Origin: an uncultured Flavobacteriales bacterium
GTDB taxonomy: Bacteria; Bacteroidota; Bacteroidia; Flavobacteriales_D; Parvicellaceae
DNA: 64,000 nucleotides
Direction of reading: 5' to 3'
Assembly: GCA_943788755.1 (NCBI GenBank)
Contig: CALSRM010000001.1
Coordinates: 496,001 to 560,000, forward strand
This document shows positions 1 to 64,000 of the stretch, one piece after another; the stretch's first letter is position 1; each line of letters begins with the position of its first letter. A program made the position numbers and the translations under genes. The notes under the pieces are model-generated. The model saw nothing but the letters and a program-made list of their open reading frames with translations. It searched no databases and was not told the DNA's origin.

Positions 1-2
1 TT

Positions 3-464
3 GGCACATATTATTTTAGGAATAACTTTTATATTGGATTTGCTGTTCCAAATATTTTAAAAAATAAAATTGAAACTTCGGGAATAGCAGCAGGAATAAC
101 AAATTTTGATGCAGCAAACATTCATTACTATCTGCACAGTGGATACCAATTTGATATAAATGACACATGGAAGGCCAATACTTCTATTTTATTTAAGCAA
201 GTTTCAGGTTCTCCCCTTCAAATAGGATTAAATGGTCAAGTTGTTTACAAAGATTTAATCGGTGCTGGATTGTCTTATAGAACAAGTAAGGAGTTAGTAG
301 CAATGATAAATTATCGCATTAATCCACAATTGAAATTGGGCTATGCATATGACTATAATTTAAATCAAATAGGTTCATATTCAAATGGAACACATGAAAT
401 AATTTTATTATTTGAGTTTATTAAAGACAATGCTGTTCCAATCATTGAAGTTCCAAGATTTTAA
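3..464 (+). CDS. PorP/SprF family type IX secretion membrane protein (5' truncated by window edge)
   Basis: Frame 3 is open from the window edge: ...FYIGFAVPNILKNKIET...YYLHSGYQFDINDTWKANTSILFKQVSGSPLQIGLNGQVVYKDLIGAGLSYR...LGYAYDYNLNQIGSYSNGTHEIILLFEF, typical PorP/SprF C-terminus. The ORF track starts only at 270. Confidence 0.85.
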   Translation, partial: GTYYFRNNFYIGFAVPNILKNKIETSGIAAGITNFDAANIHYYLHSGYQFDINDTWKANTSILFKQVSGSPLQIGLNGQVVYKDLIGAGLSYRTSKELVAMINYRINPQLKLGYAYDYNLNQIGSYSNGTHEIILLFEFIKDNAVPIIEVPRF

Positions 465-466
465 AT

Positions 467-2392
467 ATGGAGATGAAGAATTTATACATTATATGTCTAT
501 TGCTAACTGCATTGAATGGAGTTACTCAAGAAAATAATTGGGTGAAAGAGGGTGATTTTAATATGGATCATCATTTCTACAAAGAAGCACTCATATCATA
601 CGACAACGCTTTAGCGACAGAAATAGATTCTTCGGAAAAATTACATGCACAATCGCAAAAAGCTTTAGCTTATTATCGTTTGTTTGATTATGAAAATGCG
701 GAGAAGCAGTATGCAATTATTTTAAAGTATGCCGTAATTGAAAATCCTGAGTCATGGTTACAATATGGTCATATACTTCGAAATAATGAAAAATATGAAA
801 AAGCAATTGATGCATACGAAACCTATGGTTCCTATTCAGGAAAATATTCAGTTATCGATTATTATGAAAAAGCTTGCAGTTGGTCAATTGAGCATAAAGA
901 TTCGATTCAAAATTACCACATTTATCAAACAAATTTAGAAACTGGTGGCAGAAGTTTGGGTGTCGGATATTTTAAAAATGGTTTGGTTTATAGTCAGTCT
1001 CAATCCGAAGATTTTGATATTAAGACTACATTTTACGATATCTCATTCGCAGAGAAAGAAAATGATTCTGTTTTTAAAAATTTTGAAGCCTATCGGGGCG
1101 AATTGAATCGATCATTTTATGAAGGTTCGCCAAGTTTTACTGCAGACCAGCGGACAATGTTTTATACCGGAAACGCTTCTGAAAGAATCAAGTATAAAGA
1201 GCGAAAGAGAAAGAAGAAAGGGTATGAAATTAGCTCCAAAGGAGTTAATATTCTCAAGATTTATCAAGTTTCATTATCTGATTCAGGATGGATAAACAAA
1301 AAAGAATTGCCGTTTAATAGTAATGAATACAGTTGCACTCATCCTAGCATATCAAAAGATGGTCGTACACTCTACTTTATTTCTAATATGGAGGGTGGAT
1401 ACGGAGGCTATGATTTGTACGTTAGTTACAAAACAGATACAGTATGGTCAAAACCACAGAATATGGGACCTGCAATTAATTCAGCGTCCAATGAAATGAC
1501 TCCGTTTTGTATAGAAAATGTAATCTATTTTTCCTCAAAAGGAAACATGGGATATGGGGGAGCTGATATTTTTAAGGCTCAGTTTGATAGTGGTGAATTG
1601 GTAAGTGTTAAGAATATGGGTAAGCCATTTAACACAAGTAAAGACGATTTTGCTTTCGTAATGCATGAAGATAAAGAACACGGGTATTTATCTTCGAATC
1701 GAGCAGGCACCCACGGATATGACCATATATATGGCTTTGAAAAGTTTGAGATTATTTACCCAGACACTATAAGAGGAATTGCAATTAATAGAATTACTGG
1801 AATTCCTATTCGAGGTGTTAAAGTAACTGTAGAACCGGACTTAGAAAATGTATTTCATAAAATAGAAGAAACGGATCAAGGTGGTAAAATTGTATTAGTT
1901 CTTCCCAAAGGTAAAGAATTCTTAGTTACTTTTTATGCAGAAGGATTTGAAGCAAAAGAAATAATGATACCGGCTACCAATAGAGAAGATATTATAGCTC
2001 GCTTTGGAAATCTAGAATTAATTCCAGTTGCGAAAAAGGATAAGATTATAACAATTGATAAAATTTATTTTGACTATGACAAAGCAACGATTAGAGATGA
2101 ATCCTTACCTGCTTTGGACAAAATTCTGGAATACTTAAATTATCATAGTAAAATAACGGTTGAATTAAGTGCACATACGGATGCAAGAGGAAGCGATTCA
2201 TACAATAAGCGATTGTCACAAAAAAGGGCTGAATCCACTGTCAAATGGTTAATAGAGCATGGTGTTGAAGTGAATAGGATGATACCAAAAGGATACGGTG
2301 AGTCTAAACTCGTAAATCACTGCAAAAATAGGGTTAAGTGCTCCGATGAAGACCATATGAAGAATAGAAGAGTAGAACTAAAAGTTCTTTAA
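467..2392 (+). CDS. OmpA family protein with TPR/PD40 region (PorE-like T9SS-associated)
   Basis: Signal peptide, TPR-like N-terminus, PD40-type motifs (SKDGRTLYFISNMEGGYGGYDLY), canonical OmpA C-terminal domain (IYFDYDKATIRDES...HTDARGSDSYNKRLSQKRAEST). Directly follows PorP. Confidence 0.85.
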   Translation: MEMKNLYIICLLLTALNGVTQENNWVKEGDFNMDHHFYKEALISYDNALATEIDSSEKLHAQSQKALAYYRLFDYENAEKQYAIILKYAVIENPESWLQYGHILRNNEKYEKAIDAYETYGSYSGKYSVIDYYEKACSWSIEHKDSIQNYHIYQTNLETGGRSLGVGYFKNGLVYSQSQSEDFDIKTTFYDISFAEKENDSVFKNFEAYRGELNRSFYEGSPSFTADQRTMFYTGNASERIKYKERKRKKKGYEISSKGVNILKIYQVSLSDSGWINKKELPFNSNEYSCTHPSISKDGRTLYFISNMEGGYGGYDLYVSYKTDTVWSKPQNMGPAINSASNEMTPFCIENVIYFSSKGNMGYGGADIFKAQFDSGELVSVKNMGKPFNTSKDDFAFVMHEDKEHGYLSSNRAGTHGYDHIYGFEKFEIIYPDTIRGIAINRITGIPIRGVKVTVEPDLENVFHKIEETDQGGKIVLVLPKGKEFLVTFYAEGFEAKEIMIPATNREDIIARFGNLELIPVAKKDKIITIDKIYFDYDKATIRDESLPALDKILEYLNYHSKITVELSAHTDARGSDSYNKRLSQKRAESTVKWLIEHGVEVNRMIPKGYGESKLVNHCKNRVKCSDEDHMKNRRVELKVL

Positions 2393-2419
2393 TTTAAAAC
2401 AAAAACCCACAAAAACTAC

Positions 2420-2450
2420 AAGAGTGCTGTTAGTCGCACTCTTATTTTTT
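2420..2450 (+). terminator. Rho-independent terminator after the OmpA-family gene
   Basis: AAGAGTGC-TGTTAGTC-GCACTCTT followed by ATTTTTT. Confidence 0.7.
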
Positions 2451-2500
2451 CTAACCAATCATATTTAATATTCCTTATATTTGAAAAAATAAAAGGTCTG

Positions 2501-4009
2501 ATGATGGTAAAACATGCTTTATTTGAGTTAATAAAGTCCATGACAATGTCTGAAAAAAGGTATTTTAAGATATACTCTTCAAAACACGTTATTGGGCAAA
2601 ACAATGATTATGTTCTGCTATTCAATTTTATGGATAAATCAGAAGATTATGACGAAGATATTTTACAAAAACAATCTTTCGTTAAAAATTTATCCGCTGA
2701 AAAGAATTACTTATATAATTTAATACTTAAAGGCTTAAATGCTTTTCACGCTTCGTTTAACTCAAAAACTCAAATCTATCAATTTCTTGAAAGTATCGAA
2801 ATTCTTTATCACAAAGGATTATATGATCAGGCGTTGAAATTGGTTAAAAAGGCGACAAAAATTGCTATTGCCAGCGAGTTATTTACCCAAAGTTTGGTGT
2901 TAAACGAAATAAAAACAGAGCTACTATCTAAGCAGTTCCTTTACCAAGAAGCTTCATTGAATATTGCAAAAGCAAATGAATTGTTAGCTACCATTTCTAA
3001 CTTTAATTCCATTCAAGAGATAACTACTGATAGTTATGGTCAGCAAGTTAAAATTGGACTTTCACGATCCAATGAGGATTCTAATCTTCTTGAAACATTT
3101 GCAAAAAATAAGAAAATCAATAATTCAACCTATTCAATGAGTAATAGAGGACAGATGTATATTAATGGTTTGAATTTAACATATTCCTATTTTATAGGGA
3201 ATAAAGCGCAAACTTTAAAGTATTGCCAGTTAATGACTCATCAATATGAAAAAAATCCCTACATAATTGAATATTCTACTATAGGCTATGTTTCTTCCTT
3301 ATACAACTTAGTAAATGCATATCTTGATAATGGGTTTGAGACCGAAGCTATGCATGTACTGGAGAAATTAGAGAATACCAAAGATAAATTTGGTATTCCA
3401 ACTTCTTATAACATTAGCGCTCGGATATTCTTCTATAGTAATAACATTCGCTTAGGATTATATTTGAATCAAGATAGGTACGACGAATCCAAGGTTCTAA
3501 TTGAAAATAACAAAACGAGTTTAGAAAAGTTTAAAGCTTATGTGGTAAAGCCTCAATTATACGAATACTACTTTTTAGTCTCGAAATATCACATTGTTTC
3601 CGGTGAATATAAAAATGCACTTAGATTTACTAATTTAATACTGAATGACGCCGACTTTAAGCTTCGAGATGATTTACTCTCAGTTGTCAAGCTAATGAAT
3701 ATATTAATCCAATTTGAGTTAAACAGAGACTTTTCGATTGAATACCTAACAAAGAATACCCTGAACTATTTCAAAAAGAAGAAGCGATTATATAAGGTTG
3801 AGAATGAATTAATCAAGTTTATGAGTTTTCAGGGAAAAATTCATAACGGGAAGAGTAGAATGAATGAGTTAAAACAATTACGAGATGCTATGAAGGGGTT
3901 TAAAAAAGATAAGTACGAAAGTATTCCTTTTAAATTGTTTGATTTTGAATATTGGGCAACTGCCAAAATTCAAAACAAACTCATTTGTGATTCGATTTTA
4001 CCGGATTAA
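2501..4009 (+). CDS. hypothetical protein (helical, TPR-like)
   Basis: Long ORF in normal gene spacing; helical composition; no family recognised with certainty. Confidence 0.75.
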   Translation: MMVKHALFELIKSMTMSEKRYFKIYSSKHVIGQNNDYVLLFNFMDKSEDYDEDILQKQSFVKNLSAEKNYLYNLILKGLNAFHASFNSKTQIYQFLESIEILYHKGLYDQALKLVKKATKIAIASELFTQSLVLNEIKTELLSKQFLYQEASLNIAKANELLATISNFNSIQEITTDSYGQQVKIGLSRSNEDSNLLETFAKNKKINNSTYSMSNRGQMYINGLNLTYSYFIGNKAQTLKYCQLMTHQYEKNPYIIEYSTIGYVSSLYNLVNAYLDNGFETEAMHVLEKLENTKDKFGIPTSYNISARIFFYSNNIRLGLYLNQDRYDESKVLIENNKTSLEKFKAYVVKPQLYEYYFLVSKYHIVSGEYKNALRFTNLILNDADFKLRDDLLSVVKLMNILIQFELNRDFSIEYLTKNTLNYFKKKKRLYKVENELIKFMSFQGKIHNGKSRMNELKQLRDAMKGFKKDKYESIPFKLFDFEYWATAKIQNKLICDSILPD

Positions 4010-7000
4010 ATTTACGTGACCCGTTTTTTCCTTAAGGCCAGGAACATTAGCTTCTTTGTATTTTATGCGCCAGACATACGTATCCTGTTGAGCACTAATT
4101 GAGTTTATCGTTCCATCCCAGAAATCTTCAACTCGAATAGTATGATAGATAATTTCACCCCAACGATTAAAAATCCACATTTCATAATCTTCCAATAAAC
4201 TTTCAGAGACAACAGGGCCAAATAAGTCGTTAATACCATTACCATTAGGACTAAACGTATTTGGAACATATAGGTTAAACACATCTACAATCAATACCGT
4301 ATCGCAAAATGTATTTTCACATTGATAAGCATTGTAGACAGTCAAACATATCTCATAATTTCCGCTTGTCTCTTCAAATTGATAAAATGGATTTAACTCA
4401 TTGGAAAACTCGGCTCCATTATAGCTCCATGAATTAGTGCTATTATCTATAGACTCATTGTTAAAATTTACAAGTGTGTTATATGTATCGGGGAAGTCAG
4501 GTAAGAAAGTAAATGCTGCTTCAGGATATTCTTCTACACAAACAAGAGATTCAAATGTTTCTGTGTTGCTACAACCAGACAATGATTCTGTCGTTAGTGC
4601 AGCGTCAAAACATCCTGGTGTATCAAATGTAATAGATGGGTTACATAAATTGCTAACTACACCATTTGAAAAAGTCCAATTGCAATTATCACTGATACCA
4701 ATCGTATTATTAGTGAAGTCAACTGTAAGTGGATAACATCCGTCAACGTAGTCTGCATTAATTACAATATTTGGTAAAGGATTAACCAAGATTTCAATAT
4801 CTAGACTTACCGATGATGAACCGCATTCATCAGTTAATTCAACAGAATATATTGTTGAGTTTTCCGGAGTTACGCTAACACTATTGCCAGAAGCTATCCA
4901 ACCCGAACCATCATTATTAGTCCATGTGAAGTCTAGGTTACTATCTCCACCTATTCCGATTGTTGTTAAAACGAAGCTTTCACCTTCACATATTGAATCA
5001 AGAATATTACCTTGAATAGATAACGGATCAAATAATGAGATAGATATTTGATTGGTATCAGAAGAACAATTATTTGCATCCAACGCATAAACAGAAAGGC
5101 TACTATCGTTAATAGGAGTAAAATTAATAGTAGAATTATCAATACTATTGTTCCAATAATAATCATATCCGGGTGATCCACCAATGGCATTTGCAAGTAT
5201 TGCGATAGAGCTTCCAATACATATTGTGGTATCGTTTGAATTATTAATTGAAACAGAAGACGGCTCTAATATTTCTATCAACGAGTCAATAATACATCCA
5301 TTGTCTTCAATGGAAACAATTATATTACCTGCGCATAGATTTGTTTCAATCGAATTGCTAGAAAAAGCACCCCCATCAAAGCTATATTGAGTAGCGTTAT
5401 CAGAATAAATCGATACAGTGGCGTCACAAATACCATTACATGAAGTTTGTGTTACAAGTATGGAATCATAGCCAATGTTACTAGGATAAAGCTCAGGGGA
5501 AGTAGATATGGAACAATTATTGTCATCTGCAATCTCTATGTTGTAAATATCTCCAATGACAAGATTAGTAACAGTAATATTACCTCCATTATTTGCCAGT
5601 GTTGTTGAAGAAAGAGTGCCATCCCCCTGATTGGTAATGTTGTAATTGCCTGTAAAAAATTCTGGATATCCACCTGAAATTGTATAAATACCTGAGCTAG
5701 CTATGCAATCCTGTGCATTAGGAGCTATGATATCATTTAAAAATGTTATTACTATTTCTGAACCTACTTCATAACAATTGTCTCCGTTGTTATCTATCGA
5801 AGGAATCGAGAGATCGTCAAGTGTAACCGGATAAATATAAATCGTTTGACTTGGGTTGTTAATGAAAGGAGGAGTGTAAGACCCATCATTTGTTAAGGTT
5901 AAGCTAGCATTTGCTCCGGTACCAATTAAGAACTCTATAAAATTGGGGTCAGTAACGCTAGGAACAGCGCCAGACATTGGTGCACTATAAACGGCATACC
6001 CAAATCCTTCGTTTAAACCAATTCCGGGTAAAGAAAAAGTTAAATTCTCTAAATGGATAGATTCGTTCCAACATAAGATATAATCGTTATTTGTTATGTC
6101 GCTCGTATTAGCAATTGTCAAACCAACACTTGCAGTACAACCCGGTATTCCATAAAAATCAACACAAGCAAAGTCATAATTACAATTGTCTCCAATAATT
6201 GTTGTAATTATCAATGTGTAATTTGTATTTGGCGTTAAACCAATCCATTCTGGATTAAACCCGCTTCCAACCCCATTAGCATTTGCAGTAGTTGGGCTAA
6301 TATCAGGATTAGCACAAGCGTTTGAATTGTCTCTTAAAACTGCAGTTCTTGTTACCGTGCACGTAGCACTAACCGTTTGAACAACTCCAACATTACCAAA
6401 AGCATCAGTTGTAACTGTGTGGTAAGTTGTATGCGTCGTATTGTTTAAATCAGCACATGGATCATCACACAATAAATAAGTTCTATCGTCAAAAGTAGCC
6501 ACTCCATCTGCAACACAGTTAGGCGAACTGCAATCACCACAAGTGGGGGGAATGTAAGTAACATGAATAGGGGAACCAATGGAATAGCAACCATCACCAT
6601 CATTGTCTGCTGAGTTTGCAACATCACTTGTATAAGGTAGAAACCATAATTCTGTTTCTTCCAAAGCCGCAGCAAGAAGCGCAGAAGCAGAAATACCACC
6701 TTGGTCAGAATCGTTTGTAGTTAAACCATAATCAGAACCTAAATAACAAGGGTTTGAATTAAAGTCTAAAAGTTCTGCTGCCGAAAGAGGTAGAGTAGGT
6801 TCACAAGTAAATATAGCCCAACCATAAGTTAAAGCACCACCGTTCAAATCTTCGTTTGTTGCTGTAAAAGTAATTGCTTCACAATTTGTTAATTCATATT
6901 CAGTTGCACTAATAAAAGTACCGCCGGTTGCAGATATATCTCCAACACTTGCAGTACAACCCGGTATTCCATAAAAATCAACACAAGCAAAGTCATAATT

Positions 7001-9751
7001 ACAATTGTCTCCAATAATTGTTGTAATTATCAATGTGTAATTTGTATTTGGCGTTAAACCAATCCATTCTGGATTAAACCCGCTTCCAACCCCATTAGCA
7101 TTTGCAGTAGTTGGGCTAATATCAGGATTAGCACAAGCGTTTGAATTGTCTCTTAAAACTGCAGTTCTTGTTACCGTGCACGTAGCACTAACCGTTTGAA
7201 CAACTCCAACATTACCAAAAGCATCAGTTGTAACTGTGTGGTAAGTTGTATGCGTCGTATTGTTTAAATCAGCACATGGATCATCACACAATAAATAAGT
7301 TCTATCGTCAAAAGTAGCCACTCCATCTGCAACACAGTTAGGCGAACTGCAATCACCACAAGTGGGAGGAATGTAAGTAACATGAATAGGGGAACCAATG
7401 GAATAGCAACCATCACCATCATTATCTGCTGAGTTTGCAACATCACTTGTATAAGGTAGAAACCATAATTCTGTTTCTTCCAAAGCCGCAGCAAGAAGCG
7501 CAGAAGCAGAAATACCACCTTGGTCAGAATCGTTTGTAGTTAAACCATAATCAGAACCTAAATAACAAGGGTTTGAATTAAAGTCTAAAAGTTCTGCTGC
7601 CGAAAGAGGTAGAGTAGGTTCACAAGTAAATATAGCCCAACCATAAGTTAAAGCACCACCGTTCAAATCTTCGTTTGTTGCTGTAAAAGTAATTGCTTCA
7701 CAATTTGTTAATTCATATTCAGTTGCACTAATAAAAGTACCGCCGGTTGCAGATATATCTCCAACACTTGCAGTACAACCCGGTATTCCATAAAAATCAA
7801 CACAAGCAAAGTCATAATTACAATTGTCTCCAATAATTGTTGTAATTATCAATGTGTAATTTGTATTTGGCGTTAAACCAATCCATTCTGGATTAAACCC
7901 GCTTCCAACCCCATTAGCATTTGCAGTAGTTGGGCTAATATCAGGATTAGCACAAGCGTTTGAATTGTCTCTTAAAACTGCAGTTCTTGTTACCGTGCAC
8001 GTAGCACTAACCGTTTGAACAACTCCAACATTACCAAAAGCATCAGTTGTAACTGTGTGGTAAGTTGTATGCGTCGTATTGTTTAAATCAGCACATGGAT
8101 CATCACACAATAAATAAGTTCTATCGTCAAAAGTAGCCACTCCATCTGCAACACAGTTAGGCGAACTGCAATCACCACAAGTGGGAGGAATGTAAGTAAC
8201 ATGAATAGGGGAACCAATGGAATAGCAACCATCACCATCATTGTCTGCTGAGTTTGCAACATCACTTGTATAAGGTAGAAACCATAATTCTATTTCTTCC
8301 AAAGCCGCAGCAAGAAGCGCAGAAGCAGAAATACCACCTTGGTCCGAATCGTTTGTAGTTAAACCATAATCAGAACCTAAATAACAAGGGTTTGAATTAA
8401 AGTCTAAAAGTTCTGCTGCCGAAAGAGGTAGAGTAGGTTCACAAGTAAATATAGCCCAACCATAAGTTAAAGCACCACCGTTCAAATCTTCGTTTGTTGC
8501 TGTAAAAGTAATTGCTTCACAATTTGTTAATTCATATTCAGTTGCACTAATTGACGTTCCTCCTGCAACTGATACTATACCGGTACTTGCGGAACAAGTA
8601 GCTGGAGAATAGAAAGATTCACAATGATCTACCATATCACATCCTGCAGGAACAGAGAATGTTACTTCAAGTACATAAACTGTATTTGGAGTTAGTCCTG
8701 TAAATTCTGGATTGTAAAAAGGAGAGCCATTAGCAGTTGTTGTACTTAATGAAATTGCTGTGCTTCCATCGCATTGGCCACCAATAGGGTAGAGTGTAGC
8801 AGTCCTTGTAACTGGGCATGGAGTTCCTCCAACAACTGCATTAACGCCTACAGAAATAACTACCCCAACAGTACCTGTAGCTGAAGAGGTTAATTGATGA
8901 TATGAAGTAAATGTAGACCCATTAATTGGTGTAGTAGAAATATCATTTATTTCAGAACAATGATTAGGTCCGCTAGCTGCGGTTGCATAATCTGGATAAG
9001 GCCCTGCAATTAAACAATCTGGAGTAGTACACGTACCGCATTCTATGTTACATAAATCAACAGTTATAGATGCACCATTAGAAGCATCAGCACAAGCACT
9101 TCCAAAAGAACCTGTCCATATACTTCCTTCGGTAAGGCCTAATCCAACCAGTGTTTCACCGTTTTCATAATTAACTGCATAACTTGTATAATTCCCATTT
9201 GTAAGATCTCCCGTTGCAGCAGTTGTTGTGTAATTTACGCTTCCAGTTGCAGCATTTATTGCTGATATAAACACTATTAAACCTGTTGCATCATCCACAA
9301 CAATAACGACTTGATTATAGTCTGCGTCAAAATTGTAGTCAGCATTTAAAGCAACCACAATATCATCTCCTGAATCCTCACAAACATTTAGCGTGCTAGT
9401 GTTACAAACAGAAATAACTAATGCATTCGAAATGCTAGCGCATCCATCATTTATAGCAAAAATATCTACCCCAATCGTAGGTAAAATACTTGGAGGATTT
9501 GCAATTTCATAATTTATGGCATAGGCACTATAGCTTCCGAAGTTTTGTGTTCCAAAATCTCCAGTAGCATTAGAAGCTACAATAATACCATCTGAATCTG
9601 TTAATACATATACCTGAATATAGCTAGCGTCTGTATTGTGATCTCCACCAGGCACTATTACCACATTGTCTGAAGTGGTAAAATCACAAGCACCATAACT
9701 GATTAGGATGGTTATAAAAACTAATATGGTTGATAAAACTACTTTTAACAT
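3998..9751 (-). CDS. Giant secreted T9SS type B (gliding motility-associated C-terminal domain) protein with Ig-like/PKD-like repeats
   Basis: Signal peptide MLKVVLSTILVFITILISYGA; C-terminus VPNTFSPNGNGINDLFGP...NRWGEIIY...HVNLIR; three ~273-aa near-identical internal repeats. Confidence 0.9.
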   Translation of the reverse strand: MLKVVLSTILVFITILISYGACDFTTSDNVVIVPGGDHNTDASYIQVYVLTDSDGIIVASNATGDFGTQNFGSYSAYAINYEIANPPSILPTIGVDIFAINDGCASISNALVISVCNTSTLNVCEDSGDDIVVALNADYNFDADYNQVVIVVDDATGLIVFISAINAATGSVNYTTTAATGDLTNGNYTSYAVNYENGETLVGLGLTEGSIWTGSFGSACADASNGASITVDLCNIECGTCTTPDCLIAGPYPDYATAASGPNHCSEINDISTTPINGSTFTSYHQLTSSATGTVGVVISVGVNAVVGGTPCPVTRTATLYPIGGQCDGSTAISLSTTTANGSPFYNPEFTGLTPNTVYVLEVTFSVPAGCDMVDHCESFYSPATCSASTGIVSVAGGTSISATEYELTNCEAITFTATNEDLNGGALTYGWAIFTCEPTLPLSAAELLDFNSNPCYLGSDYGLTTNDSDQGGISASALLAAALEEIELWFLPYTSDVANSADNDGDGCYSIGSPIHVTYIPPTCGDCSSPNCVADGVATFDDRTYLLCDDPCADLNNTTHTTYHTVTTDAFGNVGVVQTVSATCTVTRTAVLRDNSNACANPDISPTTANANGVGSGFNPEWIGLTPNTNYTLIITTIIGDNCNYDFACVDFYGIPGCTASVGDISATGGTFISATEYELTNCEAITFTATNEDLNGGALTYGWAIFTCEPTLPLSAAELLDFNSNPCYLGSDYGLTTNDSDQGGISASALLAAALEETELWFLPYTSDVANSADNDGDGCYSIGSPIHVTYIPPTCGDCSSPNCVADGVATFDDRTYLLCDDPCADLNNTTHTTYHTVTTDAFGNVGVVQTVSATCTVTRTAVLRDNSNACANPDISPTTANANGVGSGFNPEWIGLTPNTNYTLIITTIIGDNCNYDFACVDFYGIPGCTASVGDISATGGTFISATEYELTNCEAITFTATNEDLNGGALTYGWAIFTCEPTLPLSAAELLDFNSNPCYLGSDYGLTTNDSDQGGISASALLAAALEETELWFLPYTSDVANSADNDGDGCYSIGSPIHVTYIPPTCGDCSSPNCVADGVATFDDRTYLLCDDPCADLNNTTHTTYHTVTTDAFGNVGVVQTVSATCTVTRTAVLRDNSNACANPDISPTTANANGVGSGFNPEWIGLTPNTNYTLIITTIIGDNCNYDFACVDFYGIPGCTASVGLTIANTSDITNNDYILCWNESIHLENLTFSLPGIGLNEGFGYAVYSAPMSGAVPSVTDPNFIEFLIGTGANASLTLTNDGSYTPPFINNPSQTIYIYPVTLDDLSIPSIDNNGDNCYEVGSEIVITFLNDIIAPNAQDCIASSGIYTISGGYPEFFTGNYNITNQGDGTLSSTTLANNGGNITVTNLVIGDIYNIEIADDNNCSISTSPELYPSNIGYDSILVTQTSCNGICDATVSIYSDNATQYSFDGGAFSSNSIETNLCAGNIIVSIEDNGCIIDSLIEILEPSSVSINNSNDTTICIGSSIAILANAIGGSPGYDYYWNNSIDNSTINFTPINDSSLSVYALDANNCSSDTNQISISLFDPLSIQGNILDSICEGESFVLTTIGIGGDSNLDFTWTNNDGSGWIASGNSVSVTPENSTIYSVELTDECGSSSVSLDIEILVNPLPNIVINADYVDGCYPLTVDFTNNTIGISDNCNWTFSNGVVSNLCNPSITFDTPGCFDAALTTESLSGCSNTETFESLVCVEEYPEAAFTFLPDFPDTYNTLVNFNNESIDNSTNSWSYNGAEFSNELNPFYQFEETSGNYEICLTVYNAYQCENTFCDTVLIVDVFNLYVPNTFSPNGNGINDLFGPVVSESLLEDYEMWIFNRWGEIIYHTIRVEDFWDGTINSISAQQDTYVWRIKYKEANVPGLKEKTGHVNLIR
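6123..8549 (-). repeat. Three tandem near-identical 819-bp repeats inside the giant T9SS substrate
   Basis: ccaacacttgcagtacaacccgg recurs at 6123, 6942 and 7761 (spacing exactly 819). Only scattered substitutions seen (e.g. gggggaatg/gggaggaatg, tctgtttc/tctatttc, ggtcagaa/ggtccgaa). The third copy diverges near 8549. Confidence 0.95.
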
Positions 9752-9757
9752 TCAATA

Positions 9758-10802
9758 TTATTGAGAGATTGTTCCTGCGTTTGCGTTACAACCCACAGTG
9801 CAACCACTAGGAGCTGTAAACAATGAGTTAGATGTTAAGGAACAGCCTAGATCTGCAGAAAAGTTTGCTGTCACATCAACAGGATTACCATCAGAAACTA
9901 AGCCTGTAAGTGAAACAGTTTGTGGACTTGCAGTTATTGAAAAAGATTGACCATTTACATCTAATGTTCCACTTCCTGGATCGTTGGAATAAGTAACGAT
10001 TATTTCTTGTGTATATAAATTAGTCAATGGGTCACAAGGAGACTGAACTCCTAAAGTTAAATCTATTACTTCGCATGGAGAGCATTCAGGTGGTGCTATA
10101 AATAAGATATTATCTGTGAACGTACAAAATTGTTCATCAGAGAAGGAAGCCGTAACAGATACACCGTTTCCATCAGCCGCCAGACCTATTAATGTTTCCG
10201 TTTGAGGACTTCCTGTTATTGCAAAGCTTTGTCCATTAATATCAATCGTTCCACTTCCAGGAGGAGAAGTATAAACCATTATTACTTCCTGTGTATAAGA
10301 ATTTGTTAAAGGGTTGCAGACTGTTTGTGTACCAGCTGATAAGCTTAAAATATCGCAGGGAATGGGAAATGTTATTATTTCTTCACAGGAGGTTCATAAG
10401 TATCATGGTAAAAGACAGTAATTTGACCTATTTGACCATTTGTAGTTATGGTTACATCGTTACAGAATTCTGGACTCCCATTGGAAGGAAAAGATGTTGG
10501 ACAGGTCCATCTCACTGAATTCCCATTAATCGCTCCATTATAGTTGTCGTTTGTTGTTGTCGTTAACACTGCAGGAGTAAAACTGACAATGGAGGTATAA
10601 GAACCTCCCGAGAATTCTATCGCAAACCACTCAGGGTTTCCTTCCAATCCCAAAAATTCTGACAAAAAGTAAAGTTGTAAGTAAAAGTTCCGTCACCATT
10701 ATCTGTTTCTCCATTAAATGTAATATAAGCCTCATCACATGCATTGGATGTTATTGAAAACATTAATAAAGTGGATAGTATTAGTGATTTTAGTTTTTGC
10801 AT
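9758..10802 (-). pseudogene. Frameshifted/truncated secreted T9SS-substrate-like gene
   Basis: Signal peptide and start in ORF 10617..10802 (MQKLKSLILSTLLMFSITSNACDEAYITFNGETDNGDGTFTYNFTFCQ), continuing in 10375..10665 (..FLGLEGNPEWFAIEFSGG..YEPP), then in the frame of 9758..10279 (CEEIITFPIPCDILSLSAGTQTVCNPLTNSYTQEVIMVYTS..). Needs two frameshifts and ends abruptly at NAGTISQ*. Confidence 0.7.
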
Positions 10803-11172
10803 AGTTCAAATATATTTGCACATAAATTAGGTGAACTTATTAAGTTGTAACATTATAGGATTTTGAAAATATGTATTTTTCCAAGGCAAATTTACGCTGT
10901 AAATAAATACAAAATTAAAGAGAAATAGCTAAATAATTAATCAATAATCATAAAAATATAAAAGGTCTGACACGATTTTTGTGATTCTTTCAGTAAAAAC
11001 CTATTAATTGGAATTGGTAATCAAGAAATGACTATTTCCTAAGGTGGTATTTATAGATGAATATAAACAAATTTACAATAAATCTTGGGTGTTATACAAA
11101 ATAATATTTTGGATTACGAACGGACTCAAAAAACATCAATTCCTTGGAATCATATAATCTGTTTGATAGGCT

Positions 11173-11526
11173 TTAAATTGGGATAAATTTAAAAGGAACT
11201 TCTAAAAGGATTTCTAATTCCTTCCCTCGATCTTTCATGATTGTGTTATCTTTTGGATATTTCCATAAAACACTACCCCTATTATTTTCTAATCTAGAGA
11301 GAATCTGAATAAATTGTTTAGCAGAAGAAGAATTGAAATAAGTAAGTTCAAATTCTACAGTTACTAAACAAGAGTGACTTAATAAATAGTTATCAATTTT
11401 ATTTTTTGTTTCCGCATAAAAGCCCAAGCTATCTTCCATCATAGAAATTCCAGCTATTCTAAGGTTTCCAGTTTCCTCATCAAAACTGACTGTTAATTGA
11501 TCAAAATTATCCATATCCATAGTCAC
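11173..11526 (-). CDS. SiaC family regulatory phosphoprotein (DUF1987)
   Basis: FDQLTVSFDEETGNLRIAGISMMEDSLGFY...VEFELTYFNSSSAKQFIQILSRLE...PFKF: family pattern including the F-N-[ST]-S-S phosphoacceptor-type segment. Confidence 0.85.
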   Translation of the reverse strand: MTMDMDNFDQLTVSFDEETGNLRIAGISMMEDSLGFYAETKNKIDNYLLSHSCLVTVEFELTYFNSSSAKQFIQILSRLENNRGSVLWKYPKDNTIMKDRGKELEILLEVPFKFIPI

Positions 11527-11529
11527 AAA

Positions 11530-12453
11530 TTAATTAATAATTGAAATAAATATACCTAGACTCAAATAACTTCCATTATCATATTTATGAATCTCATAAT
11601 CTATAACTGATTGATTATATCTCCTTACATCAATTAATCCAACGCCTGCACCTGGGTCATCACTGAGTGCATTCTTTTTGAGTGTTTGCAGATAAACCTG
11701 TTTAAGTTGATCCACTGAATAGTTGTTTAATTGGAGTAAATATTCTTCAGTATTTGAGATTTCATCTTCATTCAAATAATTTCCTGTTGAGATATAGTAT
11801 CCAGATTTTTCCTGACTTAAACTAAATACTCCTTCTATGAATTCATTTACACATCGACCATGTCTAGAAATATTTTGAATTAATTCTACTCCTGTATGGA
11901 ATATGTTAAAACTATTTAATTGATTGCTTTTAACATCATTCTGCGTATTGGCTTTTAAAATACTTAATAGCGAATGAATGTTATCTTTAGAAAAATCACC
12001 TTTAAAATAAAACAATATATTACTATCAATATTAGAATAGATATTTATGTTTTCATGAATATCTATGTTTTGCTCCTGTTTCAAAGGGACTCCTTTTTCA
12101 GCCGAAATATCAAGTTGATAGTTAAATTGATAAGCACTTTCTGCTAGTTCTTTAAAATTATGCTGAATTGAATTCCCAGATTTCCTAGCCATATCTATAA
12201 GACCCAAGCCAGCTCCTCCCTTTTCAGAAAGTTCTGTTGATTCCAGAATTTCCATATAAAGACTCTTTAATTCTTCAGAACTAAGTTTATTTATTTCTTT
12301 CAATTTAGAATTTAAAAAGCTATGGGCTTGCTGATTAATTTGGTTAGATGAATAAATGTGTAATCCGTCTGCTATACATCTAACACCAAAGCAATCTTTT
12401 GATTCTTCAACATCTTCTCCGTGCCTTACAATGTTTTGAAAAACCTCAATCAT
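11530..12453 (-). CDS. Tandem SiaB-like protein kinase (two DUF6272-type GHKL-like domains); true N-terminus probably extends to about 12618
   Basis: Two N-box/G-box pairs: MIEVFQNIVRHG...GGAGLGLIDMARKS and VELIQNISRHG...GAGVGLIDVRRYN. The frame is open upstream to 12630 with family-like sequence but no ATG/GTG/TTG. Confidence 0.8.
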   Translation of the reverse strand: MIEVFQNIVRHGEDVEESKDCFGVRCIADGLHIYSSNQINQQAHSFLNSKLKEINKLSSEELKSLYMEILESTELSEKGGAGLGLIDMARKSGNSIQHNFKELAESAYQFNYQLDISAEKGVPLKQEQNIDIHENINIYSNIDSNILFYFKGDFSKDNIHSLLSILKANTQNDVKSNQLNSFNIFHTGVELIQNISRHGRCVNEFIEGVFSLSQEKSGYYISTGNYLNEDEISNTEEYLLQLNNYSVDQLKQVYLQTLKKNALSDDPGAGVGLIDVRRYNQSVIDYEIHKYDNGSYLSLGIFISIIN

Positions 12454-12670
12454 AAGATATGAAAGCTTTTTTCTTAAGCGTTTATGACTACTATGATCGG
12501 CTAAGGAGATAATAGATTCAGAAAATGAATCATTAAAATCTGCTTTGTAATATAAACTTATTATGTCATCAGAAAGATGAGATTTTAGTTTGGATATGAG
12601 TTTTAGGTTGCTAATAATACGATTGTTTGTTTATCCCAATATACGAATTATTTTAAAATACAGTATTTTC

Positions 12671-15313
12671 TTAGTCGTTAAACACCAGCTCTCCTTTGGA
12701 TTCTTGTTCTTTAAATTTTTCTACCAATGCTAAAGCATCTGGAATAACATCGCTACATAGAATTATTAATGAACCTTTCACCGCATTTTTAACCGCGTAA
12801 GTAATTGCTTCATGTTCTGAAGGAATGATGATGGTTTTCTTATTTGGATCTTTCATTTTAATTCCGTCGTCCAACATTTTAATAATTTCTTCTTCGGTTT
12901 TACCTCGTAAGCGTTTGTCTTGTCTAATGATTATCTCGTCAAACATTTCCGCAGCAATACTTCCCATTTCATTATTATCTTCAAGACGTCTATCACCAAT
13001 TCCTGCAATAATCCCAACTTTTACAGTTGCATCTAATTGATCTACAAAGTCTTTTAGCGCAAGCATTCCAGCTGGGTTGTGGGCATAATCCAAAAGTATA
13101 TTAAAATCGTTGAACTTGAATAAGTTCAGACGACCTGGAGTTTGAGTAGAAGAGGGGATAAATGTTTCTAGCGCTGCTTTAATATCTTCATTGCTTATCC
13201 CTTGAACATGTGCAGCCAATGTAGCCCCTAAAACATTTTTAATCATAAATTTAGCTTTCCCTCCATAGGTTAACGGTATGTTTTCGGCTTTCATTAAACG
13301 CATTTTCCATTCGCCTCTGCAAATTGTTATAAAGCCATTTTCATAAATGGCTGTAATTCCGTTTAAGCGTTGCAAAGCTTTTATGCGAGGATTGTTTTCA
13401 TCCATGGAGAATAAGGCAACGTTGCAGTCTAAATTGCGACGCATATCATATACTAAATCGTCATCCGCATTTAAAATTGCATAGCCATCGGCCTTTACGG
13501 TTTCTGGAACAACAGCCTTCACTTTTGCTAGCTGCTCAATTGTATGAATTCCTTTCAAGCCTAGGTGATCCGCCTCAACGTTTGTGACCACCGCTACGTC
13601 ACATTTTTTAAAAGTCAGACCTGCCCTTAACAAGCCTCCGCGAGCACATTCCAAAACTGCAAAGTTTACTGTAGGGTCTCTTAATACGAATTCAGAGCTT
13701 GCTGGACCAGTGCAATCACCTGTCATTAATAGCCTGTTTTGAATATATACTCCATCGCTTGTAGTATAGCCAACACGGTATCCTCTCATTTTGGCAATAT
13801 GAGCAATCAAACGCGTTGTCGTTGTTTTTCCATTGGTTCCAGAAATTGCAACAATTGGGATACTACCCGTATCGCCTTTTTGAGGAAATAACTTCTCTAT
13901 TACAGGAGCGGCTACATTTCTTGGTAATCCCGTAGTTGGAGCCAAATGCATTCTAAAACCTGGACCTGCATTTACTTCGAGTACTGCACCCCCAGTTTCC
14001 GATAAAGGTTTTGAGATGTCGGTGGTGGCTATATCGATTCCACAGATATCTAAATCAATGATTTTTGAAATCCTTTCCGCCATACTTACATTCGCTGGAT
14101 GTATAATATCAGTGATATCTTCCGCAGTTCCACCAGTACTTAAATTTGCAGTGTCTTTGAGATTTAATTTTTCACCATTTGGAATAATAGATTCTAAAGT
14201 GTACCCAGCATCTTTTATAATCAATTCTGTTAACTCGTTAACCGTTATTTGAGTAAGTACATTTTCATGTCCATAGCCTCTTCTCGGATCTTTATTCACA
14301 TCATCAATTAGTTCTTGTATAGATGATTTTCCATTTCCGATAACATGTGCTGGTGTTCTTACAGCACCTGCTATTAATTTGTTATTTATCACAAGTAACC
14401 TGTAATCATCACCAACGATATATTTCTCAATAATAATAGCTCCACTTTTAGAACTATCTTTAGCATGACTAAAAGCCTCTAAGGCATCATCATAATTTTG
14501 AATATCCACTGTGATGCCTCTACCATGATTACCGTCTACCGGTTTTATCACCAATGGATAACCAACATATTCGCAAGATTCTTTTAGACTCCTTTCTCTT
14601 CTTATTATATCACCTTTTGGAACTTCTATTTCTGCTTGTTCAAGAAGGTACTTTGTGTCTTCTTTATCACATGCTAATTCTACACCAATACTACTTGTTT
14701 CACTGGTTACGGTAGCTTGAATTCGTTTTTGATTAGCTCCATATCCCAATTGTACCAGGGAGTATTTATTTAAGCGAATCCATGGGATTCCGCGAGATTC
14801 TGCTTCTGCTACAATCGAACCTGTGCTTGGCCCAAGGCGGTCTTCATCGCGCAATTCACGCATTGTTTGAATATCATCGGCTAGATCATAATCCTCTCCT
14901 GCAATTAAAGCCTCACAAATTTTAACCGCTGATTTTGCAGCAAATATGCCCACAGACTCTTCCATATAAGAAAAAACAACATTATAAACACCATATTCTC
15001 CATAGTCGCGAGTTCTTCCAAAGCCAGTATCCATGCCAGCTAAAGTTTGTGTTTCAAGGGCTATATGTTCTATTATATGTCCCATCCAAGTTCCTTTATC
15101 AACACGCATAAAAAATCCGCCTTCACATCCTTCAGAACATCTGTGAGAATACATTGAGGGAAACATGTTTTTTAATCGATCTGCAAAACCTGCAATTTTA
15201 TCTGATGGTTTTTCTTCCATCTCTTCAAGATCTAATACCATTACGATTAACTTGTGCCTTCTAACTGACCAATAATTTGGTCCTCTCATTGCATTAATTT
15301 CTCTAATTTTCAT
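12671..15313 (-). CDS. cphA: cyanophycin synthetase
   Basis: ATP-grasp N-terminal half plus Mur-ligase half (AISGTNGKTTTTRLIAHI; LECARGGLLRAGL; LLDYAHNPAG); 880 aa. Confidence 0.97.
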   Translation of the reverse strand: MKIREINAMRGPNYWSVRRHKLIVMVLDLEEMEEKPSDKIAGFADRLKNMFPSMYSHRCSEGCEGGFFMRVDKGTWMGHIIEHIALETQTLAGMDTGFGRTRDYGEYGVYNVVFSYMEESVGIFAAKSAVKICEALIAGEDYDLADDIQTMRELRDEDRLGPSTGSIVAEAESRGIPWIRLNKYSLVQLGYGANQKRIQATVTSETSSIGVELACDKEDTKYLLEQAEIEVPKGDIIRRERSLKESCEYVGYPLVIKPVDGNHGRGITVDIQNYDDALEAFSHAKDSSKSGAIIIEKYIVGDDYRLLVINNKLIAGAVRTPAHVIGNGKSSIQELIDDVNKDPRRGYGHENVLTQITVNELTELIIKDAGYTLESIIPNGEKLNLKDTANLSTGGTAEDITDIIHPANVSMAERISKIIDLDICGIDIATTDISKPLSETGGAVLEVNAGPGFRMHLAPTTGLPRNVAAPVIEKLFPQKGDTGSIPIVAISGTNGKTTTTRLIAHIAKMRGYRVGYTTSDGVYIQNRLLMTGDCTGPASSEFVLRDPTVNFAVLECARGGLLRAGLTFKKCDVAVVTNVEADHLGLKGIHTIEQLAKVKAVVPETVKADGYAILNADDDLVYDMRRNLDCNVALFSMDENNPRIKALQRLNGITAIYENGFITICRGEWKMRLMKAENIPLTYGGKAKFMIKNVLGATLAAHVQGISNEDIKAALETFIPSSTQTPGRLNLFKFNDFNILLDYAHNPAGMLALKDFVDQLDATVKVGIIAGIGDRRLEDNNEMGSIAAEMFDEIIIRQDKRLRGKTEEEIIKMLDDGIKMKDPNKKTIIIPSEHEAITYAVKNAVKGSLIILCSDVIPDALALVEKFKEQESKGELVFND

Positions 15314-15396
15314 ATTTGGTTATTTGGTTATTTGTTGATAGATTATAAATATATGCATTTTAAAAGACGAAAAATAGTTTATTTTTGTCTTTTAAA

Positions 15397-16269
15397 ATGA
15401 AATTTATGCAACAAGTGAAAGGAATATTAATTCCGATAGGAGGAAACGAAGACAAAGGGATTGCAGAAAACGAAATATACCCGCTTGAGTTTATTGATGA
15501 TGGAATATTGTATCATGTTGTAAAAGAGGCAGGAGGAGTTAAAGCAAGTATTGTAATTATACCCACTGCGTCAAGTATTCCGGCTGAAGTTGGAGAGAGT
15601 TATTTAGAAGCATTTACTACTTTAGGGTGTGAAAATATTTCTGTTCTTGATATAAGAAGTAAGAAAGATTCTGAAAAAAAATCTTCAATTGAGTTAATTA
15701 AAAATGCAGATTGTGTAATGTTCTCTGGCGGAAATCAATCCAACATCACAAATAAAATTGGTGGAACAACAATTCATAATATTTTAGCAGATCGATACAA
15801 AAACGAAGAAGGTTTTGTAATTGCCGGTACAAGTGCTGGAGCAATGGCTATGGCTAATGAAATGATTGCTGGCGGCAGCGCTTCTGAAGCATTTTTTAAA
15901 GGCGCTGTTACTATGTACAAAGGATTGGGCTTAATCCCTGAGTTGATTATTGATACGCATTTTATTAAACGTGGCCGTTTTGGAAGACAAGCTGAAGCTG
16001 TGGCGAAATTTCCAAATTTAATTGGAATCGGATTGGCAGAGGACACAGGTATGATTATTAAAAACGGAAAAGATTGTACCGTAATTGGTTCTGGAATGGC
16101 AATTATTTTTGATGGAACTGCATTAACGCATAATAACGAGAAGATCCTTGACGAGGGAGTACCAATGACAATAGCAAATCTAAAAGTTCATGTCTTATCA
16201 AATAGTGATCAGTTTGATCTCAAGAATAGAACTGTTAACGTATTACCAATAGAAGCACCGTTTATTTAG
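15397..16269 (+). CDS. cphB: cyanophycinase (S51 peptidase family)
   Basis: GTSAGAMAMANEMIAGG nucleophile motif, VMFSGGNQSNI; divergent from cphA. ATG at 15397 preferred over the TTG at 15385. Confidence 0.93.
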   Translation: MKFMQQVKGILIPIGGNEDKGIAENEIYPLEFIDDGILYHVVKEAGGVKASIVIIPTASSIPAEVGESYLEAFTTLGCENISVLDIRSKKDSEKKSSIELIKNADCVMFSGGNQSNITNKIGGTTIHNILADRYKNEEGFVIAGTSAGAMAMANEMIAGGSASEAFFKGAVTMYKGLGLIPELIIDTHFIKRGRFGRQAEAVAKFPNLIGIGLAEDTGMIIKNGKDCTVIGSGMAIIFDGTALTHNNEKILDEGVPMTIANLKVHVLSNSDQFDLKNRTVNVLPIEAPFI

Positions 16270-16296
16270 TTCTCGAAATTCTACTGAACTTACACA

Positions 16297-17226
16297 CTAT
16301 TTATATATAGAAATTTCTTCTTTCCCGTTTGATGATTTAGTGGCTCTGTACATTCCTTCTGTATTAAAAGGCATAGCAACATTTCCTTTGGCATCAACTG
16401 CAATTAAACCGCCATCACCCCCAATTTCTAGAATTCTTTTATGAATTACTTCGTTAGCAGCTTCTAATAACGACATTTCTTTGTGTTCAATTAAACCAGC
16501 TACATCATAAGCAACAACGCCCCTTATAAAAAATTCACCACTACCAGTGCAGGAAATAGCACATGTTTTATTATTGGCATAATTTCCAGCTCCAATCACA
16601 GGACTGTCTCCAATTCTTCCAAAGCGCTTATTTGTCATTCCGCCTGTAGAAGTTGCTGCGGCAATATTGCCATCTGCATCACAAGCAACTGCACCAACTG
16701 TTCCAAATTTACTGTCTTTTTTCTTGGAATGATCTAGCTGAAAACTATCTGTATCCTTTATTTCTAACCATTGCTTATGACGGAAATCATCATAAAAATA
16801 AGATGCGGGTTCAATGGCGAAATTATTCATTTTAGCAAATTGAATTGCTCCTTCTCCAGCTAAAAACACATGCTCACTCTTTTCCATAACATCATATGCT
16901 AATGAAATAGGATTTTTGATTCCAGAAATTAAACTAACAGCACCTGCATTTAAGTTCTTTCCATTCATAATAGAAGCATCCATTTCATGGGTTTCATCCG
17001 CAGTAAAAACCGCACCTTTACCCGCATTAAACAAATGTGAATCTTCCAAAACAACAACCGCTTTTTCTACGGCATCAACAGAAGTTCCTCCGCTTTCTAA
17101 AACTGAATATCCCTTGTCAAGCGCTTCTTTTAAAGCTGCTTTATATTGCTTCTCTAATTCAGTGGTCATCATTCCTTTTACCAAGGTTCCTGCTCCTCCA
17201 TGAATGGCAATTGAAAAAGTATTCAT
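16297..17226 (-). CDS. isoaspartyl peptidase/L-asparaginase (Ntn hydrolase, plant-type)
   Basis: SIAIHGGAGTL..., autoprocessing-site context KFGTVGAVACDADGNIAAATSTGGM. Confidence 0.95.
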   Translation of the reverse strand: MNTFSIAIHGGAGTLVKGMMTTELEKQYKAALKEALDKGYSVLESGGTSVDAVEKAVVVLEDSHLFNAGKGAVFTADETHEMDASIMNGKNLNAGAVSLISGIKNPISLAYDVMEKSEHVFLAGEGAIQFAKMNNFAIEPASYFYDDFRHKQWLEIKDTDSFQLDHSKKKDSKFGTVGAVACDADGNIAAATSTGGMTNKRFGRIGDSPVIGAGNYANNKTCAISCTGSGEFFIRGVVAYDVAGLIEHKEMSLLEAANEVIHKRILEIGGDGGLIAVDAKGNVAMPFNTEGMYRATKSSNGKEEISIYK

Positions 17227-17531
17227 CTATTAAGTTTTTTTCAAAAATACACTATAATTAAATTATCAGGTTCTGGTAATTGAAAATATTTGATCCTTAT
17301 TTTACCTTATCACTAAGGTCACTATGATATAGAAATATGCTTTTTTTTTACTTCAACGGTAGTTTTTAGCAGTTTACAAACACCGTTTTGTCTAATGGAA
17401 TATAGTTACTTTCTTTTGAAATTTATAGCTATATTTACTGTATCAAAAACATTATCTACATAATACTATTTCTAATCTCTTTTCAAGGGTTTTCCCAGTT
17501 CACGAATGAACAACAGCAGCAGGTTGATAGT

Positions 17532-19445
17532 TTGAACAAAATAATAGCTGATCCTAAAAGCCACGATACAACGGTAGTTTTAACTTATTTTGAAATAATC
17601 AATTTTTACTATTTAAGCGATCCTGACACTGCTATAATAATCTGTAAGAAAGCAGAGAAGATAAGTGAGAAATTGAACTATCTCTTTGGTAAGTCTGAAA
17701 GTTATGCTTGGTTGGGTTATCTAAATCAAGGAAAAGGGAATATCAAATTATCTCTCAAGTATAGTAATAAAAGTTTGATAAATTTTAAAGAAATTGGAGA
17801 TAAAAAAGCAATATCAACAGCTCTTAGCAACATTGGATATATTTATAAAGAACAAGGAATACTAGAAGAAGCCCTAGATTATTACAATCGCAGTATTAAA
17901 ATAAAAAAAGAAGTAGGAGATAAAATAGGAATAGCTTCGGCGCTGAGTAATATTGGAGATATATACGAAAAGCAAGGAAAAACAAAAGAGTCCTTAGATT
18001 ATCATCATCGCAGTCTTAGAATAGATGAAGAACTCGGTGATAAAAAAGGAATAGCTACCTCTCTAACTAGAATAGGAATAATATACTATAATCAAGGCAA
18101 GATAATAGATGCTTTTGATTATTATAACCGGAGCCTTACTATTCAAATAGAGATAGGAGACAAGAAAGGAATAGCAATCTCCCTTAACAACATCGGAATT
18201 ATTCACAATGATCAAGGCGAGTTAATGGAAGCCATAGAATATGGCCAAAAAAGTTTAACCATTTCAGAAGAAATAGGTTTTCCAGATAATATAAGTCAAG
18301 CGTCAAGCTTATTAAGTGAAGTTTATCAAAAACAAGGTAAAGGAATGAAAGCCCTTGAAATGTACAAACTTTATATTCAAATGCATGATAGTATTTACAA
18401 TGAAGATATTATAAAAGCAGCGAAACAGCAAGAATATAAGTATGCGTATGAAAAACAAAAAGCTATTGATAATGCAGAGTATGACAAACAAATAGCTATA
18501 GAAAAAGAAGAAAAAGAGAAACAGCAAATCCTAGTAGTAGCAATTGCAGTCGGATTAGGATTGGTTATTTTTTTCTTAATAATTGTATTTAATAAGTTAA
18601 AGGCAACAAGAAAACAAAAAGCTTTAATTGAACAACAGAAAGCAGAAGTAGAACAACAGAAAGAAGTTGTAGAATTGGCACACTATGAGTTAGAAGAAAA
18701 GAATCAAGAAATATTGGATTCTATACTTTATGCTAAACGTATTCAATCCGCCATATTACCTCAACTGAAAGTGGTAAAACAATACTTAAAGGAAAGCTTT
18801 ATATTATACAAGCCAAAAGACGTTGTAGCAGGAGATTTTTATTGGATGGAACAGAAGAATGGTAAAGTATTGTTTGCAGCCGCAGATTGCACAGGACATG
18901 GTGTACCTGGAGCTATGGTCTCAGTAGTTTGTAATAACGGACTAAACAGAAGTGTGAGGGAACATGGTTTAACAATTCCTGGGAAAATATTAGATAAAAC
19001 CCGTGAAATAGTTGTAAAAGAATTTAAGAAATCAGAAGAAGATGTAAAAGATGGTATGGACATCGCTTTATGCAGTATTAAAGGTATGAAACTACAATAC
19101 GCCGGAGCTTATAATCCGTTATGGATCATAAGAAATGGTGATATTATTGAAACCAAAGCAAATAAACAGCCTATCGGTCAGTTTGATAATCCTGAACCCT
19201 ATACAACACATAGTTTTGATTTAGAAAAAGGAGATGCTATTTACATCTTCTCAGATGGCTATGTAGATCAGTTTGGTGGTGAAAGGGGCAAGAAATTCAA
19301 AGCTAAAGCCTTTAGAGAATTGCTGCTAAGCATTCAGGATAAACCTATGGAAGAACAAAAGAAAACCATTGATGAAACCTTTGAAACTTGGAAAGGTGAC
19401 TTAGAGCAAATTGATGATGTTTGTGTTATTGGGGTTAAAGTTTAA
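17532..19445 (+). CDS. TPR - transmembrane - coiled coil - SpoIIE/PP2C-type serine phosphatase; N-terminus likely from about 17442
   Basis: TPR repeats (KGIATSLTRIGIIYYNQGK..), TM (VVAIAVGLGLVIFFLIIVF), KDVVAGDFYWMEQ...AAADCTGHGVPGAMVS SpoIIE phosphatase motifs. In-frame signal-peptide-like IKNIIYIILFLISFQGFSQ upstream of the called TTG. Confidence 0.88.
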   Translation: MNKIIADPKSHDTTVVLTYFEIINFYYLSDPDTAIIICKKAEKISEKLNYLFGKSESYAWLGYLNQGKGNIKLSLKYSNKSLINFKEIGDKKAISTALSNIGYIYKEQGILEEALDYYNRSIKIKKEVGDKIGIASALSNIGDIYEKQGKTKESLDYHHRSLRIDEELGDKKGIATSLTRIGIIYYNQGKIIDAFDYYNRSLTIQIEIGDKKGIAISLNNIGIIHNDQGELMEAIEYGQKSLTISEEIGFPDNISQASSLLSEVYQKQGKGMKALEMYKLYIQMHDSIYNEDIIKAAKQQEYKYAYEKQKAIDNAEYDKQIAIEKEEKEKQQILVVAIAVGLGLVIFFLIIVFNKLKATRKQKALIEQQKAEVEQQKEVVELAHYELEEKNQEILDSILYAKRIQSAILPQLKVVKQYLKESFILYKPKDVVAGDFYWMEQKNGKVLFAAADCTGHGVPGAMVSVVCNNGLNRSVREHGLTIPGKILDKTREIVVKEFKKSEEDVKDGMDIALCSIKGMKLQYAGAYNPLWIIRNGDIIETKANKQPIGQFDNPEPYTTHSFDLEKGDAIYIFSDGYVDQFGGERGKKFKAKAFRELLLSIQDKPMEEQKKTIDETFETWKGDLEQIDDVCVIGVKV

Positions 19446-19536
19446 GATTGCCCAATAAATTTAGAAGTATATAATCTACAATCATAGCCTCTTACTCTTA
19501 AACATAGAGGTGAAATAGAATTATTACATTAGCAAC

Positions 19537-21578
19537 ATGAAGCCCATCATCTACATATCATTATTTCTTATCTCATTTAATGGAGTTTCCCAAATTTTTA
19601 GTGACGCGCAACTTTACCAAATAGATAGTTTAAACGCTGTTATTAATAATCCTAATAGCCATGATACCTCTTTAGCTGAATCATATTTGGTATTATCAGA
19701 AATTCTCTACATTTCAAATATTGACACGCTAAAATATTTATGTGAAAAATCAGAACTTATTGCCGAAAAATCACTTTTAAAAAATAATTCAGACAAAGTT
19801 CAGAAAAGCCTGAGAGAATCTTTAGCAAGAGCGCTAAACAACATAGGATATATAAACTATAGCAAAGGTAAAATAATAGAAGCCTTGGACTATTTCAGTC
19901 ATAGTCTTAAAATACAGGAGGAATTAGGTAATAAATCAGGAATAGCCAATTCTTTTAACAACATAGGAGTTATCTACTATGACCAAGGCCAATTAAATGA
20001 AGCTATAGATTATTATAGTCGCAGTCTTAAAATCTATGAAGAAATAGGCAATAAAGAGGGGGCAGCCTCTTCTCTAAACAACATAGGAGCTATGCATATT
20101 GTTCAAGAACAACTAATAGAAGCCTTGGATTATTTCAGTCGTAGTCTTAAAATAGAAGAAGAAATTGGTGATAGATCAGGAATTGCTAACTCTCTGACCA
20201 ACCTAGGGTCAATATACCTGCGCCAAGAAGAAATTGAAAAAGCTCTAATTTATTACAGTCGTAGTCTTAAAATACAAGAAGAAATTGGTGATAAATCAGG
20301 AATTGCTTCATCTTTAAACAACATAGGGACAATATACAAAAAACAAGGCAAACTTCTGGAGGCATTAGAATACGGACTAAAAAGTTTAACCATTTCCCAA
20401 GAAATAGGATCTCCGCTTAGGATAAGGCAAGCTTCTAGGTTATTAAGTATTATATATGAAAAACAAGGTAAAGGAATGAAAGCCTTTGAAATGTATAAGC
20501 TATCCATTCTTATGCGAGATAGCATTAGTAATAAAGAAACGCAACATGCAGTTGTTCAGCAACAAGCTTTATACGAGAATGAAAAAAATAAGACGATTGA
20601 TGATGCTGAGCATGATAAGGTATTAGCTATAGAACAAGAAAAAAAAGCAAAACAAGAAGTAATTATCTTTTCCATAGCTGCTGGATTGTGTTTGGTAGCT
20701 ATATTCTTAGTCTTTATGCTGAGCAGGTTGAAAGTAACAAGAAAGCAGAAATATATAATTGAGCAGCAAAAAGTAAAAGTAGAACAACAGAAAGAAGAGA
20801 CAGAATTGGCACACTATGAGCTAGAAGAAAAGAATCAAGAAATATTAGACTCTATAATTTATGCGAAGCGTATTCAATCCGCCATATTACCTCAAATGAA
20901 AGTGGTAAAAGAATACTTAAAGGAAAGCTTTATAGTATATAAACCTAAAGATGTGGTAGCAGGAGATTTCTATTGGATGGAGCAGAAGAATGATAAAGTA
21001 TTGTTTGCAGCAGCAGATTGTACTGGACACGGAGTGCCTGGAGCAATGGTTAGTGTTGTTTGTAACAATGCACTCAACAGAAGTGTTAGAGAACATGGAT
21101 TAACAGATCCAGGAGAAATCCTTAACAAAACAAGAGAAATTGTTGTTGCAGAGTTTGAGAAGTCTGAAGAAGAAGTTAAGGATGGTATGGATATAGCAAT
21201 CTGTTCATTAGAAGGAATGAAATTGCAATATGCAGGAGCACACAATCCTTTATGGATCATTAGAAATGGTGAGATTATAGAAACGAAAGCCAATAAACAG
21301 CCTATCGGTCAGTTTGAAAACCCGGTGACCCTATACAACGCATAGTTTTGATTTAGAAAAAGGAGATGCTATTTACATCTTCTCAGATGGCTATGTAGAT
21401 CAGTTTGGTGGTGAAAGGGGTAAGAAATTTAAAGCAAAAGCCTTTAGAGAATTGCTGCTAAGCATTCAAGATAAAGCCTATGGAAGAACAAAAGAAAACC
21501 ATTGATGAAACCTTTGAAACTTGGAAAGGCGACTTAGAGCAAATTGATGATGTTTGTGTTATTGGGGTTAGGGTTTAA
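19537..21578 (+). pseudogene. Second TPR - TM - SpoIIE/PP2C phosphatase paralogue, disrupted by two apparent +1 frameshifts near the C-terminus
   Basis: Intact 602-aa ORF to 21345. Compared with the paralogue, extra bases occur in cccggtgaccctat (about 21325) and in gataaagcctatgg (about 21475); the paralogue-like frame resumes to TAA at 21576-21578. Confidence 0.75.
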
Positions 21579-21668
21579 AACAAAGCAATCATTTTGATGT
21601 GGCCAATTGAAGAACAAAATAGTTGCCATATTTTTATTTATTATAATAATTATTAAATTATTTTTCTA

Positions 21669-21676
21669 TAGATTTG
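21669..21676 (+). promoter_or_regulatory. Putative his operon -7 element TAGATTTG (Bacteroidota TAnnTTTG)
   Basis: Exact match to TAnnTTTG, 16 nt upstream of the leader-peptide ATG; no clear -33 TTG seen. Confidence 0.45.
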
Positions 21677-21691
21677 TATCAAGATTATAAA

Positions 21692-21754
21692 ATGAATTTA
21701 AAGAAATTACATCATCATCATTTTTACAATTGCTCTCAGGCAAGTGGAAAATGA
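21692..21754 (+). CDS. hisL: Histidine leader peptide MNLKKLHHHHFYNCSQASGK
   Basis: ATG AAT TTA AAG AAA TTA CAT CAT CAT CAT TTT TAC AAT TGC TCT CAG GCA AGT GGA AAA TGA immediately upstream of hisG; followed by a strong terminator. Confidence 0.85.
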   Translation: MNLKKLHHHHFYNCSQASGK

Positions 21755-21779
21755 TATATGTATAGTTAATATATTTCAA

Positions 21780-21816
21780 AACCCGTCTGAGTAAATCAGG
21801 CGGGTTTTTTGTTTTA
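21780..21816 (+). terminator. Intrinsic terminator of the his attenuator
   Basis: AACCCGTCTGA-gtaaa-TCAGGCGGGTT (11 bp, one G.U) followed by TTTTGTTTT, between the leader peptide and hisG. Confidence 0.9.
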
Positions 21817-21859
21817 ATCAATCCGTTCAAAGGTTTACTCAGATCACAAAACATAAAAA

Positions 21860-22717
21860 ATGAGTAAACTAAAAATTGCAATACAAAAAAGTGGAAGACT
21901 AAATCAAGACTCTCTCCAACTATTAAAAGATTGTGGTATTTCTATTGATAACGGTAAGGATCAACTAAAGGTAACTGCACCAAATTTTCCTCTAGAGATT
22001 TTATACTTAAGAAATGCTGATATCCCACAATATCTAGAAGACGGGGTTGTGGATGTTGCTATTATTGGAGAAAACCTTCTAATTGAAAAACAGAAAAATA
22101 TTGAGATAATTCAAAGGTTAGGATTTTCTAAATGCAGAGTTTCATTGGCCATTCCAAAAGAAATTGAGTATGATTCAATAACTTATTTTGAAGGAAAAAA
22201 AATAGCAACTTCTTATCCAAATACACTTCTAAATTTCTTAAACAAAAATCAGGTCAATGCTGAAATACATGCTATTTCAGGTTCGGTTGAAATTGCCCCA
22301 AATATTGGTCTTGCAGATGGTATTTGCGATATTGTAAGTTCTGGAAGTACATTATTTAAAAATGGATTAAAAGAAATTCAAGTAATGTTAAGGTCAGAAG
22401 CTGTATTGGCAAAGTCTCCAAATATTGGGCTCAAACAAAAAGAAATACTAGATAAATTACTTTTTAGAATGAAAGCTGTTCTGAAGGCGAAAAACACCAA
22501 ATATATTTTAATGAACCTTCCAAACACGAAAATTGAAGAGGTGAGTAGAATATTACCTGTTTTAAAAAGCCCTACGGTTCTTCCATTAGCAAAAGAAGGA
22601 TGGAGTTCATTACACAGCGTAATAGACGAAACCAAATTTTGGGATGTAATAGATGAATTAAAAAATGCGGGAGCAGAAGGAATTTTAATTGTTCCCATAG
22701 ATAAAATGGTATCGTAA
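21860..22717 (+). CDS. hisG: ATP phosphoribosyltransferase
   Basis: LKIAIQKSGRLNQDS...DGICDIVSSGSTL; first gene of the his operon. Confidence 0.97.
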   Translation: MSKLKIAIQKSGRLNQDSLQLLKDCGISIDNGKDQLKVTAPNFPLEILYLRNADIPQYLEDGVVDVAIIGENLLIEKQKNIEIIQRLGFSKCRVSLAIPKEIEYDSITYFEGKKIATSYPNTLLNFLNKNQVNAEIHAISGSVEIAPNIGLADGICDIVSSGSTLFKNGLKEIQVMLRSEAVLAKSPNIGLKQKEILDKLLFRMKAVLKAKNTKYILMNLPNTKIEEVSRILPVLKSPTVLPLAKEGWSSLHSVIDETKFWDVIDELKNAGAEGILIVPIDKMVS

Positions 22718-23997
22718 TGGAATTATTTAAGAATATTAAACAAAAAGATTGGTCCACAATGGTTAGTCGACCAACTATTGATAAAGAACAGCTGGATCAG
22801 ATTGTAAACACAATATTAAAAAATGTTAAAGAAGATGGAGACAATGCGTTAAGAGCTTATACACAGAAATTTGACAATGTAGATTTAGCTGAATTTTTAG
22901 TTTCAGAAGCAGAAATACAAAAAGCAAAAAAACTTGTTTCAAAAGAACTTATGCAAGCTATCAATATAGCTAAACAGAATATTGAAAAATTTCATAAATC
23001 TCAATTCATAGATGAGAAGGTTATAGAAACCTCTGTTGGTGTAGAATGTTGGAGAAAATCAGTTGCTATTGAAAAAGTTGGACTATACATTCCAGGAGGC
23101 TCGGCACCCTTATTCTCAACAGTACTAATGCTTGGTGTTCCAGCTAAATTAGCTAATTGCGAAGAGGTTGTATTGTGCACACCATCTAACGATCAAGGAG
23201 AAATAAATCCAGCAATATTGTATACAGCTAACTTAATTGGTATTACTAAGATATATAAAGTAGGGGGAGCTCAAGCAGTCGCGGCTATGGCGTATGGAAC
23301 TGAAACAATTCCACAAGTTTATAAAATTTTTGGACCCGGTAATCAATTTGTAACTAAAGCCAAAGAGTTAGTTCAACAAAGTGGGATTAGTATAGATATG
23401 CCAGCAGGACCAAGTGAAGTATTAGTTATTGCGGATAAAACTGGGAATCCAGAATACATTGCTGCCGATTTATTGTCTCAAGCTGAACATGGCGCAGACA
23501 GTCAAGTAATTTTACTATCGGACTGCGAAAATATTTTGACACAAACCTTAATTCAATTAGAGAAACAAGTTCTTTTATTACCTAGATCTGAAACGGCAAA
23601 AAAAGCCTTATCCAATAGTAAAGCCTTTCTTTTAAATAATATGGAAGACTGTATGGACTTTAGCAATCTCTATGCACCAGAACACCTAATTATAGCTTCA
23701 AACGATGCTTCCAAATATATTGATAAGGTAATTAATGCAGGTTCTGTGTTTCTGGGTAACTACAGTTGTGAGAGTGCTGGAGATTACGCTAGCGGAACTA
23801 ATCATACCTTGCCAACTAATGGATACGCTAGAAATTACAGTGGTGTTTCCTTAGATAGTTTTCAAAAGAAAATCACTTTTCAAAAAATAAGCAAAGAAGG
23901 AATTCAAGCAATTGGACCTTCAATTGAAATAATGGCAGAATCAGAGCAATTATTTGCGCACAAAAATGCCGTAACTCTCAGATTAAAAGATGTATAA
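22717..23997 (+). CDS. hisD: histidinol dehydrogenase
   Basis: VGLYIPGGSAPLFSTVLM, GPGNQFVTKAK, GPSEVLVIAD. Confidence 0.98.
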   Translation: MELFKNIKQKDWSTMVSRPTIDKEQLDQIVNTILKNVKEDGDNALRAYTQKFDNVDLAEFLVSEAEIQKAKKLVSKELMQAINIAKQNIEKFHKSQFIDEKVIETSVGVECWRKSVAIEKVGLYIPGGSAPLFSTVLMLGVPAKLANCEEVVLCTPSNDQGEINPAILYTANLIGITKIYKVGGAQAVAAMAYGTETIPQVYKIFGPGNQFVTKAKELVQQSGISIDMPAGPSEVLVIADKTGNPEYIAADLLSQAEHGADSQVILLSDCENILTQTLIQLEKQVLLLPRSETAKKALSNSKAFLLNNMEDCMDFSNLYAPEHLIIASNDASKYIDKVINAGSVFLGNYSCESAGDYASGTNHTLPTNGYARNYSGVSLDSFQKKITFQKISKEGIQAIGPSIEIMAESEQLFAHKNAVTLRLKDV

Positions 23998-25024
23998 AAT
24001 GTTTAAATTAGAAAATATAATTCGAAAAAACATAATTGACTTAACTCCCTATTCATCGGCAAGAGAAGAATTTAAGGAAGAGGCAACTATCTTGCTGGAT
24101 GCAAATGAAAATCCATTTGAAACAGCACTCAATCGCTATCCTGATCCTTTTCAAACAGCATTGAAACAAGAACTTTCAATTATCAAAAGAGTAGAAACCA
24201 ATCAGATTTTTGTTGGAAATGGCAGCGATGAAGCTATAGATCTTTTATTTAGAGCTTTTTGCGAGCCAGGGAAGGATAAGTCGTATGTTTTTCCTCCCAC
24301 ATACGGAATGTATGAAGTGTCAGCAAAAATCAACAATATTGAAACTGTTAAGATCAACCTAAAGCCAGATTTTCAACTCCCTGATAAAAGCGATTTTATT
24401 GAAAAAATAGATTCTGCCGGTTTACTTTTTATATGTTCACCTAACAACCCAACAGGAAATACTTATCCTTTAAATGCTATAAACGAAATAGCATCTGCGT
24501 TTTCAGGTTTAGTAATTGTTGATGAAGCATATATTGATTTCTCAAGTTCAGAAAGTGCCATTTCGTTGCTCAGCGAATTACCTAATCTAGTTGTGCTCAA
24601 TACCTTAAGTAAGGCTTATGGTTTAGCTGGATTACGCTTAGGGATGGCTTTTGCAAGTAAAGAGGTTATTGCTGTACTTAATAAAATAAAACCGCCATAC
24701 AATGTGAATTCAATTAGTCAGATTGAAGGGCTAAAAGCTTTAAAGAACACTAAGAAATTTTTGAGCCAAATTGATGTATTAAAATCAGAAAGAAATTTAT
24801 TGACTAAGGCTTTGTCTGCAATTCCTTCTGTAATTAAGGTTTATCCATCAGAGGCTAACTTTTTACTTATTGAATTTGACCAATCAGATAAAATATTTGT
24901 TTCATTGAAATCTAAAGGTATTATAGTTAGAAACCGAACAAGGGATGTTAAAAACTGCTTAAGAATTACGGTTGGCACTCCACAACAAAATAGAATATTA
25001 ATCAAGGCTATTAAAGAGATTTAA
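23990..25024 (+). CDS. hisC: histidinol-phosphate aminotransferase
   Basis: [29 protein letters not shown]. Confidence 0.97.
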
Positions 25025-25026
25025 CG

Positions 25027-26115
25027 ATGAAAAAAGTATTATTTATAGATCGAGATGGAACATTGGTTATAGAACCACCATTAGACTATCAATTAGATAG
25101 TTTAGAAAAACTAGAGTATTATCCTGGAGTATTTCAGGGTCTTTCCAAAATTGTTGATGAACTAGATTATGAATTGGTAATGGTTACCAATCAAGATGGA
25201 TTAGGAACGAGTTCGTTTCCTGAGGATACTTTTTGGCCAGCGCATAACAAGATGCTTCAAGCTTTCAAAAATGAAGGTATTGAATTCAGTGAAATTTTAA
25301 TTGATAGAAGCTTTGCTGAAGAGAATGCTCCAACCAGAAAGCCAAATACAGGATTGTTAAACAAATATATTTTTGGCGATTATGACCTAGAAAACTCTTA
25401 TGTAGTTGGTGATAGAGCAACGGATATCGAATTAGCTAAAAATCTAAAAAGTAAAAGTGTTTTTATTGGAGATAGTAATGAAATGGCTACGTTGTCTACT
25501 ACTAATTGGAATGAAATCTACCAATTCTTAAAAGCAATCCCACGGAAGGTTGAAATCAATAGAAAAACTAAAGAAACGGATATAAAAGTAGAATTAAACT
25601 TGGATGGAAGTGGAAAAGGGTCTTTCAGCACTGGAATAGGTTTTTTTGACCACATGTTGGAACAAATTTCTAAACATGGAAATATAGATTTAAATATAGA
25701 TGTAAAAGGAGATTTAGAGATTGATGAGCACCATACTATAGAGGATGTTGCGCTTACTTTAGGAGATGCATTCTTACAGGCTTTAGGTTCTAAAAAAGGA
25801 ATTGAACGGTATGGCTTCCTGCTGCCTATGGATGAATGTTTAGCTCAGGTTGCAATTGATTTCGGAGGTAGGCCTTGGCTAGTTTGGGAGGCCAATTTTG
25901 AAAGAGAAATGATTGGAGAAATGCCTACTGAAATGTTTATGCACTTTTTTAAATCGTTTACGGATGCTGCAAAATGTAATTTGAATATTAAAGCAGAGGG
26001 CGAAAATGAACACCACAAAATAGAAGCAATATTTAAAGCTTTTGCAAAAGCAATTAAAATGGCTAAGATGAAAACAGAAAATTATTCAATACCTAGTACA
26101 AAAGGCATATTATGA
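25027..26115 (+). CDS. hisB: bifunctional histidinol-phosphatase/imidazoleglycerol-phosphate dehydratase
   Basis: N-terminal HAD motif [14 protein letters not shown]-terminal [20 protein letters not shown]. Confidence 0.98.
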
Positions 26116-26690
26116 TTGCAATTATAAAATACAATGCAGGAAATATTAGTTCGGTGAAGAATGCACTAACTCGCTTGGGCTATGAAAGCATAATCACTAG
26201 CGATTCAGAGGAGATATTAAATGCCGACAAGGTTATTTTTCCGGGAGTAGGTCAAGCTAGTTCAGCTATGAAATACTTAAATGAACGCAACTTAGATAAG
26301 ACAATTTTATCCATTAAAAAGCCAATGCTTGGAATTTGCTTAGGTCAGCAGTTAATGTGCGCGTATTCTGAAGAAGGAAGTACCCAATGTTTAGGGATTT
26401 TTAACACAAAAGTGAAGAAATTCCCTAATACAGAATTGGTTCCTCATATGGGCTGGAATAACTTCTCTAAAGTAAAAGGCGAACTTTTTAATGGTTTAGA
26501 GAATACCAATAACGTTTATTTTGTCCACAGTTATTATGCAGAGGTAAATGAGCAAACAACTGCAGTTTGCGATTATATAAAACCTTTTAGTGCAGCAATG
26601 CAAAAAGATAATTTTTATGCAACTCAATTTCATCCAGAGAAATCGGCTGATATTGGTGAACAAATACTTAAAAACTTTCTGGACTTATGA
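26112..26690 (+). CDS. hisH: imidazole glycerol phosphate synthase subunit HisH
   Basis: [12 protein letters not shown] class I amidotransferase, FHPEKS. Confidence 0.98.
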
Positions 26691-27400
26691 GAATTATACC
26701 GGCAATAGATATAATAGATGGTAACTGCGTGCGGCTTTCTAAAGGAGATTACAGCACTAAAAAAGTCTACAATGAAAACCCATTAGAAGTAGCTAAAGAA
26801 TTTGAAGATAATGGTGTTAAATTCTTACATGTAGTAGATTTAGATGGAGCAAAATCGAAACATATTGTGAATTATAAAATACTTGAGTTAATTGCATCTA
26901 AAACGAATCTTCAAATAGATTTTGGCGGAGGCATAAAAACAAATAAAGATGTTGAAATTGCTTTTAACAGTGGTGCTTCACAAATTACAGGAGGCAGCAT
27001 AGCGGCTACTAATTCAAATTTGTTTTTGCAGTGGTTGGATAGATATGGCTCTGATAAAATCATTTTAGGTGCAGATTGCAGTAATCGGAAAATTTCAACG
27101 AATGGATGGTTGGAAAAATCTGATATTGATGTTGTTTATTTCATCAAAGAGTACGAATCAAAAGGGGTAAAGAATGTTATCTGCACAGATATAGCTAAAG
27201 ATGGAATGTTGGAAGGCACCTCTAATCAACTTTATAAAGAAATTATGAGCGATTCCTCTGTTAATTTGATTGCAAGCGGTGGAGTATCGAGCATGGATGA
27301 TTTATATCAACTTATCGAATTGGGGTGTGAAGGTGCTATTTTGGGTAAAGCCATATATGAAGGAAAGATAACATTAAAACAACTGCAAGAATTATGTTAA
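26687..27400 (+). CDS. hisA: phosphoribosylformimino-5-aminoimidazole carboxamide ribotide isomerase
   Basis: [21 protein letters not shown]; operon context. Confidence 0.98.
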
Positions 27401-28146
27401 AAAAGAGAATTATACCCTGCCTAGATATTAAAGATGGTAGAACTGTCAAAGGAATTAATTTCGTAGGAATTAGAGATGCAGGAGATCCAATTGAATTAGC
27501 AAAAAATTATGTAAAACAAGGTGCGGATGAACTGGTGTTTTTAGACATAACCGCAACAATAGAGAATCGATCCACTTTAATTGATTTGGTGAAAAGAATC
27601 GCCAAAGAAATTAATATTCCATTTACTGTTGGTGGAGGGATATCCTCTGTTGAAGATGTGAGCAAATTAATAGAAGCCGGAGCTGATAAAGTAAGTATAA
27701 ATTCCTCAGCGGTAAAGCGACCTGAATTAATTACGGAAATAGCAGAGAAATTTGGTAGTCAGTGTGTAGTAGTTGCTATTGACACTAAGTATGAAAATTC
27801 TGAGTGGAAGGTATTTGTAAATGGAGGAAGAAAGTTTACAGGTTTAAATACAGTTGAATGGGCTCAGCAAGTTGAAGAGAAAGGAGCAGGCGAAATCCTT
27901 TTGACCTCAATGAATAATGATGGTACAAAAGCAGGATTTGCTATTGATATTACAAATGACGTGAGCTCTGTCGTAAATTTACCCGTTATTGCTTCAGGAG
28001 GAGCGGGACTGAAAGAACACTTTAAAAATGTATTTGAAAAGACAAAAGCAACTGGAGGATTAGCAGCAAGTATTTTTCATTACGGAACAATACCAATTCC
28101 AGAATTAAAGAATTACTTAAAAGAGCAAAAAATAGCAATACGATAG
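27394..28146 (+). CDS. hisF: imidazole glycerol phosphate synthase subunit HisF
   Basis: [21 protein letters not shown]. Confidence 0.98.
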
Positions 28147-28148
28147 AT

Positions 28149-28739
28149 ATGAAAATAGATTTCAATAAAGAGGATAATGGTTTGGTACCAGTAATAGTGC
28201 AAAACAACAACACCTTACAAGTTTTAATGTTAGGATACATGAACGATATAGCTTTTCTTAAAACACAAAAAGAAAGACGTGTGACCTTCTTTAGTAGAAG
28301 TAAAAACAGGCTATGGACCAAGGGGGAGGAGTCCGGGAATTTCTTAAACGTTAATGACATCCAAATTGACTGTGACAATGACACTATTTTAATTAAAGTA
28401 ACACCTTTAGGTCCAACATGCCATAAAGGATCAACTTCTTGTTTTAGTGAAGAAACAGCTAAAGGCTTTGTCTATGAACTAGAAGAAACCATAAACCAGC
28501 GAATTGATGAAAATGATGAAAATTCTTATACGAATCAATTGTTTAGAAGAGGAATTAATAAAGTAGCCCAAAAAGTAGGAGAGGAAGCTGTAGAATTAGT
28601 TATTGAAGCAAAAGATGATGATGAAAACCTTTTTAAAAATGAGGCTGCAGATCTTATGTATCACTATCTCATCCTTCTGAAAGCAAAGGGATTTAAACTG
28701 ATAGATGTCGAAAATATTTTAAAAGATAGGGCTAAGTAA
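28149..28739 (+). CDS. hisIE: bifunctional phosphoribosyl-AMP cyclohydrolase/phosphoribosyl-ATP pyrophosphatase
   Basis: VTFFSRSKNRLWTKGEESGNFL plus C-terminal KVGEEAVELVIEAK. Confidence 0.97.
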   Translation: MKIDFNKEDNGLVPVIVQNNNTLQVLMLGYMNDIAFLKTQKERRVTFFSRSKNRLWTKGEESGNFLNVNDIQIDCDNDTILIKVTPLGPTCHKGSTSCFSEETAKGFVYELEETINQRIDENDENSYTNQLFRRGINKVAQKVGEEAVELVIEAKDDDENLFKNEAADLMYHYLILLKAKGFKLIDVENILKDRAK

Positions 28740-28890
28740 ACTCTTTAAAAATCAGATAGGTTTTAACCAGAGACAACTAATATATGCATATTCCGTCATA
28801 AAGTTATTGCGATTCAATTTATTAATACACAGGAAATAAAGAATATCAATGGCATAATCAATATATTTGATTCGATTTACATAGAATATT

Positions 28891-31734
28891 ATGAAAACCA
28901 TCTTTTTAGCATCAGTAATTTTACTTTCGGGATTAGTCCAAGGGCAAACGCAATTATGGCAAACGCTTATAGATACATCCGTAACTTTCTCTTCACCTAG
29001 AGCGGTAAAGTTAAATGGAGATTCTATTTTAGATGTTGTAATTGGCGGAGGAATTGATGGATCACCCGATGCACGCGGTGTGGTGGCGTTAGATGGAGCA
29101 AATGGAAATGTGCTCTGGGAATTTGCTACAGATGATGAGATGTTTAGCAGTGCTGCGTTTGGAGATGCAAATGGAGACGGCGAAAAAGATATTTTTATTG
29201 GGGGTAGAAATGGAGAGTTCTATGCGATTGATGGTCAAACAGGGAGTATGATATGGGAGTTTTTTCCTTATCCAGCAAGTCAAGCTGCTGATAGTGGATG
29301 GTTAAATTTTTATAGTCCCCAAATTATTTCGGATCAAAATGGAGATTTAGTTGCAGATATATTGGTTGCAAATGGAGGCGATCATGCAGCTTTGCCATGG
29401 GATACATTGCGACCTCCCGGAAGATTAATGATTTTAGACGCTCTTACGGGGAATATCATAGCGCAAGACACAATGCCCGATGGAGAGGAAACTTATTGCT
29501 CAGCTGTATGCATAGACATGAATAATACGGGTGTTTATAGTGTTATTTTCGGCAGTGGAGGTGAAGACGATGGAGGATCTCTTTGGCGAGTTCCTTTATT
29601 GGATTTAATGAATAACGATATAAGTGGCGCTACCATGTTGATTGATGATCCTGTTACAGGGTTTATAGCTCCGGTCAGCTTAGCTGATATCAATTATGAT
29701 GGAGTTTATGATATAGTAAGTCAAAGCTTCAGCGGTACCATCTATGCAATCGATGGATTATTGAATACAATTCTTTGGGAAGTTACTATTCCTGGTGCTC
29801 AATCCAGTGCAGCGCCTATTTTCGGAAATTTTACAGGGAATCAATCACCAGATGTTTTTGCAGTATTAGGTAAAGGTTCGGCTCCTTCTTATTTTGATTA
29901 CTATCAAGTAATGATAGATGGAAATACCGGAGAGGTTGCGTTTTTTGATAGTATTAGTGATTTAAACTTTGCTTCAGCTAATGCTGCAGACCTCGATTTA
30001 AACGGAAGAGATGAAGTTATTTTATCGGTAAATTATCACACTGGAACACATTTTGAACATCAATTAAAAATAGTAGATTTCCCGAATAACAGTATCAGTG
30101 ATTTATCGCTTACTGAAGCTGGAGTTAACCTTGGTAGTACACCTTTAATCACAGATTTAGATGGGAATGGATTCATTGATTTTGTATATGCATTTAGGGC
30201 AGATAGTGTTAATCCTATGGGTGCAAAAGGATTTAAGTTAGCGCGTATAGAAGGTACTTATACCAACCCAGGTCCTGGTATCGCATGGGGATCATATATG
30301 GGTAATGATTACAATGGAATTTACAATTTTGAAGTTACCAATTGTGGAACCATTAACCTTAATCTAATTGTAAATAATACCTCATGTAATTATTGGAATG
30401 ACGGCAATGCTTTGGTGAGTCCAACAGGAGGAACCGAGCCATATGCTATTAATTGGTCTAGTGGACAAATTACAGACAGTATAGGTTCTTTAAGTCCAGA
30501 TAATTACTCGGTATATGTTGTAGATTCAGTTGGCTGTCTCAAATCTACCAATTTTAACATTGTAGATCCCTATGTATTAACCTGGGGTGGAGTAGGGACG
30601 CCTACCTGTCCTGGAGATAGCAATGCTACAGCAACTTTAGCTAGTTCAGGTTGTCCTTGTATGTTTAGCGGATGTATCTACGATTGGGCAAGTATTGACT
30701 CTTTGAAGGTTGCCAATTATTTATGGGCCGGTTGGCAGGTGGTAACAATTACGCACCTAGATGGGTGCCAAGTAACTGATTCTATCTTTATCGAGGAGGC
30801 ATATCCAATACTAGATAGTCTTAATTTTGGCAATATTCAATGCGCAACAGACACTTTAGGTTACGTAAATCTTCATCTGCACGATTCGGCAAACGTATCC
30901 ATTGGATGGGCGGATGGTTCTCACGAATCCTCTATAGATAGTCTTTCGGCTGGTTGGTATTATTACCAGTTAATAGATAACAGAGGATGTAATTATTATG
31001 ATTCCGTTCAAATTACAACTCCAGATGCACTCATTGCCAATTATTCGATGATTTCGCCACTCTGTTTTGGAGATGCTAATGGTTCTATATTAGGCTCTGC
31101 TGTTGGAGGTACAGGAGGCTATTCTTTTGCTTGGAGTAATTCAGATACACTTGCTTTGACAGATTCTTTAATTGCGGGCTATTATAATCTAGTGGTCACA
31201 GATTCTACAGGCTGCACATTTATTATCGATTCAATAAATTTAAGTCAACCCGATATTTTGGCTTTAAATACAGATGGATGGAATTCTAGCTCCGATTCTT
31301 GTATGGCTTCTGCAGAAGTTACCGTAAGTGGAGGAACCAGTGGCTATAGCTATTCTTGGAATGACGCTACTTCTGCCACAACTTTTGATGTGCACGAGTT
31401 GTGTGCTGGAACCTATATTATTACGGTTACCGACGCAAACGGTTGTGAGTCTATTGATAGTGTAACAGTTTCTTCAACTGTAGGATTAGCAACCAATGAA
31501 AATATAAATGTTTCTGTTTTTCCCAACCCAAGTAATGGAAACATACAATTGAATGGATTAAGAATAGGGCAGGACCTAGAAATATTTAATATGACTGGCA
31601 AACTTGTATATTCTGATCGAGTTGGTGCGCTTGGCATAACGTTAAACCTAAGTAGGCTGACTTCGGGTAAATACTTTATTCGCATTAGTGATCTGTCGGG
31701 TTACCAAATTATTCCAATATCCATAATAGATTAA
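28891..31734 (+). CDS. Secreted FG-GAP/PQQ-like and SprB-repeat protein with T9SS type A sorting domain
   Basis: Signal peptide; DxNxDG-type motifs; SprB-like repeats (GGTEPYAINWSSGQITDSIGSLSPDNYSVYVVDSVGC); C-terminal NVSVFPNPSNGNIQL...GKYFIRIS. Confidence 0.88.
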   Translation: MKTIFLASVILLSGLVQGQTQLWQTLIDTSVTFSSPRAVKLNGDSILDVVIGGGIDGSPDARGVVALDGANGNVLWEFATDDEMFSSAAFGDANGDGEKDIFIGGRNGEFYAIDGQTGSMIWEFFPYPASQAADSGWLNFYSPQIISDQNGDLVADILVANGGDHAALPWDTLRPPGRLMILDALTGNIIAQDTMPDGEETYCSAVCIDMNNTGVYSVIFGSGGEDDGGSLWRVPLLDLMNNDISGATMLIDDPVTGFIAPVSLADINYDGVYDIVSQSFSGTIYAIDGLLNTILWEVTIPGAQSSAAPIFGNFTGNQSPDVFAVLGKGSAPSYFDYYQVMIDGNTGEVAFFDSISDLNFASANAADLDLNGRDEVILSVNYHTGTHFEHQLKIVDFPNNSISDLSLTEAGVNLGSTPLITDLDGNGFIDFVYAFRADSVNPMGAKGFKLARIEGTYTNPGPGIAWGSYMGNDYNGIYNFEVTNCGTINLNLIVNNTSCNYWNDGNALVSPTGGTEPYAINWSSGQITDSIGSLSPDNYSVYVVDSVGCLKSTNFNIVDPYVLTWGGVGTPTCPGDSNATATLASSGCPCMFSGCIYDWASIDSLKVANYLWAGWQVVTITHLDGCQVTDSIFIEEAYPILDSLNFGNIQCATDTLGYVNLHLHDSANVSIGWADGSHESSIDSLSAGWYYYQLIDNRGCNYYDSVQITTPDALIANYSMISPLCFGDANGSILGSAVGGTGGYSFAWSNSDTLALTDSLIAGYYNLVVTDSTGCTFIIDSINLSQPDILALNTDGWNSSSDSCMASAEVTVSGGTSGYSYSWNDATSATTFDVHELCAGTYIITVTDANGCESIDSVTVSSTVGLATNENINVSVFPNPSNGNIQLNGLRIGQDLEIFNMTGKLVYSDRVGALGITLNLSRLTSGKYFIRISDLSGYQIIPISIID

Positions 31735-31779
31735 TCATTTTTGTAATGAATAGAGTTATTAGTGAATGAAAATGGTGAT

Positions 31780-32154
31780 TTATTTCATAAAAGCTGAAGC
31801 CTCTTTATAGAGCTCAATATCTTTAATTAACGGTTGTAGCTTTTTTATATAAGCTCCCAATTCAAGTAATTTCTGTTTGTCTTTTTTACTTGGAGAATTC
31901 AAGTTAGGGACAACAAATTCAGCCATTTGAGAAACATAAGCGAAAACCATTTCGGGAGATTTCGAATTCACTTTGAAGATTTTTGCTTTAGTATCTTGCC
32001 CGTTTACAGCTTTAAGACCTTTCATTTCTGAAGACAGTTTATTCATCTTTGTAAAGGAAACACCACACCTAGGAATTTCATAAACTACAGGTTTTTTAAA
32101 CTTTGTTACAATCTGCTTTAATAATATTTTGGAATATACTTTAAACTTACCCAA
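31780..32154 (-). CDS. hypothetical protein
   Basis: 124-aa ORF, no family recognised. Confidence 0.6.
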   Translation of the reverse strand: MGKFKVYSKILLKQIVTKFKKPVVYEIPRCGVSFTKMNKLSSEMKGLKAVNGQDTKAKIFKVNSKSPEMVFAYVSQMAEFVVPNLNSPSKKDKQKLLELGAYIKKLQPLIKDIELYKEASAFMK

Positions 32155-32322
32155 TGCTTTTATTTTAAAATTTGTTCAACAAATCTATTAGAATTTTTTA
32201 TAATTAAGTAGCGTATTTTGTCCAATTTATTCAAATGTAATATTTTGGTGGCAGGTTGAATAGGTTATTGGAATTGCGAAAAGACAAAATGAATTATTCA
32301 GTCAAATGATTTTACAACAGGT

Positions 32323-32511
32323 TTAAATTTGATTAGCATTATATCCAATTAAAACTAATGTTCTATCCCCTTCATTTCTTACTTCTAAAAAACCAGAATA
32401 AACATCCTCGTCAAAATCTATTACATCAAAATAAGTATCACTCCATTTATAATATTCTCCATCAATTAGTATTAGTTTTAATACCTGCACAACATCTTTC
32501 AGCTCGAAAAA
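32323..32511 (-). pseudogene. Remnant or missed short ORF (...ELKDVVQVLKLILIDGEYYKWSDTYFDVIDFDEDVYSGFLEVRNEGDRTLVLIGYNANQI*)
   Basis: In-frame protein-like sequence with no ATG start, absent from the ORF track; upstream in-frame TAA. Confidence 0.4.
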
Positions 32512-32565
32512 ATGTTATTTAAACCAATTGTAAAACATTGATTATATTTGAAACAAAGTAAATCA

Positions 32566-33279
32566 ATGAGGAATGTTGTTAGTATTACAATGGTGCTACT
32601 CCTTTTTTCGGCCTGTAGTATTGAACTTGAGAAGAAGACCATTTCTGAAAAGTTAGCAGCAGAGCGTAAAACTGAATTTAAGTACTTGGCTTTAGGTGAT
32701 TCTTATACCATAGGAGAAAGTGTTGACAGGAAAAAATGCTATCCGAATCTATTGAAGGATACTCTGATTAAAGCTGGTTTTTTATTAGATACTGTTACAA
32801 TTATTGCTAAAACTGGTTGGACTACAGAGGACTTAAAGAATGGTATTTTTAATAGAGAGATAGAAGGAAATAAATATGATTTGGTAACGCTGCTGATTGG
32901 TGTAAATAATCAATATCAAGGTCTCGATATAGAAACTTACCGAAAAGAGTTTTTTAGCCTGTTAAAACAAGCAATAAGCTTTGCTAATGATGATCCTAAA
33001 AAGGTTATTGTTATATCCATACCAGATTGGGGAGTAACTCCCTTTGCATCTGATAGAGACAATAAACAAATTGCCTTTGAAATAGATAATTACAATGCTA
33101 TCAAAAAGGAAGAAGCCCAAAAGCTTAACGTAAGTTTTGTAGATATAACAGCTTTTTCTAGGAAAGCGGATAAGCATCCTGAATTAGTTGCAACTGATGG
33201 ACTGCATCCTTCCGGCGAAATGTATTTGGAATGGGTAAATAGAATATTTCCTGTTGCAAAACAAATCTTGGAGAAATAG
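32566..33279 (+). CDS. SGNH/GDSL hydrolase lipoprotein
   Basis: Lipobox LLFSACS; block I KYLALGDSYTIGE; C-terminal DGLHPSGEMY. Confidence 0.9.
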   Translation: MRNVVSITMVLLLFSACSIELEKKTISEKLAAERKTEFKYLALGDSYTIGESVDRKKCYPNLLKDTLIKAGFLLDTVTIIAKTGWTTEDLKNGIFNREIEGNKYDLVTLLIGVNNQYQGLDIETYRKEFFSLLKQAISFANDDPKKVIVISIPDWGVTPFASDRDNKQIAFEIDNYNAIKKEEAQKLNVSFVDITAFSRKADKHPELVATDGLHPSGEMYLEWVNRIFPVAKQILEK

Positions 33280-33865
33280 AGCTTAAATAGCAATCCAGAT
33301 GTGGTAAACGAATTTAAAATATATACCTTTATCAATAAAGAATAGCCCTTAAAATAAAACATTAAACCCTTTTATTTATTTGTTTAATGATGCTGATCAA
33401 TATTGTTTAGTTTTACCTTAACCAAAGCTATATCTATGATAATTAAAGCTGAGAAGAAATCAAAAGATGAAATTTAGCATCGTGTGGTTATTTACACATA
33501 ATGGCTAATTATAAGAAAAAATGTATTCAAGATAAAAAACTAGACTTCCTGAGAATCGCTTAGAAAATTAATTATGTACAGATCTACAGAATATTATATT
33601 CTACGGATTCCAAAAATCTATTAATTAAAGCTTGGCGTAAATTTTTTAACATAATACCCTCCGATATATGACTGAAGAGTATATATCATTTATAAATAAA
33701 CGTATAGCACCGTATTATTGGATCAGCTCCTTTTGTCTTATAATTAATATTATGTTAAATAGAGTTTTGCAGCTATTCCCGCATCACCTATCATTTCATA
33801 TGATTAGAAAACAAAGTATACCTGCAACACAAGTGACAATAGGATGACCTTTGTACATAACCGTA

Positions 33866-34984
33866 TTAATCAGTTATTGCCGCCGCAGCTTCTTTTCCAA
33901 CCATAGTTCCCAGAGCAACACCCATACCACCTAGCCGAACCGCACAGAGAATATTTTTCCCGACCTCCTTAATAATAGGTTCTTTATTCTCTCCAACTCC
34001 CATTATTCCGGCCCAATGGTAATCCACTTCATAATTGGTGTTTGGCAAAATCACATTAGATAAAATATCCTTCAACGTATCAATTATCTGGGTTGTACAT
34101 TCCATTTCTGTAGTGTTCTCTCCTTTAAAATCCAGGTTTCTTCCACCACCAAATAAAACGCGGTTATGAATATTTCTAAAATAGTAATACCCTTTGTCAT
34201 AGTGAAAAGTTCCTTTTAAAGGTAAATTCGGAATTGGTTTCGTAACTAGTACCTGCGCTCTTGCGGGCTCTACATCTTCATTTAAAAATTGCTTTGCAAA
34301 ACCATTGGAACAAATAACTAGTTTACCTGTTTTGATTGTTAAATTATTGTTTATTTCCAGTTCAACTCCTGATACAGTTGAGCTATACTGAGTAACTTCA
34401 GCTCCATTAATAATATTTACGCCTTCCTTTCTTGCTAAATCAAGGTAAGCCTTCATCATTTTCCCTGTGTCAACTTGCCCCTCGTATTGGTTTTTTATAA
34501 TACCTATAACCCCTTCAAATCCAAAATCAAACTCTTCTTTCGAATAAACAGAGCCGCCAAACTCCTTCCGTAGCAAATCATTTAAGTCACCCATTCGATC
34601 CAAACACTCTACATACTCTTCTTTTTGCTCCGGCCTAAAAAGCTCAAAACCCCCATTAAGTTGAAAATCTATTGCCTCTTTTCCTAAAAGCTCAATTAGC
34701 ATGTTCAAACCATTATTCCTGCTTTCAATTAAACGCACTATCTCATCTAAACTAGTATTTTGTAAATCGTCTAGTACCTCGCCTAATGAACCAAAACATG
34801 CAAAACCAGCATTTTTAGTACTCGCACCCCAAGGAAGGATACCTCTTTCCAATATCAAAACCTTTAAAAAAGGTGATTTTCTCTTCAGATGGATTGCTGC
34901 AGACAGGCCCGTTATACCACTGCCAATTATCACCACATCATTCTGCCCTATTAATTCCTTGTTTTCCCAGTAACTAAAATTCAT
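33866..34984 (-). CDS. FAD-dependent oxidoreductase (DAO family)
   Basis: VVIIGSGITGLSAAIHLKRK; C-terminal RLGGMGVALGTMVGKEAA. Confidence 0.92.
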   Translation of the reverse strand: MNFSYWENKELIGQNDVVIIGSGITGLSAAIHLKRKSPFLKVLILERGILPWGASTKNAGFACFGSLGEVLDDLQNTSLDEIVRLIESRNNGLNMLIELLGKEAIDFQLNGGFELFRPEQKEEYVECLDRMGDLNDLLRKEFGGSVYSKEEFDFGFEGVIGIIKNQYEGQVDTGKMMKAYLDLARKEGVNIINGAEVTQYSSTVSGVELEINNNLTIKTGKLVICSNGFAKQFLNEDVEPARAQVLVTKPIPNLPLKGTFHYDKGYYYFRNIHNRVLFGGGRNLDFKGENTTEMECTTQIIDTLKDILSNVILPNTNYEVDYHWAGIMGVGENKEPIIKEVGKNILCAVRLGGMGVALGTMVGKEAAAAITD

Positions 34985-35174
34985 TTTGGAAAATTACAAA
35001 TTTTATATTCAGAATTTAATTCATATCGCTAACTAAATAGCATTTAAAGGAAAAGCAACTCTGTTCATTCTTGACGCAGCCAATAAGCTCTTTGAAAAAT
35101 AACAGATTTGCAGTGCCCTTTTCATTTTATTTTTCGTCTTTAGTAAAAACAAATACTTTTTGTACTTTGCGCCT

Positions 35175-38100
35175 ATGTATTTCAAAGGGATTTTTATTCT
35201 CATTTTCTCACTCATCTCAATTGGTTATAGCCTTGGGCAGGAACCACAAGTTTTAGGAGGTTATAAGTTTATAGAGAACAAAAACCAATGGCCAGATCAG
35301 GTACATTACCGCTCGGATATTGAAGGCGGATATCTATATCTAGAAAAGGATGGGTTTTTATTCAATTTATATGACGGAAAAGAATTCGCTAGATATGTGC
35401 AAGCGCATTATGATAAATCTTTACCCAGAAACTTTGATAAACTATCGTGGCATAGTTATAAAGTTACATTTAGCAACTGCAATACTGAAGCATTAGCAAA
35501 AGGTAGTTTAGAAACACCCGAATATTACAACTACTTTTTAGGAAATGACAAAACCAAGTGGGCTTCTCACGCAAAAGGTTTTCACAGAATAGAATACAAA
35601 GAACTTTATCCTGGTATTGATTTAAACATGTACTCCAAAGTCTTTAATCTTAAATATGATTTTGTAGTTAAAGCAAATGCAGATGCTAAGCAAATTGAAT
35701 TGAATTATGATGGTGCTGACGATATTGCAATAAAAAATGAGAGACTGCATATCTACACACAAGTAAATCACATTATTGAAGACAAGCCTTATGCATTCCA
35801 AATAATTGATGGTGAAAAGATTGAAGTCAAATGTAAATTCAAATTGAAGGGAACAACAGTAACTTTTGAATTCCCTAAAGGTTATAATCATAATTATGAT
35901 TTAATTGTTGATCCTACGCTCATGTTCGCAACTTATTCCGGCTCTACGGCCAATAATTTTGGATATTCCGCGACTTTTGATTCAAAAGGTTTTTTATATG
36001 CAGGAAGCTCGGTTTTTGGAGCAGGTTACCCCACCATTCTTGGCTCTTATGATGGGACTTTTAACGGTGGTTCGGGTTTATCTCCAGGTATAGATATCGC
36101 AATTTCAAAATTTGATACCACGGGCACTTTTTTACTCTACTCCACCTATATTGGAGGGAATAGCGATGAATTGCCGCATAGTTTAATTGTGAATAATTTT
36201 GATGAATTATTTATCTTGGGAACAACTAGCTCAACAAACTACCCTTACACTACTGGATGCTATGACTCCACTTACAATGGAGGAATCCCTAATGATTTAC
36301 AACAAGGTCTTGGAGCAAATTATATTAATGGCTCTGACATTGTTGCTTCTAACCTCACTGCTGACGGTACATCCCTATTGGCATCTACTTTTATTGGAGG
36401 TTCTGGAAATGATGGATTAAATTCAACACATGATTTTACCAATTGTGCATTGAATGTTTTAAAATATAATTATGCGGATGAAATTCGAGGAGAAATAGAT
36501 ATAGACGAAAACAACAATATATACATTGTTAGTTGCACGCAATCAACGGATTTTCCAATTGTAGGAAATGTTTTCCAGCCAACCTTTGGGGGTGGAGATT
36601 TAGACGGTGTAATTATCAAATTAGATAATTCACTTCAAAACATTATATGGAGTAGTTATTTTGGAGGAGAAAAACATGATGCCGGCTATTCTCTTGCAAT
36701 CGATTCAAACGAAGATATTTATATAACTGGAGGAACGAACTCTGACTCATTAGTTACTACTCCTGGCGTTATTGACACAATTGCATTAGGGGGAAGGAGT
36801 GATGGGTTTATAGCACATATAGAAGCAGGGGGTCAGCAAATCATTAGCTCAACTTATTATGGCAGTCCTACCTATGACCAGTCTTATTTTGTTGAATTGG
36901 ATAATTCGAACAACGTTTATCTATTAGGGCAAACTGAAGTTCAAGATTCTACTTTTATTCATAATGTGCTTTACTTTAATTACGGCAGTGGTCAATTTGT
37001 AAGTAAATTAACAGCACAGTTAGATTCAGTGATATATTCAACTGTTTTTGGCAATGGAAATGGGATAAGTTTATCTCCAACAGCCTTCTTAGTTGATTTG
37101 TGTAATAAAATGTACCTATCTGGCTGGGGAGGAGGAACTAATAATTTTAACACTTGTAATAATACCAGTTCCACAATAGGCATGCCCATCACTTTTGATG
37201 CATTCCAGTCAACAACAGATGGCAGTGATCACTATGTAATGGTTTTAGAAGATGATGTTTCAAACATTGTGTACGGGACTTTCTTTGGTGGACCTACAAG
37301 TCAAGAACATGTTGATGGTGGAACAAGTCGATTTGATAGAAAAGGAAAGGTGTACCAAGCAATGTGTTCGGGATGTGGATTTAATTCTGATATGCCTATC
37401 TATCCATCTAATGCAGTATCTCCAACGAATAACAACAGTTGTAATTTAGGCGTCTTTAAAATGGATTTTGATTTACCCGTGGTGGTTGCAGATTTTGAAA
37501 CTCCCCCGATTGGGTGTGCACCCTATACCTATACATTTATTAATACAAGCTTAAGTCAAGACTATACTTCTTGGGAATGGGATTTCGGTGATAGTGTTGG
37601 AACAAGTAATCAATTAAACCCATCTTACACCTACACGGATGCGGGAAGCTATACCATTACTTTGATTGTTAACGATACAGCAACCTGCAACTTTGGAGAT
37701 ACCATTCAAAAGGAAATTCTAATTATGGGAGATACAGTATATTCTCTTGGTGACCTTTCTATTTGTCCTGAAGAATCGCAGCAATTGGGTATTTTGCCAA
37801 ATTCGGATCCTACGATTACTTATTCTTGGTTCCCCACTACTGGTTTAAGTGATTCGACAATCTCGAATCCTTTTGCCACGCCTACTTCAACAACCAATTA
37901 TGCTTTACTAATTTCAAATGGGGTTTGCACTGATACTGTTTTTCAAAACATAATAATAAACACTCCTCAATTAGCTATTTCAAATGATACCACAGTTTGT
38001 GATGATTTCTCTTCCGTCACGTTTTCTGCCAATTCCTTTGGAACCAGTTCAGATTATATTTGGTCGTCAAATAATCAGTTTACTGATACACTCAACTCCC

Positions 38101-38981
38101 CTATTACATCCAACACAATAACAGTTAGTCCTTTGTTTACTTCAACTTATTTTGTACAAATAAATAACAATGGTTGCTATTTAAGTGACTCGGTTGTTCT
38201 TACGATTTCCGGTAGCTCCACAACAATTATCGGAGATCAAGGTATTTGCATTGGTGATTCTACCTTTTTAGTAGTTACAAATCTAAACCCTTTGGATACA
38301 CTTACTTATAACTGGAGCCCTGACAACAGTATTCTATCTGGCGATGGAACAAATACTGTTTGGGTTAACCCAAGTTCTACAACAACGTATAACGTTACTT
38401 CTACATCAACAAATGGATGCATAATTAATAATGAGGTTACTGTTTCAGTTGACAACTTACCTAATCTAACCATAGATGCCTGGGCAAATAATGACACTAT
38501 ATTTCAAGGAGATTTTACACAGTTAAATGTAACGCCTAATGGCTATACATACAATTGGGCACCAGCTGAGTCTTTAAATGACCCAAATGCGCAATTTCCA
38601 AATGCTTCACCTATAGTGACAACTAGCTATATAGTCTCTATCAATGGAAATGGTTGTTCAAAAACAGATACTGTTAAAGTATATGTTGCGGAGATTATAT
38701 GTGATGAACCTTATATTTTTGTTCCGAATGCATTTACTCCTGATGGTGATGGTATTAATGATGTTCTCTATGTAAGATGTCATCCTAATTCAGAAATAGT
38801 GTTTCGAGTTTTTGATAGATGGGGCGAGTTAGTTTTCGAAACTTTTGACATAAACTTCGGATGGGATGGAATATTTAAAGGAAAAGAATCCGATCCAGCA
38901 GTATTTGATTATTATCTAGAAGTACTTTGTCCAGGTGATGAGAAGTTTTTTAAAAAAGGAAATGTGACCTTAATTCGATAA
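35175..38981 (+). CDS. Secreted protein with SBBP-like beta-propeller repeats, PKD domain and gliding motility-associated C-terminal domain (T9SS type B)
   Basis: Signal peptide from ATG 35175; FIGGSGNDG/YFGGEKHDAG propeller motifs; PKD WEWDFGDSVGTSNQLNPSYTY; C-terminal VPNAFTPDGDGINDVLYV...FDRWGELVF. Confidence 0.9.
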   Translation: MYFKGIFILIFSLISIGYSLGQEPQVLGGYKFIENKNQWPDQVHYRSDIEGGYLYLEKDGFLFNLYDGKEFARYVQAHYDKSLPRNFDKLSWHSYKVTFSNCNTEALAKGSLETPEYYNYFLGNDKTKWASHAKGFHRIEYKELYPGIDLNMYSKVFNLKYDFVVKANADAKQIELNYDGADDIAIKNERLHIYTQVNHIIEDKPYAFQIIDGEKIEVKCKFKLKGTTVTFEFPKGYNHNYDLIVDPTLMFATYSGSTANNFGYSATFDSKGFLYAGSSVFGAGYPTILGSYDGTFNGGSGLSPGIDIAISKFDTTGTFLLYSTYIGGNSDELPHSLIVNNFDELFILGTTSSTNYPYTTGCYDSTYNGGIPNDLQQGLGANYINGSDIVASNLTADGTSLLASTFIGGSGNDGLNSTHDFTNCALNVLKYNYADEIRGEIDIDENNNIYIVSCTQSTDFPIVGNVFQPTFGGGDLDGVIIKLDNSLQNIIWSSYFGGEKHDAGYSLAIDSNEDIYITGGTNSDSLVTTPGVIDTIALGGRSDGFIAHIEAGGQQIISSTYYGSPTYDQSYFVELDNSNNVYLLGQTEVQDSTFIHNVLYFNYGSGQFVSKLTAQLDSVIYSTVFGNGNGISLSPTAFLVDLCNKMYLSGWGGGTNNFNTCNNTSSTIGMPITFDAFQSTTDGSDHYVMVLEDDVSNIVYGTFFGGPTSQEHVDGGTSRFDRKGKVYQAMCSGCGFNSDMPIYPSNAVSPTNNNSCNLGVFKMDFDLPVVVADFETPPIGCAPYTYTFINTSLSQDYTSWEWDFGDSVGTSNQLNPSYTYTDAGSYTITLIVNDTATCNFGDTIQKEILIMGDTVYSLGDLSICPEESQQLGILPNSDPTITYSWFPTTGLSDSTISNPFATPTSTTNYALLISNGVCTDTVFQNIIINTPQLAISNDTTVCDDFSSVTFSANSFGTSSDYIWSSNNQFTDTLNSPITSNTITVSPLFTSTYFVQINNNGCYLSDSVVLTISGSSTTIIGDQGICIGDSTFLVVTNLNPLDTLTYNWSPDNSILSGDGTNTVWVNPSSTTTYNVTSTSTNGCIINNEVTVSVDNLPNLTIDAWANNDTIFQGDFTQLNVTPNGYTYNWAPAESLNDPNAQFPNASPIVTTSYIVSINGNGCSKTDTVKVYVAEIICDEPYIFVPNAFTPDGDGINDVLYVRCHPNSEIVFRVFDRWGELVFETFDINFGWDGIFKGKESDPAVFDYYLEVLCPGDEKFFKKGNVTLIR

Positions 38982-38982
38982 G

Positions 38983-39999
38983 TTGATTTTAATAAGAAAA
39001 TATATCATTTTAGGCCTCTTTAGTGTAATACTGCTAAATGGAAATGCACAAGATATTCACTTTTCTCAGTACGACCTCTCTCCTATTAACTTAAACCCTG
39101 CAATGACTGGGCAATTCAACGGAGATTTTCGATTTATTGGAAATTATCGTTCTCAATGGGGGTATGTTACAGTTCCATTCAATACAATAAGTATTGGCGC
39201 TGACGCCAAAAGCATCTTCAATACGAAAGATTTAGCAGGTGGAATTCAGATAAACCAAGATAGAGCTGGCGATTCTAAATTCAATACATTTCAAGTTAAT
39301 TTTTCTGGAGCTTACTTAAAACCTATAAGTAACGACTCATTGCACAATCTTTCTTTTGGTATTCAATCAGGATTCACCAATCGAAGTTTAACTTATGAAC
39401 CACTGTCTTTCGATGTTCAATATAACGGTTCCTATTACGACGAGAATTTACCTAATCAAGAAAATTTTGCCCGAGAAAGTAGAACCTATCTGAACCTTAA
39501 TTTTGGTGTTGGTTATTTATGGGAAATAGAAAAAAGGAAAACAATAAGAGGTGGTCTTGCTCTTTTCAATTTAACTAAACCGAAACAAAGCTTTTTTAAT
39601 GATAATGAAATTAAGTTGGACATGCGGCTGGCAGTTCATGCAAATGCTGAATGGAAAGTTCATGAGAAGATAAATGTACTACCGAGTATGTTATTCATGA
39701 GTCAAGGGAAATATAAAGAATTAGACTTTGGTGTTTCTGCAAAATACATTTTAACTGATTTTATGACAATGTATCGCACAGTTTGGCTTGGGTGCTTTTA
39801 TCGTAACCAAGATGCTGGTTTTTTAACTGCAGGAATGGATTACGACGAATGGAAAGTTGGTGTGAGTTATGACATCAACATAAGCACATTGGTTCCTGCT
39901 AGTAATAATCGTGGAGGTTTAGAAATATCAGTTATTTATATAATTGACAATACACCGCCAAAAAGAGTAATGCATAGAATTTGCCCGGATTACATTTAA
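38983..39999 (+). CDS. PorP/SprF family type IX secretion membrane protein
   Basis: QDIHFSQYDLSPINLNPAMTGQFNGDFRFIGNYRSQW; TTG start adjacent to the upstream stop. Confidence 0.93.
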   Translation: MILIRKYIILGLFSVILLNGNAQDIHFSQYDLSPINLNPAMTGQFNGDFRFIGNYRSQWGYVTVPFNTISIGADAKSIFNTKDLAGGIQINQDRAGDSKFNTFQVNFSGAYLKPISNDSLHNLSFGIQSGFTNRSLTYEPLSFDVQYNGSYYDENLPNQENFARESRTYLNLNFGVGYLWEIEKRKTIRGGLALFNLTKPKQSFFNDNEIKLDMRLAVHANAEWKVHEKINVLPSMLFMSQGKYKELDFGVSAKYILTDFMTMYRTVWLGCFYRNQDAGFLTAGMDYDEWKVGVSYDINISTLVPASNNRGGLEISVIYIIDNTPPKRVMHRICPDYI

Positions 40000-42248
40000 T
40001 GAAATTGAAATTACTCATCATACTACTATTTCCACTTCTCTGTTTTGGACAATCTCAAAAGCAATTAATTAAATATGCCGATAAAAATGCTTCTTTGGGA
40101 GATTTTTATGGCGCTTCTATCTATTACAAACAAGCTTTACGTTCAGATTCTTCTAATATTCATCTTTTGTATAAATATGCAGAGTCTTTAAGAAAGTATA
40201 ATAACTATGATTTAGCGTCCTATTACTATAATAAAATTGTAGAAAAAGACAAAGCTGGCAGAATCTACAAAGATGCTTGGTTTTGGTTTGCCGCTATGCA
40301 GAAATTCAATGGAGATTACCAAGCTTCTATGAAATCATGGAAAAAAGTTAAATCAATCTACAAGAAAAATAAAAAAGGATATGAAACTTTAAAGGCGAGA
40401 CAAGAAATGATGTCCTGTGGTTTTGCAATGCGTTCTAAAAGCGACTTAACAGACGCTTGTGTAGTAACACATTTGGACACCAATATAAATACAACAAATT
40501 CCGAGTTTAGTGCTTTCACGTATTCGAATGAGTTATTTTTTAGTTCTTTGAGAGATACTACAATGGGTGCAGAATTGAATATTGACCATCCCAATAATTA
40601 TAAAATAAAAATATTCTCATCTACAAAAAAGGACTCAACCGTTTATGAAAGTATAGATTCAACTATCAATAGTCAGCAATTCCATAACGCTAACGGATGC
40701 TTTAATTCGAATGAAACAAAATTCTATTTTACACGATGTGATACATTAAATCATTGTGAAATTTACGTTTCCAAATACGGTAATGGTATATGGAGTAAAC
40801 CAAAAGTGCTTCCTGCAAAAGTGAATGAAAAAGGGACAAACACCACCCAACCCCATGTTACAATGATTGAAGATAAAGAATATTTGTTCTTTTCCTCCAA
40901 CAGAGTTGGTGGGCAAGGCGGTTTGGATATATGGCATTGTGAAGTTCTAGACGGAGATACTTATTCTAAACCGGTTAATGCAGGAAAAACAGTTAATACT
41001 TTAGACCCTGACATCTGTCCATATTATGATCCTAAAGAAGGGGTATTATATTTTAGTTCTACATGGCATAAAGGTTTCGGAGGTTTTGACATATTTAAAG
41101 TAAAGGGAAAACCGGGTAAATTTCACGAACCAGAAAACATGATGCAACCTATCAATTCTTCTTGGAATGATTTTTATTACACCGTTAATAAAGAAGGAAC
41201 TGAGGGATTTTTTACATCTAATCGTTTAGGATCTTTTTTTAAAAAGGGACCTACTTGTTGCAATGATATTTGGAAAGTAAATTTCGATAAAGAAGGAATT
41301 GAAGAGCTACAAATTATTGAAACATTAGACGACTTAAATAAATACCTCCCAGTTACCTTATATTTTCACAACGATAGGCCCGGACCTCGTTCTTTGGACA
41401 CTATCGTTCCGATTAGCTATATGGTAGCTTTCGACCGTTATAAAGAGCTGCAACCAAAATATAGGAATGAATACTCAAAAGGGCTTAAAGACAATAAAGA
41501 AATGGAAGCTAGATTAGATATTGATGATTTCTTTAAGCATTATGTTGACAAAGGAGTAAGTGACCTTGAATTATTTACACGTTTATTGCTTGAGGAACTA
41601 GGAAAAGGCGAAAAAATTGAAGTAGTTGTTAAAGGCTTCGCGAGCCCTCTTGCTAAAACAGAATATAATGTAAACCTAACCAAAAGAAGAATTTCTAGTT
41701 TAGTTAACTATCTCAGAGAATACGAAAATGGGACATTTATCCCCTATCTGGATAAAAATGCTGAGAACGAAGCAGAACTAACCTTTCAAAAAATCCCTTT
41801 TGGAGAATACACAGCAAATGCATCGATTAGCGACGATTACTATGATCAAAGAAATTCCATCTACAATCGTTCCGCTGCATTGGAAAGAAAGATAGAAATT
41901 CAGACCGTTCGACAAGCCAATCCCAAAGACAGTGTCTATGCTGAAATCAATATTAATATGAGTACGCATGATTTTGGAAAGTTAAAGCAGGGGCAAATTG
42001 TGGAGTATACATTTGATGTGAAAAACACAGGAAACAAAGGCCTTTCGATTAAAAAAGTAATTGCAGCATGTGGATGCAGTACAATTTCATTTACCGAGGA
42101 AATTATAAAGCCTGGAGAAACTGGATTTGTCAATGTCTCTTTGGATACTAGTGATTTAAGCGGAAAACAAGTTAAGTCAATTACAATTATAGCAGACGCC
42201 TTCCCTACTACAAAAAGATTGGTGCTTACTGCGGAAGTATTTGAGTAA
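39999..42248 (+). CDS. TPR/PD40 protein with divergent OmpA-like region and C-terminal DUF1573-like domain (PorE-like)
   Basis: Begins ATGAAATTGAAATTACTC at 39999; PD40 motifs (YLFFSSNRVGGQGGLDIW); KGFASPLAKTEYNVNLTKRRISSLVNYL; DFGKLKQGQIVEYTFDVKNTGNKGLSIKKVIAACGCSTISF. Confidence 0.85.
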   Translation: MKLKLLIILLFPLLCFGQSQKQLIKYADKNASLGDFYGASIYYKQALRSDSSNIHLLYKYAESLRKYNNYDLASYYYNKIVEKDKAGRIYKDAWFWFAAMQKFNGDYQASMKSWKKVKSIYKKNKKGYETLKARQEMMSCGFAMRSKSDLTDACVVTHLDTNINTTNSEFSAFTYSNELFFSSLRDTTMGAELNIDHPNNYKIKIFSSTKKDSTVYESIDSTINSQQFHNANGCFNSNETKFYFTRCDTLNHCEIYVSKYGNGIWSKPKVLPAKVNEKGTNTTQPHVTMIEDKEYLFFSSNRVGGQGGLDIWHCEVLDGDTYSKPVNAGKTVNTLDPDICPYYDPKEGVLYFSSTWHKGFGGFDIFKVKGKPGKFHEPENMMQPINSSWNDFYYTVNKEGTEGFFTSNRLGSFFKKGPTCCNDIWKVNFDKEGIEELQIIETLDDLNKYLPVTLYFHNDRPGPRSLDTIVPISYMVAFDRYKELQPKYRNEYSKGLKDNKEMEARLDIDDFFKHYVDKGVSDLELFTRLLLEELGKGEKIEVVVKGFASPLAKTEYNVNLTKRRISSLVNYLREYENGTFIPYLDKNAENEAELTFQKIPFGEYTANASISDDYYDQRNSIYNRSAALERKIEIQTVRQANPKDSVYAEININMSTHDFGKLKQGQIVEYTFDVKNTGNKGLSIKKVIAACGCSTISFTEEIIKPGETGFVNVSLDTSDLSGKQVKSITIIADAFPTTKRLVLTAEVFE

Positions 42249-42279
42249 ATAAATAGTTAGTTAATAGGAGTAATGCAAG

Positions 42280-42696
42280 TCAGCTTGTTTTTCTGCTATT
42301 TTTTAATCTCATAAACAAAAGAACCCATCCAGCAATAAAAAGTAAGCCTCCAATAGGTGTGATTGGCCCAAGAAGTTTCAATGCATCTATTTGCCACACA
42401 TAATTAAGTGTTAATAGATATATCGACCCAGAGAAAAGCAGCATTCCAAGAATAAATATGTTGATAATAGCTCCTACTTTATCAATCTTGAATGTAGTTG
42501 CTAGAAGTATTACAATAAAAATACCTAGACTGTGTGTTATTTGATAAAAAATACCGGTTTTCCAGCTATCTAATTTGTCTTTAGGTAATTCTAAAGTCTC
42601 CTTTAAATAGTGAGCTCCCATAGCTCCAAGAGCGATAGCGATTACCATTGAAATAGTGGCAATTTGTAAATATCTATTTGTTTTCAAAATGGGCAT
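42280..42696 (-). CDS. DUF423 family membrane protein
   Basis: ALGAMGAHYLKETL...YQITHSLGI...GSIYLLTL...TPIGGLLFIAGW. Confidence 0.92.
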   Translation of the reverse strand: MPILKTNRYLQIATISMVIAIALGAMGAHYLKETLELPKDKLDSWKTGIFYQITHSLGIFIVILLATTFKIDKVGAIINIFILGMLLFSGSIYLLTLNYVWQIDALKLLGPITPIGGLLFIAGWVLLFMRLKNSRKTS

Positions 42697-42707
42697 TTTG
42701 GTTATTT

Positions 42708-42746
42708 AAAAAAAACCTTGGCTCCAACCAAAAAAGGAACCAAGGT
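42708..42746 (-). terminator. Intrinsic terminator downstream of the DUF4476 gene
   Basis: Minus strand ACCTTGGTTCC...GGAGCCAAGGT followed by TTTTTTT; one mismatch in stem. Confidence 0.7.
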
Positions 42747-42770
42747 GAAAATCTTGTAATCCAACTTACC

Positions 42771-43862
42771 TTATCTATTAGAGATATATTCGTTAAGCTC
42801 TTCTTTTGATGAACTGAACGAGAATATTTTATTTACTTGGTAGAAATTGTCGATATCATAAGTACAATTATAGGCAAACTTAGCAAATTCCAATTTTCCA
42901 TCTTCAAAGTCAAAAGATTCAGATATGTAAATAATATTTTGAACACTCATACATTTGCCTTTTAGCGCTTGTTTAGCAACTATAATTTTATCATCCGAAA
43001 AGCTTTCTTCTTCAATTGCATTTCGAATTGCATTTACATCACTCAATGGAGGTATACACCCGGTAGCCCCGTTGTAACCTGACACATAAACCACAGGAGC
43101 TGCCTGACCTTGATTTCCTGTATTCACTCCACTAGCAGATGTGGTTGTTGTTGTCGTTGTAGTTGTTGAAGTATGCGATGTTTCCATATTGTCTGTCATA
43201 TTCATATCCATGCCCATATTATTGTTAATGCCGTTCTCATTTACATTTACATTCATGTTTAATTCAAGTCCACCAACTGATACATTCATATTAACATTTT
43301 CATTCACTTCATCAATATTGTCACTCATGCTGATATTTGCACCCATACTATTTTGCATGGCATTAAGCTCCATGTCACTCAAATTGGAATTGTTTACTGA
43401 GTTTGTTGTTGTTGTCGTTGTTGATGTGGTTGTTGTAACTGTTTCATCAATTACTACATTGTTTGCTGCTGGCGCCTCTACTGTGTGATATACAATTTGC
43501 ACTTGTTGGTCATTTGTCGCTGCCTGTCCCATCGCTACTTCTCCAAAATACCTTAACTTATACCCTTTCTTGGTGCTTACAATTCTTGCTGTTACTTCAA
43601 CATTCATCGATTCAAAATAAAAGTTCTTGTCTATATCGGCTGCAACACCATCGGCGAATACCACTTTGACATGATTTTGATTGTTAGAGAGTCCTGTTAT
43701 TTTAACATTTGTCTGCGGTTCAGCGTTCTGTTTAATCCCATTTACAATGGCATAAAAAGGAGTTGGATCTGATGCAAATATTATTAGATTGGAAGTTTGC
43801 TGACCTATTCCTGATAGAATAGCCAGAATTGTAAATACATTCGTTAGTATTATTTTTTTCAT
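42771..43862 (-). CDS. DUF4476-like secreted protein with Thr tracts and Asn/Met-rich linker
   Basis: Signal peptide; C-terminal SDDKIIVAKQALKGKCMSVQNIIYISESFDFEDGKLEFAKFAYNCTYD. Confidence 0.85.
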   Translation of the reverse strand: MKKIILTNVFTILAILSGIGQQTSNLIIFASDPTPFYAIVNGIKQNAEPQTNVKITGLSNNQNHVKVVFADGVAADIDKNFYFESMNVEVTARIVSTKKGYKLRYFGEVAMGQAATNDQQVQIVYHTVEAPAANNVVIDETVTTTTSTTTTTTNSVNNSNLSDMELNAMQNSMGANISMSDNIDEVNENVNMNVSVGGLELNMNVNVNENGINNNMGMDMNMTDNMETSHTSTTTTTTTTTSASGVNTGNQGQAAPVVYVSGYNGATGCIPPLSDVNAIRNAIEEESFSDDKIIVAKQALKGKCMSVQNIIYISESFDFEDGKLEFAKFAYNCTYDIDNFYQVNKIFSFSSSKEELNEYISNR

Positions 43863-44032
43863 AAGATGTTTTATTGGTTAAGTAAATTTAATTTTTAGAA
43901 CTGACTTTACCATAGTTATGCCAAAATTTATTTTTTACAATACAAGTTTGTTAATAAAATGTTAACTGATAGTATACGGTTAGTATTCCGATAGTCATTA
44001 CATTTATGGCTTTAAAACTGAAAGCAGATTAA

Positions 44033-45400
44033 ATGAAAACAATACTTGTAATTGGAGCAGGAAGATCATCTTCATCAATGATTCGTTATTTCTTAAATAA
44101 TGCGGAAAAAGAAGATTGGTATATTAAAGTCGGAGACATGAATCTTGAAATGGCTCAAGGAAAAGTGGGTAACCACGCTAGAGCTCAAGCTTTTCAGTTC
44201 GATGCACTAAATGAAAACAAAAGACGCCAGGAGCTAGAAAAAGTTGATTTTGTTGTATCTATGTTGCCTGCCCGTTTTCATTTAGAAGTAGTTAAGGATT
44301 GCATAGACATGAAGATTAACGTAATCACACCATCCTATGTTTCTGAAGAAATGAAGGAATTAGATGAAGCCGCAAAAGCAGCTGGGATTATTATCATGAA
44401 TGAAATTGGAGTCGATCCAGGCATTGATCATATGAGTGCTAAAAAAGTACTTGATGAAATAGCAGATAAAAACGGGGTTATTGAATACTTTGAATCATTT
44501 ACAGGCGGATTGGTTGCTCCAGAAAGCGATGACAATCCTTGGAATTATAAATTTACTTGGAATCCAAGAAATGTTGTTTTAGCGGGTCAAGGAAGTGCCG
44601 CTAAGTTTATTCAGCAAGGTCAATACAAGTATATTCCCTACAATAAATTATTTAGAAGAACTGAGATTATTGAAGTCGAAGGACACGGCAAGTTCGAGGG
44701 ATACGCGAATAGAGATTCCTTAAAGTATCGGTCAATTTATGGTTTGGAAGATATACCGACAATATATAGAGGAACATTTAGAAAAGTTGGTTTTTGTAGA
44801 GCTTGGAATGTATTTGTTTCTTTGGGAGCAACGGATGACAGTTATACACTTGAGGGCTCTAAAAATATGACCAAACGAGATTTCATTAATTCTTTTTTAG
44901 CCTATAATCCGCATGATTCTGTAGAGTTAAAGCTTCGTCATTATATGAAAATTGACCATGACGATTATATTTGGGATAGGCTTGTTTGGTTAGGTATATT
45001 TGAAAATGAGCCATTGAATTTAGAAAAGGATATGACTCCAGCACAGATTTTGCAAAAGATACTTGAAGAGAAATGGTCCTTAAAGCCAGATGATAAAGAT
45101 ATGATTGTTATGTGGCATAAATTTGGATTCAAAATTAATGGTCAATTAAATGAAATTAATTCTTCCATGGTTTGTATTGGCGAGGATCAAACTTACACGG
45201 CAATGAGCGAGACTGTTGGCTTACCTGTAGCTATTTGTACCAAAATGATTCTCAATGGAACTATTCAATTAAAAGGAGTTCAATTGCCTATTCATAAAGA
45301 AATTTACGAGCCTGTGCTAAAAGAGTTAGAAGAGTATAACGTGGTGTTTACAGAAAAAGAAGTTGAACCAAAGCCATATACCGATATTGTTGTAATGTAG
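44033..45400 (+). CDS. saccharopine dehydrogenase-family oxidoreductase
   Basis: KTILVIGAGRSSSSMIRYFL; NEIGVDPGIDHMSAKK. Confidence 0.92.
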   Translation: MKTILVIGAGRSSSSMIRYFLNNAEKEDWYIKVGDMNLEMAQGKVGNHARAQAFQFDALNENKRRQELEKVDFVVSMLPARFHLEVVKDCIDMKINVITPSYVSEEMKELDEAAKAAGIIIMNEIGVDPGIDHMSAKKVLDEIADKNGVIEYFESFTGGLVAPESDDNPWNYKFTWNPRNVVLAGQGSAAKFIQQGQYKYIPYNKLFRRTEIIEVEGHGKFEGYANRDSLKYRSIYGLEDIPTIYRGTFRKVGFCRAWNVFVSLGATDDSYTLEGSKNMTKRDFINSFLAYNPHDSVELKLRHYMKIDHDDYIWDRLVWLGIFENEPLNLEKDMTPAQILQKILEEKWSLKPDDKDMIVMWHKFGFKINGQLNEINSSMVCIGEDQTYTAMSETVGLPVAICTKMILNGTIQLKGVQLPIHKEIYEPVLKELEEYNVVFTEKEVEPKPYTDIVVM

Positions 45401-45443
45401 CTAAATCGTATAGACTAAAATTCGACGACTTTCCAAAAAAGAA

Positions 45444-46388
45444 TTACCGCACTTTAATCATTTCACCAATTTTTAAGATCTTTGAGGCTTTAATTTCGTT
45501 TAGCTTACAGATTTTATCCAAACTAGTATTGTATTTAAGTGACATGGCAAATAGCGAATCCCCTGATCTTACTTTGTGATATGTAACTTTGTCGTCACCA
45601 GGCAATGTTTTCGTTTTCGAAGAAGAATTAGATTTACTTGAGGATTTTCTTTTATAAGCAAACATTCCTGCATGAATAAACAGATTTTCGCTTTTCAGTT
45701 GCCTATTCTTGAAATCAATCACCTCTTCTGGGTTTAAAGCATTTCCAAAAAGGCGGATTTCAAAATGTAGATGATCTCCAGTAGAATGACCTGTGTTTCC
45801 ACCTAAACCAATATGTTCCCCTGCTTGAACTTCTTGATTTGCAGAAACGAAAAGCTTTTCTAAATGCGCATAGTAAGTTTCAAGTCCATTATAGTGTCGT
45901 ATAATTACAAGGTTACCATATCCACCCGTATTATATTTTGCATATCGAACAATACCATCAAAACAAGAACTTAAAGTATCTCCTGTAACTAAATCAACAT
46001 CAATGCCATAATGAAACTTTCTTCCGCGATACTTAAACCTAGATGTGACCAACCCAGGATGTGGCATACAGAATTTATTGTGATTAGAATCTACATTACA
46101 GAGCCATAATGTATCTGGAATTTTAGATAAATCATTATCACGCGTATAGGGTACTTGTGTATCCCAATTTTCCTTCCACAAGTAATTACTATCTCCTTTA
46201 ATAATTTCATGCAATTCAGCATTCACAATTCCATCAAAATTAAGCATATTAATATATTCCCAGCTTTTGTCAGAAAAGATAACAACTGAATCTTCCCCCA
46301 TCATAACTGTATCTTTTATGAATTGAGAACTCCCTAAAAATGATACCGACATTAGTGTTATGGCAAATAAATACTTCATTATATGCAA
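45444..46388 (-). CDS. M23 family metallopeptidase with LysM domain
   Basis: HYGIDVDL...GNLVIIRHYNGLETYYAHL...GGNTGHSTGDHLHFEIR; C-terminal LysM YHKVRSGDSLFAMSLKYNTSLDKICKLN. Confidence 0.95.
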   Translation of the reverse strand: MHIMKYLFAITLMSVSFLGSSQFIKDTVMMGEDSVVIFSDKSWEYINMLNFDGIVNAELHEIIKGDSNYLWKENWDTQVPYTRDNDLSKIPDTLWLCNVDSNHNKFCMPHPGLVTSRFKYRGRKFHYGIDVDLVTGDTLSSCFDGIVRYAKYNTGGYGNLVIIRHYNGLETYYAHLEKLFVSANQEVQAGEHIGLGGNTGHSTGDHLHFEIRLFGNALNPEEVIDFKNRQLKSENLFIHAGMFAYKRKSSSKSNSSSKTKTLPGDDKVTYHKVRSGDSLFAMSLKYNTSLDKICKLNEIKASKILKIGEMIKVR

Positions 46389-46504
46389 AAGTAGTTGGAT
46401 TTAATATGTAAAATAAATAAAGCTCCAAAGTTATAAACAGTGGTATTTAAATAAATGCCCAGCTATTCCGACACGAGTTTGTAGTATAAAACTTCATTAG
46501 AATA

Positions 46505-48106
46505 CTACAAATGCGCCATTTGTTCTTCCAAGGAAACAGTAGTACTCCCCTCTTTTATAGGCACTAACGACATTGCGTATTCACTTATGGCAGTAATTGT
46601 TAGACTCGGATTAACTCCCAAATTTCCGGGAATAATAGATCCATCTAGAATCATCATTCCTGGATAGTTAAATACTTCAAACTTGTCGTTTATAACCCCC
46701 GTTTCATCAGTTTCTCCCATCGGTATTCCACCTAAAATATGAGCCGTAGAAGACATGTTAAATAAAACTTCGGTTGTTGCGTTTTGAGGCAAACCATCTA
46801 CTTTTTCTGCGTAGCGATGCATCACTTTTTGTCCGATATCAATATATGCTGGGACTCTATTTTCTTTTTTATTCTCGATACTGATTCTTGAGAAAGGAAA
46901 ACGCTTATAAACCATTTTCATAGAATTGTCGAGGCTTTGCATCACCAAAAATACAACTGATTTCTCTGCAAACTTTCTTCCAATTAATTGTTTAAAGAAA
47001 GTTCTTGGTTTGTAGAAAATATTTCCAAACCATACAAATGGCCTTAGGAATGGTGTTGACTGCTTTGTAGCTAAAGTAGAGAACATTTTCATAGAGTTTG
47101 AGCCACTAGGATATTTAACAATTTCTATATGTGTATCATCGTCTGGATTAAAAATGGAAGAAATCGCTATACCATTATTTAACTTTTTATTTTTTGATGT
47201 AACGCCACAAAGTGTTTCAGAGTTAGTTCTTAAATTTTCTCCAAGAGTTTCCGATAAGTTCGTCAAGGTTTTGTACTTGTGCTTCTGTTTTAAAAGAATA
47301 TCCATTGTTCCTAATACACCAGCCGCGAATACAATATTTTTTGTTTTAAAGACTTGTCTCTTTTTGGATAGAAATGCAGTACTACTAACCGTATGAATAG
47401 TATACAGTTCACCATCGTATTCAATTTTAGTCGCTTTGGTTTCAGCTTTAATCTTCGCACCAAACTTTTGCGCAAAATATAAATAGTTATAATCTAACGA
47501 ATTCTTTGCGGTTTCTTTGCAACCAACCATACAACCTGCACATTCGGTACACCCCTTTCGCATGGGCCCTAAGCCTTTGAAGTAAGGATCTGTTTCTTTT
47601 TCCGTGTCTCCAAAATATACCCCTACATCAACACCTTCAAAAGATTCAGGCCTCCCCATTTCTTCTGCTATCCCTTTCAGAATAGCATCTTCCTCTCCAA
47701 ATGTTTTGTTCTTTACTGTCCCCAGCATAAACTTGGCCTTTTCATAAAAAGGAATCAAAGTTTTTTTCCAGTCTTTAGATTTTGTCCACGAGGGATTAGA
47801 GAAAAATTCATCTGGTGGAAACATATGTGTGTTGGCGTAAACTAAACTTCCACCACCAACACCTACTCCACTTAGAATGAAAACATTTTTAAAAAAAGTT
47901 AGCCGCTGAAAACCAAACCAACGCATCATTGGACTCCAGAAAAACTTCGCTAATTTCCAGTTGTTCTTTGGAAAGTCTTTTGCTTTGTACTCTTTCCCCA
48001 TTTCTAGAACCAGTACATCATACCCTCTTTCAGCAAGCCGCATTGCAGAAACTGAGCCTCCAAATCCAGAACCTATGATAATGTGATCATATACTTTATC
48101 TGACAT
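46505..48106 (-). CDS. GMC family oxidoreductase (cholesterol-oxidase-like)
   Basis: HIIIGSGFGGSVSAMRLAERGYDVLVLEMG; GGGSLVYANTH; ILGGIPMG. Confidence 0.92.
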   Translation of the reverse strand: MSDKVYDHIIIGSGFGGSVSAMRLAERGYDVLVLEMGKEYKAKDFPKNNWKLAKFFWSPMMRWFGFQRLTFFKNVFILSGVGVGGGSLVYANTHMFPPDEFFSNPSWTKSKDWKKTLIPFYEKAKFMLGTVKNKTFGEEDAILKGIAEEMGRPESFEGVDVGVYFGDTEKETDPYFKGLGPMRKGCTECAGCMVGCKETAKNSLDYNYLYFAQKFGAKIKAETKATKIEYDGELYTIHTVSSTAFLSKKRQVFKTKNIVFAAGVLGTMDILLKQKHKYKTLTNLSETLGENLRTNSETLCGVTSKNKKLNNGIAISSIFNPDDDTHIEIVKYPSGSNSMKMFSTLATKQSTPFLRPFVWFGNIFYKPRTFFKQLIGRKFAEKSVVFLVMQSLDNSMKMVYKRFPFSRISIENKKENRVPAYIDIGQKVMHRYAEKVDGLPQNATTEVLFNMSSTAHILGGIPMGETDETGVINDKFEVFNYPGMMILDGSIIPGNLGVNPSLTITAISEYAMSLVPIKEGSTTVSLEEQMAHL

Positions 48107-48150
48107 TTATATAAATCTAGTTAGACTTTAAAGAGTAGAAAAGGATTCGC

Positions 48151-49287
48151 TTATAGCTTAAACACTTTAAAAGAATGGCTACCAATTTTTAAAATATAGA
48201 CATTTTGAGGCAAACTTGATAAATCAATCTCTCTGGATGAAAGATCATTAACTCCCTTAAGAATTAGTCTTCCATGGACTGAGTAAAGTTCATAAGGCAT
48301 TGCTTTTGATGACATACATTGAATAGATACTTTATTCCCTACCGGGTTCGGATAAATACTAATTTCATCATTAAATTCAGAGCTTTCTATCAAAGTCGGA
48401 CCACCAATTAATCCATTGATATCATATTTGGAAAAAAACTTCCAAACTTCAACCGAAGCATCGATGTCATAATTAGTTCCTGCTCCTCCGAAAGCTGAAC
48501 CAGACCATGTATGACCACCTCCAGTTATTTTAAAATGCTCCACAGTAACATCATTATCTCCTCCATAATATATAAGATTTTCTACGGTACTTCCATCAGA
48601 AGTATTTATATCAGGAATATTAATAACACTTGGAGTTGTATTACTATTATTAAAGTTTATCCAATAATCCAAAACATCGATAATTGGTCTAGAAAAGTTA
48701 GATCCGTTATAAGCAACTGTTCCATCCGCTGTACCATGTATTTCAAGAACAGGAGTTGGATGCTGCGGATTACATGCATTATATGTAGCAGGCGACATAG
48801 AACCAGTTACAGATGCAATAGCTGCAATTTTATCACTTAATTGACAAGCTAACTGATAACTCATAAAACCACCATTTGACATGCCAGTGCTGTAAACTCT
48901 ATCTGCGTTTATGTTATAATCTGCAGAAATAGAATCCAACAATGCACTAGTAAAACCAACGTCATCAATCGTACTTCCTCCCCATCCAACATTAAAATGA
49001 GTTGTTCCAGTAGCATCTAACAATCCGTTTGGGTGAACAATTATAAAACCTGCTGTATCTGCAATTGGCCGAAAGTCTCCGTACCACATTTGCTCTGTTG
49101 CATTACTGTTATAACCATGAAAGTTAAAAACTAAAGGCACGGGATTACTTCCTGTGTAACTAACGGGAACATAAAGAATATATTCTCTTTGCAAACCATC
49201 ATGTGCAATTGTAGCTGTAATAGTTTGCTGCGAATTTCCCGCAAACGTGAAACCTATAAAGGCTATAAGGAATACTATTTTTCTCAT
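48151..49287 (-). CDS. PHB depolymerase/feruloyl esterase family protein with T9SS type A sorting domain
   Basis: DRVYSTGMSNGGFMSYQLAC; GGGHTWSGS; C-terminal ISIYPNPVGNKVSIQ...QNVYILKIG. Confidence 0.93.
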   Translation of the reverse strand: MRKIVFLIAFIGFTFAGNSQQTITATIAHDGLQREYILYVPVSYTGSNPVPLVFNFHGYNSNATEQMWYGDFRPIADTAGFIIVHPNGLLDATGTTHFNVGWGGSTIDDVGFTSALLDSISADYNINADRVYSTGMSNGGFMSYQLACQLSDKIAAIASVTGSMSPATYNACNPQHPTPVLEIHGTADGTVAYNGSNFSRPIIDVLDYWINFNNSNTTPSVINIPDINTSDGSTVENLIYYGGDNDVTVEHFKITGGGHTWSGSAFGGAGTNYDIDASVEVWKFFSKYDINGLIGGPTLIESSEFNDEISIYPNPVGNKVSIQCMSSKAMPYELYSVHGRLILKGVNDLSSREIDLSSLPQNVYILKIGSHSFKVFKL

Positions 49288-49473
49288 ACTAATTTTTTAA
49301 TGCTCACTAAGTTACATTAAATAGTTTAAAGCTATCTATCTGGTTTGTAGTAATATTTATTCTTATGAAAAGTAAATCACTACCTCACTTATTATCAATT
49401 GTCTATATTGTGATTTTAACTACTTAAAATTGCAACAGTTGCGCTACTGCAATCACAACTAAGATTTTAGAAA

Positions 49474-49836
49474 TTAAAAACGGGAGGAAACTACTTTTTC
49501 CCTCAATAAGCTAATCAACTGAATCAAGTCAGTACTTTCTAAGTCCTTGGAAGTGATTATTTGCGTTAACTCATTTTCTGCTAAAAAGATGGCTGGCAAT
49601 TTTACGGAAGTATAATTTGGGTAACGCCGTTTAAACTCATCTTTATGAAGATAATCTTTTTCAATTTTTAAAGATTTAAGAGCGTTTTTCCATGCTTTCC
49701 TCATTCCTGTGTGGCTATGGGTAATTAAACAAAGATCACATGAATAGCTTGAGGGATTCATTATCTTATGAAAGAAATCGAACATTCCATTCATAACACC
49801 TGAATCCGCGTTATATACAAATATTAATTTTGGCAT
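49474..49836 (-). CDS. hypothetical protein
   Basis: 120-aa ORF MPKLIFVYNADSGVMNGMFDFFHKIMNPSSYSCDLCLITH. Confidence 0.75.
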   Translation of the reverse strand: MPKLIFVYNADSGVMNGMFDFFHKIMNPSSYSCDLCLITHSHTGMRKAWKNALKSLKIEKDYLHKDEFKRRYPNYTSVKLPAIFLAENELTQIITSKDLESTDLIQLISLLREKVVSSRF

Positions 49837-49875
49837 TATACCACTAAAGTAGTTTTTCTAAATAAAATTAACTTT

Positions 49876-51246
49876 TTAATCCCAATGCTTATCTACTAAA
49901 AAGATTAAGGAAGCCAATGAAGCTGCACCTAATTCTAATTCTCTCTTGTTAACATTTTCAAATATATCACTTGGTGCATGGTGAAAATCAAAATAACGTT
50001 GTGAATCAGGAACTAATCCAACGAGACATATCTTCCCATCTTTAAGCGGTCCAATATCAACTCCGCTATAGCCTTTTTTTATAAAAAACAAATCATAAGG
50101 TTCCAGCAAAGATTCAAATTGCTGTAAAGAAGTTAATTGCTCAGGAGTTCCGTCTACGGTAAAACCTTTAGGAGTAAAACCTCCTCTGTCTGTTTCAATA
50201 GCGAAAATGTGCTCTTCTCCTTTGTTTTTTACCATTTCTGCATAGGTTTTGCCTCCTCTATTTCCATTTTCTTCATTCATATAAAGAATACATCTGATCG
50301 TGTGTTTTGGCTGTATACCTAGGTTTTTAAAAATTTTCAATACTTCTATACTCTGCACAATTCCAGCTCCATCATCATGCGCTCCTTCTCCAACATCCCA
50401 AGAATCCAAATGGCCACCAACAACAATTATTTTATCTGGAAATTCACTTCCTTTTATTTCCGCTATTACATTATAAGATATTGTATCTGGTAAAGTTTTA
50501 CATTCCAATTTCATCTTTGCTTCAGTTTCTTCGTCTTTTTTCAATTGCTCGCTTAAATTATGCGCATCGACAGTGCTAATAGCAACTGAGGGGATTTTTA
50601 AATCAGCTCCTTCATAAGTCATAGAACCTGTATGGGGATTCAAATCTTGCTTTAAGGTCATCGAACGCACAAGAACACCTATAGCACCTAATTTTGAGGC
50701 TCTAACAGCTCCCCAATATCTTTGATCTACACATCCGCCATATGCGTGAAATGTACTTAGCCGTGTAGGATTCATTGGACGATTGTAAAAAACAAAATTG
50801 CCTTTTATTTTGTTTTCGCCTAATTCATCCAATTCATCCCATGATTTTACTTCTACAATATTCCCTGTTAAAACACCATTTGTGCCAACAGAACCACCAT
50901 AGGCCAAACATTTGGATTGATACAGTTTTATTTGTTTCGAGGAAAAATCGAGGCGCTCTTTACTTCCCCTTACCCAATGGGGAACTAATATTTCCTGTAA
51001 GTAAACAGAATCCAAAGAGTACCTTTTCAATACATTCTGCCCCCAAGCAATGGCTTTATAAGATGCGTCAGAACCACTAATTCTATGTCCAACACCCTTG
51101 CACAATTCCTTTAAATTTTGATGGCACTCTCCTTTTGTTAAGGCTTCATCGAAAATATACCGAACCATTGAAGAATCATTTAATTCCACTTGAGAAAGCG
51201 TAAATATTGGAGAAAATAGTATTACAATAAAAAAGGATTTAAACAT
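49876..51246 (-). CDS. M28 family peptidase
   Basis: VVGGHLDSWDVGEGAHDDGAGIVQSIEVL metal-binding region; NEENGNRGGKTYAE. Confidence 0.95.
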   Translation of the reverse strand: MFKSFFIVILFSPIFTLSQVELNDSSMVRYIFDEALTKGECHQNLKELCKGVGHRISGSDASYKAIAWGQNVLKRYSLDSVYLQEILVPHWVRGSKERLDFSSKQIKLYQSKCLAYGGSVGTNGVLTGNIVEVKSWDELDELGENKIKGNFVFYNRPMNPTRLSTFHAYGGCVDQRYWGAVRASKLGAIGVLVRSMTLKQDLNPHTGSMTYEGADLKIPSVAISTVDAHNLSEQLKKDEETEAKMKLECKTLPDTISYNVIAEIKGSEFPDKIIVVGGHLDSWDVGEGAHDDGAGIVQSIEVLKIFKNLGIQPKHTIRCILYMNEENGNRGGKTYAEMVKNKGEEHIFAIETDRGGFTPKGFTVDGTPEQLTSLQQFESLLEPYDLFFIKKGYSGVDIGPLKDGKICLVGLVPDSQRYFDFHHAPSDIFENVNKRELELGAASLASLIFLVDKHWD

Positions 51247-51346
51247 GTTTGATTTTTTTGTTAAAAAGTGAGTAAATGATAATCGAGGTTCTACTACATA
51301 ATATAGCTAGAAGTCTTTATTTTTACCAATACCAAAAATAGATAAA

Positions 51347-51904
51347 ATGGCTAGAACTCCAACTATTCAAATTGAATTAGGCTTTAGGGCTCCAGACTTT
51401 ACATTACCAGATGTGATTTCAGGGAAAAAGTATAACCTTTCGGAATTAAAAGGTAAAGATGGTACGGCGGTTTTCTTCATATGCAATCATTGTCCTTTTG
51501 TTATTGACATAATTGATGAGCTAGTAAAAATTGGTAATGATTATTTGAAAAAAGGAATTGGATTTGTTGTTATTAGTTCCAATGACATAATAAACTATCC
51601 AGCTGATTCTCCTAAAAACATGAAATTATTTGCTGAGAATTATAATTTCCCATTTCCTTACTTATATGATGAGACACAAGAAGTAGCAAAAGCATATACT
51701 GCTGCCTGCACACCGGATATAAATGTATTTAACGCAGACCTAAAGTGTATTTATCGAGGACAGATGGATAAATCCCGACCGGGCAATGATTATAAAAGTG
51801 ACGGGAAGGATTTAAGAAAAGTATTTAACTATTTACTAGAAAATAAAGAGATTGATTTTGAACAACTTCCTAGTATTGGTTGTGGAATAAAATGGAAAGC
51901 TTAA
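51347..51904 (+). CDS. thioredoxin-like/AhpC-TSA family protein
   Basis: GFRAPDFTLPDVISGKKYNLSELKGKDGTAVFFICNHCPFV. Confidence 0.92.
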   Translation: MARTPTIQIELGFRAPDFTLPDVISGKKYNLSELKGKDGTAVFFICNHCPFVIDIIDELVKIGNDYLKKGIGFVVISSNDIINYPADSPKNMKLFAENYNFPFPYLYDETQEVAKAYTAACTPDINVFNADLKCIYRGQMDKSRPGNDYKSDGKDLRKVFNYLLENKEIDFEQLPSIGCGIKWKA

Positions 51905-51909
51905 GTAAT

Positions 51910-53148
51910 ATGCATTTTAACCTTCGATATCTCATTTTATTAATAGCAGTTAGCAGCAGCATGGCCTCTATCTCACAAAAAGAGACTGAAAAGGAAATTA
52001 CATTTATTTCGACTAAAATTGACTCCATAGACTTACAAAGGGAAAAGCTTTTAGTTAAATTAGAAGAACTTAAATTGAATAAAATTCAAGACGATCTAAG
52101 TGCTGTTGGCAATCCAATTTGCAGTGAAGAAATTGAAATCATATATCATAAAGCAATGATTTTGGGATACAATGAAAATCACGAGCAGGCTCAATGGGTA
52201 AGTCATATCGTATTACCAGATGTGGAAGAAGGAAATGTATCAAGAACGAATAATTTCAGAAAAGACGAATTGGTTACTTCCGGAACAGCTAGTAAAGCGG
52301 ATTATTGGTACAGTGGATATGATAGAGGGCACCTTGCTCCTAGTGCAGATTTCAGGTGGTCTAAAACCGCTTTAAGCGAGTCCTATTTTTATTCAAACAT
52401 GGCACCACAATTACCCGAATTAAATAGAGAGAAATGGGCTGAACTAGAAAACGCGATTAGAGAATATGTTATCGAAAATAAAATACAAGTTTATGTGGTA
52501 ACTGGAGGAATATTAAACGACAGTTTGCCTAGAATGCAGAATAAAGGAAGAGAAAATGAAGTCAGTATCCCTGGTTTCTTCTATAAAGTAATACTCGATA
52601 ATTATAATCATAGAGGTATTGGTTTTGTTATGCCAAATGGAAACTGTAATTATCCAATCATGAGTTATGCAATTAGTATTGACAGTGTAGAAGCTTTGAC
52701 CGGTATTAACTTCTTTTCAAAAATAAAAGATGAAGATTTAACTGAACAAAAAGTTGATATAGATATTTGGCAATTAGGAACCAAGAAAGGCAATGTAACC
52801 CCATTAAACCCTACAACTCTTGAAAAAGGGATGATCAACTCGGTTCAAGCACAATATAATATTGGAACAAAATCTACTGTATGCGGAACAGTAGTATCTA
52901 CTAAATATAGTGAGAAGTCTGGTGCAACTTTCTTAAATTTGGACAATAAATTTCCAAATCAAATATTTAGTGCAACAATTTGGAAGGATAATCGAGCCAA
53001 CTTTAGCTATATACCTGAAGTTGAACTAAAGGATAGAAAGGTTTGTATTACTGGAAACATTACAAATAATAAGGGAACACCAACAATGAATATTTCAAAT
53101 GAAAAATCTATTAAAATAATAACAGAAGAAAATGAAGGAAATCAATAA
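51910..53148 (+). CDS. DNA/RNA non-specific endonuclease (NUC1-like) with C-terminal OB-fold-like extension
   Basis: YDRGHLAPSADFRWSKTALSESYFYSNMAPQLPELNREKW; likely start MHFNLRYLILLIAVSSSMA at 51910. Confidence 0.92.
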   Translation: MHFNLRYLILLIAVSSSMASISQKETEKEITFISTKIDSIDLQREKLLVKLEELKLNKIQDDLSAVGNPICSEEIEIIYHKAMILGYNENHEQAQWVSHIVLPDVEEGNVSRTNNFRKDELVTSGTASKADYWYSGYDRGHLAPSADFRWSKTALSESYFYSNMAPQLPELNREKWAELENAIREYVIENKIQVYVVTGGILNDSLPRMQNKGRENEVSIPGFFYKVILDNYNHRGIGFVMPNGNCNYPIMSYAISIDSVEALTGINFFSKIKDEDLTEQKVDIDIWQLGTKKGNVTPLNPTTLEKGMINSVQAQYNIGTKSTVCGTVVSTKYSEKSGATFLNLDNKFPNQIFSATIWKDNRANFSYIPEVELKDRKVCITGNITNNKGTPTMNISNEKSIKIITEENEGNQ

Positions 53149-53509
53149 TTCATTAATTACCATAGCAATTACCCTTTGCAGCGTTATTGGGTTCTCTCAG
53201 AACACAGTCAAAGAACTTTCGGATGGAATTGAAAAAGATCAATATGGGATAGTCGAAGTTCGTTTAAACATGGAAGACGAGTTTAGAACTTTAGAAGGAA
53301 GAGAATCTAAAGGTCTTGCACGTATTTCATTCTTCACTGGAAAGGGAGAAGATAAATGTCTCTTATCAAAGGGATTTAAAGGCGTAGACCATGTTGTCAT
53401 TATCCTAAACGAAATGAATGAAAACGGCTGGAAATTAGTTAGCACTTATCCTATAAGAGGATCATCTTTGTTAATTACACACTATGTATTCGTAAAGGTT
53501 AAGAAATAG
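53132..53509 (+). CDS. hypothetical secreted protein
   Basis: 125-aa ORF with signal peptide, overlapping the nuclease gene end. Confidence 0.7.
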   Translation: MKEINNSLITIAITLCSVIGFSQNTVKELSDGIEKDQYGIVEVRLNMEDEFRTLEGRESKGLARISFFTGKGEDKCLLSKGFKGVDHVVIILNEMNENGWKLVSTYPIRGSSLLITHYVFVKVKK

Positions 53510-53516
53510 TAACCCA

Positions 53517-54083
53517 ATGGATAAAGCAGATCTCAGAAGGGAATATAAACTTAAAATGAGTCAGTTAACTTCATCGGAGATAAAATCTTATTCGGAACAA
53601 ATTTTCACCCTTATAAAGAGTCATTTTAAACTGAATAACAAAACGGTTCATGTCTTTCTTCCCATTGCTAAATTCAATGAAATAAATACTGAATCTTTTA
53701 TTGACTCTCTCTTTGAATTAAAATGTACTGTAGCTACATCAATTACGCATTTTAGCCCACTGGACCTCACCCACTGCATTATTAATAAAAAAACGGCTTA
53801 TAAAACGGATAAATTTGGAATTCCTTCCCCTATTGAAGGAGTAGCAATTTCTGAAAATAAAATTGACCTAGTGATTATTCCTCTTTTAACTTTTGATAAC
53901 AAAGGAGCACGTGTCGGTTATGGAAAAGGTTTATACGATCGTTTTTTAGCACAATGTAATCCAAATTGTGTAAAAATTGGCGTTTCATTTTTTGAGTCAA
54001 CACATTCTATTTTAGGAGTTAATGAACATGACATTCCCTTGGACTATTGCGCTACTCCAAATAAAATTTATAAATTCAAATAG
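53517..54083 (+). CDS. 5-formyltetrahydrofolate cyclo-ligase
   Basis: DLVIIPLLTFDNKGARVGYGKGLYDRFL. Confidence 0.95.
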   Translation: MDKADLRREYKLKMSQLTSSEIKSYSEQIFTLIKSHFKLNNKTVHVFLPIAKFNEINTESFIDSLFELKCTVATSITHFSPLDLTHCIINKKTAYKTDKFGIPSPIEGVAISENKIDLVIIPLLTFDNKGARVGYGKGLYDRFLAQCNPNCVKIGVSFFESTHSILGVNEHDIPLDYCATPNKIYKFK

Positions 54084-54223
54084 CATTACGCATAACTTTC
54101 TTGTGGTTATTCAAGGGGAAATGTTTTAGTCTTAATAAATAAGCAATTAGTCAAAAACTACCTAGAAACCTTATTAAATAAATGAAATTTTTGTAATTTG
54201 TGTAATGACACCATATTTTTTTA

Positions 54224-54838
54224 ATGAAATTAAAATTTGAAATAGGATATACAATTAGTGTAATTGCAATTTGTTTTGGAATGGTGTTTTACAATTTCAC
54301 AAAAAACAATAACCAGCTAGAAATACCTGGTTTTGTTGAGTATCATTTTGCTTTTAATATTAATCCCGCGCATAATTCAAGGCTAATTAACTATGCCGTG
54401 GTTGGTGTAAGAGATGGGAATATCATAAGTAAAAAGCCCCTGGAATTAAAAACTTTTCTTCTTCAAGCAATGGGAAAACAAACATCTGCTGCAAATTTTG
54501 GCAATATTGACCTATTTGCTGAATATAATCTAAGTGACTGTTTCTATAAATACGACTCTATTTCCGATGATTATTCGGAGTGTTTCACACTAGAAGATCT
54601 ATGGACATTAAGATACAGCAGAAACCCAATATGTCCTGTAGGTTGCATTCCTGCACCAGGGATGAAAATTGATGGGTGGTCTCAAGGAAAATTTCATCCA
54701 TCTTGGCCACAAATTCAAATTTTACAAAAATATGGTGTAATACAAGACTCAGATTTTTTTTATGGAGAAAACATGTTTAAACTATTTCAAGATGTTGAAA
54801 AACCTGAGTGGATAGATACCTATAAAAATGCTTTTTAG
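54224..54838 (+). CDS. hypothetical protein
   Basis: 204-aa ORF with N-terminal TM; SQGKFHPSWPQIQILQKYGVI. Confidence 0.75.
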   Translation: MKLKFEIGYTISVIAICFGMVFYNFTKNNNQLEIPGFVEYHFAFNINPAHNSRLINYAVVGVRDGNIISKKPLELKTFLLQAMGKQTSAANFGNIDLFAEYNLSDCFYKYDSISDDYSECFTLEDLWTLRYSRNPICPVGCIPAPGMKIDGWSQGKFHPSWPQIQILQKYGVIQDSDFFYGENMFKLFQDVEKPEWIDTYKNAF

Positions 54839-54848
54839 ATAGTCATGC

Positions 54849-56201
54849 TCAGCTTAAAGTTATTATCTCATAAGCTGATTTCTTCTTTTTTAGTTCAGAT
54901 TTTATAACACTCCTTATTAACATTGTTTCTTTTTGTAATGTTAAGAAATTTTTTAATTCCTCAACATTATGAAGGTTTTCTTGACCTGAATAGTAACCAT
55001 AACCTTTATAATTTCCTTTTTCGATATAAATAAAACTTTTTTCATTAGCCCATCTACCCTTTCCTTTGATAACAAGCGTAACTTCTCCTAGGTTAAAACC
55101 AGCTAAAAACAACTCTATATTTGTGGTATGCTCCTCTATTGATACATCTCCTCTGTCAAACTGTTCCATTCCGCAACATGAAGGCTTTAAAGAGAATTCG
55201 TCTATTTTTTTAATGAGCCAATTTCTTGCTTCACTCAGCGTTGGAAAAGCTTTTAAAAATACCGATTGACTCGTCACTTTATTGATTCCTAAGCGCTTAT
55301 TATTACTTCGGTCCTCGTAAATAAAAATACCAAACTTATCAATTCTTGATTTTTGAGATCGATTATAAACTGGCCAGTTGTGCTTTATTTCAGTATCTTC
55401 TAAAAATGCCGCTATTAGTTCACTGCCTGTTACTTCAAACGAAACATCAAATATCTCTCTTGAAAACACTTCATTTTTTCGAGACAATTTACCCGTAAAA
55501 TGCGATGAAACCCTACTCTTTAAGTTTTTTGCCTTCCCAATGTATATAACCTCTCCTTTGTTATTATGAAAATAATATACACCTGTTTTCTTTGGAAGTT
55601 TTTTAAATTGAGCTTTAGGCAGATTAGCTGGCAAAGTAGATTCATTTGAATTTGCCTTTAATGAAGACTCAATAAAGGCCAAGTTTTTCTTATACATTAA
55701 TTCAAACAATTCAGTTGTAGCTTCAGTATCTGGCATCGCACGGTGTGCTCTATTTAATCCAATCCCTAAACTCCTTGTCAACTTACCCAAATTATATGAA
55801 GGCATGCCCGGAATAATCTCTCTACTCAATCGAACTGTGCACAAGCGTTTTTCATCAAAAATGATTCCACATTCAAAGAAAGCTTGCTTAATAAATTTAT
55901 AATCAAAATTCACATTATGTGCTACAAATACTTTTCCTTTAAGGAACTGAAACAAACCTGGAGCAACCTCTTCAAATAATGGAGCATCTTTTACCATTTC
56001 ATTGGTAATTCCAGTTAATCTAACTACAAATGGTGTGATAGGCTGCTGTGGGTTTACTAATGTCTCAAAACGATCTATTTCTTTTTCGCCATCAGTTATG
56101 ATTACCGCAATTTCAGTAATCTTATCCTGATTTGCGACACTCCCTGTTGACTCAATATCTACTACAGCAAATAACCTCATATAATTGACACAAAAATACA
56201 C
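54849..56201 (-). CDS. DnaQ-like 3'-5' exonuclease fused to GIY-YIG (UvrC/Cho-type) nuclease
   Basis: AVVDIESTGS...FVAHNVNFDYKF...HRAMPDTEATTELF; then GVYYFHNNKGEVIYIGKAKNLKSRVSSHF. Confidence 0.93.
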   Translation of the reverse strand: MYFCVNYMRLFAVVDIESTGSVANQDKITEIAVIITDGEKEIDRFETLVNPQQPITPFVVRLTGITNEMVKDAPLFEEVAPGLFQFLKGKVFVAHNVNFDYKFIKQAFFECGIIFDEKRLCTVRLSREIIPGMPSYNLGKLTRSLGIGLNRAHRAMPDTEATTELFELMYKKNLAFIESSLKANSNESTLPANLPKAQFKKLPKKTGVYYFHNNKGEVIYIGKAKNLKSRVSSHFTGKLSRKNEVFSREIFDVSFEVTGSELIAAFLEDTEIKHNWPVYNRSQKSRIDKFGIFIYEDRSNNKRLGINKVTSQSVFLKAFPTLSEARNWLIKKIDEFSLKPSCCGMEQFDRGDVSIEEHTTNIELFLAGFNLGEVTLVIKGKGRWANEKSFIYIEKGNYKGYGYYSGQENLHNVEELKNFLTLQKETMLIRSVIKSELKKKKSAYEIITLS

Positions 56202-56320
56202 CTTTTAAAACGTAGTCTATTTTCGTTTTAACATTATATGAATTGTGACAGCAAAAAAACTTAGTAAATATTAATATTTATTCTCATTTTTATAAAAATT
56301 AATTTATTTGACAATAAACG

Positions 56321-56833
56321 ATGACCGAAAACTTCCAATTTGACCAATCACAAATAGAATTTATACAAAAAAGTTTCACCAATAACTTTAAGTTTAGGTT
56401 TAGCTTGTTTAAGATTCTCCCAATGGGATTTCTTTCGGGAATGAAAATCAGCGAATTAACGGAAGAAAAATGTTCCGTTACTGTTCCCTACAAACGTAAA
56501 AACAAAAACCCTTTTCAATCTACCTTTTGGGCTGTATTAGGAATGGCTGCAGAAATGAGTTCGGGCGCTTTGCTCATCATGTTTACCCATAAGCAAAACC
56601 CCTCAGTTGCGATGATCATCGTGAATTGCACAGGTAATTTCGTAAAAAAAGCTACGGATATAACCACTTTTACTTGCAGTGATGGTCAAAAAATAAAAGA
56701 AGCTGTAAAAACTGCTATCCAAAAAGAAGAACCACAACTAATTGAATGTCATATGAAAGGAGTTAATCAAGCTGGAGAAGAAGTCGCGAACTTCACTTTT
56801 ACATGGTCCGTTAAAGCGAGAATAAAGAAATAG
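56321..56833 (+). CDS. DUF4442 domain-containing (hotdog-like) protein
   Basis: SVTVPYKRKNKNPFQSTFWAVLGMAAEMSSGAL. Confidence 0.85.
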   Translation: MTENFQFDQSQIEFIQKSFTNNFKFRFSLFKILPMGFLSGMKISELTEEKCSVTVPYKRKNKNPFQSTFWAVLGMAAEMSSGALLIMFTHKQNPSVAMIIVNCTGNFVKKATDITTFTCSDGQKIKEAVKTAIQKEEPQLIECHMKGVNQAGEEVANFTFTWSVKARIKK

Positions 56834-56836
56834 AAC

Positions 56837-57685
56837 TTATTCAATATAAACTTTCTTGGTTATGGTGTTTATACCATTTGTAAAAGACACCAAATAAACT
56901 CCTCTACTAAGATCATTAATAGCAAAGTTAGTGTTGCCATTAACCTGAGTAGTTATTAATTGTTTCCCAAGTAAGTTATAAATTGCCAGGTTTCCCGATT
57001 CATTGCTTGTTATAAGATGTAATTTTTTATTAGCTGCATAAATAACAACCTCTTCTAAGTTGTCATTTGAAACACTAACAAATCCATCCTCAACATTACC
57101 AGCCAAAATACTTGAATCTGGAATTGATTGATATGCAAAATCATACATAATACCTGAACTTGCATCTGCAGCGACTTTTACCTGCACCCAACCATAATGT
57201 ATATTTGTACCTATTTCGAATTTAACACCAAAGAAAAGGTTTCCATTATCGCTGAAATTTCCCGCTGGGATATTTGCCAAAACTGATTCTACATAAATAC
57301 CTAAACCAACACCCTGAAATACGGAAGGCGTATTTGAACTCAAATAGGAAGAGGCGCTATTAATTACATGTCCATGGCGCAGTGTATCACCAACAACAAC
57401 AATCTCTCCACCTATTGCAGTATCACTTGCAATTATTTCAGTATTACCTAAAGTAGTAATTGCTATTCCAGATATAGTTACAGCAAATGCTTGTATAACT
57501 GTATCTTGTTTTGCAGAAAAAATAACTAACTCAGGTGTCAAATCATTATTAAAATCAATTGTTCTGGAATCTGATATATAGTCAGGAACTAATGTGTCAT
57601 CTGGAATTATATCCGTGTAGATAATTTGAGAAAATACAAATTGACTAATTGCAATGGAAAGAATAAGTAAAGTCGCTTTTTTCAT
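56837..57685 (-). CDS. secreted protein with T9SS type A sorting domain
   Basis: Signal peptide; GNLFFGVKFEIGTNIHYGWVQV; C-terminal GNLAIYNLLGKQLITTQVNG...GVYLVSFTNGINTITKKVYIE. Confidence 0.88.
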   Translation of the reverse strand: MKKATLLILSIAISQFVFSQIIYTDIIPDDTLVPDYISDSRTIDFNNDLTPELVIFSAKQDTVIQAFAVTISGIAITTLGNTEIIASDTAIGGEIVVVGDTLRHGHVINSASSYLSSNTPSVFQGVGLGIYVESVLANIPAGNFSDNGNLFFGVKFEIGTNIHYGWVQVKVAADASSGIMYDFAYQSIPDSSILAGNVEDGFVSVSNDNLEEVVIYAANKKLHLITSNESGNLAIYNLLGKQLITTQVNGNTNFAINDLSRGVYLVSFTNGINTITKKVYIE

Positions 57686-57760
57686 TTTATTTATTTTTTA
57701 TAAAGACTGTAAATTATACAAATTGGTTGTCCAATAAACAATAAAAAAGCCGTTTAACCA

Positions 57761-57793
57761 AAAAAGCCTTTCACTATTAATGAAAGGCTTTTT
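57761..57793 (-). terminator. Intrinsic terminator after the small Cys/His-rich lipoprotein gene
   Basis: AAAAAGCCTTTCA-ctattaa-TGAAAGGCTTTTT. Confidence 0.8.
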
Positions 57794-57829
57794 ACTTCTG
57801 AGAAGAATTGAGGTCACTTAAAGAACCTT

Positions 57830-58048
57830 CTAATGTGCATGACAGTGAACCTCTACAAAAGTTCCATCACTCAACTGATATCCACTTGACTCCAATGTTT
57901 TTAAATCATCACCACAATGTTCCCCTAATTCAACTTCAACTTCCGCACCTGAGCTATCCAAAGCTTCATAATGACATTCTGAACATTTTTTACAAGAAGT
58001 AAAACCAATTGCGCTCATTGCTAAAATTCCTAAAATTACTTTTTTCAT
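57830..58048 (-). CDS. small Cys/His-rich putative lipoprotein
   Basis: MKKVILGILAMSAIGFTSCKKCSECHYE...EVHCHAH; downstream of the TonB receptor. Confidence 0.75.
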   Translation of the reverse strand: MKKVILGILAMSAIGFTSCKKCSECHYEALDSSGAEVEVELGEHCGDDLKTLESSGYQLSDGTFVEVHCHAH

Positions 58049-58059
58049 GTTTTTATTTT

Positions 58060-60288
58060 TTATTTGTTGTTTATGTTAAATTTTGCGCCGATATAAAAAT
58101 TTATTCCGGGCGCGGCTAAATTCAAATATTTTAAATTAGACAAGTGATCCACATAATTGCTATTGAATAAATTTTTCACACCTGCATTGATATTAATTAT
58201 ATTATGCTTTGTTTTTATAACTCCGTTAAACCCAAAACTCAACAAATTATAGCTTTTCGAAGGCAACTCGTTTATTGCCACATCATTTTGAGAAAAAATA
58301 AAATTATTACGCAGTACAATATTTTTGATATAAAAGCCATCCTTTTCATTAAACTCAACCTTTACATTAGTTAACCATTTTGCGGGTGGAATCTGATCAA
58401 TAAAGTCGCCATCTGAATTCAATGCTTTTAAATAGGAGTAACTAGATTCTAAATGAAGTCTATGGAGAAAATGAGGGTGATAATGTACTCCAAAATCAAA
58501 ACCATGCATAGCCACATTTTCGTTTTGAACGTAATTATAAACTGGATAGGATGTAATAACCGAATCCTGCTTTTGCAGGTAAATGAAGTTTTGAATTTGG
58601 TTAAAAAAGGGATTAAAAATAAGTGATAGATGTTTGTTTGCATATTCGTAAACAAAATCTATCTGAGAGGCATTTTCAGTTCTTAATTCTAAATCTCCAA
58701 TAACATATTGAAAAGATCCGTGGTGGACACCATTTGCTATCATTTCTGATGTATGAGGAGCTCTATAACCGGATGATATATTAAGCCTAATAATTGAATT
58801 CTTGGCAAAATAACCGCCACCAATGGCATAATTTATACCTGTAAAATCTTTTTGAAAGTTTGGAGAATCTACATTAATCATCCGATAATCAGTTCGTAAT
58901 CCGCTCTGAAATTTAAACTTTTCATTACCTGCAAAAAGTATTGAATAAATCCCAAAATCTGCAGTATAGGCATTCGGAATTAATATTTCTTCAGCATTCT
59001 TACCATTACTATTTCTTTGATACATACCCTGAACGCCATTTACTAATTCTAAAATTGGTGAAAACTTATAAGCATATCTTAGATTCAAGGTAGATGAATT
59101 TAACAGCATATCTATTCCCGGAATAGTTACCTTTTCTTCAAATTCCTTCAAATCATTTGCTGTATGACCTATTTGAATGGTTAAGTAACTTTTGTCAAAA
59201 TAAAACTTGTTTTCTACATTGATAAAGTTGTTTGTAATATTTTGAATCGGCAATGTACTGCTCCAATTAACCTTATCCGTGTAAAACAACTCCGTATATA
59301 TGCTGTCTTTGTGACTATGACCTGGTATTCCAATTATGGATTTTGAAAAATTGTATCGAACATTAATCTTCCATCTATTTTTATTATATCCATATGAAGT
59401 TTTAAATGCCTGTGATAAAAACCTAGAGTCAAGAACCCTAAGACCACTAGGCAATGCATAATCAGCATTGATAGAAGATCCATAAAAAAAATTATACTTT
59501 GAATTTCCTTTCGTAAACTGCGTTCCCAAGTTAGTGGTATTTGAGAGACTGCTTGATTCAAAAGATGTTTCAATAAAAGACTTCCAAGTATTTTTTTTTG
59601 CATACTGAGCTTCTACGTAATAAAGTACTCCACCAATAGCATCTGAACCATATAACAAAGATGATGGTCCCTTGATAATTTCTAATCTATCTATTCCAAG
59701 TGCCGTAACGCCTACCCCATGATCTCCGCCCCATTGTTGATTCTCAATTCTTAATCCATCTAAATATGTAACCACTCTATTGCCAGATAGACCCCTAATA
59801 ACTGGTTTACTGATGCCTCTGCCTACACTAGCTACATAAACACCTGGAACATTTGTTAAAACCTCTCCTATTGTATTATTGTTAATTGAGGCTGGTTCGT
59901 TTAATTTAACTGTAGTAACATAAGTAATATTTTCACCTTGCAATTTACCGGTAGGCGTAGCAACAACAAATTCATCTAACATTGCATGTTTAGGTTCCAT
60001 CAAAATTGTAATAATGCTATCTGAAGAAATAAACATTGATTGATCTTCATAACCATGTGCGCTGATCAAAATTTTGGATTTATATTTAGGAAATTGCAAG
60101 ATTTCGAAATTTCCCTTTTCATTTGTTGAATTTCCTATTTCCAGGTCAAAAGAATAAATGTAAGCACCCGACACACCAATTTTTGTATCGCTATTAAGCA
60201 CAACTCCCTTTAAAACTTGAGAATAGTAACCACCACCCTCTAAAAAGATTAATACTAAAAACAATAATTTATATGTCTGACTTTTCAT
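58060..60288 (-). CDS. TonB-dependent receptor
   Basis: Carboxypeptidase-like domain, plug NVPGVYVASVGRGISKPVIRGLSGNRVVTYLDGLRIENQQWGGDHG, beta-barrel C-terminus. Likely start MKSQTYKLLF at 60288, not the called 60309. Confidence 0.95.
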   Translation of the reverse strand: MKSQTYKLLFLVLIFLEGGGYYSQVLKGVVLNSDTKIGVSGAYIYSFDLEIGNSTNEKGNFEILQFPKYKSKILISAHGYEDQSMFISSDSIITILMEPKHAMLDEFVVATPTGKLQGENITYVTTVKLNEPASINNNTIGEVLTNVPGVYVASVGRGISKPVIRGLSGNRVVTYLDGLRIENQQWGGDHGVGVTALGIDRLEIIKGPSSLLYGSDAIGGVLYYVEAQYAKKNTWKSFIETSFESSSLSNTTNLGTQFTKGNSKYNFFYGSSINADYALPSGLRVLDSRFLSQAFKTSYGYNKNRWKINVRYNFSKSIIGIPGHSHKDSIYTELFYTDKVNWSSTLPIQNITNNFINVENKFYFDKSYLTIQIGHTANDLKEFEEKVTIPGIDMLLNSSTLNLRYAYKFSPILELVNGVQGMYQRNSNGKNAEEILIPNAYTADFGIYSILFAGNEKFKFQSGLRTDYRMINVDSPNFQKDFTGINYAIGGGYFAKNSIIRLNISSGYRAPHTSEMIANGVHHGSFQYVIGDLELRTENASQIDFVYEYANKHLSLIFNPFFNQIQNFIYLQKQDSVITSYPVYNYVQNENVAMHGFDFGVHYHPHFLHRLHLESSYSYLKALNSDGDFIDQIPPAKWLTNVKVEFNEKDGFYIKNIVLRNNFIFSQNDVAINELPSKSYNLLSFGFNGVIKTKHNIININAGVKNLFNSNYVDHLSNLKYLNLAAPGINFYIGAKFNINNK

Positions 60289-60300
60289 ATATTTGTAATG

Positions 60301-60342
60301 ATGTTGCAAACATAGAAATAAAAACGCAACATTGTTGCATTT
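60301..60342. promoter_or_regulatory. Putative Fur/Zur-family operator palindromes in the divergent intergenic region
   Basis: ATGTT-GCA-AACAT (60301-60313) and AAAcGCAACA-T-TGTTGCaTTT (60322-60342), the second abutting the regulator ATG. Confidence 0.55.
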
Positions 60343-60750
60343 ATGGTTAAAACTTTATTAAAAAATAAAAAATTAAGATTTACTGCATTTAGAAAAGAAG
60401 TACTTGATGTATTCCTCAATACCCCCAATGCTGTTTCTATAGGTGATATAGAAGAAAGATTAAAGCAATTTGATCGCATAACGCTATACAGAACGATAAA
60501 ATCTTTTATGGAAAAAGGGTTGATACATGAAATCGTGATGCCCGGTGATATAAAAAAACTCGCCTTATGCCCAGCTGAGTGTTCATCCGTAAATCACGTT
60601 CATACTGGTCAACATATCCATTTTAGATGTAAAATGTGTGAAAACATATTCTGCCTAGACTTACATGAATTTCCTGAAATAAATATACCAAAATTCAAGG
60701 TAGATTCAATTGAAATTCAAGGTACTGGAATATGTAATATTTGTTCATAA
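60343..60750 (+). CDS. Fur family transcriptional regulator (Zur-like)
   Basis: LRFTAFRKEVLDVFLNTPNAVSIGDIEERLKQFDRITLYRTIKSFMEKGLIHEI; C-terminal Cys pairs CKMCENIFC and CNICS; HVHTGQHIHF. Confidence 0.93.
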   Translation: MVKTLLKNKKLRFTAFRKEVLDVFLNTPNAVSIGDIEERLKQFDRITLYRTIKSFMEKGLIHEIVMPGDIKKLALCPAECSSVNHVHTGQHIHFRCKMCENIFCLDLHEFPEINIPKFKVDSIEIQGTGICNICS

Positions 60751-60767
60751 ATCATTTGTTAGAAAAC

Positions 60768-60799
60768 AAAAAAGGTCTTGTTTTCACAAGACCTTTTTT
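60768..60799. terminator. Bidirectional terminator between the Fur-family gene and tRNA-His
   Basis: AAAAAAGGTCTTG-ttttca-CAAGACCTTTTTT. Confidence 0.85.
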
Positions 60800-60803
60800 G
60801 TTT

Positions 60804-60881
60804 TGGGGTGGAAGACGGGGTTCGAACCCGCGACCCTCGGTACCACAAACCGATACTCTAACCAGCTGAGCTACATCCACC
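60804..60881 (-). tRNA. tRNA-His(GTG), CCA apparently encoded
   Basis: Minus strand GGTGGATGTAGCTCAGCTGGTTAGAGTATCGGTTTGTGGTACCGAGGGTCGCGGGTTCGAACCCCGTCTTCCACCCCA; anticodon stem TCGGT/ACCGA, loop TTGTGGT; extra G-1 opposite C73. Confidence 0.95.
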
Positions 60882-60918
60882 ATTTAATTACTATTCTGTC
60901 GTTACAGATTCAGTCTCT

Positions 60919-60975
60919 GTAGCTCTAACCTCCCGATAATTATCGGGATGAGCTACATCCACCATTTAGCGGTGG
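60919..60975 (-). repeat. Truncated tRNA 5'-half duplicate with an 18-nt perfect palindrome replacing the D-loop
   Basis: TGAGCTACATCCACCATTTA occurs at 60867-60886 and 60949-60968, ctctaacc at 60856-60863 and 60923-60930. TCCCGATAATTATCGGGA lies between them in the second copy. Confidence 0.75.
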
Positions 60976-61053
60976 CAAATATAAAAACATTTTATTTACT
61001 TTCTAATAGCCATAGCGTTTTTTATATTATAATTTCGCAGTAATTAAATTACC

Positions 61054-61977
61054 ATGAAATTACTAAAAGAAATGTGCGCTATACACGCACCTGCTGGAAA
61101 TGAAGTTGCACTGAAAGATTTTATTCTTAAGTATATAGAAGCCAACAAATCAACCTGGGACCACACACCTGAAATATATGAAGGAGACGGTTTTCAAGAC
61201 TGTATTGTATTGAAGTTTGGAAAACCAACCACTGCTATTTTTGCCCATATGGACTCTATTGGTTTTACTGTTAAATACGGAAAAGAATTGGTGAAAATTG
61301 GTGGCCCCGTTCTTAAAGAAGGGATTAAACTAGTTGGAAAAGATAGCCAGGGCCCTATAGAAACAGAATTGATAATAATTGAACATGAAAATGGCTCAAA
61401 ATCTATAGAGTACTTATATCATCGAGAAATAGATCGCGGAACAGAATTAGTTTTTAAGCCGGAATGGAGAGAAGACAGCGACTTTGTTCAATGTTGCTAC
61501 ATGGACAACCGTTTAGGTGTTTGGAATGCTTTAAAAGTAGCAGAGACCTTGAAGGATGGAGTTATTTGTTTTTCTTGTTGGGAAGAGCATGGAGGAGGAT
61601 CTGTTGGGTACTTAGCCAAGTTTATCTATGAAAATTGGAAAGTAAAACAAGCACTTATTTCCGATATTACTTGGGTAACAGAAGGCGTTCAACATGGAAA
61701 AGGTGTAGCGGTCTCAATGCGAGATTCTGGAATTCCAAGACGTTCTTACTTAAATAGAATTAGAGCTATTGCAGAAAAGCATGATATTGAGCACCAACTC
61801 GAAGTAGAAGGTGCTGGAGGAAGTGATGGAAATCAACTACAAAAATCTCCTTACCCTTTTGATTGGCTTTTTATTGGCGCACCGGAAGACCACGTTCATT
61901 CCCCGGATGAAAAGGTTCACAAATCAGATATTGCATCTATGTTAGAATTATACCGTGTATTAATGAAAGAATTGTAA
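61054..61977 (+). CDS. M42/M20-like aminopeptidase
   Basis: [50 protein letters not shown]. Confidence 0.88.
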
Positions 61978-61986
61978 ATTTGATTT

Positions 61987-62751
61987 ATGTCTTACGGAAT
62001 TAGTACTCTTTCAATTATTCCTTGTCGCGCGGAAGGAAATGACCGATCAGAAATGGTAACACAACTTCTTTTTGGAGAGGTATATGAAGTTCTTGAAGAA
62101 ACAGAAAAGTGGATAAAAATAAAAACGGCTCTGGATGGTTATGAATGTTGGATTTGCAGAAAACAATTCACTGAAATTTCTGGTAAAGAATTTGAAGCAT
62201 ACAAATTGAATCAATTTCCATTATGTGCCGATTTAATTGGAAGAATTACTAATTCAAAAGGAGAATCGTCCACAATTACAATTGGTACTACTCTCCCATT
62301 CTACCGCAAAGATATTTTCAAAATTCAAAATGAGAAATACACTTTCAAAGGAGCAGTTGTTTCGAAAAACGAAGCTGACGTAGTAAAATATTCATTACTT
62401 TATTTAAACGCACCTTATCTTTGGGGCGGCAGATCCCTTTTTGGAATTGATTGTTCTGGATTATCGCAAATAGTATATAGTTTATGTGGATATAGAATCC
62501 CAAGAGATGCTTACCAACAAGCAGAAGAAGGTATTAATGTAGAATTTGTAGAGCTTACAGAACCAGGTGACTTAGCTTTCTTTGACAATGAAGAAGGTAA
62601 AATTACGCATGTTGGAATTGTTACTGAACCTGGAAAAATCATTCATGCCTCGGGTAAAGTTCGAATAGATAGTCTGGACCAACAAGGTATATTCAATAAA
62701 GAATTAGGTAAATACACGCATAAATTGAGAGTGATTAAAAGGATTTTTTAG
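61987..62751 (+). CDS. NlpC/P60 (C40) peptidase with SH3-like domains
   Basis: APYLWGGRSLFGIDCSGLSQIVY...GDLAFFDNEEGKITHVGI. Confidence 0.94.
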   Translation: MSYGISTLSIIPCRAEGNDRSEMVTQLLFGEVYEVLEETEKWIKIKTALDGYECWICRKQFTEISGKEFEAYKLNQFPLCADLIGRITNSKGESSTITIGTTLPFYRKDIFKIQNEKYTFKGAVVSKNEADVVKYSLLYLNAPYLWGGRSLFGIDCSGLSQIVYSLCGYRIPRDAYQQAEEGINVEFVELTEPGDLAFFDNEEGKITHVGIVTEPGKIIHASGKVRIDSLDQQGIFNKELGKYTHKLRVIKRIF

Positions 62752-63100
62752 CGCAACACATTGATTTATTTGCTATTGTAGTTTCTAAATAGATGATTAA
62801 TTACATTTTAGTTTTTGAATATCTATTCATTACATACCCCTCCCCTCTCTTATGTACTAAACATATAGATAACAAAAAGTAAATAATCAACTGTATATCA
62901 GTATTTTTAACATCTATTAATTGACTACTTAGTTTATGTCTTGAATGTCAAGTGTATTTATTTTAAATAGGGTACTTTCAACTATTATTTTAACGCAACC
63001 TTATCAATAGGAATTCAATATTATCAATAAATAATAACTTAATCAATCAAAACTTTAGACTACTTTTAACAAACTTTAATAAAATATTAAAAATATTTTC

Positions 63101-64000
63101 ATGAAAAAAATAATTACTAGTTTACTTGTTGTCACTGCCACTAGCGCTATTTCTTTTGGTCAGACTATTGTAACGGACACTGTTCAATTGAGAAGCATCG
63201 TTCTTGAAGAATACACTGGATTACACTGTACCTTCTGTCCAGATGGACACGTTAGAGCTAATGCTATAGCAGCAGAATATCCTGGAAGAACCGTATTGAT
63301 TAATGTTCATACAGGCGGTTATGCTACCCCTGCGGCAGGTGAGCCCGATATGCAAACAGCATTTGGGCCTGATTTAGCCAATCAAACAAATTTGACTGGA
63401 TATCCTTCCGGAACGATAAATAGGCATGTTTTCCCAGCATTAGGTTCATCAACAGCTCTTAGCAGAACTGATTGGGCTGCTGTTTCTCCTGAAATTCTTG
63501 AAATGATCTCACCGGTAAATACTGGAGCTACTTCTACTTATAACGCATCAACAAATGAATTAACAATAGAGGTTGAAGCTTACTACACTAGCAATAGTGC
63601 GACTGCTACAAATTTTCTAAATGTTGTTCTATTACAAGATTCCATTTTAGGCCCCCAAACGGGTGGAACTACCTATAACCCTGACAACTATGTGGGCGGC
63701 CTTTACTCGCACAATCATGTATTAAGACACATGATTACAGGACAATGGGGTGACCAAATATCAACAACCACCGCTGGATCTTTATTTAGTAATACATATA
63801 CATACACTGTACCTGCTGATATCAATGGATTACCAGTTGATATTGCAAATTGCCATATTGCTGTTTTCGTTACCGAAACGCAACAAGAAGTTCTTACCGG
63901 AATTGTAGTGGAAGCTGATGGAGGTTCTGATATGGGCAACAACGCTCCATCATTAGGTGAATTTAACAACCTTACTGTAGCCGCTCAATCTGGATCAAAT
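63101..64000 (+). CDS. Omp28-related outer membrane protein (3' truncated by window edge)
   Basis: ATG at 63101: MKKIITSLLVVTATSAISFGQ...VLEEYTGLHCTFCPDGH; open to the window end. Absent from the ORF track because no stop is in the window. Confidence 0.85.
   Translation, partial: MKKIITSLLVVTATSAISFGQTIVTDTVQLRSIVLEEYTGLHCTFCPDGHVRANAIAAEYPGRTVLINVHTGGYATPAAGEPDMQTAFGPDLANQTNLTGYPSGTINRHVFPALGSSTALSRTDWAAVSPEILEMISPVNTGATSTYNASTNELTIEVEAYYTSNSATATNFLNVVLLQDSILGPQTGGTTYNPDNYVGGLYSHNHVLRHMITGQWGDQISTTTAGSLFSNTYTYTVPADINGLPVDIANCHIAVFVTETQQEVLTGIVVEADGGSDMGNNAPSLGEFNNLTVAAQSGSN

Follow-up and report, generated by a model that had tools for sequence, protein, structure and literature searches.

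A histidine operon attenuator in Flavobacteriales with a predicted translational lock at the hisG start codon

The DNA directly before the his genes in this flavobacterial genome is a true leader-peptide switch of the classical kind that senses histidine, and we place a probability of roughly two in three on the reading that a ribosome-mediated his attenuator is combined here with a translational lock and that both layers share one switch strand. Sequence comparison among relatives demonstrated the leader ORF along with four helices (2:3, 3:4, 3:5 and 5:6). The transcriptional attenuation layer is strongly supported by these comparisons together with folding models, and a translational layer, weak in some clades, is predicted from the same two sources. 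The element is larger than was first described in an earlier note on this DNA, and the coupling of a his attenuator to a translational lock probably makes it a new variant. The features identified in the window (the whole stretch of 64,000 nucleotides that was analysed) are listed in Table 1.

Table 1. Features of the his leader and operon, in positions of the window.
Feature	Position	Strand	Basis
Predicted Bacteroidota -7-type promoter box (TAnnTTTG), TAGATTTG	21669..21676	+	
Leader peptide ORF (hisL-like), 20 codons, MNLKKLHHHHFYNCSQASGK and stop	21692..21754	+	Sequence check; homologues in relatives
1:2 protector hairpin, His codons with AATGATATATGTA around/after the stop codon	21708..21762	+	MFE, centroid
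His control codons, four CAT in a row	21710..21721	+	
Segment 2, CTCAGGC, antiterminator strand, within the leader ORF	21735..21741	+	2:3 covariation
Intrinsic terminator 3:4, AAAACCCGTCTGA gtaaa TCAGGCGGGTTTT, then T run	21778..21808	+	Folding, covariation
Segment 3, GTCTGAGTAAATC, switch strand; possible partners are segments 2, 4 and 5	21785..21797	+	
Segment 5, GGTTTACTCAGAT, pairs with segment 3 or the hisG start (segment 6)	21832..21844	+	
hisG, ATP phosphoribosyltransferase, long form	21860..22717	+	TIGR00070, TIGR03455 above cut-off
Segment 6, TGAGTAAACT, hisG start codon (final two bases) through codon 4	21861..21870	+	10 bp to segment 5
hisD, hisC, bifunctional hisB, hisH, hisA, hisF, hisIE	22717..28739	+	ORFs; compact his operon

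hisG opens a complete his operon, in which hisD, hisB and hisIE were named by NCBIfam, and hisC, hisH, hisA and hisF from gene order and sequence. Relatives of hisG were drawn from the same order and from GTDB genomes (110 loci), with an uncultured Flavobacteriales MAG (L077, 94%) as the closest named relative by hisG. The leader ORF and its four CAT codons lie in the sequence exactly where the earlier note had placed them, and the search it had proposed for conserved His-codon runs upstream of hisG recovered a leader ORF with a His run in 109/110 relatives, for which MNFIQLHHHHFHTCTQAS followed by a stop codon is a typical form; L044 was the sole locus that lacked one. A wider sample of the phylum yielded a His-rich short ORF at 97/109 further loci, a count from which the deep distribution of such leaders can be drawn approximately, since the GC-rich loci of this sample were counted without a chance control. 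The -7-like box of the earlier note also recurs in relatives: a TAnnTTTG motif was present within the 60 nt that precede the leader ATG at 92 of 138 loci, but in only 4 of 272 control windows. By eye, no clear -33 box could be made out ahead of the window's his leader.

Folding of positions 21692-21820 gave -35.5 kcal/mol in comparison to -18.3 +/- 3.1 kcal/mol for dinucleotide shuffles (z = -5.5, 0/200). Segment 2 starts 13 nt past the last His codon and, as the earlier note had seen, is complementary to GTCTGAG at 21785-21791 over 7 bp with one G.U pair, while the terminator that it had drawn at 21780-21806 proved to be present and followed by a T run but slightly longer, with a 13 bp stem (21778-21790 with 21796-21808) closing a GTAAA loop. 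Covariation in 2:3, 3:4 and 3:5 was assessed on an alignment of 52 leaders (A1), where the 3:4 helix was 97.4% paired with 30 double-change cells and the 2:3 helix 96.7% paired with 16 double-change cells. For 3:4, 2:3, 3:5 and the loop part of 3:5 the cells paired, the double-change cells and the covariation score were each matched by 0 of 500 shuffles, and the bases that face one column of segment 3 (C or U) in segments 2, 4 and 5 change along with it. The inner stem of the 1:2 hairpin (TTGC/GCAA), with segment 2 in its tip, was 83% paired in A1 and showed modest covariation. When the nascent transcript was folded with ribosome masking, in calculations that use approximate masks and include neither pseudoknots nor true kinetics, the probability of 2:3 was 0.98 with a ribosome at the His codons, 0.00 with one at the stop codon and 0.26 without a ribosome.

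This locus thus has a run of the operon's own amino-acid codon in a short ORF (four CAT before the his operon), an intrinsic terminator placed after the leader ORF and ahead of the first gene, and an exclusive antiterminator that, by computation, is freed at the stall and covered at the stop. The masking and the search for compensatory changes in 2:3 and 3:4 had both been put forward as checks by the earlier note, which had also made its reading depend on whether relatives preserve the His run and the alternative pairing; they preserve both. The note's interpretation as a his attenuator is therefore supported but incomplete: every part that it named is present, while segments 5 and 6 just downstream were missed and the element runs on to the hisG start codon.

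Segment 5 was first spotted through its complementarity to the top of the terminator when upstream regions were compared side by side. In the window GGTTTACTCAGAT pairs with GTCTGAGTAAATC (21832-21844 with 21785-21797) through 13 pairs including two G.U, so that segment 3 enters helix 3:5 as the terminator 5' arm plus its loop. Segment 5 ends about 12-15 nt before the hisG ATG in most loci, and Flavobacterium-like loci have a longer gap of 23-33 nt. Across 101 distinct loci the 3:5 duplex had an energy of -15.4 kcal/mol in comparison to -10.8 kcal/mol when segment 5 was swapped between loci, and for 89% of these loci the z value against shuffled downstream DNA was below -3. The 3:5 helix was 94.9% paired in the 52 sequences of A1 with double changes in 9 of 13 pairs, and its five loop pairs, which have no pair in common with 3:4 and one, the first, in common with 2:3, were 96.4% paired with double changes in all five. 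On the HisG tree, 17 double changes were counted in 3:5, where permutations, which do not correct for shared descent, gave a mean of 3.6 and a maximum of 11. The minimum free energy structure of the window transcript contained 3:4 when the transcript ended at 21820 and 3:5 when it ended at 21850.

Segment 5 is also complementary to the beginning of hisG. In the window GGUUUACUCA (21832-21841) pairs with UGAGUAAACU (21861-21870) through ten pairs including one G.U, and when the terminator was enforced on readthrough transcripts, that of the window included, segment 5 paired with the hisG start. The energy of 5:6 was -7.6 kcal/mol in comparison to -5.1 kcal/mol for permuted pairings (0/5000 permutations as low), and -7.58 in comparison to -5.31 kcal/mol for synonymous recodings of codons 2-5. 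An alignment confined to the 66 loci with an AGN second codon (A2) showed 5:6 to be 92.9% paired with 32 double-change cells (0/500 shuffles), and 14 double changes were placed on the HisG tree, where permutations, again uncorrected for shared descent, gave a mean of 4.0 and a maximum of 9. Leu codon 4 of hisG formed an A.C mismatch with segment 5 in only 2 of these 66 loci. Three-way covariation was apparent in Flavobacterium-like loci (segment 3 GAGUACA, segment 5 UGUACUC and hisG start AUGAGUACA), a hisG start reading AUGAGCAAA is accompanied by UUUGCUC and GAGCAAA at L097, and AUGAGUAU with AUACUCAU at L158 is a further example of 5:6. Strong 5:6 pairing (-6 kcal/mol or lower) was found at 67 of 105 distinct loci, the window among them. 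Clades with ACA or TCA as the second codon (the Maribacter/Muricauda and Aquimarina groups) have kept 3:5 and have a weak 5:6, from which 3:5 may have a role of its own.

Mismatches favoured G.U over A.C in both helices (115 in comparison to 27 in 3:5, and 67 in comparison to 3 in 5:6), which indicates that the pairing acts in the sense RNA. A DNA-binding palindrome was rejected as the main reading of segment 5 on the same ground. The hisG start is provided with a predicted occluding helix (5:6) and an alternative helix (3:5), which both covary and are mutually exclusive.

Two variations in the placement of segment 5 were observed. In genus g35 (L198, L251-L253) it seems to pair with hisG codons 3-6 and not with the AUG, best in L198 at -9.6 kcal/mol, and judging from sequence this is possibly an independent re-placement of the start lock. 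In L195 and L196 (f9), where the assigned start reads CTGAGCATG, the complement of segment 5 is placed immediately before the likely ATG, which would fit a shift of the hisG start codon.

These helices can be arranged into a dual-level mechanism. When His-tRNA is scarce, a ribosome would stall at the four His codons, open 1:2 and free segment 2, whose pairing with segment 3 would block the 3:4 terminator and let RNA polymerase read through; when His-tRNA is ample, the ribosome would reach the stop codon and cover segment 2, and 3:4 would form and end transcription. After readthrough, segment 5 would emerge and take segment 3 from segment 2 (13 bp in comparison to 7 bp), and with segment 5 held in 3:5 the hisG start codon would be free and hisG translated. 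In transcripts that had escaped a terminator already formed, segment 3 would stay in 3:4, and 5:6 would cover the AUG and codons 2-4 and block translation of hisG. We infer the order of folding, the blocking of the start codon in the cell and the response to histidine. A His-codon ORF together with covarying helices makes a TRAP-like protein sensor unnecessary.

The dual-layer proposal follows from the folding calculations and from the accessibility of the start site. With 3:4 excluded by an energy penalty, the probability of 3:5 was 1.00 before segment 6 was made and 0.67-0.99 afterwards, while with 3:4 allowed the probability of 5:6 was 0.85-0.92. For AGN loci, positions -3 to +12 were unpaired at 0.36 in the 3:4 state in comparison to 0.65 in the 3:5 state, forced-state energies having served for start-codon access only. 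Where 2:3 was held by a stalled ribosome, the combination of 2:3 with 5:6 still stood at 0.33 at equilibrium, so the ON state would rely partly on folding order. In Flavobacterium, where no Shine-Dalgarno sequence is used, structure around the start codon tunes initiation (PMC6847099), which makes hiding of the start codon plausible. It is fairly probable that segment 3 decides both termination and exposure of the hisG start in flavobacteria, in which case leaked transcripts would be silent and the first codons of HisG constrained.

Segment 5 was found in families f1, f8, f9, f16 and f17, as well as in certain further families of the order and one f46 MAG, and was absent from most other families sampled. 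Of 150 genomes of the order searched with a covariance model (R1), 28 contained the element, always as a single match and always immediately ahead of hisG, and an association of the element with other genes was rejected on this basis. The trp leaders of the same order lacked segment 5, and the idea that it is a general attenuator feature was discarded accordingly. Other arrangements were also encountered: seven loci (L203, L204, L205 and L221-L224, in f15, f22 and f23) have another terminator type (AAGGCTTACC...GGTAAGCCTT) with His runs and no segment 5, and L028 and L030 (G211 and G154) have very short his leaders (MFVTNTRHHLLLG and MNFTITHHHLLLG, each with a stop codon) and a terminator after which hisG shortly begins, segment 5 being absent, which offers a natural reduced version for comparison.

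A plain classical his attenuator, with the pairing of segment 5 and the hisG start as a functionless by-product (a decayed duplicate of segments 2/4, or drift), would account for histidine control, for which the transcriptional parts suffice, and would fit both the trp leaders just mentioned and the absence of segment 5 from many families of Bacteroidia (f14, f15, f18-f22) and from some close relatives, which have kept the leader, often along with the terminator. We consider this quite unlikely, as the compensatory changes and the G.U preference in 3:5 and 5:6 exceed the permutation and synonymous-codon controls. The persistence of 3:5 in clades with a weak 5:6 would be explained if 3:5 served another purpose, such as blocking re-formation of the terminator in the mRNA, stability or a polymerase pause near the hisG start, and 5:6 were secondary. 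RNA emerges from RNA polymerase at a distance close to 12-15 nt, near the usual spacing of segment 5 from the ATG, but the wider spacing of Flavobacterium-like loci departs from it and 5:6 shows covariation of its own with the codons of hisG, down to the synonymous codon used for Leu at position 4; such a role in place of the lock therefore appears unlikely.

Segment 5 is complementary to the terminator loop and upper stem in the released leader RNA as well, and trans-acting leader products are known in Sinorhizobium (PMC7298713), so that the loop (segment 3) of the released RNA might pair in trans with segment 5 of his mRNA and regulate hisG. Every his mRNA carries its own segment 3, for which reason cis pairing should win, and GGTTTACTCAGA has a single perfect copy in this genome. 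Trans targets elsewhere in the genome were likewise set aside, since single-mismatch matches to it were no commoner than for the reversed control, and we regard a trans function as highly improbable. The attenuator with a coupled translational lock is thus retained as the preferred reading.

Enterobacterial hisL (RF00514) resembles the window element in its His-run leader peptide, its mutually exclusive antiterminator and terminator and its position upstream of hisG. The window element differs in its simpler 2:3 / 3:4 layout and in the addition of segments 5 and 6 up to the hisG start, which were sought in Bacteroidota leaders only. The RF00514 His_leader model scored 25.4 bits on the window leader, below its cut-off of 49, and no Rfam family matched the window leader or eight relatives at threshold. 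Matches to PyrR, rli38, trpB and other Rfam families at E values of 0.01-10 were dismissed as lying far below the cut-offs and comprising little beyond a terminator after an AU-rich stretch. The attenuator extends classical leader-peptide control across Bacteroidota, a phylum without a matching Rfam his leader model. In the literature searched, to which the 2004 and 2010 attenuation papers did not belong, we found no Bacteroidota his attenuator with a dual layer and no description of a shared-strand start-codon lock for a ribosome-mediated attenuator. Vitreschak 2004 is said to mention attenuators in Bacteroidetes/Chlorobi.

As late as 2010, Proteobacteria and Actinobacteria were described as the only groups in which leader-peptide systems had been shown (PMC2965389). 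The earlier note had left open whether this leader was already catalogued, and beside the lack of an Rfam match a 2021 transcriptome study of F. psychrophilum reported a structured hisG 5' element that is conserved in Flavobacteriaceae and has no Rfam hit, together with clues for leader-peptide attenuation of amino-acid operons (PMC9723704). The attenuator is consequently not a first sighting; the main-text passages of that study give no mechanism and none of the 2:3, 3:5 and 5:6 helices.

The Bacteroid-trp RNA motif (RF01692, Weinberg 2010) is likewise a phylum-specific leader of an amino-acid operon but carries Trp codons, and it was not among the matches at 21600-21900. The same genome has a Bacteroid-trp-like attenuator upstream of trpE (G000:C4:27195-27316; L123, L149) with the leader MKNLKSNNYWWSAKHNVSQIG and stop, which is the sole RF01692 match in this genome (47.6 bits, cut-off 49) and which showed, on inspection by eye, nothing complementary to its terminator loop or the trpE start. 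The trp leader of B. subtilis under TRAP has the same two layers, a terminator and a hidden initiation site of the first gene on readthrough transcripts (PMC11255114). There the TRAP protein sets the state and the Shine-Dalgarno sequence is hidden, while in the his element the translating ribosome would set the state and the start codon itself would be hidden with codons 2-4. The B. subtilis anti-TRAP (rtpA) operon senses uncharged tRNA at both transcription and translation (PMC11255114); it differs, partly as a matter of general knowledge, in using a T-box and a separate leader-peptide stall and not one shared strand. The added segments of the his element suggest control of initiation without a Shine-Dalgarno sequence, through hiding of the start codon and first codons. 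If this is true, the element is a ribosome-sensing counterpart of the two-layer TRAP control of Bacillus that works by RNA alone on one shared strand, and a regulatory RNA constrains the first codons of an enzyme.

Just before the predicted his promoter lie two tandem genes for TPR and SpoIIE-like phosphatase proteins, named from sequence (17532-19445, 19537-21345 and 21346-21579). The second copy stops early (NPVTLYNA, then stop) and its missing C-terminal end follows in broken frames, which suggests a duplicate that is frameshifted or decaying, or else a sequencing error.
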